This document shows positions 1-42,981 of a stretch of DNA of 42,981 nt, in pieces (the first letter of the stretch is position 1; the number at the start of each line of letters is the position of its first letter). The DNA comes from Myxococcales bacterium (lineage in GTDB: Bacteria; Myxococcota_A; Polyangia; GCA-2747355). The DNA is taken from contig JAGQIK010000010.1 in the NCBI GenBank assembly GCA_020431405.1, positions 1 to 42,981 on the forward strand, written 5' to 3'. Position numbers and translations under genes: made by a program. The notes beneath the pieces were generated by a model. It made no database searches and had not been told where the DNA came from. It saw nothing but the letters and a program-made list of their open reading frames with translations.

Positions 1-167
1 AGCGTCGCCAGCAGCGCCGCGCCGGCGACCTGGCCGCCCGAAACCAGCCACAGCCGCCAGCGCGCACCACCGCTGGGCTGCAAGAAGAGAAGCTCGAGCG
101 CCAGCAGCAGCAGGCCCACGAGCAGCGCCGAGCGGCCCAGGCCCGCCGCTAACCGGCGAAGATCCAT
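1..167 (-). CDS. N-terminus of an unidentified membrane protein (truncated by window edge)
   Basis: An ATG at 165-167 on the minus strand opens a reading frame that stays open to the window edge (about 55 residues). It begins MDLRRLAAGLGRS and continues into a Leu-rich hydrophobic segment, a short Gly/Arg/Trp loop and the start of a second hydrophobic segment, which is the N-terminus of a polytopic inner-membrane protein. The Arg residues before the first helix fit a cytoplasmic N-terminus. The beginning resembles in style the membrane part of the hydrolase at 9448-11628, but nothing family-specific is visible. It is divergent from the gene starting at 310. The function cannot be given. Confidence 0.55.
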   Translation of the reverse strand, partial: MDLRRLAAGLGRSALLVGLLLLALELLFLQPSGGARWRLWLVSGGQVAGAALLAT

Positions 168-229
168 CGCCTTGCTCGCGCGCGCGGCGTCGCCCACCAC
201 CCGCCGCCTGCTCCGCGGCCGCGCGCGGG

Positions 230-258
230 TAGACGCTCTAGGGGTGCGCGGCTATGAT
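230..258 (+). promoter_or_regulatory. Candidate sigma-70-type promoter for the 310-2769 gene
   Basis: TAGACG at 230-235 and TATGAT at 253-258 are separated by 17 bp. They match the bacterial -35/-10 consensus at 4/6 and 5/6 positions and lie about 50 bp upstream of the ATG at 310. The region between the two divergent genes is the only place such elements are expected. This is a pattern match only. Confidence 0.35.
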
Positions 259-309
259 CGTCTTCTATTCTCGACACTTTGAATGTCAGCAGCTTTAGAG
301 GAGCTCCCG

Positions 310-2769
310 ATGGGATCCGCCGCCGTACCGCCCTCTGACCATCGGCAGCAGCGCCTGCGCGTGTGGCGCCTCGCATTCGGCATCGCCGCGCTGATCTTCG
401 GCACCGCCTGTGGCTCCCAGGGCTGTAACGGCTGCGCCACCCAGCCTATCCCGGGCGGCTTCAAGCAACAGTATCGCCTCGACAACGCGATGCAGGTGCG
501 ACTCACCTCGGGCGGCATCACGCACCTCGAAAACAACTTTCAGAGCATCGTCGCCGGCGTGTTGCCGGGCGGTCTGACCTTCGACATCCCGCCATCGTGC
601 GGCAGCGACAACAAGCTCTGCTGCAACGGCAGCAAGTGCAGCGCGACGATCGGCATCACCAACACCGCCATTACGCCCACCGCGCCGAGCACGCTCAAGC
701 TCAACGTCAAGGCCACCGTCAAGTCGACGAAGATCCGCTACGAGATAAAGATCTTCCTCATCGGCTGGGTCGGCTGCGATGTCGAGTACGACTCGGGCAA
801 GGACAGCCCTGGCACGCTGGGGCTCAACGCCGATGTCGAGCTGTTCGTCGATCCCAACGACGGCAACAAGCTCAAGGTCTCGCGCAAGAACACGTCGTTT
901 TCCGACTTCCAGTGCGGCGACATCAAGATCTCGGGCGGCATTCACTGCACCGTCGCCAACTGGCTCTGCTCGCTGTTCAAGGGCACCATCGAGAGCCAGG
1001 TCAAAAACGCGCTCAACGGCGCTATCGACGGCCTGCTCAAAGACCTGCCCACCGGTCAGGAAGGCCGCTTCGACCTGTCGGGCTTCCTCGCCAGCATCTC
1101 GCCGAGCACCAAGGGCCAGATGGACTTCTTGATGTGGGGCGGCGGCTACTCGCAGGCGGAGAACTCGGGCCTCTCGGTGGGTGTGATGGGCGGCTTCCGC
1201 GCGCCGGCGCACAACAACTGCGTGCCTTCGTGCGAGGCGCCGGGAGCCAAGTGCGTGGCGCCGCCGCGCATCGCCCTGCCCCGCTCGACGGTCTTTCGCA
1301 GCAACACACGACCGAGCGACGGCAAGGCCTACCACGTCGGCGTCGGCGTGCACCGCGTCGCGCTCGATCACGCCGCCTACGCGCTCTACTCGAGCGGCGC
1401 GCTGTGCCTCGACATCGACAACAAGGTCGTCGCGCAGCTGACGTCGGACCTCTTCGGCCTGCTGGTGCCCTCGCTGGCGTCGCTTACGGGCGGCAAGAAC
1501 GTGCCGATCAAGCTCTCTATCCGCCCGCGCAACCCGCCGACGATCGAGCTCGGCAAGGGCACCTACACCCAGTCGGGCGGCAAGACCGTGATCCAGGAGC
1601 CGCTGCTCAAGATCAAAGCCAACGAGTTCGCCGCCGATGTCTACGCGCGCATCGAGGGTCGCTTCGTACGATTGATGACCGTCATCGGCGAGCTCGAGAT
1701 CCCGGCGGTGCTCTTCGCCGACCCGTCGGGCAAGCTGCAGCCGATCCTCGGCGACCTCAACAGCGCGTTGAAGAACGTGCGCGTCGAAAACAGCGAGCTG
1801 CTCAGCGAGGATCCGCAGAAGCTGGCGAGCCTCTTTCCGACGCTGCTCGGGCTCGCCGCCGGCTTCCTCTCGTCGGGCTTCCAGCCCATCGCGCTGCCCG
1901 AGGTCCAAGGCATCAAGCTTTCGCTCGACAAGGGCAGCATCACCGCCGTCGACAACAACAACCTGCTCGGCATCTTCGCCAACCTCGGCGTCGGCGGCAG
2001 CACCTCGACGAGCCCTGCCTTCCCGTCGGGCCAGCCGCAGTGGATCTCGGGCAAGGCTAGCTGGCGCCTCGACACGTCGGCGCGAGTGGTCAACGTGACG
2101 GTGCCGCCCACGCGCGCGTTCTCCGTCGCCGCGCGCACGGCCAAGGACCGCGCGCCCAGCGTCGAGCTCGAGCTGGGCGCCACGCTGCTTCCGCCCGGCG
2201 CCGCGCGCAGCGACGTCGAGTGGACCTATCGCCTCGACGGAGGCTACTGGCGTCCCTTCACGCGCGGCGAGCGGCTCGTGCTCACCGATCCGGCGCTCTG
2301 GCTGCAGGGCCGCCACACGGTCGACGTCGTCGCGCGCATCGACGGCAAGCCGCTCAGCGCCGACGAGACGCCGGCGCGCGTGCAGTTCATCATCGACACC
2401 GTCGCGCCGACGATCAAAGTCGCCGCCACCCGCGAGGGCGTGCGCGCCGACATCAGCGACGCTGTCTCCCCCGCCAAGGCCGTGCAGGTCGCCTGGAGCG
2501 TCGACGGCGGTCCCTTCACGGCGTTCTCCACGGACAAGACCAAGGTCGTCGAGCCCGGCGCGCGCGTGACGGTCAAGGCGCGCGACGAGGCCGGCAACGT
2601 GGCGCAGGTCACGGTGATCGCCACCGAGCCGGTCGACACGCCGCGTGTCGGCGGCGCCACCGACAACGCGGGAGGCGGCTGCGCCATCGCAGGCGACGCC
2701 CCCGTCCCGCCCATCTTCGTACTGCTCGTCGGCCTCGTCCTGGTGCTCTTGCGCCGCCGTCGCCGTTAG
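310..2769 (+). CDS. Large surface protein with a BPI/TULIP-like two-lobe pattern, Ig-like domain and MYXO-CTERM tail
   Basis: I place the start at ATG 310, preceded by AGAGGAG, rather than the in-frame ATG 283; this gives 819 aa. A long N-region with several Arg is followed by a hydrophobic stretch ending GTAC (C34), which looks like a lipobox, then a Cys-rich patch. Residues about 50-320 carry amphipathic strands and a helix (SLFKGTIESQVKNALNGAID) resembling the long helix of BPI/LBP/CETP proteins. Residues about 330-600 show a second lobe: an ALYSSGALCLDID element, a 'PP-x-IEL' strand, then a helix followed by LPEVQGIKLSL, the same order as in the BPI C-terminal domain. An Ig-like domain (DEAGNVAQ) follows, then Gly-Gly-Gly-Cys, a hydrophobic helix and RRRRR, a MYXO-CTERM signal. 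The TULIP assignment is inference from pattern. A paralogous layout is encoded at 29777-32110. Confidence 0.75.
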   Translation: MGSAAVPPSDHRQQRLRVWRLAFGIAALIFGTACGSQGCNGCATQPIPGGFKQQYRLDNAMQVRLTSGGITHLENNFQSIVAGVLPGGLTFDIPPSCGSDNKLCCNGSKCSATIGITNTAITPTAPSTLKLNVKATVKSTKIRYEIKIFLIGWVGCDVEYDSGKDSPGTLGLNADVELFVDPNDGNKLKVSRKNTSFSDFQCGDIKISGGIHCTVANWLCSLFKGTIESQVKNALNGAIDGLLKDLPTGQEGRFDLSGFLASISPSTKGQMDFLMWGGGYSQAENSGLSVGVMGGFRAPAHNNCVPSCEAPGAKCVAPPRIALPRSTVFRSNTRPSDGKAYHVGVGVHRVALDHAAYALYSSGALCLDIDNKVVAQLTSDLFGLLVPSLASLTGGKNVPIKLSIRPRNPPTIELGKGTYTQSGGKTVIQEPLLKIKANEFAADVYARIEGRFVRLMTVIGELEIPAVLFADPSGKLQPILGDLNSALKNVRVENSELLSEDPQKLASLFPTLLGLAAGFLSSGFQPIALPEVQGIKLSLDKGSITAVDNNNLLGIFANLGVGGSTSTSPAFPSGQPQWISGKASWRLDTSARVVNVTVPPTRAFSVAARTAKDRAPSVELELGATLLPPGAARSDVEWTYRLDGGYWRPFTRGERLVLTDPALWLQGRHTVDVVARIDGKPLSADETPARVQFIIDTVAPTIKVAATREGVRADISDAVSPAKAVQVAWSVDGGPFTAFSTDKTKVVEPGARVTVKARDEAGNVAQVTVIATEPVDTPRVGGATDNAGGGCAIAGDAPVPPIFVLLVGLVLVLLRRRRR

Positions 2770-2783
2770 GAACTTCTCCCGGC

Positions 2784-2806
2784 CCACGCTGTCTCTCACA
2801 GCGTGG
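2784..2806 (+). promoter_or_regulatory. Perfect 9-bp inverted repeat overlapping the ExbD start codon
   Basis: CCACGCTGT (2784-2792) and its exact complement ACAGCGTGG (2798-2806) are separated by five bases. The right arm includes the GTG start (2803-2805) of the ExbD gene. No T-run follows, so an intrinsic terminator for the upstream gene is unlikely. A translation-attenuating hairpin is possible, but not shown. Confidence 0.4.
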
Positions 2807-3372
2807 ACACCACCATCAACCAACGTCGACTGTTTCGTAGGGCCCGTGCGCGCGTGCGGCGCGAGATCGCCGCCGCCGAGGAGGCCGCCCACGAAGGCGG
2901 CGAGCTCAACCTCGTCCCCTACCTCGACATCGTGGTCAACACCGTGATCTTCATGCTGGCGACCACGGCGCTGACCATCGGCGTCGGCAACATCGATCTC
3001 GTCGCACGGCGCTACGTGCCGCCCTCGCAATACCCCGCGGCCGTGGCGGCACCGCCATCGCTCGACCTCACGGTCGGCGTCACCTACAGCGGGTTCGTCG
3101 TGGGCGGCTCGGGCGCGATCCTGCCGACCATCCCGTGCAAGCGTCCGCTTTCGCGTGGTCGCTGCCCAGCGCGCCCCTCGCGCGGCATCGACGCCTACGA
3201 CTACGCGACGCTCGGCCGCACGCTGCGCGATGTCAAGAAGCGCTACCCGAGCGAGCGCAAGGCGATCCTCACGGCGGACCGCAACGTGCCCTACGAGGTC
3301 CTGATCCGATCGATGGACGCGCTACGCGCCAGCGGCTTTGACCGCGTCACGCTCAGCGCTGGGGTGCAGTAG
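2803..3372 (+). CDS. ExbD/TolR-family proton-channel subunit (orphan)
   Basis: A 189-aa inner-membrane protein of the ExbD/TolR type. The N-terminal 35 residues are basic and cytoplasmic. One transmembrane helix (about 36-60) contains the family motif NLVPYLDIVVN with the membrane Asp at residue 42, the residue that carries protons in ExbD/TolR/MotB partners. The rest is a periplasmic domain ending in the usual 'VPYEVLIRSMDALRASGFDRV' type fold. It normally works with an ExbB/TolQ/MotA partner and a TonB-like energiser. None is encoded here, so the partner must be elsewhere. Its GTG start lies only 12 codons after the stop of the preceding gene and in the same frame, so the two are probably cotranscribed. 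The start codon sits inside an inverted repeat. ExbD versus TolR cannot be settled from sequence. Confidence 0.88.
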   Translation: MDTTINQRRLFRRARARVRREIAAAEEAAHEGGELNLVPYLDIVVNTVIFMLATTALTIGVGNIDLVARRYVPPSQYPAAVAAPPSLDLTVGVTYSGFVVGGSGAILPTIPCKRPLSRGRCPARPSRGIDAYDYATLGRTLRDVKKRYPSERKAILTADRNVPYEVLIRSMDALRASGFDRVTLSAGVQ

Positions 3373-3382
3373 TTGGCGAGGG

Positions 3383-4441
3383 CTAGTTGGCGAGCTTCGA
3401 CGACTTGGCGTCGACCTTCGCGATGCGGAACGTCGGGCCCAGCTTGAACGAGATCTTCTTGATGTTGCGGTAGTTCTCGCCGTCGATGACGGGCGCGAGC
3501 AGCTCCTCGTCGCCGAGCGCCTCGACGATGAGGTCCTTGGCGGCGCCGTCGTACATATCGCCCTTGAGCGGGCGACCGGCGTACATGCGCGGGAGGTTGC
3601 GGATGATCTGCCAGGGCGGCGGCGCGCCGACGATGGCGTGCAGCTGGCCCGGGACATCGGCCTCGCGGAAGAAGCTCATCACGCCGCCGAGGTTGATCGA
3701 CATCGACGCCACGTGAATGCCGGTCATGCGCGTGTGCTCGAGCTGACGGCCGTCGAGCGTGCATCGACAATGCGTTGGCTTGAAGACCTCGTTGGCGTAG
3801 TTGCACAGCGTCTCGGGCATTCCCGGCAGGTGACGCAGCGGCGAGCTCGCCACCGGATAGGACGCCACGGTCTTGGCAACCACGCGCACGATCTCGCTCG
3901 GGCGCGGATCGTTGGCCTCGTAGTACTTGGCAAAGAAACGCTGGCCGATGCCGCCGACGGCAGCGGCGAAGCCGATAGTGCGGAAGCGCGACTCGCTGCC
4001 GTCGTCCTCGACCTGGATGGCGTCGACGAGCATCGACTGCACGTCGACCACTTCGGGGTGCTCGCCGCGCGCGAGCTTGGCGCGCAGGACCTCGAGGATG
4101 GCCTCGGCGTTGCCGCGGATGCCCACGTTCTTGGCGACGAAGTCGATGGTGCCGCCGTTGGTCGGCAGGGCGAGCGGGATGGTGGCGTTGCGGAACTCGT
4201 CCTCGTCGAGGACCTCGAGACCGAAGCGCAGCATCCAGTGCAGGGCGCCGTCGCCACCGTCGGAGACCCAGTAGCGGACGTCGCGGCGCAGGAAGTCTCG
4301 CAGCACCGGCTTGATCGCCTCGGGCGACGTGGTCTCGTGGACCTCGCCCAGCTGTCCGACGATGCGCTGCAGCGAGCGAGCGCGGTCGGGACGTCCCTTG
4401 TTCTTGCGGCTATTGGGATTGGTGATGACGCCGATTTCCAT
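3383..4441 (-). CDS. Diacylglycerol kinase-like lipid kinase
   Basis: A 352-aa protein with the DAGK catalytic fold shared by diacylglycerol, sphingosine and ceramide kinases. It starts MEIGVITNPNSRKNKG, the usual first strand and nucleotide loop. It then has VSDGGDGALHWML, the family's GGDGT-N motif with Ala replacing Thr and His replacing Asn, and LPTNGGTIDFVAKNVG, matching the G(T/G)xN/D segment that follows. Such enzymes transfer the ATP gamma-phosphate to a lipid hydroxyl at the membrane. The lipid substrate cannot be read from sequence. I chose ATG 4441 over the in-frame TTG four codons upstream because the protein then begins at the conserved first strand. Its stop faces that of the ExbD gene across 10 bp. 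The HW in the catalytic loop is a departure from the commonest form. Confidence 0.82.
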   Translation of the reverse strand: MEIGVITNPNSRKNKGRPDRARSLQRIVGQLGEVHETTSPEAIKPVLRDFLRRDVRYWVSDGGDGALHWMLRFGLEVLDEDEFRNATIPLALPTNGGTIDFVAKNVGIRGNAEAILEVLRAKLARGEHPEVVDVQSMLVDAIQVEDDGSESRFRTIGFAAAVGGIGQRFFAKYYEANDPRPSEIVRVVAKTVASYPVASSPLRHLPGMPETLCNYANEVFKPTHCRCTLDGRQLEHTRMTGIHVASMSINLGGVMSFFREADVPGQLHAIVGAPPPWQIIRNLPRMYAGRPLKGDMYDGAAKDLIVEALGDEELLAPVIDGENYRNIKKISFKLGPTFRIAKVDAKSSKLAN

Positions 4442-4669
4442 AGCGCCCGCCAACCCTGCAAGAAACGACCCACCGCGTCATAACCGCTAAGCAGCCGTGA
4501 TCGTGTGGTGACGGGCCCGTGACGACGTCGCTGGCTGCGCAGGATCCTACCCAAAGGCTCGCCGCACTGCGTAATGCGTTTCGCGGTGGGAGCCGCACCG
4601 ACGTCAAAGTCGCGAAACTACACCGTCACGAGGGCGTCGGCGTGGATCCGGTGTCGAGTTTTCAACACG

Positions 4670-7600
4670 TCAGGATCGCGCGCCGGAAAGCCTGAAGATC
4701 GCTGCGTTACTTTCGACCATCAGCAGGAAGCGCCGACGCCGCTCGCTGCCGTCGATCTGCTCGGCCATCTGCTCGAGCTCGCTGCGCGCGCGCTCCAGGA
4801 TGGCGTAGGCCTCGGCGCGGCGCCCCGCGCTCAGACACAGTCGCGCGTGTGTCAGGCGGATGTCGGCCTCGAAGCCTTCGACGCTGCCGAGCGCGTCGAG
4901 GATCTGCACCGCCCTCGCCGAGGCGCCGAGCGCTTCGTCGAGCTTGCCGGCCGCGGCGAGCGCTTGCGCCAGCGCCATCGACGCCGCCGCCTCGGTGCCT
5001 GGCATCTCGGCCTGTCGCGCCAGCGAGAGCGCTTCGCGCGCCAGCGACGCGGCGTCGAGGCGATCGCCCATCGCCGTGTTGGCGCCCAGCGCGGCGAGCG
5101 CGCCATACAAGCACGTGTCCGCTTCGAGCCGAACGTCGCCGAGTCGCTGCGCCACCGCGCCGGCGCGCGCCTCGAGCCGCAGCGCCTCGTCGAAGCGCCC
5201 GAGGAAGCGCAGCGCGTTGCCGAGGTTGGCCTCCGCCGAGGCCTCGGCGAGCGGAATGCCCATGCGCCGCCCGAGCGCCGCCGCCTGCTCGAGCACCGCC
5301 ACGGCGCGCTCGTACTCGCCGAGGTAGATGTGAAAGCAGCCCAGGTTGCCCAGGCAGAACGACTCCTGGTAGCGGTTGCCCTGGCGGCGAAACATCTCGA
5401 GCGCGCGGCGCGAGACGTCGACGGCGCGGCCGTAGTCGCCGATGGTGCCCGCCGTGACGCCGTACTCGTAGGCCAGCTCGGCGGCGAGCCCGTCGAGACC
5501 GGCCTTCTCGGCGAGCACCAGCGCCTCGCTGAAGCTCGGCAGCGCTTCGCGATGCTCGCTGCGGTTGAAGTGCACCATGCCGATCCAGCGCAGCGCGCGC
5601 GCGCGCCCTTCTGTGTCGTCGAGCTCGCTGGCGATCTCGAGCGCCTCGTCAAAGGCGCTGCGCGCGCGCGCGTGCTCGCCGCGGTTGAGGTGCGCGCGCC
5701 CGAGGCGCAGCAGCGCCTCCACGCGGCGGCGGTCGCGATCGACGGCGAGCTCGATGAGGTGCTCGGCGTCGGCGAGCTGCAGCGCCCAGCGCCCGAGCGC
5801 GTTGTGCACGCGCTCGCGCCGGGCGAGCACGTCGAAGAGCACGTCGTCGCGCTGCGCGAGCTCAACCGCGCGCGTGAAGTGGTCGAGCGCCGCGTCATAG
5901 GCGCCGCGCTCGTAGGCGACATCGCCGGCGCGACCGAGGTAGTCGGCGGCGCGCTGCTTGTCGCCGCCGAGATCGAAGTGGCTGCCGATGGCGGCGAGCT
6001 CCTCGGCGTTGGTGGTGCCGGCTTGCTCGCGATCGAGCCACTGGGCCACGCGCAGGTGCAGCGGCGGGCGCTGCGACTCGGGGATCATCGCGTAGGCCAC
6101 CTGGCGCGTCATCTCGTGCAGGAAACGAAACTCGCGCTGCCCTGGGATCTGCGACTCCTGCATGGGCACCACCAGCTCGCGGCGCACGAGGGTCGAGAGG
6201 TCTTTGGGGCTGAAGTCGCTCGCCAGCTCGCGCAGCGCACCGTCCCAGAACGTCGGCCCGATGGCGGCGGCGCTGCGCAGCAGGGCGCGTTGCGAGGGGT
6301 CGAGGTTGTCGATGCGCACCTGCGTGACGGCCTCGACGCCCGGCGGGATGCCGAAGTCGTCGGGCACCGCGCCGAGCGTCCACCCGTTGACCTGGCGCAC
6401 CAGCACGCCGCGCTCTTCGAGCGTGCGCAGCAGCTCTTCGACGTGAAACGGGTTGCCTAGCGCGCTGGAACAGAGCGCCTCGAGGCGCGGGCGCAGGTCG
6501 GGGCCGAGCACGCGCTCGAGCAGCTCGCCGACGTCGTCGCCGTGCAGCGCTTCGAGCTCGATCACGTGGCGGTCGACGCCCTCGACCAGCTCGGGCCGCT
6601 CGCGCAAGAGCTCCGGCCGCGCGAAGCCGACGATGAAGATCGGCTTGTCGCGCGCGCGCTGCATCAGCCGCTCGCACAGCTCGAGCGTCGCCGCGTCGCA
6701 CCAATGCATGTCCTCGATGAAGACCACGATGGTCGTCAGCTCGGCGACACGCTCGGCGAGCTCCTCGAGCAGATCCATGCAGCGCTGCGCGAAGTGACCG
6801 TGGCTCGGCGGCTTCTCGCCGCGCGTGTGGACGAGGCTGCTCGGAAGCCCGACCAGCCGCGCCAGCACAGCGCGGTCGCCGTCGGCGACGGTGCACCCGA
6901 CGTTGCGCGCCATGCTCATCAGTGCGTCGACGCCGATCTCGCCGCGGCTGTCGCTAGACGAGAGCTTGCGCGTGAGCGCGTCGGCCGCCACGCCGAAGGG
7001 CGATGCGGTGACCTGCGGGTCGGCGAAGGCCACCAAGCGCACCGCCTCGCTGTAGCGCAGCTCGAGCCAGGTCAAAAACTCGGCGCCGAGCCGCGTCTTG
7101 CCGATGCCCGGCGGCCCGGAGACGACCAACAGCTGCGCGCGGCGCTCTTCATGGCAGCGGTGCATCAGCTGCTGCATGTGCGACAGCTCCTCGACGCGGC
7201 CGACCATCTCGACCTCGGCGCCGAGGATCTCGCGCGGCCGCAGCCACAGCCCGCCAAAGCGCTCGCCGGCGACCACGTGTCCGCTGTGCTCGCCGCCCTC
7301 GAGCCGCGCGAGCTCGAACAGGCCGCGCACGCGGCGGAAGGTGCCGTCGCCGATGACCACCGCGCCGATGGGCGCGTCCTGCTGCAGGTGCGAGGCGACG
7401 TTGACCGTGTGGCCCATCACCGTGTAACGGCGCTGCGGCCCGGCGCCGACTGCACCCGCGATGACCGGGCCGCTGTTGATGCCCACGCGCATGTCGATGG
7501 GCGGCAGCCCCAGGTCGAGCAGCTCGGGGCGCATCTCGTTGAGCGCGCGCTGGAAGGCCAGCCCGGCGCGCACCGCACGCGCCGCGTCGTCGCCGTAGGC

Positions 7601-7915
7601 GATCGGCGCGCCGAAGAGCGCCATCACGCAGTCGCCGATGTATTTGTCGACGACGCCGCCGTGGCGCAGCACCTCCTGGTAGAGCCGGTCGAAGACGTGG
7701 TCCATCAGCAGCTTGATCGCTTCGAGCCCGAGCTGCGCCGACAGCTCGGTGAAGCGCGCCACGTCGGCGAAGAGCACGGTGGCGGTGCGGATCTCGTCGA
7801 CCAGCTCGAGCGGGCCGTGGTCGAGCTCGGCGCCGCAGTCACCGCAGAAGCGCTTGTCGCCGGGGTTCTCGGCGCAACAGGCCGGGCAGAGCAGGCTGTA
7901 CTCGCTGGCGGTCAT
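4670..7915 (-). CDS. Class III nucleotidyl cyclase - AAA ATPase - TPR signalling protein
   Basis: A 1081-aa cytoplasmic multidomain protein. It has a zinc ribbon (C10, C13, C24, C27), a class III cyclase domain (about 43-215), an AAA/NACHT-like ATPase with Walker A GPPGIGKT (267-274) and Walker B VVFIEDMHWCD, and then roughly 450 residues of TPR repeats. The layout matches the adenylate-cyclase/AAA/TPR regulators common in Myxococcota. In the cyclase domain the metal Asp residues are present (D51 in FADVARFT, D95 in KYIGDCVM), K91 sits at the ATP-selecting position, and the transition-state Asn is N172. The usual catalytic Arg four residues later is His (H176, in VNVASHLQQ). Activity may therefore be altered, or the domain may serve as a nucleotide sensor. 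It lies 61 bp downstream of the start-side of nothing conserved; the AAA gene at 7977-9404 precedes it on the same strand and may be cotranscribed. Confidence 0.9.
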   Translation of the reverse strand: MTASEYSLLCPACCAENPGDKRFCGDCGAELDHGPLELVDEIRTATVLFADVARFTELSAQLGLEAIKLLMDHVFDRLYQEVLRHGGVVDKYIGDCVMALFGAPIAYGDDAARAVRAGLAFQRALNEMRPELLDLGLPPIDMRVGINSGPVIAGAVGAGPQRRYTVMGHTVNVASHLQQDAPIGAVVIGDGTFRRVRGLFELARLEGGEHSGHVVAGERFGGLWLRPREILGAEVEMVGRVEELSHMQQLMHRCHEERRAQLLVVSGPPGIGKTRLGAEFLTWLELRYSEAVRLVAFADPQVTASPFGVAADALTRKLSSSDSRGEIGVDALMSMARNVGCTVADGDRAVLARLVGLPSSLVHTRGEKPPSHGHFAQRCMDLLEELAERVAELTTIVVFIEDMHWCDAATLELCERLMQRARDKPIFIVGFARPELLRERPELVEGVDRHVIELEALHGDDVGELLERVLGPDLRPRLEALCSSALGNPFHVEELLRTLEERGVLVRQVNGWTLGAVPDDFGIPPGVEAVTQVRIDNLDPSQRALLRSAAAIGPTFWDGALRELASDFSPKDLSTLVRRELVVPMQESQIPGQREFRFLHEMTRQVAYAMIPESQRPPLHLRVAQWLDREQAGTTNAEELAAIGSHFDLGGDKQRAADYLGRAGDVAYERGAYDAALDHFTRAVELAQRDDVLFDVLARRERVHNALGRWALQLADAEHLIELAVDRDRRRVEALLRLGRAHLNRGEHARARSAFDEALEIASELDDTEGRARALRWIGMVHFNRSEHREALPSFSEALVLAEKAGLDGLAAELAYEYGVTAGTIGDYGRAVDVSRRALEMFRRQGNRYQESFCLGNLGCFHIYLGEYERAVAVLEQAAALGRRMGIPLAEASAEANLGNALRFLGRFDEALRLEARAGAVAQRLGDVRLEADTCLYGALAALGANTAMGDRLDAASLAREALSLARQAEMPGTEAAASMALAQALAAAGKLDEALGASARAVQILDALGSVEGFEADIRLTHARLCLSAGRRAEAYAILERARSELEQMAEQIDGSERRRRFLLMVESNAAIFRLSGARS

Positions 7916-7976
7916 CGGGCAGCGCCAACTATAGCGCCTCTAGCAGCGCGCTAGCGAAGACAAGCAGCGCGCGGGC

Positions 7977-9404
7977 TTAGCTGCTGCGAAAGCCGAGGAT
8001 CGAGCGCGTCAGCTTGCCGCCGCCGATGAGCATTTCTTCGAGGGCCGCGGAGAAGTCCGCATCGCAGAGGCCGAGGGGCGCGTCGTCCTCGGCGGCCGAG
8101 GCGCCCTCGGCTTCGTCCGCCGCCGGCCGCGTGTTGATCGCGCCCGTGCGCTCGGCGGCGAAGAGCGCGGCCTTGCGCACCAACTCTTTGATAAAGGCCG
8201 GGCTGGCGCCCTTGGTCTTGTTGATCACGCGCTGGCGGTCGGCGAGCTCGAGCTCGAGCCCCTCGCAGTAGAGGTCGATCAGTCGCGAGCGACAGTCGTC
8301 GTCGGGCAGCGGAAACTCGATCGTCTGATCGACGCGCCCCGGCCGCGAGGCGAGTGCCTTTTCGATCACGTCCGGGCGGTTGGTGGTCATCAGCACCATC
8401 ACCTCGGAGTCGCCCGCCAGACCGTCCATCTCGTTCATCAGCTCGTGCAGGTTGACCGTCGCCATCGACAGCTCGCGATCCTGGGCGATGAGGTCGACGT
8501 CCTCGATGATCATCAGCGACGGTTGCAGCCGGCGCGCCAGCTTGAAGCACTCGCCAATGCCGGCGAGCTGCTGCGCGCTGAGCAAGAACACCGTCACGTC
8601 CTCGAGGGCGTGTGCGAGCCACTTGGCCGTGAACGTCTTGCCCGTGCCCGGCTCGCCGTGCAGCAAGAGACCGCGACGCAACGAGCGACCGCTGCGGCGC
8701 AGCGCGTCGGTGTGGCGAAAGAAGCTGACCGTGTTGCGCTCGAGCATGCGCATCGTCTCCTCGGGCAGCACGATCTGCTCGCGGTCGACGCGCGGCAACT
8801 GCGAGAAGGTGAGCTTGACGTCCGAGTCGAAGACGTTGGGCGACGGCGTGACGGTCAGCACCTTGCCGCGATAGACGCTGTGTTGGCGCATGTCCTCGCG
8901 CAGCGTCTCGAGAAACTCCTGTGCCAGCTTCGCCGGCCGCGAGACGACGTCGAGCTGCGACGATTCGCTGCCCAGCGCGCGATACAGCCGCGCGACGATG
9001 GTGCCGTCGTCGGTGCGCAGCAAAAACAGACCGCTCTCGACGCAGGCGAGGTTCTCGCGAAAGCCCACCTCGACTTGGACGTAGTGCACCGCCGCGATGG
9101 TCACTTGGTGGATGCCGCCCAGCCCGTGCAGCACCTGGTGCAGCGTCGCGTCGACGGGATTGCAGCCGATAAGCTCGTGCGACCAGCAGCCCGCGCGAAA
9201 GCGCTCGAGCGCGAGGTGCAGGTCCGGTAGGTCCGCGCTGATAAAGCCCGCGGAGATGACTGCCGGCGCGACCTCGTCGTCGCCGCGCAGCACGGCGCGC
9301 AGCCGCGTCTTGACCATGCGCTGATGGCGCGACGCGATGAGCCAGATGATACCCACCACACACAGCGCCAACAGGCCGGCGATGACGATGTCCGAGGTGC
9401 TCAC
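7977..9404 (-). CDS. Membrane-anchored AAA+ ATPase, FtsH-like core without peptidase
   Basis: A 475-aa protein with an N-terminal transmembrane helix (about 5-25), a roughly 180-residue domain with no recognised family, and an AAA+ module. Walker A is GEPGTGKT (250-257), Walker B is SLMIIEDVD (about 296-304), and the second region of homology reads TTNRPDVIEKALASRPGRVD with the two Arg fingers. The AAA core resembles FtsH/BCS1-type ATPases, but the chain ends shortly after the lid, so no zinc peptidase follows. It probably remodels or extracts membrane-associated proteins. The GTG start is 43 bp from the divergent hydrolase gene, and the cyclase gene follows 61 bp downstream on the same strand. 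Confidence 0.85.
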   Translation of the reverse strand: MSTSDIVIAGLLALCVVGIIWLIASRHQRMVKTRLRAVLRGDDEVAPAVISAGFISADLPDLHLALERFRAGCWSHELIGCNPVDATLHQVLHGLGGIHQVTIAAVHYVQVEVGFRENLACVESGLFLLRTDDGTIVARLYRALGSESSQLDVVSRPAKLAQEFLETLREDMRQHSVYRGKVLTVTPSPNVFDSDVKLTFSQLPRVDREQIVLPEETMRMLERNTVSFFRHTDALRRSGRSLRRGLLLHGEPGTGKTFTAKWLAHALEDVTVFLLSAQQLAGIGECFKLARRLQPSLMIIEDVDLIAQDRELSMATVNLHELMNEMDGLAGDSEVMVLMTTNRPDVIEKALASRPGRVDQTIEFPLPDDDCRSRLIDLYCEGLELELADRQRVINKTKGASPAFIKELVRKAALFAAERTGAINTRPAADEAEGASAAEDDAPLGLCDADFSAALEEMLIGGGKLTRSILGFRSS

Positions 9405-9447
9405 CGTGCTGATGTTACTCGATGGCTGCTAAAGTGACGGGCTCGAG

Positions 9448-11628
9448 ATGGACGCCGCAGCGCTACAAACTCCCGAGGCACCGCGCATCGAGCTCGGCGC
9501 GCTGTTCGCCGCGCTGGTGCTCTCCGCCGCGGAGCTATGGCTCTTGCGCGATCAGCCCCACGGGCCGCGGCTGGCGCTGCTCGCCGCGTTCGTGCTGCTC
9601 TTCTCGGCGGCGGCGTTGGCGCTGCTGCTACGCCTCGGGCTGGCGGCGACGCGGGCGCTGCGCGCGCGCCCGACGCTGCGTGCGGCGGCGGGCGCGGCGC
9701 TGCTCTCGCCGCTGTGCGTGTGGCTCTCGGTGAAGCTCTTCTCCGGCACGGGCATCTCGCAGCATGCCATCGCCAGCTGGGGCCCCTACGCCAGCAGCGC
9801 CCTGCTCTGCGGCTTCAGCTTCGGCGCGCTGCGACTGCTACCGCGCCTGCGCCAAGCGCTGCTCGCGCGCTCGACGCCCCTTCGCCTCGCGCTGGCGCCG
9901 CTGCCGCTGCTGTTCGCCGCCGGGCTGCTGTGGATCGATCACGTGGTCTACCCGCACCACTATCTCTACCTGCATTGGATGCTGCTGCTCGGCGCGGCGC
10001 TGTCGCTGATCGCGGCCGTGTGGCTGGTGGTGGCTCTGCGCGAGCTCGCCATCTGGCAGTGGGTCGCGCCGCTGCTGCTCGTCGCCAGCGTGCCGGGTTT
10101 CGTGGCGGCCGCCGCCATCGGTCTCGCCACCAACGCCGAGCGACAGGCCCTGATGACCCACACCCTCGGCGCCGGCCGGCTCGTCGCGCTCTATCAGACC
10201 CTGCTCGACCGCGACGGCGACGGACACTCGGTGATATTCGGCGAGCGCGACTGCGACAACGGCAACGCCAACGTGCACCCCTTCGCCGCCGACACGCCCG
10301 GCAACGGGATCGACGAGGACTGCGACGGACACGACGCACGCCCGCGCGCCAGGGCGCCGCGAGCGGTCGACGCCGCGCGCTATCGCCAGCTGCTGTCGGC
10401 GTGGCGCGCACGGCCCGGCGTAGCGGCGAAGCTCTCGCGCTACGCCCAGATGAACATCGTGCTGATCGTCATCGACGCGCTGCGCGCCGACCAGCTGCGC
10501 GACACGCGCGCCAACCGCGAGAACCATCCCACGCTGATGAAGCTGGTCAGCCGCAGCGTCCGGTTCGAGCGCGCCTTCTCGAGCGGCGCGGGCACCGACG
10601 TGGGCATGGGCGCGATCTTCACCGGCGCGCTCGAGCCGCTGCGCGGCAAGCACACCTCGTTGCCGCGCGCCCTGCGGCAAGCCGGCATGACGACGCACGG
10701 CATCTTCCAACGCGAGGTCGATCGTTGGGCCGTAAAGAAGCTCGAGCTCGACGGCCTCGAGACACGACACGTGGTGATCAACGACAGCCAGCGGCGCGAC
10801 GTCTCGCTCGAAACCACCAGCGAGGCCGTCAGCGACGCGGCTCTGCGCTTCCTACGCAGCAAGCGCGCCAGCGCGAAGCCGTTCTTTCTGTGGGCGCACT
10901 ACTTCGACGTGCACGAGCACCTCGACGTCTCGCGCGAGGCGCTGCGCGGCGGCAAGTGGCTGGCGCGCGGCATGCAGTTCTATCGTGCACTGCTTGCACA
11001 TACTGACAAGCAAATCAGGCGCCTACTGCGCGCTATCGAGAGGCGCCGCGCGGCGCGCGAGACCATCATCGTGCTGCTCGGCGACCACGGCGAGGGTCTG
11101 CAGCGCGCGTCGGACGGCCGCAAGTCGGATCGCCTGCCTCGCACCCACGGGGCGAGGCTCTACAACGAGCTGACACACGTGCCGCTGGCGGTGTACATCC
11201 CGGGGCTCGCCCCGCGGCGCATCGCGCGCCCGGTGAGCCTCGTCGATGTCTACCCGACATTGCTCGAGCTCGCCGGCGCCGGCGCGAGCGGGGACGCGCG
11301 CCGCAGCTTCGGCGTCAGCCTCGCGCCGTTCCTGCTGCACGGCGACGACCGGCGCGCCCTGGGCGATCTGGCGCGGCTCGCGCGCGCTCTGGTGCTCAAC
11401 GAGTCCGAGCAGCGGGCGATCATCGCCTGGCCGTTCAAGCTCATCGCCTGGTGGGATCGCAGCGTACTGGAGCTCTACGACCTATCGCGCGACTTTGCCG
11501 AGCAACGCGACCTGTCCGACGCGCGCCCGCGGCTGGCTAGGCGTCTGATGGCGCGGCTGGCGCGTCTGTCCCTGCACCGGATCCGCCGCGGGGGTGAGCC
11601 GCGGAAGGTGCCTTCGAAGGCGCGATAG
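9448..11628 (+). CDS. Membrane sulfatase/phosphoglycerol-transferase-family hydrolase with an embedded MopE-like metal-binding motif
   Basis: A 726-aa protein. About five to seven hydrophobic helices occupy residues 20-235. Then comes a D-rich insert (about 254-294: DRDGDG, ERDCDNGN, GNGIDEDCDGHD) with the layout of the MopE-type putative metal-binding motif, which normally sits in exported myxobacterial proteins. An alkaline-phosphatase-superfamily domain fills 335 to about 710: metal Asp D343 in IVLIVIDALRADQL, predicted nucleophile T383 in GAGTDVGMGAIFTG, and LLGDHGEGL with D546/H547. The Cys/Ser-x-Pro-x-Arg signature for formylglycine is absent, so it is more like LtaS-type phosphoglycerol transferases than a true sulfatase. 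The catalytic domain should face the periplasm. The substrate is unknown. The last 92 bp overlap the convergent gene at 11537-13114. Confidence 0.82.
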   Translation: MDAAALQTPEAPRIELGALFAALVLSAAELWLLRDQPHGPRLALLAAFVLLFSAAALALLLRLGLAATRALRARPTLRAAAGAALLSPLCVWLSVKLFSGTGISQHAIASWGPYASSALLCGFSFGALRLLPRLRQALLARSTPLRLALAPLPLLFAAGLLWIDHVVYPHHYLYLHWMLLLGAALSLIAAVWLVVALRELAIWQWVAPLLLVASVPGFVAAAAIGLATNAERQALMTHTLGAGRLVALYQTLLDRDGDGHSVIFGERDCDNGNANVHPFAADTPGNGIDEDCDGHDARPRARAPRAVDAARYRQLLSAWRARPGVAAKLSRYAQMNIVLIVIDALRADQLRDTRANRENHPTLMKLVSRSVRFERAFSSGAGTDVGMGAIFTGALEPLRGKHTSLPRALRQAGMTTHGIFQREVDRWAVKKLELDGLETRHVVINDSQRRDVSLETTSEAVSDAALRFLRSKRASAKPFFLWAHYFDVHEHLDVSREALRGGKWLARGMQFYRALLAHTDKQIRRLLRAIERRRAARETIIVLLGDHGEGLQRASDGRKSDRLPRTHGARLYNELTHVPLAVYIPGLAPRRIARPVSLVDVYPTLLELAGAGASGDARRSFGVSLAPFLLHGDDRRALGDLARLARALVLNESEQRAIIAWPFKLIAWWDRSVLELYDLSRDFAEQRDLSDARPRLARRLMARLARLSLHRIRRGGEPRKVPSKAR

Positions 11629-13114
11629 GGACACGCCGCGCGAAGACGTTGGCCACGATCAGCGCCGGCACCAGCAAGCCAAGCAGCGGCGCACCGAGCT
11701 CGCAGACCACCGAGGCACAAGCCGTGATCGTCGCCTCGACGGGCGGGCGAAAAAGCGGCCAGCCGCTCGCGCCGAGCAGGACTGCGGCCCCTGCCGCCAG
11801 GCTCGCGGCGACCAGCGCCCCCGCCAACAGGTGTCCCACGTGGCGCGCCAGCAGCCACAGCTGCAGCAGCAGCGCGACCAAGACAACGTACAGCATCGGG
11901 CGCAGACCGGCGTGAAACGTCGGGTAGACCTCGCTGTGCGAGAGCGACGGAAGCCCGCCGCGGCGCACGGCGTAGGCGATCAAGATCGCAGCCACGCCCC
12001 AGGGCAGCGCCAGCAGCGCGCCGACGACGCCACCCCCACGACGCCAGGCGAGCACCACCAGCGCCACCAGCACGAGCAGCGCGGCGAAGGCGCCGGCGCG
12101 CGCCCACAGCGGTGGCCCGACGGCCGGCGGTGCTGGTGGTGTCGCGTCGCTCAGCACTTTGGCCAACGGACGCCCTTGCGAGCGCGCGAGCGGCGCGAGC
12201 CCGAGCTGGTCGCTGATCAAGCGGTTGACGTCGACCATGTTGCCGCGCCCGCGCGCGCCCGCGCTCAGCCCCGGCCCCGCCGCGCAGCAGCGCACGTGGC
12301 GGATCGACGGCTCGTCACCGCCGTGACCGCCGCCCGGCAGGTGACCGTGATCGGAGAGCACCAGCAACGTCTCGCCGGCGCCCCGCGCCTTGGACAGCGC
12401 CGCCACCAGCGCGTCGCCACGCTCGGCCTGGCGCGCGTAGGCCGGCGAGGACGACCCCACACGGTGGCCCACCGCGTCGATGGCGAGCAGATGCACGAAG
12501 ACCAGCGCAGCGCTCGAGCCCACGGCGGCGAGCGAGTCTCGCAGCATCACGCGCGGCGCGATGGGCGGCTCTCCTCGCGGAGGGCACTGCAGGTCGACGA
12601 ACCCGAACGAGCCGGCGATCTCGCAGTGCGACTCGGCGATGGCGATGGCCTTGGCCGCCGGTCCCGCGTCGGAAGCCGCCGCACGAGACGCGGCAGCGGC
12701 GAGCGCCGCCGGGATGGTGGGCGCGCGCGCCTGCACGCGGCGCGTGACGAACAACAGCCCCGACTGCGCCTGCCACAGGCCCGTCCACAGCGCGTGCTGC
12801 ACGGGCAGCGAGACGGTGGGAAAGCCGACGTCGATGTCGAGGCTCACGCCGGCAGCGCACAGCGCGCGCAGCGCCGGCAGCTTGTCGGCCTGCGCGCGGC
12901 CGAGGCCATCGAGCAGCAGCACGCGCACTTTGGCCAAGGGTCTCGCGCTGACAGGGCGCGCGCGCGGCGCCGGCAAGCGTGGTTCACCCGGCGAGAGCAC
13001 GGCGCGCAGCAGCGAGCGCCGCGAACGAGAGAGCGCGAGGCCGAGCGCGGCGACCAGCACCAGCGCCGCCACGAGCCAGGCCACGCCCTGCAGGCGCGCG
13101 GGCGAGACCTTCAT
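11537..13114 (-). CDS. Membrane type I phosphodiesterase/alkaline-phosphatase superfamily protein
   Basis: A 525-aa protein starting at ATG 13114, three bases beyond the TGA of the upstream FolB/flavoprotein gene (TGACGATG), so the two are almost certainly translated from one message. One N-terminal helix (about 10-30) leads into an alkaline-phosphatase-superfamily domain: metal Asp D69 in VRVLLLDGLG, nucleophile T100 in GFPTVSLPVQHALWTG, a LLAIDAVGHRVG metal motif, and LLVLSDHGHLPGGGHGG. This order is that of type I phosphodiesterases/nucleotide pyrophosphatases. The C-terminal 200 residues hold about five hydrophobic helices and a Pro/Ala/Gly-rich tail. The catalytic part should be periplasmic. 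It is the third gene of the kinase operon and overlaps the 3' end of the convergent hydrolase by 92 bp. The substrate is unknown. Confidence 0.82.
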   Translation of the reverse strand: MKVSPARLQGVAWLVAALVLVAALGLALSRSRRSLLRAVLSPGEPRLPAPRARPVSARPLAKVRVLLLDGLGRAQADKLPALRALCAAGVSLDIDVGFPTVSLPVQHALWTGLWQAQSGLLFVTRRVQARAPTIPAALAAAASRAAASDAGPAAKAIAIAESHCEIAGSFGFVDLQCPPRGEPPIAPRVMLRDSLAAVGSSAALVFVHLLAIDAVGHRVGSSSPAYARQAERGDALVAALSKARGAGETLLVLSDHGHLPGGGHGGDEPSIRHVRCCAAGPGLSAGARGRGNMVDVNRLISDQLGLAPLARSQGRPLAKVLSDATPPAPPAVGPPLWARAGAFAALLVLVALVVLAWRRGGGVVGALLALPWGVAAILIAYAVRRGGLPSLSHSEVYPTFHAGLRPMLYVVLVALLLQLWLLARHVGHLLAGALVAASLAAGAAVLLGASGWPLFRPPVEATITACASVVCELGAPLLGLLVPALIVANVFARRVPIAPSKAPSAAHPRGGSGAGTDAPAAPSDA

Positions 13115-13116
13115 CG

Positions 13117-14457
13117 TCAGTCGTCTCGCCCGCCGCGCGAAGCGGCCTCGAGCAGCGCACACGCGCTGCGCGCCGCGTTGGCGGCGCTGCCCGCCGCCGT
13201 CGCCACCGCGAGACACGCCGGCCCGATGAGGTCGCCCGCGCCGAAGACGCGCACCTGCCCCTCCACGCGACCGGCGCTGTCCACGCGCAGCGCGCCCCTC
13301 TCGTCGCGCCACTCGGCGGGCAGCAGCTCGGCGCGCGGTGACCAGCCGATGCGCACCAGCGCGGCGTCGACCGCCAGGCGCCGGCCATCGTCGAGCTCGA
13401 CGGCCTCGAGCCGCTGCGCGCCGATGAACGCCTTCACGGCGGCGTTCATTTCGCAGCGGATGCGCGGCTCTCCCGCGATCGCCCGCACGAACTGCTCGCG
13501 CGCCGAAAAGCGCGCGCGGCGATGGATCAACGTCACGCGTGCGCCGGCGTCGGCGAGCATCAGCGCGTTCTCGCACGCAGCGTCCCCGCCGCCGACGATC
13601 GCCACGTGCTTCGCGCGCAGCGCCAGCGTGTCCTTCGAGCCGGTGGCCAGCAGACCCTTGCCGCGAAGCTGCCGCTCGCCCGGCACTGCCAGCTCGCGCC
13701 GCGAAAGACCCGTGGCGACGATCAAGGTCTCGCCGCGCAGCGTCGCCTGGCCGACCTTCAGCGCCACGCCGTCGTCGTCAGCCTCGAGCTGCGTGGCGCG
13801 CGCACGCACCAGCCGCACGGCGCCGAGCGGCGCCAGCTGCGCAGCGATGCGGCGCGCGTAACTCGGCCCAGTCTGTGGTGGGCTGCCCGGCAGATCGGGC
13901 ATCGGCTGATAGACCACGTGAAGCTGGCCGCCGAGCGCGCTGCCTTCGTCGACGAGGAGCGCGCTGCGTCCAAGCCGCGCGACCCGCAATGCGGCGTTGA
14001 TACCGGCGGGCCCGCCGCCGAGGATCAGCACCTCGTGCCGTTCGCTGGCTGCCCGCGCCAGCGCCTCCCCTTCGAGCAGCGCCGGCTCGCTGTCGCTCGC
14101 GCGCACACGCCGCAGCGCGACTCCCGCCGCGCGCGCCTCGGCCATACACGTCAGCTTGCCCAGGCGCAGCGAGATCTCGCTGACCAGCGGCAGCGCCTCG
14201 AGCACCGCGTCGGCGATCTCTTCGGCGAGGGTCTCGACCAGCGGGAAGTGACGCCGCGCGATCACATCGCGCGCCACGGCCGCCACGCGCGTGTAGTCGA
14301 CGGTGTCGGCGATGGCCTCGCTCGCCGCCGCGCCGGCGCTGGCGAGCTTGACCTCGATGTCGAGCCGCAGTGGCTGCGCGCGGCCGATCTCGTCGGCGTT
14401 GATGCCGATCTGCGCCGGCAGCACCAGCCCTTCGACGAATACACTGGTCTCGCTCAT
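13117..14457 (-). CDS. Fusion: dihydroneopterin aldolase (FolB) domain + thioredoxin-reductase-like FAD/NAD(P) oxidoreductase
   Basis: A 446-aa protein from ATG 14457 (GAGGGAG ribosome site overlapping the kinase stop). Residues 1-120 are a FolB domain: the residues used in S. aureus FolB catalysis and pterin binding are all present, as E23 (DEIGRAQ), Y55 (DTVDYTRV), E75 (LVETLAEEI) and K101 (LRLGKLTC). FolB cleaves 7,8-dihydroneopterin in folate synthesis. Residues 140-440 are a two-dinucleotide-fold flavoprotein: FAD motif GGGPAG (147-152), NAD(P) motif VGGGDAACENAL, and a late FGAGDLIG FAD loop. The CxxC of thioredoxin reductase, expected just before the second motif, is replaced by LLATGSKD, so it should not reduce thioredoxin and is closer to ferredoxin/flavodoxin-NADP reductases. 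The reading frame is continuous across the junction. Second gene of the operon. Confidence 0.87.
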   Translation of the reverse strand: MSETSVFVEGLVLPAQIGINADEIGRAQPLRLDIEVKLASAGAAASEAIADTVDYTRVAAVARDVIARRHFPLVETLAEEIADAVLEALPLVSEISLRLGKLTCMAEARAAGVALRRVRASDSEPALLEGEALARAASERHEVLILGGGPAGINAALRVARLGRSALLVDEGSALGGQLHVVYQPMPDLPGSPPQTGPSYARRIAAQLAPLGAVRLVRARATQLEADDDGVALKVGQATLRGETLIVATGLSRRELAVPGERQLRGKGLLATGSKDTLALRAKHVAIVGGGDAACENALMLADAGARVTLIHRRARFSAREQFVRAIAGEPRIRCEMNAAVKAFIGAQRLEAVELDDGRRLAVDAALVRIGWSPRAELLPAEWRDERGALRVDSAGRVEGQVRVFGAGDLIGPACLAVATAAGSAANAARSACALLEAASRGGRDD

Positions 14458-14468
14458 GGCGCGCTCCC

Positions 14469-16613
14469 TCACCAGTTGCTGATCAGCGTGGTCTGGCGCG
14501 GCCGGATCAGCACCGAGCGGCGCACCACCTTGCTGCCGTTCTTGAGCACCAGCTTGTGCTCGCCCGCGCTGAGCGTGACCATCAGCGGCGTCGTGCCGCG
14601 CGCGCGCCCGTCGATAGCGACCTTGGCCCACGGGTGCAGGTTGAGGTTGAGATTGCCGAAGCGCAGCGCCAGCCGCGTGACCTGGCCAGGCGCGAGCTTG
14701 ACGCGACGGCGCGCGAAGATGCCCGCCGAGCTGGCGCGACACTCCACGCGATGCGCGCCCGCCGGCAGCTTGGCCACGCGCGGCGTAGCACCGAGCTCTT
14801 TGCCGTCGACCTTGACGGTGCAGCTGTGCGTCGACGTGACGTGGATCTGCGCCGGCAGCGCCACCAGCGTGAAGCGCGCCAGCGACAGCTTGCCGCGCCT
14901 GATCATCACCTCGCGCGACTGCGCGCGATAGCCGCGAGCTCGCACCGAGACCATGCGCCGCCCCACCGCCACGCGCGTCAGCGCCGGCGCCTGACCGATC
15001 ACGTTGTTGTCCACCACCACGCGCGCCCGCACCGGCTGGGTCAGCACACGCAGCTGGCCGGTGACGCGCGGCGTGCTCGCGGCGGACGCGTCGGGCGACG
15101 ACGCGCTGCCGCTACCGCTTCCGCGCGCCACCCCGCCGTCGACGTCGAGCGTCGGGATCTTGCTGCGCACGGCGCGCGCGTCGGCTGCGCCGCGCGACAG
15201 AGCGCCATCGAGCGCGCTGCCGCTGCCGCCCGCCGCGTCGTGCGAACGCAGATACCACATCGCGCCCACGCCGCCACCGACGCCGAGCAGCACCGCGACG
15301 AGCAGCGCCAGGTGGCGCCTTCCGCCAGCGCCGCGGCGTGCATCCGGCGCCTGCATCATGCCCGTGTGCTGCGGCGCCGAGACGAGCTGCCTGAGCGACT
15401 GCCCCTCGATGGGCGGCGGCATGTCGAAGTCTTCGGGCGGCAGCGTCAGCTCGGCGTCGGGGTGGCGCTGGCGCAGATAGAACAGCGTGCGCCGCACCAG
15501 CTCGTCGCCGCGGTCGGTGGTGGCCGCGGCGAGCTGGGGATCGACCTCGTCGCCGAGCAGCTCGTCGGCGCGACGCCCCACGGCGGTGCCGCCCGCCGCG
15601 TCACCGCTGGCGTCGTCTTCGCCGTCGCCGCTCTTGTGCCCGGCGGCGTCGAGCCGAGACGCCGGGAAGAGGTCGGCCATGTAGTCGGCGAGATCGAACG
15701 GGCTGACGGCGAGGTTGTGCAGGCGCATCACGCGCTGCAGCTGCTCGTGGGCGTCGCGCGCCGAGGCTGGGCGCTCGTCGACGTCGGGCGAGAGCATGCG
15801 GTGCGTCAGCTCGACGAGCTCCACCGGCAGGTCGGAGCGCACCAGCGAGACGCGGGCGACCTGCGCGGCGCGCACCGCCTCGAGCGTGGCCATCGGATTC
15901 TGGCGCAAAAACGGCGAGCGCCCGGCGAGCGCCTCGTAGAGCACGATACCGAGCGAGAAGAGGTCCGAGCGTTGGTCGAGATCGCGCCCGTAGGCCTGCT
16001 CGGGCGACATGTAGCTGAGCTTGCCGCGCAGCTCGCCGAAGGTGGTCTGGTGCGATTGCTCGGCGGCGCGCGCCACGCCGAAGTCGGCGACCTTGACCTG
16101 CCCGCCGAACGAGATGAGCACGTTCTGCGGGCTCACGTCACGGTGCACGATGCCGAGCGGATTGCCGCCGAGGCCGCGTTTGGTGTGCGCGTGGTCGAGC
16201 CCCTCGCACACGCAGCACAGCACGTGCAGCAGCAGGTCGAGCGGCATGCGCTCGCTGCGATCGGCGAGACGCAGCAGCACCTCGGAGAGGTTCTCGCCGT
16301 GCACGTACTCCATCGCCATGAAGTAGGTGCCGTCGATGACGCCGTGATCGACGACCTGCACGATGTTGCCGTGCGACAGCTGCGCCGCGATGCGCACTTC
16401 GTCGAGAAAGAGCGTGACCAGCCGCTTGTTGCGCGACAGGTGCGAGAGGATGCGCTTGATCGCCACCAGCCGCGCGATGCCGTGCTCGCCGACCTCGCGC
16501 GCGAGGAAGACCTGCCCCATGCCGCCGGCGCCGAGCGTGTAGAGCAGCTCGTAGGGCCCGAAGCGGCTGCCGCCACTTTCACCGGGCTTGGTGGCGGAGC
16601 TCGCGGATCCCAT
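14469..16613 (-). CDS. Transmembrane Ser/Thr protein kinase with extracytoplasmic PEGA repeats
   Basis: A 714-aa protein from ATG 16613; the in-frame TTG seven codons upstream is less likely. The kinase domain (about 20-300) is complete: glycine loop GAGGMGQV, K53 in VAIK, alphaC E72, catalytic HRDVSPQNV (D159, N164), and DFG at 177. HRDVSPQN is typical of myxobacterial Hanks-type kinases. A cytoplasmic linker of about 130 residues leads to one helix (about 433-455). Outside follow an Ala/Ser-rich stretch and about three PEGA-like repeats (520-714), which usually bind surface or envelope components. It heads an operon with the FolB/flavoprotein fusion and the phosphodiesterase-like protein, with 11 bp to the next start. 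It is divergent from the lipoprotein at 16780. The FHA-containing activator at 20759-22657 is a plausible downstream phosphothreonine reader, by inference. Confidence 0.93.
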   Translation of the reverse strand: MGSASSATKPGESGGSRFGPYELLYTLGAGGMGQVFLAREVGEHGIARLVAIKRILSHLSRNKRLVTLFLDEVRIAAQLSHGNIVQVVDHGVIDGTYFMAMEYVHGENLSEVLLRLADRSERMPLDLLLHVLCCVCEGLDHAHTKRGLGGNPLGIVHRDVSPQNVLISFGGQVKVADFGVARAAEQSHQTTFGELRGKLSYMSPEQAYGRDLDQRSDLFSLGIVLYEALAGRSPFLRQNPMATLEAVRAAQVARVSLVRSDLPVELVELTHRMLSPDVDERPASARDAHEQLQRVMRLHNLAVSPFDLADYMADLFPASRLDAAGHKSGDGEDDASGDAAGGTAVGRRADELLGDEVDPQLAAATTDRGDELVRRTLFYLRQRHPDAELTLPPEDFDMPPPIEGQSLRQLVSAPQHTGMMQAPDARRGAGGRRHLALLVAVLLGVGGGVGAMWYLRSHDAAGGSGSALDGALSRGAADARAVRSKIPTLDVDGGVARGSGSGSASSPDASAASTPRVTGQLRVLTQPVRARVVVDNNVIGQAPALTRVAVGRRMVSVRARGYRAQSREVMIRRGKLSLARFTLVALPAQIHVTSTHSCTVKVDGKELGATPRVAKLPAGAHRVECRASSAGIFARRRVKLAPGQVTRLALRFGNLNLNLHPWAKVAIDGRARGTTPLMVTLSAGEHKLVLKNGSKVVRRSVLIRPRQTTLISNW

Positions 16614-16779
16614 GCGGGGGAATCTTAGCAACAAACGTTGCGCCCACTAAAGCGCCGCGCAAACGCCCGTTGCACCCTGCGCCTGGCGGCACAGTTGCGA
16701 TCTCGGGCATTTGCGGCCCGCGCGGCCCTGGCATGTCGCTCGCATCACCAGCAGCCACAGCAACACATCGGAGGCTCTG

Positions 16780-17727
16780 ATGCGAAACAAGACGACAACC
16801 CTTTTCGCACTGACCCTGGGCGCAGCGCTCGTGGCCGCCGGCTGCGGCTTCGACCAAGGCGGCGTCGGCAGCGAGCAGATCGACGACGTCCAGTCGCGCC
16901 TGCTGTACGACAACGGCGGCTTCGAGATGAACGACGAGGCCCCGACCTTCGTCGCCCCCGAGGAAGCCCTGCTCGCGCCCACCTTCGACTACGACCGCGA
17001 CTTGGTGGTCAACGCTGCGCAGCTGCTCGCCGAGATCCCCGAGCTGCCCGAAGGCCTGCTCGACAGCACCACGGCCGCCAACGCGCCGGCGCCCGCGCCA
17101 ACGCCAGCAGCCAACAGCGCCACCGGCGCCGCCGCCGATCCCACGCGCCCCGCGCCCGACGCCAACGTCTGCGCGCGCGCCCTCTTCACCGGCCGCTGGA
17201 AGGCGCTGCGCGACGGCTACGGCGTGTGGCGCGGCGTGATCGTCAACCGCGACGGCCGCGTGATCGGCTTCAGCCGCGGCATCTACGGTCGCGGCCACTT
17301 CTTCGGCAAGCTCGTGCACCGCGGCGGCAAGGCCTGGGGTCTGATGAAGGGTCTGTATCGCAGCGGCCATTTCAAGGGCCACCTCAAGACGCGTGACGGT
17401 GTGGTCGCCGGCGTGCGCGGCCGCTACGGCGACGGCAAGTTCGCCGGCCTCATCGCTACGCGCTGCGCGCCCCAGCCGCCGCCTTCGCCCTGTGTCGCGC
17501 CGGCCGTGCTCGACGTCTGCCCCGCCGTGGTGCGTGTTTGCCGCAGCGTCACCGCCGCCAACACGGGCAGCGCCCCCAACAACAACCTCAGCAACAGCGC
17601 CGCCACCAACACCACCACCACGCAGGTGTGCCACGTTCGCTGCGCCGAGCCCGTCTGTCGCCCGCCGCACGTCCCTGCGGCCGGAAGCGCCGCGACGCCA
17701 TCGAACAACACGGCCGCTGGCCGCTAG
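16780..17727 (+). CDS. Lipoprotein with tandem G-x-Y/F glycine-rich repeats
   Basis: A 315-aa protein from ATG 16780, preceded by GGAGG at good spacing. A lipoprotein signal ends LVAAGC (C22). Residues about 60-120 are acidic and Pro/Ala-rich. Residues about 130-225 carry at least four repeats of a 20-23-residue unit of the form 'G-hydrophobic-x-x-G-x-Y-G-x-G-x-F-x-G-x-x-x-x-R-x-G', for example GRYGDGKFAGL and GIYGRGHFFGKL, reminiscent of MORN-type hairpins. The C-terminal part is Cys- and Asn-rich low-complexity sequence. It should be anchored to the outer or inner membrane facing the periplasm. No enzymatic motif is visible. It sits directly divergent from the PEGA kinase (166-bp shared upstream region), so it may be coregulated with it. 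Confidence 0.82.
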   Translation: MRNKTTTLFALTLGAALVAAGCGFDQGGVGSEQIDDVQSRLLYDNGGFEMNDEAPTFVAPEEALLAPTFDYDRDLVVNAAQLLAEIPELPEGLLDSTTAANAPAPAPTPAANSATGAAADPTRPAPDANVCARALFTGRWKALRDGYGVWRGVIVNRDGRVIGFSRGIYGRGHFFGKLVHRGGKAWGLMKGLYRSGHFKGHLKTRDGVVAGVRGRYGDGKFAGLIATRCAPQPPPSPCVAPAVLDVCPAVVRVCRSVTAANTGSAPNNNLSNSAATNTTTTQVCHVRCAEPVCRPPHVPAAGSAATPSNNTAAGR

Positions 17728-17772
17728 CTGCCCTCGGGGAAGACACGCGCCTTAAGTTACAATGGGAAGTGC

Positions 17773-18756
17773 ATGATCCATCGCTGGCTCGCCTTGCTGC
17801 TCGCGCTCCTCGCCGCGCCTTCTCTCGCGCGCGCCGACAAGCCGCTCGTGCCCACGCCCGCGCCCGCCGCGCCCGCCGCGCCGGCAGCAAGCGACCCAGC
17901 CAGCCGCCCCGCCCCCGCCACCGCCAAACGCAGCCCCGAAAACAGCAAGCTGGTGCGCATGCGCGATCTGCTGCGCCGCGCGATCGACAACTACCACCGC
18001 TCCGACTTCGAGGGCGCCAAACGCCTGCTGCTCGAGCTCAAGGGTTACGTCGCCACCGACCGCTCGCGCGAAGCGCAAGAGGTCTACACCTACCTCGCCT
18101 ACGTCCACGTCGCCTTCGGCAATCACGAGGCCGCCGTCGAGTCGCTGCAGCGTGCGCTGGCGATCCGCCCCGACCTCGACCTCAGCAAGCAGCCGCCCAA
18201 GATCGCCGCGGTCTTTCGCACAGCGCGCCAGCGCTTTCGCGCCAAGCAGCGCGCGCTCGACCACGATCCACCGCGACTGCGCCACCGCCCGGTAGCCAAG
18301 GTCAAGTACGGCGGCGGGCTCGTCATCGAGGTCGAGACCGACGACGTCTCGCCGATCAAGCGCGTGGTGCTGCACCACCGCGTCAAGGGCGACCGCGGCT
18401 TCTCGTCGGTCACCATGGAGCGCAAGAAGCGACTCGGCGCCGGCCGCGCGCTGTGGGTCGCCTCGATCCCGCTGCTCGCGGTCGTGCGCCCCGGGCTGCA
18501 GTACTACATCGAGGCCTGGGACGCGCTCGGCAACGGCCCCGGCCTCAAGGGCTCCACCGCGCGCCCTATCGCCGTGGACGTCAAAGGCGGCCCGCTGCGC
18601 CAGGGCGGCGGCGATGACACGGCGAAGCCGTTCTATCGCAGGTGGTGGTTCTGGGCGATCGTCGCGTCGGCTGTGGCGACAGCGGGTGGGATCGGCGTCG
18701 GCGTCTATCTCGCTCGCGAAGAGCGCGCCAGCGGCAACGGGTTTCTCAACCAATGA
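17773..18756 (+). CDS. Exported TPR protein with C-terminal transmembrane helix
   Basis: A 327-aa protein. It has a signal peptide (cleavage after ARA, about residue 22), a Pro/Ala-rich segment to about 56, then TPR-like helices (about 65-150: DFEGAKRLLLEL, VYTYLAYVHVAFGNHEAAVE). A beta-rich domain follows, then a C-terminal KPFYRRWWFWAIVASAV helix (about 288-312) with a short tail. This organisation (TPR, beta domain, WWFW helix) is frequent in Myxococcota beside Ser/Thr kinases or secretion systems, where it is thought to be a scaffold. The ATG at 17773 follows GGGAAG. Its stop overlaps the next gene's start (ATGA at 18753), so the two are translationally coupled. The precise role is unknown. 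Confidence 0.82.
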   Translation: MIHRWLALLLALLAAPSLARADKPLVPTPAPAAPAAPAASDPASRPAPATAKRSPENSKLVRMRDLLRRAIDNYHRSDFEGAKRLLLELKGYVATDRSREAQEVYTYLAYVHVAFGNHEAAVESLQRALAIRPDLDLSKQPPKIAAVFRTARQRFRAKQRALDHDPPRLRHRPVAKVKYGGGLVIEVETDDVSPIKRVVLHHRVKGDRGFSSVTMERKKRLGAGRALWVASIPLLAVVRPGLQYYIEAWDALGNGPGLKGSTARPIAVDVKGGPLRQGGGDDTAKPFYRRWWFWAIVASAVATAGGIGVGVYLAREERASGNGFLNQ

Positions 18757-20732
18757 AACGCTGCTGGCTTTCCATCGTGGCGCTGCTCGCGCTCGGCTGC
18801 ACCGAGACGGTGGCCAACTTCTCGCTCGAGCTCCAGGCGCCGATCCTCTCGCCGCCGCTCAAGAGCGAGTGCACGCAGGACCCGCGGCGCATCGAGTCGC
18901 TGACGCTGAGCTTCGAGACCGACGGCGAGACGGTCACGCTGCGCCGCAGGGCTGGCGAAGGCAGCTTCGCGCTGTCGGACATCCCCCTCGGCCCGATGAA
19001 CGTCAGCGTCGACGGCCTCAACGCGTGGGGGCGCAAGGTCGCGCACGGCAGCGTCATCGGCGAGATCGTGCGCGGCGACAACGCGCCGTTCAAGATCCTG
19101 CTGCTCGAGGAGCCGATGGAGCCGAGCCGCGATGACCCCGACGGCGACGGGCTCTTCAGCACCGACGAGGTCGCCCTCGGGCTGGCGCCGGACGCCACCG
19201 ACACCGACGGCGACGGGCTCTCCGACGGCCTCGAGCTGCGCGAGTGCTGCAGCAACCCGCTCGACCCGCGCGACGCCAGCGACTGCAAGCTGCTGATCAA
19301 GCAGGTCGTGCCGATGCTCGGTCCGGCCGGCGAGGCCGTCGTGGTCAAGGCCACGCAGCCGCTCGACAGCCCGACCGTGCAGCTCGGCGGCGCGCCGCTC
19401 GACTCACCGCTCACCGACGTCACCACGGTCTTCGGCCGCGTCGCGCCGAAGGCCGTGCTCGGCGAGGTCAACCTCAGCTCGGGCGGCACGCAGCAGACGT
19501 ACTCGGGCCTCTTCGCGGTGCTCGAGCGCGACCCCGAGCTGGTGCACGAGCTCGATCAGCGCGCCGGCGGCCAGAGCAACCTGATGCAGCGGTTGGTCGA
19601 CATGCTCAGCACCAAGGACGGCCTGTTTCTGCTCGGAAGCAGCGGCAGCAGCTCGGCCCCTGCCGGCAGCAACACCGCCAGCGGCGCCGGCGTCGTGCTG
19701 CAGCTGAGCAACGACCGCCAGACCTATCGTCGCGTGCTGCTGCCCACCAAGGGCCAGCCGATCGGCCTCGCACAGGGCGAAGGCGTGGTGCTCGCGTTGG
19801 TGCGCGAGACGACGACGCAGGCGGCGGTGATCTCGCTGAGCACGAGCGTCAACACGCCGACGCCGGTGCCAGCCACCGCGGTGATGCGGCTCGACACGGC
19901 CGGCAAGGAGCCCATCGCGCTCGCCGCGCTGCCCGCCAAGCAGGGCCTCCTGCTGCTCTACAGCGACGGCATCGCGCGCTACAACGCCGATGGCACGGGC
20001 GGACGGCTCACGCCGCTCGGCCAGCTCGGCCGCGACCCCAACAACGCCAACGGCAGCGCCAGCAACCCGCTGCCGGTCCCTGGCGTGGCTGACGCCGTGG
20101 TGCGTGACTGCACCGGCATGACGCTCGCCCCGGCGAGCAGCGGCGCGGCTTCGGTGGACCTCTTCGTCTCGTGCAACGCGGCGCTGCCCAACTGCCAGGC
20201 CCCCGCCCCTTGCGCGCGCATCGGCACACTGCTGCGCGTACGCGAGGTCGGCAAATGCCTTGCCAGCGGCGCCGCCGGCACGAGCCTCTCGAGCGGCTGC
20301 ATCTCGCTGCACTACAGCGGCGGTGCGACGTTGATCGCCCAGCCGTTAGTCGACGCCAAGCGCAAGCGCGTCTACGTGCTCAGCGACGGCGGCGTGCTGC
20401 AGACAACGCTGGCAAGCACCGCCGCCGCGCCGCTCGAGCCCGCCCTCCCGTTCGCACACGTCGGCCGCGCGCGCGCGCCGCGCCAGATGGCGCTCGACAG
20501 ACGCGGCCTGCTCTACGTCGCCAACGGCCAGCTGCTGCTGCGCGCCAACCTCGACGAGACCAACCCGGCGCTGCGCGCGCGCCCCATCACCGTGGGCAAG
20601 GACAGCGAGGTCGCCTCGATGCTGACCGCCAGCCCCGACGGCGCGACGCTGGACGTCGGCCGCGAAAAGATCGCGCACTCGCTGATGACGGTCTGCCTCG
20701 GGCGCTGCGCCGGCTGCGCCTGTTCCAACTGA
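18753..20732 (+). CDS. Lipoprotein with thrombospondin type 3 Ca-binding repeats and an IPT-like domain
   Basis: A 659-aa lipoprotein; the signal ends LLALGC (Cys at 17). Residues about 30-125 form a beta-rich domain. About 130-165 hold two Asp-rich thrombospondin type 3 repeats (DDPDGDGLFSTDEVALGL and DATDTDGDGLSDGLEL) expected to bind calcium. An IPT/TIG-like Ig domain spans about 175-265. The remaining 390 residues look like a WD/NHL-style beta-propeller, with recurring short strands such as KQGLLLLYSDGIARYNADG, and end in a Cys pair. The start overlaps the TPR gene's stop by four bases, so both proteins are made together. It lies just upstream of the sigma-54 activator (26 bp). It is likely a cell-surface sensor or structural partner of the TPR protein. 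No catalytic residues were seen. Confidence 0.82.
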   Translation: MKRCWLSIVALLALGCTETVANFSLELQAPILSPPLKSECTQDPRRIESLTLSFETDGETVTLRRRAGEGSFALSDIPLGPMNVSVDGLNAWGRKVAHGSVIGEIVRGDNAPFKILLLEEPMEPSRDDPDGDGLFSTDEVALGLAPDATDTDGDGLSDGLELRECCSNPLDPRDASDCKLLIKQVVPMLGPAGEAVVVKATQPLDSPTVQLGGAPLDSPLTDVTTVFGRVAPKAVLGEVNLSSGGTQQTYSGLFAVLERDPELVHELDQRAGGQSNLMQRLVDMLSTKDGLFLLGSSGSSSAPAGSNTASGAGVVLQLSNDRQTYRRVLLPTKGQPIGLAQGEGVVLALVRETTTQAAVISLSTSVNTPTPVPATAVMRLDTAGKEPIALAALPAKQGLLLLYSDGIARYNADGTGGRLTPLGQLGRDPNNANGSASNPLPVPGVADAVVRDCTGMTLAPASSGAASVDLFVSCNAALPNCQAPAPCARIGTLLRVREVGKCLASGAAGTSLSSGCISLHYSGGATLIAQPLVDAKRKRVYVLSDGGVLQTTLASTAAAPLEPALPFAHVGRARAPRQMALDRRGLLYVANGQLLLRANLDETNPALRARPITVGKDSEVASMLTASPDGATLDVGREKIAHSLMTVCLGRCAGCACSN

Positions 20733-20758
20733 CGCGCCCGACAACATATAGTAGGGCC

Positions 20759-22657
<1,899 letters not shown>

Positions 22658-22734
22658 GCCCGTCGCGGCTGTTCTCGCGGCCAGTGAAATGATCGGGAAT
22701 ACGCGCGCGTTGTCCTCGTAGCACTTGGGGACGA

Positions 22735-23445
22735 ATGCCGCGTCTTGTCGTAGCTCGAATCATCTGCGCCTTGCTCCTGGCCGGAGCGGTCTGTAGCTGC
22801 AATGACACGACCGTAGCGCCGGACGCCACAGCGGACGGCATCGTCGTCGACGCCACCGTCGATCTGCCTGATCTCACCGCGCTCGACCAATCTTCAGACG
22901 CGCCTGCAGATGCGCCGAAGCCCGATCAGGAGGTGGTCGTGGGCGGCAGCTGCATCACGCGGCCGTGCGCGAACAACGGCGAGTGCCAGAGCGGCATGTG
23001 CGAGCAAGGCGCGTGCGTCAGCTGTCGCGACAACGCGCACTGCAGCGAGGGACCGAAGCAGTGCAACAAGCAGTTCGGCATCTGCGTCGAGTGCAGCAGC
23101 GACGCGCACTGCACCGCCAAGGGCAGCGGCCCGACCAAGTGTGGCGGACAAGGAGCGTGCATATGCGACACCGACGCACACTGCATGCGCAACGGCCAGC
23201 CCGTCGACACCGGCAAGTGCCACAACGGCGCCTGCATCGGCTGCACCGCCGACGGCGACTGCAAGTTCGCTGGCTCGCCCTTCACGCGCTGTTTCAACGG
23301 TCGCTGCGTGGCCTGCCTCGACGACAACGACTGTTCTTCCGTGCCAGGCACTGGAAAGTGCAACGGCGTGAATTCATGCTTTGGATGCAGCACGGTCGGT
23401 GATTGCGCGCTGCTGTTCGCCTCGCCGCTGTGGCAGTGCAAGTGA
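22735..23445 (+). CDS. Cys-rich repeat lipoprotein
   Basis: A 236-aa lipoprotein; the signal ends LLAGAVC (C20). An acidic Asp/Ala-rich spacer runs to about residue 68. Then there are about six repeats of the type 'G-x-C-x-x-C-x-x-D-x-x-C-...-C-x-x-x-x-G-x-C', such as GACVSCRDNAHC, GICVECSSDAHC, GACIGCTADGDC and GRCVACLDDNDC. These look like small disulfide-linked knots, common in exported myxobacterial proteins and probably extracellular. No enzyme motif is seen. Its TGA overlaps a possible GTG start of the next gene, so the two are likely one transcript. GGGGAC precedes the ATG. Confidence 0.82.
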   Translation: MPRLVVARIICALLLAGAVCSCNDTTVAPDATADGIVVDATVDLPDLTALDQSSDAPADAPKPDQEVVVGGSCITRPCANNGECQSGMCEQGACVSCRDNAHCSEGPKQCNKQFGICVECSSDAHCTAKGSGPTKCGGQGACICDTDAHCMRNGQPVDTGKCHNGACIGCTADGDCKFAGSPFTRCFNGRCVACLDDNDCSSVPGTGKCNGVNSCFGCSTVGDCALLFASPLWQCK

Positions 23446-23462
23446 GCCGGGTGGAGGTGTCG

Positions 23463-25349
23463 TTGCCGTCTCGTGCTTCGTTGTTGGCTCCGGTTCTCGC
23501 GCTTATGTTGCTCGCCAGCGGCTGCGATCGCCTCGCCGTCTATCGCGCCGGCCGGCCCGCCGAGGTCACGCCGCCATCTGGGCTGCTCTGCAGCGACGAC
23601 GGCTGGTGCTGGGAAAACCCGCTGCCGATGGGCGACAGGCTGCTCGCCGTATGGGGTGTGTCGGCCGACGACCTGTGGGTGGTGGGCGACCGCGGCACGC
23701 TCGTGCACTACGTCGGCAGCACCGCCGGCAGCGGCAGCTGGACGCGCTCGAGCGTCGATGGCGCCGCCGTCTCGCTCTACGACCTGTGGGGGCGCGCGAA
23801 AGACGACATCTACGCCGTCGGCGAGCGCGGCACGGTGCTGCACTACGACGGCGCGCGCTGGTCACAGATGGCGACGCCCACCGAGGCGACGCTGCTCGGC
23901 GTGTGGGGCGACAACGACCGCGTCTACGCCGTCGGCAAGGCCGGGACGATCCTCGTCGACGCAGGGCAAGGCTTCGAGGCGCAAAGCTCGGGCACGCAAC
24001 GGACGCTGCACGCGGTGTGGGGGAGCGGTGCCGGCCATGTGGTCGCGGTCGGCGAGGCCTCGACGATCCTGCACCTCGCGGGCGATCGCTGGCTGAGCTA
24101 CGAGCAGGTGGCGGGCGGCGGCGCAAACAGGTTCCCACTGACCATCGCCCCCAGCACACCGTCGGCGGCCGTCGACCTGCTCGCCGTCTCTGGCAGCGGC
24201 CCTTCCGACATCTTCGTCGCCGGCGCGGGCGGCGTCGTGCGTCACTTCGACGGCACCAGCTGGCGCGCCTTGCCGAGCGGCACCACGGCGCGCATCCACG
24301 ACTTCGCGGCCAGCGCCGACGGCGCACCGCTGGCGGTGGGCGCCGATGGGCTGATGCTGACCTTCGACGGCGCGGCTTTTCGCCCGCTGGACTCGGGCAC
24401 CGACCGGCGCCTCTACTCGGCCTGGCGCAGCCCGCAGGGTGATGTCTTCGCGGCGGGCAGCGAGGGCATCGTGGTGCGCTACGACGGCACACGCGCGCTC
24501 GAGCTTGCCGGCGCGGCCGCGCGCGCTTCGCTCTACGCCGTCGCCAGCCGCGGCGGCACGGCATACGCCGTGGGCAGCGGCGGCGTGATCGTCGAGCGCC
24601 GCGACAAGCGCTGGCTGCGCGCCGCATCGGGCACTGATCGCGACCTCTACGCCGTCAGCGTGGCGAGCGACGGTGCTGCCTTCGCCGTCGGACAGCTCGG
24701 CGTGACGCTGCGCGGCGGCGGCGACGGCGGCTGGCAGCTCATCGGCGAGCCCAGCGCGCGCACGCTGCGCGGCGTGTGGGCGGCCAGCGGCGCCAACGTC
24801 ACCGCTGTCGGACACGGCGGCACCATCCTGCGCTACGACGGCGTGCGCTGGCGCGCCGAGCAGAGCGGGAGCGACGCCGATCTGCTCGCGGTGTGGGGCT
24901 ATCTCGGTGGGCGCGTCGCCGTTGGCAGCTTCGGCACGCTGCTGCGCGAGCGCGGCGGGCGCTGGAGCGCCGACAGCATCGACGGCCTGACGGCCGAAGC
25001 GCAGCAGAAGCTCGTCTTCCGCGGCGTGGGCGGCAGCGGCCCAGACGACATCTACGCCGTCGGCGATGGCGGCGTCGTGGCGCGCTATGACGGGCAACGC
25101 TGGCGCCTGATGTCGTCACCGACGAGCCAGACGCTGCGCGCCGTCTCGTTCGGTCCGCGCGGCGCGGCCTACGCCGTGGGCGTGCAGGGCGTGCTGCTCG
25201 AGCTCGTCGACGGGCGTTGGCGAGCGCACGACGCCGGCACCACGCGGTCACTGTGGGGCGTCAGCGCGGGGGACGAAGGGCACGTCGTGGTCGGCGACCA
25301 GGGCACGATCCTGCGCCGCGACGCGCTGCGTCCAGAGCTTCGCCGCTAG
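23463..25349 (+). CDS. Beta-propeller lipoprotein (WG-x-x-x-x-D-x-YAVG repeats)
   Basis: Start chosen at TTG 23463 because GGAGG (23453-23457) lies five bases upstream and the result is a compact lipoprotein signal ending LLASGC. An alternative is GTG 23442, overlapping the previous stop (GTGA). From about residue 40 the protein consists of more than ten copies of a roughly 40-residue blade with the core 'AVWG....D-(I/V)-(Y/W)-(A/V)-VG..G-T-(I/V)-L-x-(Y/H)-DG.-RW', matching the myxobacterial WD40/YVTN-like 'type IV secretion'-unrelated propeller lipoproteins. It is surface-exposed; the function is probably binding of a ligand or partner. The 3' end faces the histidine kinase gene with 10 bp between them. 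Confidence 0.85.
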   Translation: MPSRASLLAPVLALMLLASGCDRLAVYRAGRPAEVTPPSGLLCSDDGWCWENPLPMGDRLLAVWGVSADDLWVVGDRGTLVHYVGSTAGSGSWTRSSVDGAAVSLYDLWGRAKDDIYAVGERGTVLHYDGARWSQMATPTEATLLGVWGDNDRVYAVGKAGTILVDAGQGFEAQSSGTQRTLHAVWGSGAGHVVAVGEASTILHLAGDRWLSYEQVAGGGANRFPLTIAPSTPSAAVDLLAVSGSGPSDIFVAGAGGVVRHFDGTSWRALPSGTTARIHDFAASADGAPLAVGADGLMLTFDGAAFRPLDSGTDRRLYSAWRSPQGDVFAAGSEGIVVRYDGTRALELAGAAARASLYAVASRGGTAYAVGSGGVIVERRDKRWLRAASGTDRDLYAVSVASDGAAFAVGQLGVTLRGGGDGGWQLIGEPSARTLRGVWAASGANVTAVGHGGTILRYDGVRWRAEQSGSDADLLAVWGYLGGRVAVGSFGTLLRERGGRWSADSIDGLTAEAQQKLVFRGVGGSGPDDIYAVGDGGVVARYDGQRWRLMSSPTSQTLRAVSFGPRGAAYAVGVQGVLLELVDGRWRAHDAGTTRSLWGVSAGDEGHVVVGDQGTILRRDALRPELRR

Positions 25350-25359
25350 CTTCCAGCCC

Positions 25360-27528
25360 TCAGGCAGCGCGCTCGGCCTTCGCAGCGCAAGCCGCACGCG
25401 CGGTGGCGATGGCCTCTTCGAGGATCTGCGGCTTGATCGGCTTCGACGCGTAGGCGTTCATGCCGGCGTCGAGGCAGCGCTTGGCGTCGCCGCTCATGGC
25501 GTGTGCCGTCAGCGCCACGATGGGCAGCGGCGACGCGCCTCGAGCTCCCTCCACGGCGCGGATCGCGGCGGTGGCCGCCAAACCATCCATCACCGGCATT
25601 TGCACGTCCATCAGCACGACATCGAAGTGCTCTCCGCTCTGCACCATCGCCACTGCCTGCGCGCCGTCCTCGACGCTGACCACGTGCCAGCCGCGCTTCT
25701 CGAGCAGCTTGGTGGCGAGCAAGCGGTTGACGCGGTTGTCCTCGGCAAGCAGCACGCGCCCCGCGGCCGCCAGGGCCAGCTGTTCCAGCGACGGCACCTT
25801 CGGCCGGCCCCAGCCGTCGCTAACGGAGCGGCGGCCGAGCGCGACGCCGAGCGCGGCGAGGACCTCAGCCGCCGTGGCCGGCTTGGGCAAGTAGCTCACC
25901 ACACCGAGCTCTCTGCAGCGTCGCGAGTCGGCGGCGTCGGCGCGCGACGACAGCACCACCAGCGCGTCGGCGATGGCGAGCCGTCGCGAGCGCATCGTCT
26001 CGATCAGCTCGAAGCCGTCCATCTCGGGCATCTGGATGTCGAGCACGGCGGCGTCGAAGTCGTGCTCGAGCGCGAGCTGCAACGCCTGTGCAGCGGAGGA
26101 CGCCGGCTCGACGTGCACGTCGAGTCGCGCCAGCAGCGCCTGCAGGATGGTGCGATTGGTCTCGTTGTCGTCGACCACCAGCACGCGCTTTCCAGCGAGC
26201 AACGCGGGGCTGACGAGGTCTTGCGGCGTGAGGGTCTCGTGGCTGCTCGGCAGGTGCGCGGTGAACGTGAAGGTCGTGCCCACGCCTGGCTCGCTACGCA
26301 GCGAGATCTCGCCTCCCATCAGGTGCACCAGCCGCTGCGAGATGCTCAATCCCAGCCCCGTGCCACCGTAGAGGCGCGTCGTGGAGCTGTCGGCCTGCAC
26401 GAAGGCGTCGAAGATGCGCGCCTGCTTGTCGGGCGCGATGCCAATGCCGGTGTCCTCGACCTCGAAGCGCACCATCTCGCGCCGCGCGTCTGGCAGCACG
26501 CGCACGATGACCTCGCCCTTCTCGGTGAACTTGATCGCGTTGGCCAGCAAGTTGGTCAGCACCTGGCGCAGGCGGCCCGCGTCGCCGAGCGACACCGCCG
26601 CGATGGCGGCATCCATGTCGATGGCGATCTCCACCTGGCGCTGCGCCGCTCGGGGCGCGAGCGCTTTGCAGGTCTCTGCGATGGTGCGCTCGATGGAGAA
26701 CGGCCGCTCTTCGAGCTCGAGCTTGCCAGCCTCGACCTTCGAGAAGTCGAGCACCTCGTTGACGATGTCGAGCAGCGCGTCTGCCGAGCTGCGCACCAGC
26801 TCGAGGTAGCGGCGCTGCTCGCGGTCGAGCTTGGTCTCGAGGCAGAGCTCGGTCATGCCGATCACGCCGTTCATCGGCGTGCGGATCTCGTGGCTCATGT
26901 TGGCGAGAAACTCGCTCTTGGCGCGGCTCGCCGCGCGCGCCGACTCGTGCTCGGCGGCGAGCGCTACCGTGCGTTCGTGCAGCGTCTGAAACGCCTGCTG
27001 CAGCGTCCTGCTCATGGAAGCGACGAACGCCATGAACACGCACACCATCGCCAGCACGTCGTAGTGTCCGCCCGACGCCAGGCCAACACCGGCTGGCAGC
27101 AGCAGCGAGATCGTGTAGGCGATGCTCAGTGCGCGCCAGGGGGCGAACGAGACCGAGCCGCCGGCGCTGAAGCCCGCGCCGGCGAGCATGAAAAGCAGCA
27201 GCGTGTGCGAAGGTCCGTAGAGGTGCGCCAACAACCCACCTACGACGCCCCAACAGAGGCTGACGACGAGCGTAGTGCCGACGAAGACGCGCCGCCATGC
27301 CGAGGGGTGCCGGGCGTAGCAGGTGCGATAGCGCCGGATGGTCAACGCGCGCAGCAACCCACCGAACACGGACGCCGCCAGCAGCCCCCACGCGATAAGC
27401 GGATAGTCGCGCCGCACCGGCGTGACCAGCACGACGGTGAGCGCCGCGACGGCATAGATCCACACGCCGGGCCTCGAGCGGGCCACGATCTCGGCATCTA
27501 CTGCTGCTTGGTAGGCGCTCGGGCGCAT
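25360..27528 (-). CDS. Hybrid sensor histidine kinase with two receiver domains
   Basis: A 722-aa protein from ATG 27528 preceded by GGGAGGA. Residues 20-172 hold about six hydrophobic helices with no large periplasmic loop, so the signal is probably sensed in or at the membrane. A short coiled coil leads to the kinase: H-box [15 protein letters not shown] with H213, N-box [12 protein letters not shown], and ATP boxes DTGIGI and GGTGLGLSI. Two receivers follow: the first (VLVVDDN ... [12 protein letters not shown] ... LPKP) and the second (VLLAEDN ... [12 protein letters not shown] ... SKPIKP), both with acidic pocket, phospho-acceptor Asp and conserved Lys. No HPt domain is attached and no response regulator is adjacent, so output must go through a separate phosphotransfer protein. 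It is convergent with the propeller lipoprotein. Confidence 0.94.
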
Positions 27529-27617
27529 CAATCCTCCCGATTCCTCGATCGGTCGATCTCGTCGACGGTTAAGGGGTGCTGGCGGCTGCGGCGCACTCGC
27601 TGTACGCTTGAGTCTGC

Positions 27618-27965
27618 GTGATACGCCTCGCCCTAGTGCTCCCGAGCCTGCTCGCGCTGGCGTTGCTGCCGAGCGCCGCAGGCGTCGCCGCACGCGGTGA
27701 GGGCATCGAGAAAAACGAGACATGGGGCATCGCGCAGCATTCGTCTCCCGCGGGCTTTGATCACGGACCGGCGCTGCCGGCCGAGGTCGAGACCGAGGAG
27801 GACGACAGCCGCGACGAGCGCGTGCGCGAAGAGATCTCGGAGTCCGAGAGCTGCGCGCCGCTCACGTCTCACCAGGTCGCCTTCGTCGCGGGCGTCGGCG
27901 TCGCTCGTCATCGTCACGCCACGCGCGCCTGTTGCGCCGTCCCGCGCGCCCCGCCTCTCGCCTGA
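27618..27965 (+). CDS. Small secreted protein, unknown (possibly truncated)
   Basis: A 115-aa frame from GTG 27618 with a clear signal peptide ([20 protein letters not shown]) and strong G/C at third codon positions up to about 27895, which supports coding. The middle is acidic ([17 protein letters not shown]). The last 25 residues (Arg/His/Pro-rich) look out of frame: shifting by one base at about 27897 gives a hydrophobic continuation [15 protein letters not shown], and another shift gives SEVLELARRLAA before a stop. It may therefore be the 5' part of a broken gene, or the read may contain indels. No family was recognised. Confidence 0.45.
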
Positions 27966-28365
27966 GCTCCGAGGTGCTCGAGCTCGCGCGGCGTCTCGCC
28001 GCGTGACCCTCGGCTGCCCCGCGCGGTGCGCGAGGGTGGCTACGATGCGAACGCGCTGCGCCCGAAGCGCACGCGCTGGGGCGATTGGATGTCTTTGCTG
28101 CCCGGCGACCAGGTCGTCATCTGCCTGCTCTTGTTGTGGGCGACTATCGAAGCGTCAGCGGCGATCGCAGGTTGGTACGCCGCGCGGCAGCCGGCGCGCG
28201 GGCGTCTGCGTGACGCCGGCGAACAACGCTCGCGAACACGTGCTGCGCCTACGACCACGGCGCCGAGCCGTCGCGTGTCGGACCGCCGCCGCTGAGCGTC
28301 CGCGCTACCGGGAAGGTGTTGGCCGAGGGCGCGTACACCATACGTCACCCTACAAGGAGCCTGCG
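27966..28365 (+). other. 400 bp without a convincing gene; possible remains of a gene
   Basis: Between the small secreted protein and the protease there is no strong coding frame. The one candidate is GTG 28026 to TGA 28295, in the same frame as the 27618 gene. It would give a protein with one good hydrophobic helix (DQVVICLLLLWATIEASAA) flanked by Arg-rich sequence, but its third-position G/C is weaker than its neighbours and no ribosome site precedes it. The last 30 bases hold AAGGAG, the ribosome site of the protease. No tRNA, repeat or clear promoter was seen. Confidence 0.35.
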
Positions 28366-29775
28366 ATGCGACGCCCCCTGGCAGCGCTTTTCGCCGCGGC
28401 GCTGACGCTGGCCGCCTGTGGCGGTGACGAGCGCGACCAGCGCCTCGGCCGCGCGAGCGCTCTGCTCAGCGGCAGCAGCTACGGCACTGGCCCGGCCTGC
28501 GATGACCCTCACGTCGTCTACCTTCGTGACGCCTCTGGCGGCCAGGTGTGCAGCGGCGTGGTGCTCGCAGCCGACGTGATCGTCACCGCGGCACACTGTG
28601 TCGCCGACGCCAACGGATCGCTGCAGGACATATCAGGCCTGACCGTGGGCGTCGGTGGTGCGGGCTGTCGCTATGGCGACGCGACGATCGCGGCGGCCAA
28701 GGTACATCCGGGCTGGCGCGGTCAGCTTGACGGCAACAACGGCCTCGACCTCGCCGTGCTGAAACTCTCGACCGCGTTGTCGGGCGCCTCACCGGTAACG
28801 CTGGCGTCGCCCGCGCTGGATATGCAGGCCACCGTATCGGCCTTTGGAACCAATGGACGCGACGACGTGAGCCAGACCTGCACGCCGGGCAAGGTCGTCA
28901 TCGTCAACACGACCAAAGGCAGCGACGTGCAGAGCACCGTGGACATGGGCAAGCAGGGCGTCTGCTCCGGCGACAGCGGCGGCGGTGCGTTCGAGCAAGG
29001 CACCTCGAAGCTGATCGGCATCGTCAGCGCCGCCGCCAAAGAATCCGAGGATCAAGACTGCGGGCGCTACGCGCTCATCGGTGCTGACTGGGATTTCGTA
29101 CGCTCGGCGATGCAGAGCCTGCCCGACGCCACGCCGGTAAGCTGCACACCTGGCCAGGCGCGCACCTGCCGGCCATCTAATAGCCAGTGTCCGAGCACCG
29201 ACGACGACTGCCGCTTCGGCAGCAGCCAGTGCCAGAGCGACGGCAGCTGGGGCGCGTGCACCATGAGCACCATCCGCGTGTGGGACGAGACAAACGCGCG
29301 CTGCGTCTGCACCAACAGCTGCAGCGGCAACTTCGAGCAAGACCCCGAGACGTGTCTGTGCGTCGACCTGTGCGGCAACGGCTCGTGCATGGGCGGCGAG
29401 ACGCATCAGAACTGTCCTGCCGATTGCCCTGATCGCTGCGGCGATGGCACCTGCGAGTTCTGGCAGGGCGAGACCGCCACCACCTGCCCGCAGGACTGCA
29501 GCCAGTGCGGCGACGGTCGCTGCACAGGCAACGAGACGCCCACGTCCTGCCCTGCGGACTGCGCCGGCTGCGGCGACGGTGTCTGCTCGATCACCGAGAG
29601 CGCGATGTCTTGTCCGGCCGACTGCGGCTGGGGCTCGGGCGGAGGCGCTGGTGGCGGAGGCGGCGGCGGAGGCAGCACCGACCCGTGCGACGACCCGCAG
29701 GACAGTTTCTGGACCGACCTTTTCGGCGAGTACGCCTTCGAGGCCTACCTCTTCTACTGCGGCGTGGAAGCCTAG
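28366..29775 (+). CDS. Secreted trypsin-like serine protease lipoprotein with C-terminal Cys-rich repeats
   Basis: A 469-aa lipoprotein from ATG 28366 (AAGGAG upstream); the signal ends LTLAAC (C18). Residues about 40-245 form an S1-family chymotrypsin fold with a complete triad: H77 in VTAAHC, D128 in GLDLAVLKL and S204 in GVCSGDSGGGAF. Loop Cys pairs are present. After it come a Cys-rich stretch and four repeats of 'CG(D/N)G-x-C-x-x-x-E-x-x-x-x-CP-x-DC' (about 355-430), for example CGDGRCTGNETPTSCPADC, then a poly-Gly linker and an aromatic, acidic tail. It should cleave proteins at the cell surface or in the periplasm, with the repeats as binding or spacing modules. Its TAG is one base from that of the convergent gene at 29777. 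Confidence 0.92.
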   Translation: MRRPLAALFAAALTLAACGGDERDQRLGRASALLSGSSYGTGPACDDPHVVYLRDASGGQVCSGVVLAADVIVTAAHCVADANGSLQDISGLTVGVGGAGCRYGDATIAAAKVHPGWRGQLDGNNGLDLAVLKLSTALSGASPVTLASPALDMQATVSAFGTNGRDDVSQTCTPGKVVIVNTTKGSDVQSTVDMGKQGVCSGDSGGGAFEQGTSKLIGIVSAAAKESEDQDCGRYALIGADWDFVRSAMQSLPDATPVSCTPGQARTCRPSNSQCPSTDDDCRFGSSQCQSDGSWGACTMSTIRVWDETNARCVCTNSCSGNFEQDPETCLCVDLCGNGSCMGGETHQNCPADCPDRCGDGTCEFWQGETATTCPQDCSQCGDGRCTGNETPTSCPADCAGCGDGVCSITESAMSCPADCGWGSGGGAGGGGGGGGSTDPCDDPQDSFWTDLFGEYAFEAYLFYCGVEA

Positions 29776-29776
29776 C

Positions 29777-32110
29777 CTAGCTGCTGCGGCGGCGGCGGCG
29801 GCGGCGGCGAGCGAGCGCGAGCAGCGCTAGCGACAGCAGCAGCGGTGCCGCGTTCCTGGGGCTCTCGTCGCGAGCGCTGTCGGTGCCCGACAGACTGCAG
29901 CCGCCGCTGATGCTGGCGCCCGCGCTCGGGTCCGCCCCACCACCGACACCACCTGCACCGCCCGCGCCGCCAGCGCCTGCGCCCGCACCGGCGCCGCCGC
30001 TGCCCGGCTGACCCGGCTGCGGCGTCTCGCCCGGATCGGGCGGGTTGCCCGGCTGTCCAGGAGCGCTCGCGCCTTCGCGCGTGAAGACTACCCGCACGGG
30101 CTTGGAGACATTGCCCGCCTCGTCGCGCGCGAGCAGCGTGACGGCGTAGTCGCCGGGCTGCAGGTTGCTCAACGTGTGCTTGGTCGCGCCGCGCGCGAAA
30201 GGCTGCTCGCTGATCAGGCTCGCCTGCGCGCCGCTGATGCGCTCGAGGCGCAGCTCGACCTCGACGTCGGCGGCCGCGCTGCGGTTGTCATTGACGGTGA
30301 CCTCGATGTCCGCGCTCGTCGCGTTGATACGCGCCGGCGGGGCCTGCAGCACCGAGATCGTCGGGGCGATGGCGTCGACCTCGAACTTGACGCTCGAGGG
30401 CGTCTTGTCGCTGTTGCCGTGCAGATCGACAGCGGCGACCTCGACCTCGTGCGAGCCGCTGCTGAACGCCTTGTCGTAGCTCTGCGAGTAGCTCGCCGTG
30501 GTCCAGCTGCCGCCATCGACACGCCAACGAAAGCGCAGCAGCTCGGTGGGCGTACCGCCGTCGCCGCCGGTGGCGACGAAGCGGAAAGACTCGGCGCCGA
30601 TCAGCTTGGGTGGCTTTTTGGTCATGTTGGTCCACGGCGCGATGGTGTCGCTGCTGATCTTGCGAAACAGCTTGGCGTAGAGCTTGATGTGCGAGGTGGT
30701 GTTGGAGCGGCGCACGATGAACAGGTAGTAGGGGTCGAGCACGCCGCCGGTGCGGTGCAGCACCTGAGGCACCAAGCTGCGGCCGTCGATGGCCTCTTGC
30801 AGCGCGGGCAGTGCGATGGCGTCGATGGCCGCCTTGATCAGCGCGGCCTTGGGCAGCACCAGCTTGGGGTTGGTCGAGCTGAGCGTCACGGCGTCGCTCG
30901 AGACCTTGACCACGTCGAGCGTGAGCGCGCGCGTCAGCGGATCGATGGTCAGCTTGGTCTGCAGCGTGACAGTGGTCTTGGCGGTGACGGTCGCGTCGCC
31001 AACGGACGTCTTGCCTTTGGCCGTGATCGTGAATGGCGCTGCGATGTCCACCTGCCCGTCGCTGCCCGAGCGCAGCGTCAACTTGGGCGCCTGCGAGACT
31101 TTCGCCGACAGCTCGTCGGTCTGCGTGAAACCGAGCAGCGCGCCCGCTGACGTGGTCGCGCCGCCGACGGTTGATTTCAGCATCGAGCTGCTGAGACAGA
31201 ACTTGCCGGCGCGCCAGGCTGCGTAGAGCGCCTCGGTGAGCGGCGCCTTGGAGACGGCAACACCGACGTGCTCGGTGAAGCTGCCGAGGCTCGGCGACGT
31301 GCTGACGCTCGGGATCGCCGGCGCGGCGGGTACGGCGCAGCTGCCCTTGGCGGTGGTGGTGTTGCTCACGCTGGCGTCAGCACCGAGCTCGAGCCCCGAG
31401 CTGCTGGCGCTGCTGCTGGCGAGCTCGGCGCTCATCTTGAAGCCCGAGAGCGTGCCGCTGTACTCGGTGAGCCCCGAGAGCGCCTTCTCGACGGCGGGCG
31501 GCACGTTGTCGAGAGCGACCTTCTCGAGCCAGCCCTCGATGCGATCGATGAGCCAGCCCTTGATGTAGGGCACGGCCGTGTTGACCACCGAGCCGATGGC
31601 GCCGCAGCCGCTGACGTTGATCTGCGCCGCGCTCGAAGGGGCGTCGAGCGTCACCTTGGGCGAGCGCAGCTCGACTTTGCCGGCGGCGATCACGGGCGTG
31701 AAAGTCGCGCGCGCCGTGACCTTGCTGGCGGCGAAGGTGATCGTGCAGGTGGTCTTGGAGCCGATGCAGACATAGAACGATCCGAGCGCGCTGCCGCTGC
31801 TGACGCGGGCGCTGATGTCGGCGGTGACCGTTCCGCTGCCGGGATTGATCGAAAGCGAGTCGACCTTGCCGTTGACCTTGACGCTCGTCAGCGACACCGA
31901 CGCGCTGCTGCTGCTGAAGGGGCAGCCGAAGAGGTTCTTGTTGAAGCCCGCCCAATCGAACGAGGTCGGGATCATCGGCCGCACTTCTTGCGCGATGGCC
32001 TCGAGCCCGCTGGGCGAGACCTTGACGGTGATGTCGTGCGGGGCCGCGCGCGCGGCGCGAGGGCCCACGAACAAGGACAACGTGATGGTGACCGCGCAGA
32101 TGATTCGCAT
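29777..32110 (-). CDS. Second BPI/TULIP-like secreted protein with Ig-like domains and MYXO-CTERM tail
   Basis: A 777-aa protein from ATG 32110 with a type I signal peptide ending ARAA. Two lobes are suggested: about 25-290, with beta strands and the long helix INVSGCGAIGSV...IKGWLIDRIEGWLEKV, and about 290-480, which has ALYAAWRAGKFCL, a PKLTLRSGSDG strand, and a helix LIKAAIDAIALPALQEAI followed by a DPYYLFIV strand. This is the same order as in the 310-2769 protein and as in BPI/LBP lipid-binding proteins. Two Ig-like domains follow (WRVDGGSWTTAS, DEAGNVSKPVRVVF), then a Pro/Gly/Ala linker and a MYXO-CTERM signal (GGCSL, hydrophobic helix, eight Arg). It should be tethered to the cell surface by myxosortase. 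The lipid-binding role is inference. Confidence 0.8.
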   Translation of the reverse strand: MRIICAVTITLSLFVGPRAARAAPHDITVKVSPSGLEAIAQEVRPMIPTSFDWAGFNKNLFGCPFSSSSASVSLTSVKVNGKVDSLSINPGSGTVTADISARVSSGSALGSFYVCIGSKTTCTITFAASKVTARATFTPVIAAGKVELRSPKVTLDAPSSAAQINVSGCGAIGSVVNTAVPYIKGWLIDRIEGWLEKVALDNVPPAVEKALSGLTEYSGTLSGFKMSAELASSSASSSGLELGADASVSNTTTAKGSCAVPAAPAIPSVSTSPSLGSFTEHVGVAVSKAPLTEALYAAWRAGKFCLSSSMLKSTVGGATTSAGALLGFTQTDELSAKVSQAPKLTLRSGSDGQVDIAAPFTITAKGKTSVGDATVTAKTTVTLQTKLTIDPLTRALTLDVVKVSSDAVTLSSTNPKLVLPKAALIKAAIDAIALPALQEAIDGRSLVPQVLHRTGGVLDPYYLFIVRRSNTTSHIKLYAKLFRKISSDTIAPWTNMTKKPPKLIGAESFRFVATGGDGGTPTELLRFRWRVDGGSWTTASYSQSYDKAFSSGSHEVEVAAVDLHGNSDKTPSSVKFEVDAIAPTISVLQAPPARINATSADIEVTVNDNRSAAADVEVELRLERISGAQASLISEQPFARGATKHTLSNLQPGDYAVTLLARDEAGNVSKPVRVVFTREGASAPGQPGNPPDPGETPQPGQPGSGGAGAGAGAGGAGGAGGVGGGADPSAGASISGGCSLSGTDSARDESPRNAAPLLLSLALLALARRRRRRRRSS

Positions 32111-32430
32111 GCAGCCGGGAGTGCACGGCTCGTGCCTCGGCCGAAGCCGTCTATGCACGCGAGATCCGGTGCGGTGCAACCTGTCGTTCGCGGCGTCTCG
32201 TCTGGTCGGTGCGGGATCTTCCCCCGGGCGCCGACGACGCTGGCGGTGCGGCATCTCCACGGGCCATGGCACAGGTTGGCCCAGATCCGGCACAACTTCT
32301 CGCTGACACAAAATGATTAATTACAACCGCTTAACCGATCTGTCCAGCTGGCGCGACAGGTGCAATGTGGCCCCGCGACCTACGCGACAACCGGCGAGAC
32401 CTTCGCCGCCAAGCTACGGAGGACCGATCG
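32111..32430. other. 320-bp divergent intergenic region
   Basis: It lies between the divergent TULIP-like and DUF2330 genes, so both promoters should be here. The only AT-rich patch in several kilobases is at about 32309-32340 (ACAAAATGATTAATTACAAC) and is the best place for a promoter, but I cannot assign -35/-10 boxes with confidence. GGAGG at about 32418-32422 is the ribosome site for the ATG at 32431. No open frame with good codon bias was seen. Confidence 0.5.
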
Positions 32431-34440
32431 ATGAAGCGTTTTCTGATGAAGCTGCTCTTTGTTCAGCTAGGCGTCGGCCTGGTGATGCTGTCCAGCGCGC
32501 CACACGCGCGCGCGTGTGGCTGCCTATCGCCGCCGGCGCCCGCGCTCAACGACGACGACTTCGCCGTCAACCAACAGGCCGAGCAGATCATCTTCGAGGT
32601 CGGCAACGACGGCTACATCACGGCACACGTGCTGATCCGCTACGCCGGCAAGCCCGACAAGTTCGCGTGGATCGTCCCCGTGCCCAACAAGCCCGAGCTG
32701 GCGCTGACCCCCGCGTCCGTCTTCGGGCTGCTCGACGACGCCACCAAGCCAGCGATCACCGTCACGCAGAAAAACGTCTGCCCGCAGTCGGAGTACAAGT
32801 GCAACCAGCACCCCTACCCTGACTGCGATCCGCCCAACGCGCCCAACCCCAACAACATCCCCTTCGCCGACGCTGGCGCGGCGAGCGACTCGCTGTCGGG
32901 CAACACGTCACCGCCGCCCGTCAACGTCATCGATCGTCAGGTCATCGGCTCCTATGACACGGTGACCTTCTCGGCCGGCGACACCACCGCCGCCGTGGCG
33001 TGGCTGCAGAAGGAAGGCTTCATCGTCAACAGCAGCATGGCGCCGTACATGCAGCCCTACGCCGACGCCGGCATGCTCTTCGTCGCCAGCAAGCTGATCC
33101 CGGGCGCCGACACGTCGGAGATCAAGCCTCTGCGCATGCGCTACAAGGCCAGCGAGCCGATGATCCCGCTCTATCTGACGGCCGTCGCCGCCGAGCCGCA
33201 TATGGCGATCCAGACCTACATCTTTGGCGACAAGGCCTACCAGCCCAAGGGCCTGCCGCTGGTGTCGCTCGACAGCGCTGACCTCTCGATGGACAACTCC
33301 GGCCGCAACAACTACCCGATGCTGCTCTCGCGCGCCATCGACAAGGCCGGCGGCAAGGGCTTCGTCGCCGAGTTCAGCGGCGCCGTGCCGCTGCCCGACT
33401 TCGACAAGGGCACCGGCTGCTGCGACAGCGGCTTCGACCAGTGCGGCGTGCAGTTCGACGGCGTCTGCTCGTGCCCCAACTCGCCGTTCGATCAAGAGGA
33501 CTGCAAGCGCGACCAGCCCGACCTGCTCGAGGGCCTCAAGCTGCTGCAGGAGCTGCAGAGCAAGCACAAGACCGTCACGCGCTTGATCACGCGCATGTCG
33601 CCGCACGAGATGACAAACGACCCGGGCTTCGAGGCCGTGCCGAGCATCCCGCTGAGCGGTCGCCTCACGCTGAGCAACGCGGTCAACAGCCTCGCCAACT
33701 GCACCAACGACGTGATGGACAAGAAGGCCTTCGACCAGCTCACCGCCAAGCAGGCGTGCGCGACGACCTACTGCGGCCAAGGCGAGTGCGTCGTCACGCA
33801 AAACGGCGCAGGGTGCGTGTGCAAGAGCGGCTACACGGCGCGCACGATCACCGATCTCGACGGCAAGCCGTCCGTGACGTGCGTACCCGACAAGCACACG
33901 GTCGACCTGACCAACGGCGGCGCGCTGGCGTTGCCCGACGCCTGCAAAGGCGTGGCCTGCGGCAGCGGCGCCAGCTGCCTCGACGTTGGCGGTTTCCCCA
34001 CCTGCCAGTGCAAGCAGGGTGACGCCGCGGCGCTGCCGACGACGGCTGACACGCGCACGCCCGTCTGTCGTCCGGTGGAAGGCACGACCTCGACACCGGG
34101 CGCCCAGGACTACAGCGCGCCGCTCGCCAAGCTCGCCGTCTGCGCGCCGCCGCCGCCCAACTGCGGCAAGTTCGGCTGGCTCGAGAAGATCAAGGTCGAC
34201 CGCCCGGGCGTGATCTGCGACTCGTCGGCGACCCCGACGGCGGATCGTTTCGTGGTGCCGCCCAAGCCGACTTGCGGCGACCTCAACCTGCCCCCCGCCG
34301 GCTACTGGAAGGCGCAGCAGGACAAGGGCTGCAGCGTCTCGTCGGGCAGCCCGTCGGGCACCGCCGTGGGCGTGCTCGCGCTGCTGCTGCTCGCGGTTGT
34401 CACGGTCGGCGCGCGCCGCCGTCGTCGGCGCCGTCGCTAG
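32431..34440 (+). CDS. DUF2330 protein with EGF-like modules and MYXO-CTERM tail
   Basis: A 669-aa protein from ATG 32431 with a good ribosome site. The signal peptide ends in ARACGC, and the mature protein begins CGCLSPP, the hallmark start of DUF2330 proteins, followed by EQIIFEVGNDGYITAHVLIRYAGKPDKFAWIVPVP, which is the family's core (quoted here only in part: AWIVPVPNKPELALTP). The DUF2330 region runs to about residue 340. Cys-rich EGF-like segments follow (CVVTQNGAGCVCKSGYTA; ACGSGASCLDVGGFPTCQC). The C-terminus is GCSVSSGSPSGT, a hydrophobic helix and eight Arg, a MYXO-CTERM signal. The function of DUF2330 is not known. Its location on the cell surface is implied by both signals. Neighbours on either side are also surface proteins. 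Confidence 0.85.
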   Translation: MKRFLMKLLFVQLGVGLVMLSSAPHARACGCLSPPAPALNDDDFAVNQQAEQIIFEVGNDGYITAHVLIRYAGKPDKFAWIVPVPNKPELALTPASVFGLLDDATKPAITVTQKNVCPQSEYKCNQHPYPDCDPPNAPNPNNIPFADAGAASDSLSGNTSPPPVNVIDRQVIGSYDTVTFSAGDTTAAVAWLQKEGFIVNSSMAPYMQPYADAGMLFVASKLIPGADTSEIKPLRMRYKASEPMIPLYLTAVAAEPHMAIQTYIFGDKAYQPKGLPLVSLDSADLSMDNSGRNNYPMLLSRAIDKAGGKGFVAEFSGAVPLPDFDKGTGCCDSGFDQCGVQFDGVCSCPNSPFDQEDCKRDQPDLLEGLKLLQELQSKHKTVTRLITRMSPHEMTNDPGFEAVPSIPLSGRLTLSNAVNSLANCTNDVMDKKAFDQLTAKQACATTYCGQGECVVTQNGAGCVCKSGYTARTITDLDGKPSVTCVPDKHTVDLTNGGALALPDACKGVACGSGASCLDVGGFPTCQCKQGDAAALPTTADTRTPVCRPVEGTTSTPGAQDYSAPLAKLAVCAPPPPNCGKFGWLEKIKVDRPGVICDSSATPTADRFVVPPKPTCGDLNLPPAGYWKAQQDKGCSVSSGSPSGTAVGVLALLLLAVVTVGARRRRRRRR

Positions 34441-34484
34441 GCGTCGCTTCTGGCCGTCGCCGCTGGACGCGTAGAAAGGTCGGG

Positions 34485-34508
34485 CCCTCCCGTCGTACCA
34501 TGGGAGGG
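34485..34508 (+). promoter_or_regulatory. Inverted repeat sequestering the ribosome site of the SPFH gene
   Basis: CCCTCCC (34485-34491) pairs exactly with GGGAGGG (34502-34508), with a 10-base loop. The right arm is the only Shine-Dalgarno-like sequence and its last base is the first base of the GTG start. Folding would block ribosome access. It could alternatively be the stem of a terminator for the DUF2330 gene, but no T-run follows. Confidence 0.4.
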
Positions 34509-35311
34509 TGACCTTTCGCGACGACCAGGACGCGCTGCACGCGCGCGCCGACGCTCTCCAGCGTGAAAACGAGGCGCTGCGCCAGCGCGTGGCCTCGCTC
34601 GAGGGCAATGGCGAAAAGGCCGCCGCCAGCGGCAACGGCGGCGAGCCTGCGCCATCGCTCAAGCTCAAGGGCAGGATCTTCTTCATCGCCGGCGCCAGCC
34701 TGCTGGTGCTCGGCGCCATCGCCTCCTACTTCACAGACATCCCCGCCATCGTCGTGCCGGCAGCGGCCTTCGCCACGATGCTCATCGGCGCGGGTGTCGT
34801 CTCGAGCCTCATCGAGCTGGCGGCCCCCGACGAGGTGTTGATCATCACGGGGCGCCACTACTACGGGGCCGACGGTCGCCAGCTGCCATTTCGCGTGGAG
34901 CGGCGGCGCGTGCTGCGCATGCCGCTGATCGAACGGGTCGACCGCATGTCGTTGGGGGCGCGCTTCATCGAGGTCGCGGTGAGCAACGCCTACAGCAAGC
35001 TCAACATCCCGCTCGACATCACGGGCCACGCGATGGTGCGGGTCTGCGAGCACGCACCCGATATCTACGAGGCCATCGAGCGCTTCCTCGGGCGCGACCG
35101 CGAAATCGGCGTCGTCGCCGGTGAGACCCTGCAAGGCGTGCTGCGCGAGGTCGTTTCGGACCTCACGCTGCAGGAGATGCGCGCCAACCCGGACAAGCTC
35201 TCGGCCTCGGTGATGGCGCAGGCGGAGCGAGATCTGTCCCGCTTGGGGTTGTGCATCGACACGTTCACGATCGACGAGCTGTCCGACAGCCGCGAGAGCG
35301 ACGAGGGCTAG
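34508..35311 (+). CDS. Short SPFH/flotillin-like membrane protein with N-terminal coiled coil
   Basis: A 267-aa protein from GTG 34508. Residues about 9-33 form a coiled coil (LHARADALQRENEALRQRV). Two hydrophobic helices follow (about 56-77 and 80-102). The rest is an SPFH/band-7 domain of flotillin type: DEVLIITG, FRVERRRVLRMPLIERVDRM, NIPLDITGHAMVRV, and IGVVAGETLQGVLREVVSDL with LQEMRANPDKL. Flotillins organise membrane microdomains. This one lacks the long C-terminal coiled coil and stops right after the SPFH fold, so its oligomerisation would rest on the N-terminal coil. It precedes the diheme lipoprotein gene by six bases, suggesting cotranscription. The ribosome site abuts the start codon and is part of an inverted repeat. 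Confidence 0.85.
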   Translation: MTFRDDQDALHARADALQRENEALRQRVASLEGNGEKAAASGNGGEPAPSLKLKGRIFFIAGASLLVLGAIASYFTDIPAIVVPAAAFATMLIGAGVVSSLIELAAPDEVLIITGRHYYGADGRQLPFRVERRRVLRMPLIERVDRMSLGARFIEVAVSNAYSKLNIPLDITGHAMVRVCEHAPDIYEAIERFLGRDREIGVVAGETLQGVLREVVSDLTLQEMRANPDKLSASVMAQAERDLSRLGLCIDTFTIDELSDSRESDEG

Positions 35312-35316
35312 GCTCG

Positions 35317-36789
35317 TTGGCGCCCGTTAGCGTAGCTGCGGCGGCGGTCGTGCTCGTCGCCGGCTGCGCCACCGCAAGCGAGCGCGCGCCGCGCAGCCAC
35401 GGCGTCGCCAAGACGCGCGGGGCCGCGATGCAGGCGCTGCGCTGGCGCGATGGCTGTCCGCGGGGGCTGCGTGGCTGGCGCGTCTTTCGCGACGGGCTGA
35501 TCGACATGCTGCTGGCGCCCAGCGAGACGTTCGACGATCCGCTAGCGGGCGGCTCGCGACGCTACATCTCGCTCGAGCGCACGCAGCGCGAGGCCGCGCG
35601 TGCTGGCCTGCACATCACGAGCTGCAGCGCGGCGCATCCGCTCGGGACCGCCGAGTGGCGCGCGACACACAACCTGCGGCGCTTCGTAGCGGCCGTCGGC
35701 CGTCCCGAACGACCGGGCCACAAAGGTGGCTTTTCGGTGAGCGACGCCGAGGTGCAGCGGCGCGCCGCGAGCGCGGTGGCGCTGCCGCCGCTTTTGGCCA
35801 GCCAGCCGTTCCTCGCGGCGCTCTCGCGACCCGCGACCTACCGGCGCGCCGTGGCGATGATCGACAAACACAACCGCGGTCTGCCGCGCACCGAGCGCTG
35901 GCGCGTGCTGCTCTTTCGCTCGCGCTTCCTCAAGACCTTCGACCGCGTGACCTATGGCCGGCTGTTGGTGGTCGTGCCCGGCGAGCGGACCGAGCGCTGG
36001 GTACAGTTCGGCATCCACGCGCCCGGCGCCACGCGATCATCACGCGAGGTACACAGCTTCTCGGTCGTCGCCGTCACCCGACCGGCGGCGCGGGCCAAAG
36101 ACACGCGGCGCGTCGTGCACATCGTCGACTTTTGGCGCGACGTACAGCCCGACGGCGCCGTACGCGTTCGGACGCGACTCGACGCCGGTCACGAGAGCAG
36201 CAACTGCTACCACTGTCACAAGCTCGGCGTGGTGCCGCTTCGTCCCGACGCCGAGCTGCGCTTCGACAAGAAGGGGACGCTCGTCGTCGCCACGAGCGGG
36301 GCGCGTGCGGGCGACAAGGTCGGCGAGGTCGCGCGCGAGCTCAACCGGCGCGTGCGCGCGTACGGCGCGCCTTCGTTCGGCGGGCTGCTCGACACCGAGG
36401 CGTTCGGCCCGGCGCTGGGCCCGCCCGGACAGACGCGGGGCGCGGCCTTCATGCGCGACTGCACGCGCCCCTACCACCTCGACGACGACGCCATCGCGCG
36501 CGTCCGAAGCCACATGCGCTGCGCCAGCTGCCATGACGGCCGACAGCAGGGCGTGATCAACTACCCGCAGGCGCTGCGCACCGACCTCGACATGGCGGCC
36601 CTCGCACACCCGCGCACGCACGCGCCGCAGTCGCTGCTCGCAGCGTTTGTCGTCGACGGTGCCATGCCGCCGCGCTCGCACCTGCAAAGTCGCGCCGAAC
36701 GCGCCGCGCTCGCCGAGTGCCTGATGCGCGAGTACTACGATCCCGAAGACCTCTCCGGCCTGCTCGTCGACTGGCTGCGCCAGGAGTAA
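35317..36789 (+). CDS. Diheme c-type cytochrome-like lipoprotein
   Basis: A 490-aa protein. The TTG at 35317 gives a short lipoprotein signal (MAPVSVAAAAVVLVAGC, C17); the only upstream in-frame start lies inside the previous gene. The N-terminal 280 residues have no recognised family. Two c-type heme sites are seen: CYHCH (C297, C300, H301) and CASCH (C402, C405, H406). Between them are Met and His residues that could be distal ligands. It should be exported and loaded with heme in the periplasm, so a role in electron transfer or peroxide reduction is possible, but no MauG- or peroxidase-specific motif is evident. It follows the SPFH gene by six bases and precedes the PH-like protein by 30. 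Confidence 0.8.
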   Translation: MAPVSVAAAAVVLVAGCATASERAPRSHGVAKTRGAAMQALRWRDGCPRGLRGWRVFRDGLIDMLLAPSETFDDPLAGGSRRYISLERTQREAARAGLHITSCSAAHPLGTAEWRATHNLRRFVAAVGRPERPGHKGGFSVSDAEVQRRAASAVALPPLLASQPFLAALSRPATYRRAVAMIDKHNRGLPRTERWRVLLFRSRFLKTFDRVTYGRLLVVVPGERTERWVQFGIHAPGATRSSREVHSFSVVAVTRPAARAKDTRRVVHIVDFWRDVQPDGAVRVRTRLDAGHESSNCYHCHKLGVVPLRPDAELRFDKKGTLVVATSGARAGDKVGEVARELNRRVRAYGAPSFGGLLDTEAFGPALGPPGQTRGAAFMRDCTRPYHLDDDAIARVRSHMRCASCHDGRQQGVINYPQALRTDLDMAALAHPRTHAPQSLLAAFVVDGAMPPRSHLQSRAERAALAECLMREYYDPEDLSGLLVDWLRQE

Positions 36790-36819
36790 CACCTCACACA
36801 AAAAAAGGACCGCTGCCCG

Positions 36820-37437
36820 ATGCCGATTCATCCCGCCGACGCTGTGCCCGAGAAGGCCCAAAAGGCCGTCGACCGCATCTTCAGCCCCCTTGCCAACGAG
36901 CACCTGGTTCTCGTCTACGACCGCACCGTCTTCGGCTCGGCCAAGAAGGGCATGCTCGTGACCGATCAGCGCATCATCGTCTACGACGACGAGGAGCAGC
37001 GCAGCGTGCGCTACGCGCAACTGACATACGCTTACTGGATCGCGCTCGACGCGCCGCACTACAAGCTCGTGTTGACGCACGACGATGGCACCAGCGAGCT
37101 CAACATCTACACCAACGACGCAGCGCATCTCGACCGCATCGTCGAGCTCATCCGCGCGCAGGCCGCGCCCGATGCCTGGCGCGACGCGGAGGCGGCCGCC
37201 AGCGACGCACGCGAGGAACGGATCGCCGAGGCGGCAGCTGTCGCGAGCGACGGGAGGCCGATCCGCGTCAACAGCGCGCCGCACATCGACCCGCTCTGTC
37301 CGCACTGCGAAGCGCCGCTGCAGAGCGTCAACGAACGCACGCTCGATGGACTGCTCGGTGTGCGCTACGTCTACTTCTGCCCGAGCTGCCGCAAGGTGCT
37401 CGGCATGTCGCATCGCCAGGGCTACCTGCTCAGCTGA
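36820..37437 (+). CDS. PH-like domain protein with C-terminal zinc ribbon
   Basis: A 205-aa soluble protein from ATG 36820 (AAGGA about ten bases upstream, next to an A-run). Residues about 20-115 read as a PH-like/GRAM-type beta domain: ERLV-type strands, KKGMLVTDQRIIVYDD, then VRYAQLTYAYWI, and an amphipathic C-terminal helix (LDRIVELIRAQA). A short Ala/Glu-rich helix follows and then a zinc ribbon with C160/C163 (LCPHC) and C187/C190 (FCPSC). Such proteins are usually cytoplasmic adapters; the partner is unknown. It is the last gene of a plus-strand run of SPFH, diheme lipoprotein and this gene, and faces the small lipoprotein gene on the other strand. Confidence 0.8.
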   Translation: MPIHPADAVPEKAQKAVDRIFSPLANEHLVLVYDRTVFGSAKKGMLVTDQRIIVYDDEEQRSVRYAQLTYAYWIALDAPHYKLVLTHDDGTSELNIYTNDAAHLDRIVELIRAQAAPDAWRDAEAAASDAREERIAEAAAVASDGRPIRVNSAPHIDPLCPHCEAPLQSVNERTLDGLLGVRYVYFCPSCRKVLGMSHRQGYLLS

Positions 37438-37458
37438 TGCGAAGCTCGTGCGCGCCGA

Positions 37459-37902
37459 TCAGCGCGAGCAATCGGGACGCGAGAGCTTCTCGGGCCCGGC
37501 CTTGATAGGGCCGCAGCTGCGCTGCAGGTGCGCGAGCAGCGCCTCGCTGGCGCTGCGGATGCGCGCCAGGTATTGCGGTGCGACGCAGCTGCCCACGCCG
37601 CTGGTGGAGATCTCGACGCGACGAGGGCTCGCAGCCCCTACGCGGTAGTTGATCGCCAAGCCGACGCCGCGCAGGCGAAACCACACGCGCCGCGAGGTCG
37701 CGTCGCGCGACGACGTGCTCGCGACGACGCGCGTGGCGCCAGCTCGCGCCAGCGCGCCCTTGATGCAGTCGGTGGTGAGCTGCTTGCTCGGCAGCGCGTC
37801 GCGGCGGACCGACCACACGGGGTCGCAGGCGGCCGCGAGCAGCGCCGAGCCGGCAAGAGCCACGCTGACCACGAGCGCGGCCGCTGTCTTGATCTTCTTC
37901 AT
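37459..37902 (-). CDS. Small lipoprotein, unknown function
   Basis: A 147-aa lipoprotein from ATG 37902 (in-frame GTG 37911 is an alternative). Its signal, MKKIKTAAALVVSVALAG, ends LLAAAC (C26). The mature part is about 120 residues with a mixed alpha/beta pattern and three further Cys residues (TDCIKGAL, GSCVAP, RSCGPI) that may form disulfides. It ends in a Cys-Ser-Arg tail. No family was recognised. It lies 37 bp downstream of chaC on the same strand, so it may be the last gene of the lon-chaC group. Confidence 0.78.
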   Translation of the reverse strand: MKKIKTAAALVVSVALAGSALLAAACDPVWSVRRDALPSKQLTTDCIKGALARAGATRVVASTSSRDATSRRVWFRLRGVGLAINYRVGAASPRRVEISTSGVGSCVAPQYLARIRSASEALLAHLQRSCGPIKAGPEKLSRPDCSR

Positions 37903-37939
37903 GGGCAGCACAACGCAGGCCTTCTAGGCGGCTTACAGC

Positions 37940-38455
37940 CTAAGCCCCATCGAGCGCCGCCGCGAGCTCGAAGACGTGCTCGTCCTGCGCGCCGAGCTCG
38001 CGCAGGGCGTCGGCAAGGCGTCGCACGTACTCGACGTTGTCGCCGCTCGGCCCGCGCGAGCGCCGCACGTGCGCCACCATCTCGGCCAGCGGCGCGGGGC
38101 CGAGGTAGCTCGGGTTTTGCGGCGTGGCGATATAGCACAGGGCGCTCACGGTCCTGCCGTCTGCGAGCGTGACGTCGAGCTCGCGCCGCTCGTAGCCGGC
38201 CACCTCGCGGACGTCGAGCCGCGCGAGCACCTCGTGCGCGCTCGCGGCCTCGAGTCGATAGGCCATGCCCCAGGTGCGCGCCCCCGGCTGCTCGAGCAGC
38301 GTCACCACACGTCCCGGCGCCGCGGGCACGCCGCGGTGGTCGGGCGATCCCTGGTAGAAGCGGCGCACGAAGCCCTCGATGGCTCCGCCCACGCGCTCCG
38401 CGAACGGAAAGGCCGGCCGCCAGACGAGCGATCCGTAGCCAAAAACCCAACTCAC
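37940..38455 (-). CDS. chaC: Gamma-glutamylcyclotransferase of the ChaC type
   Basis: A 171-aa cytoplasmic enzyme from GTG 38455. It starts [12 protein letters not shown], the family's substrate-binding loop, and continues [25 protein letters not shown] and [14 protein letters not shown], in which E84 takes the place of the catalytic Glu (E83 in human ChaC2). ChaC proteins split glutathione into 5-oxoproline and Cys-Gly. Length and motif order fit the short bacterial type. It lies 74 bp after lon on the same strand, so a shared stress response is plausible. No good ribosome site is visible before the GTG. Confidence 0.92.
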
Positions 38456-38529
38456 GGCGGAAATGTCAACACGGGCTAGGCGCCCTGCGATCTCGGGCGC
38501 TTGCGAAGCAGAGAGTGACCCCTAGTCAA

Positions 38530-40941
<2,412 letters not shown>

Positions 40942-41013
40942 TTTAGGCCTTTGTGATCACTGACGTTTTAGGGATACCGCGCCCGAGCAGGGTGCGCTCC
41001 GCTGGGGCCGCCT

Positions 41014-41044
41014 AGTATAGCACCCGCCCCTAGTCCGGCGCCAA
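41014..41044 (-). promoter_or_regulatory. Candidate lon promoter (extended -10)
   Basis: Reading the minus strand, TGCTATACT (41022-41014) is a strong extended -10 element, and TTGGCG (41044-41039) lies 19 bp upstream as a weak -35. Transcription would begin near 41007, giving a leader of about 65 bases before lon. No heat-shock sigma consensus was seen. Confidence 0.5.
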
Positions 41045-41060
41045 GTTCGCCAACGGCCCG

Positions 41061-41399
41061 CTACAGCCGCCTCGCGCGTGCGAGCTGCTGCGCGAACCAG
41101 CGCCGTACCTGCGCCGCCGGCGAGCTCACCGACTGGTCGAGCGCCTTGCCGTTGCGCACCACCACGACCCTGGGACAGCGGGCCACACCGGCCGCGAAGA
41201 CCTTGCTCGCCGAGCAAGTGCATCGTCGAACCGGGCCACAGCAGCAGCACCGAGCTCGGCTTCGCGCGCGCGCCACCGGACTTCGAGCCGTGCGAGCGCG
41301 ATCGTTGTGCAACCACCACCAACTCGGCGCCGTGGGCGCGCAGCGCGGCAGGCAGGCCTGGTAGGCGGACGGGCTGACGCTGCTTTGCACACACTTCAC
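41061..41399 (-). pseudogene. Thioredoxin/peroxiredoxin-fold gene broken by frame changes
   Basis: No single frame is coding, but pieces in three frames join into one redoxin-like protein in order: SPSAYQACLP in the frame of 41399-41346, ALRAHGAELVVVAQ in the next (41349-41302), ALARLEVRWRAREAELGAAA with RFDDALARRAR in the third (41302-41201), then back to the first frame for VFAAGVARCPRVVVVRNG and a C-terminal helix (41204-41061). The last piece is the cis-Pro loop, beta-hairpin and helix of a thioredoxin fold. The expected Cys pair near the start of the fold is degraded to SPSAYQAC. Three frame changes in 200 bp are either real decay or sequencing indels. It lies between the J-domain gene and lon on the same strand. 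Confidence 0.6.
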
Positions 41400-41473
41400 G
41401 GCGCAGCGCGCGCTCGGCGTGCCTGACGCGAGAAACGTTCCCAGTTGGCGGGGCGTCGCCGTCGAGGGGGGTG

Positions 41474-42400
41474 CTACAGCACGTCGCCGAAGAAGGCGCC
41501 CGCAGACACGTTGTCGCCGAAGAGCTTCGCCAACAGCACCGCGATGGCCGCGCCTACGATCACCGACAGCGCAACGCGCCAGATCAAGGCGCGCTTGCGC
41601 GCGCGCGCCTGCTCGGCGGCCTCGCGTTCGAGCCGCTCGGTGGCGGCGGCGAACAGCACGTTGGCCTCGACACCTTCGGGCGTACGCGCCACGCGCTCGG
41701 CGTTGCGTCGCGCAGCTGCGTCGCGTCTATCCGCGTAGTCTCGGCGGGCCGCGCCCTCGGCGCGCATGCGCCTCGCCTCCTGCTGTGCGCTCGCCTTGCG
41801 CGCCTCGAGCTCGCGCTCCTCCAAGAGCTGCGCTCGCGTCGCTGCCCGCGCTCGCGCCCCAACCTGCGCGCGCGCCGCGGCCTGTGCACGCGCTCGCGCC
41901 TCGTGCTCGGCCGCCTCGGCTCGCGCTCGCGCCTCCCGCTCGGCTGCCTCGGCCCGTTCCCGCGCTTCCCGCTCGCGCTCGGCCGCACGCGCCTCGCGCT
42001 CGCGCGCCTCGCGCTCGCGCTCGGCCGCACGCGCTTCACGCTCGCGCGCTTCACGCTCGCGCTCGGCCGCACGCGCCTCGCGTGCTTTGGTCTCTTTGGC
42101 CTGACGTGCGCGCCGCGCGGCCTCTTCGCGCCGCTGTGACTCCGCGCTACGTCGCGACTGGTGGCGCGGGCCACGCCCTCGGGCATCGCCGCGCAGACTC
42201 AGATCGTAGGCCTCGCGCCGCACCGGATCGGACAGCACCTCGTAGGCCTCGTTGATGCGGCGAAACAACGTCGCCGCAATGGGCGTAGGGTGCTGATCAG
42301 GGTGGTACTTGAGCGCGAGCTGGCGAAAGGCGCGCTTGATCTCGTCGGGTGTAGCGTCGGACTCGAGGCCGAGGATCTCGTAGTGGGTGTCCAACTGCAC
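41474..42400 (-). CDS. J-domain membrane protein with long charged coiled coil
   Basis: A 308-aa protein from GTG 42400 (TTG 42394 with a better-spaced GGGGAG is an alternative). Residues 5-70 are a J domain (THYEILGLESDATPDEIKRA) with the Hsp70-activating HPD at 33-35. Then there is no G/F or zinc region. Instead, about 150 residues of Arg/Glu/Ala coiled coil, including a 14-residue tandem repeat, lead to one C-terminal helix (ALIWRVALSVIVGAAIAVLL) and a short Gly-rich tail. It is therefore probably a tail-anchored DnaK co-chaperone that places Hsp70 at the membrane. It sits 36 bp downstream of clpX and upstream of the broken redoxin and lon. It is not DnaJ itself. Confidence 0.88.
   Translation of the reverse strand: MQLDTHYEILGLESDATPDEIKRAFRQLALKYHPDQHPTPIAATLFRRINEAYEVLSDPVRREAYDLSLRGDARGRGPRHQSRRSAESQRREEAARRARQAKETKAREARAAEREREAREREARAAEREREAREREARAAEREREARERAEAAEREARARAEAAEHEARARAQAAARAQVGARARAATRAQLLEERELEARKASAQQEARRMRAEGAARRDYADRRDAAARRNAERVARTPEGVEANVLFAAATERLEREAAEQARARKRALIWRVALSVIVGAAIAVLLAKLFGDNVSAGAFFGDVL
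41971..42080. repeat. 42-bp tandem repeat in the J-domain gene
   Basis: Two full units (41971-42012 and 42013-42054) and a partial third (42055-42080) begin GCTCGCGCTCGGCCGCACGC. They differ only at a few C/T and G/A positions. The 42-bp unit codes for 14 residues of Arg/Glu/Ala coiled coil, so copy number can change without breaking the frame. Confidence 0.85.
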
Positions 42401-42436
42401 TCCCCTATCGCTCGACCGCGTACTCGACGGCGGCCG

Positions 42437-42981
42437 CTAGGCTCGCTCTGCCCCCGCCGCCTCTTTGGCGTAGACGGTGATCGGCGCGGCGCTGTTCTCG
42501 ATCACGTCCTCGTTGATCATCACCTCCTTGACGTTGTCCTGGGAGGGGATGTCGAACATGATGTCGAGCATCGAGTTCTCGAGCACCGCGCGCAGGCCGC
42601 GCGCACCGCTCTTGAGGTCTTGCGCCTTGCGCGCCGCCGCCTTGAGCGCGCCCTTGGTGAACTTGAGCTTCACGCCGTCCATCTCGAACAGCTTCTGGTA
42701 CTGCTTGACCAGCGCGTTGCGTGGACGCGTCAAAATGTCGACCAGCGCGTCGATGTCGAGCTCGTGCAGCGGCGCGAGCACCGGCAGGCGGCCGACGAAC
42801 TCCGGGATCATGCCGAACTTGAGCAGGTCCTCGGGCTGGACGTCCTTGAGGTACTCCCAGATCAGCTTCTCTTTGCGCGACTGGATCGACGCGCCGAAGC
42901 CCATCTGACGCACGCCGACGCGCGCCTCGACGATCTCCTCCAGCCCGGCGAAGGCGCCGCCGCAGATGAAGAGGATGTTGG
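42437..42981 (-). CDS. clpX: ClpX, C-terminal part (5' end outside window)
   Basis: The 3' end of clpX, about 180 codons, running off the window edge. It reads [20 protein letters not shown] at the edge, then [36 protein letters not shown] and the sensor-2 motif [10 protein letters not shown], followed by [16 protein letters not shown]. All are typical of ClpX, the AAA+ unfoldase that feeds ClpP. The stop at 42437-42439 is followed 36 bp later by the J-domain gene. Zinc-finger and Walker motifs lie beyond the window. Confidence 0.97.

Follow-up and report, generated by a model that had tools for sequence, protein, structure and literature searches.

The window, a stretch of 42,981 nt from the genome of a Myxococcales bacterium, encodes a protein in which a dihydroneopterin aldolase (FolB) domain is joined to a flavoprotein of the thioredoxin-reductase (TrxR) fold that lacks the CxxC motif of that family. 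Fusions of these two domains occur in both orders, and neither a recognisable dihydrofolate reductase (DHFR, FolA) nor ThyA was found in the genomes that carry them. The possibility that the flavoprotein domain reduces dihydropterin or dihydrofolate, supplying the tetrahydro level in place of FolA, is one that we judge to be evenly balanced on the evidence set out below.

The gene and its predicted features are arranged in the window as follows:

13117..14457, minus strand: FolB–TrxR-fold flavoprotein fusion, 446 aa, a single ORF with its ATG at 14457 and its TGA at 13117
14116..14442, minus strand: FolB (dihydroneopterin aldolase) domain, residues 6–114 (Pfam PF02152, TIGR00525)
13192..14034, minus strand: FAD/NAD(P)H oxidoreductase domain of TrxR fold, residues 142–422 (Pfam PF07992, AlphaFold2, Foldseek)
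14002..14019, minus strand: FAD-binding motif GGGPAG, residues 147–152 (translated sequence, motif alignment)
13576..13593, minus strand: NAD(P)-binding motif GGGDAA, residues 289–294 (translated sequence, motif alignment)
13630..13653, minus strand: LLATGSKD, residues 269–276, where TrxR enzymes have CxxC (aligned by profile with CxxC-bearing homologues)

The ATG of the fusion is preceded by GGGAG. Residues 6–114 matched PF02152 (E value 1.1e-21, 77.9 bits against a cut-off of 31.8), and the protein also passed the NCBIfam folB equivalog TIGR00525, narrowly (73.4 bits against a cut-off of 72.15). The preliminary description had left room for the N-terminal domain to fail such profile searches, which it did not. 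The four key residues of FolB (E23, Y55, E75 and K101) are identical in all seven of the fusions that we identified. By family cut-offs and key residues, the N-terminal half is a member of the FolB family, and it is predicted to have aldolase activity. It resembles other FolB proteins in matching the whole profile, in retaining the four key residues and in being the only FolB of its genome, but differs from them in being fused to a flavoprotein and in the residues that follow K101, which are L or I, any residue and C in the N-terminal-FolB fusions rather than P-G. In the window, residues 101–104 (14146–14157) read K101-L-T-C104; the pattern is K101-[LI]-x-C across the N-terminal-FolB fusions and K-P-G in those of reverse order. 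C104, in the FolB half, and C295 are invariant in the four N-terminal-FolB fusions; a redox role for the two cysteines was considered and set aside, both being missing from the reverse-order fusions.

The C-terminal half matched Pyr_redox_2 (PF07992, residues 142–422, E value 2.2e-36) and, to judge from its motifs, probably binds FAD. It did not reach the NCBIfam cut-off for thioredoxin-disulfide reductase (TIGR01292: 147.6 bits against 343.45, roughly 200 bits short), and no Pfam match to the FolA DHFR domain (PF00186) was returned for the fusion protein. Profile alignment revealed no CxxC at the NADPH-domain site in any of the seven fusions, the three relatives from the same order reading LLATAAKG, ILSTASRD and ILATGSKD at this position. 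The absence of CxxC suggests that the domain presumably performs direct flavin chemistry on another acceptor. Three arginines (R253, R320 and R397) are invariant in all seven fusions, at positions where CxxC enzymes mostly have A, S or T. Pfam, NCBIfam and alignment thus bear out the preliminary reading of one continuous frame with four FolB key residues, both nucleotide motifs and no CxxC.

The order of the window genome was sampled through four genomes representing four genera and two families: that of the window (G000, an 11.2-Mb assembly), G001, G002 and G003. Full-length fusions with FolB first are present in G001, G002 and G003, at 45–48 % identity to the window protein and in separate assemblies; the fusion is therefore not a chance product, and the relatives do not carry the two separate genes that had been named beforehand as the sign of an artefact. 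The fusion is the only FolB in all four genomes, and the separate folB that the preliminary description had proposed looking for in the window genome (G000) was not found there. The architecture search across the phylum, likewise proposed at that stage, took the form of a profile search over 379 genomes followed by domain parsing, and brought the fusions to seven genomes and two domain orders. In G118, G186 and G370, all of family f22 and of the same class as the window, the flavoprotein comes first and FolB second, an arrangement confirmed by Pfam in two of the proteins and by NCBIfam in all three. A single-protein query against genome contigs found no relatives; a query built from a four-sequence alignment reached two distant Acidobacteriota (L104 and L105). 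Both of these encode a CxxC-free flavoprotein with approximately 35 % identity to the flavoprotein domain of the window, and no folate gene was recognised by inspection among their predicted neighbours. A literature search found no description of a fusion between FolB and a flavoprotein of the thioredoxin-reductase type, in keeping with the earlier impression that the architecture had not been described.

We then compared the flavoprotein domains in a maximum-likelihood tree that included the fusion partners and 32 CxxC-bearing reductases. The partners of the four N-terminal FolB domains and the three C-terminal FolB domains formed one clade (support 98/88), within which the two fusion subgroups had support of 100/99 and 100/100, and all 32 CxxC-bearing reductases lay beyond a 100/100 branch from the fusion flavoproteins. 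As the flavoproteins of both orders fall in one clade, a single flavoprotein lineage has become attached to FolB in both orders. The fusion flavoproteins are similar to low-molecular-weight thioredoxin reductases (TIGR01292) in fold and in their FAD and NAD(P) motifs, but are set apart from them by the lack of CxxC, a score below the equivalog cut-off for the window protein, a separate clade and the invariant R253, R320 and R397.

Among folate-pathway genes, a search for DHFR (PF00186) that was positive in 9 of 14 control genomes returned nothing from the four order genomes or from the three reverse-fusion genomes, and a search for ThyA (PF00303) was likewise negative throughout the seven. By contrast, the three members of f22 that have no fusion (G205, G276 and G358) each possess DHFR and ThyA as adjoining genes; a standalone FolB was present in two of them, and none was found in the third. 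ThyX, for which the order genomes were searched, was detected in three of the four, the remaining genome (G002) being 67 % complete, and HPPK was detected in all four, indicating that the folate pathway runs in these bacteria and therefore needs a reductase. In G002, G003 and G001 (L042, L043 and L044, respectively), the HPPK gene adjoins a gene whose large product is conserved, with similar sequence in all three.

The distribution of DHFR is, taken on its own, weak evidence, because its absence is common in the class: no DHFR was detected in 39 of the 59 genomes sampled from the class, 35 of which lack the fusion, and we therefore rejected the idea that only the fusion lineages are without it. 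The association between fusion and DHFR absence gave a one-sided Fisher P value of 0.04 within the class (against the other 58 genomes), which are not independent genomes, and the cleaner 3 : 3 split in f22 between fusion and DHFR plus ThyA gave a one-sided P value of 0.05 from a small sample of genomes that are again not independent. Since ThyA and DHFR are adjacent in f22, their gain could also reflect one thyA–folA transfer unrelated to the flavoprotein. A flavin reductase fused to FolP was rejected as the answer in the five genomes whose FolP was inspected (G001, G003, G118, G186 and G370), where the FolP frames are 299–318 aa with no N-terminal extension. The FolP match of G000 sits within a longer ORF, and G002 yielded no more than a second, distinct Pterin_bind match.

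Some class genomes carry short-chain-type reductases (SDRs) close to FolB. In G037, which lacks DHFR, FolB stands beside a PTPS-like gene and an SDR whose score exceeds the PRK09134 cut-off (L126:3958–5712), and FabG-like SDRs lie near FolB in G009 (without DHFR; L129:169–909) and G017 (with DHFR; L134:3070–3996); no SDR was found near FolB in G013, G021, G033, G029 or G014. This weakly suggests that the pairing of FolB with a reductase recurs in the class. Pteridine/dihydrofolate reductases of the FolM/PTR1 type, which are SDRs, might have a role analogous to that of the fusion flavoprotein, but they have a different fold and no flavin.

Standalone CxxC-free flavoproteins were found directly behind a GTP-cyclohydrolase-I-like (FolE-like) gene in families f34 (L073, L075, L077–L081 and L089), f42 (L076) and f30 (L095), and in f34 and f42 a ruvB-like gene, recognised by inspection, lies upstream of the FolE-like gene. 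This adjacency links the wider CxxC-free family to the pterin pathway. The FolE-like proteins are themselves divergent: relative to E. coli FolE, all nine that were aligned have C[AV]HH in place of CEHH, Q in place of the H of HxC, and GS or GA in place of the SK of GLSK, and none of the five that were scored reached the folE equivalog cut-off, a threshold that E. coli FolE exceeds. The FolE-like protein may catalyse a reaction different from that of canonical GTP cyclohydrolase I.

Taken together, we propose that the fusion would act as a bifunctional enzyme of folate synthesis. Its N-terminal half, the only recognisable dihydroneopterin aldolase of the cell, would produce 6-hydroxymethyl-7,8-dihydropterin, while its C-terminal half, which has no dithiol relay, would pass hydride from NAD(P)H via FAD directly to a small substrate. 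This substrate would most likely be a 7,8-dihydropterin compound, either dihydropteroate or dihydrofolate, or possibly a free dihydropterin, and would be brought to the tetrahydro level, with the flavoprotein standing in for FolA in hosts that are without ThyA and three of which were seen to have ThyX. What the substrate is, which way the reaction runs and that FolA is replaced are inferences; the reading was raised because of the combination of a FolB fusion in two orders, pterin-gene adjacency, the lack of CxxC and an essential step for which no other enzyme was identified when PF00186 and a FolP-fused reductase were looked for. More tentatively, and with the balance tilted slightly against so broad a claim, the fusion flavoproteins may represent a new class of TrxR-fold FAD dihydrofolate/dihydropterin reductase, drawn from a flavoprotein family of the pterin pathway and recruited through fusion with FolB in either order, that fills the missing FolA step in bacteria without FolA and ThyA.

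Earlier work speaks for the proposal. Folate makers that use ThyX and lack DHFR need some DHFR activity, the genes for which were unidentified at the time of a 2007 survey, and in Helicobacter pylori, a flavin-dependent dihydropteroate reductase is fused to dihydropteroate synthase (PMC1971073). This FolP-fused enzyme, DHFR2, is similar to the present fusion in combining a flavin reductase with an enzyme of folate synthesis in a host without FolA (PMC1971073). It differs in its partner, which here is FolB, FolP being unfused in the five fusion genomes where it was inspected.

The alternative that survives best, although we think it unlikely, is that the flavoprotein is a pteridine reductase making a free tetrahydropterin cofactor, such as tetrahydroneopterin or tetrahydromonapterin, from the FolB substrate or its epimer and is not a folate DHFR. 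FolB can epimerise dihydroneopterin to dihydromonapterin, and FolM-type reductases are described as pteridine reductases (PMC1971073); FolM is considered to make a tetrahydropterin cofactor in E. coli. In addition, members of the CxxC-free family lie beside FolE-like genes in genomes that keep DHFR (G065, G136, G178 and G197). Such an activity would, however, leave unexplained why DHFR is missing from every fusion genome yet present in the fusion-free members of f22, and would leave the folate pathway of the fusion-bearing cells without a reductase. The coexistence of FolE-linked relatives with DHFR, which counts against the proposed replacement of FolA, suggests that the ancestral activity may have been that of a pteridine reductase, which later became sufficient as a DHFR in the fusion lineages.

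The predicted structure of the domain pair bears on a further alternative. Using AlphaFold2 with an input alignment of 19 sequences, we obtained a confident model of the fusion protein, with a pLDDT of 88.6 and a pTM of 0.74, and Foldseek returned thioredoxin reductases as the nearest solved structures (best 5usx_B and 7p9d, target TM-score 0.86–0.87), with no functional class matching better. The structure prediction that the preliminary description had called for thus yielded a TrxR fold. This outcome, together with the fact that enzymes of TrxR fold without CxxC commonly prove to be reductases of ferredoxin or flavodoxin (PMC10294844), would suit a TrxR-like reductase of ferredoxin, flavodoxin or another small acceptor, fused to FolB for co-expression or assembly and having no pterin substrate. 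TrxR-like ferredoxin/flavodoxin reductases nevertheless carry a C-terminal subdomain with a FAD-stacking residue (PMC10294844), which is absent from the model, where the final helix spans residues 418–441 of 446, and both fusion in two orders and adjacency to FolE-like genes would be unexpected for an unrelated function. The likeness to these reductases that had been drawn at the outset, which extends to a TrxR fold without CxxC but neither to this subdomain nor to a FolB partner, is therefore unsupported, and we consider the alternative improbable. Similarly improbable is a flavin domain whose task is pterin oxidation, or the reduction of oxidised pterins as far as the dihydro level in protection or salvage, with no dihydro-to-tetrahydro step: it would fit the association of the family with the pterin pathway, but it gives no reason to expect DHFR to be missing, and no salvage gene was recognised nearby. 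Of the two roles first suggested, pterin reduction or salvage, reduction is the one favoured by the two-order fusion, the pterin-gene neighbour and the lack of DHFR, while salvage gives way to the missing DHFR step as the likelier function.

In the window, the fusion gene is closely flanked by two genes on the same strand:

14469..16634, minus strand: upstream gene, Ser/Thr protein kinase with a PEGA domain (Pfam: Pkinase, E value 3.7e-40; PEGA, 4.7e-20)
11537..13114, minus strand: downstream gene, ORF of 525 aa with a hydrophobic N-terminus

The kinase–PEGA gene stops 11 bp short of the fusion start and the 525-aa gene begins 2 bp past its stop codon, and this tight spacing suggests that the three may be co-transcribed. 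Neither neighbour has a known part in the function of the fusion. A conserved operon around the fusion was rejected, as the neighbourhood differs among the four order members. A Ser/Thr-kinase-like gene lies directly upstream of the fusion in the window and at all three reverse-order loci (L099, L100 and L101), the kinases differing in architecture (PEGA in the window, a Cys-rich N-terminus at the other three); this placement may be a coincidence in kinase-rich genomes. The differing neighbourhoods would be compatible with an artefact of assembly or a joining of adjacent genes that has no functional effect, but occurrence in seven genomes and two orders, with FolB catalytic residues and nucleotide motifs retained, makes this highly improbable, conservation having already largely ruled it out.

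Returning to the proposed replacement of FolA, the fusion provides a concrete and clonable candidate for the supply of tetrahydrofolate in bacteria without a recognisable DHFR. Family f22 offers a natural comparison, with three genomes that have the fusion and neither DHFR nor ThyA set against three that have both and no fusion. The folate pathway is a major drug target; if the proposed function is true, the fusion would add a new class of reductase to this pathway and would represent the re-use of a flavoprotein fold without dithiol chemistry.
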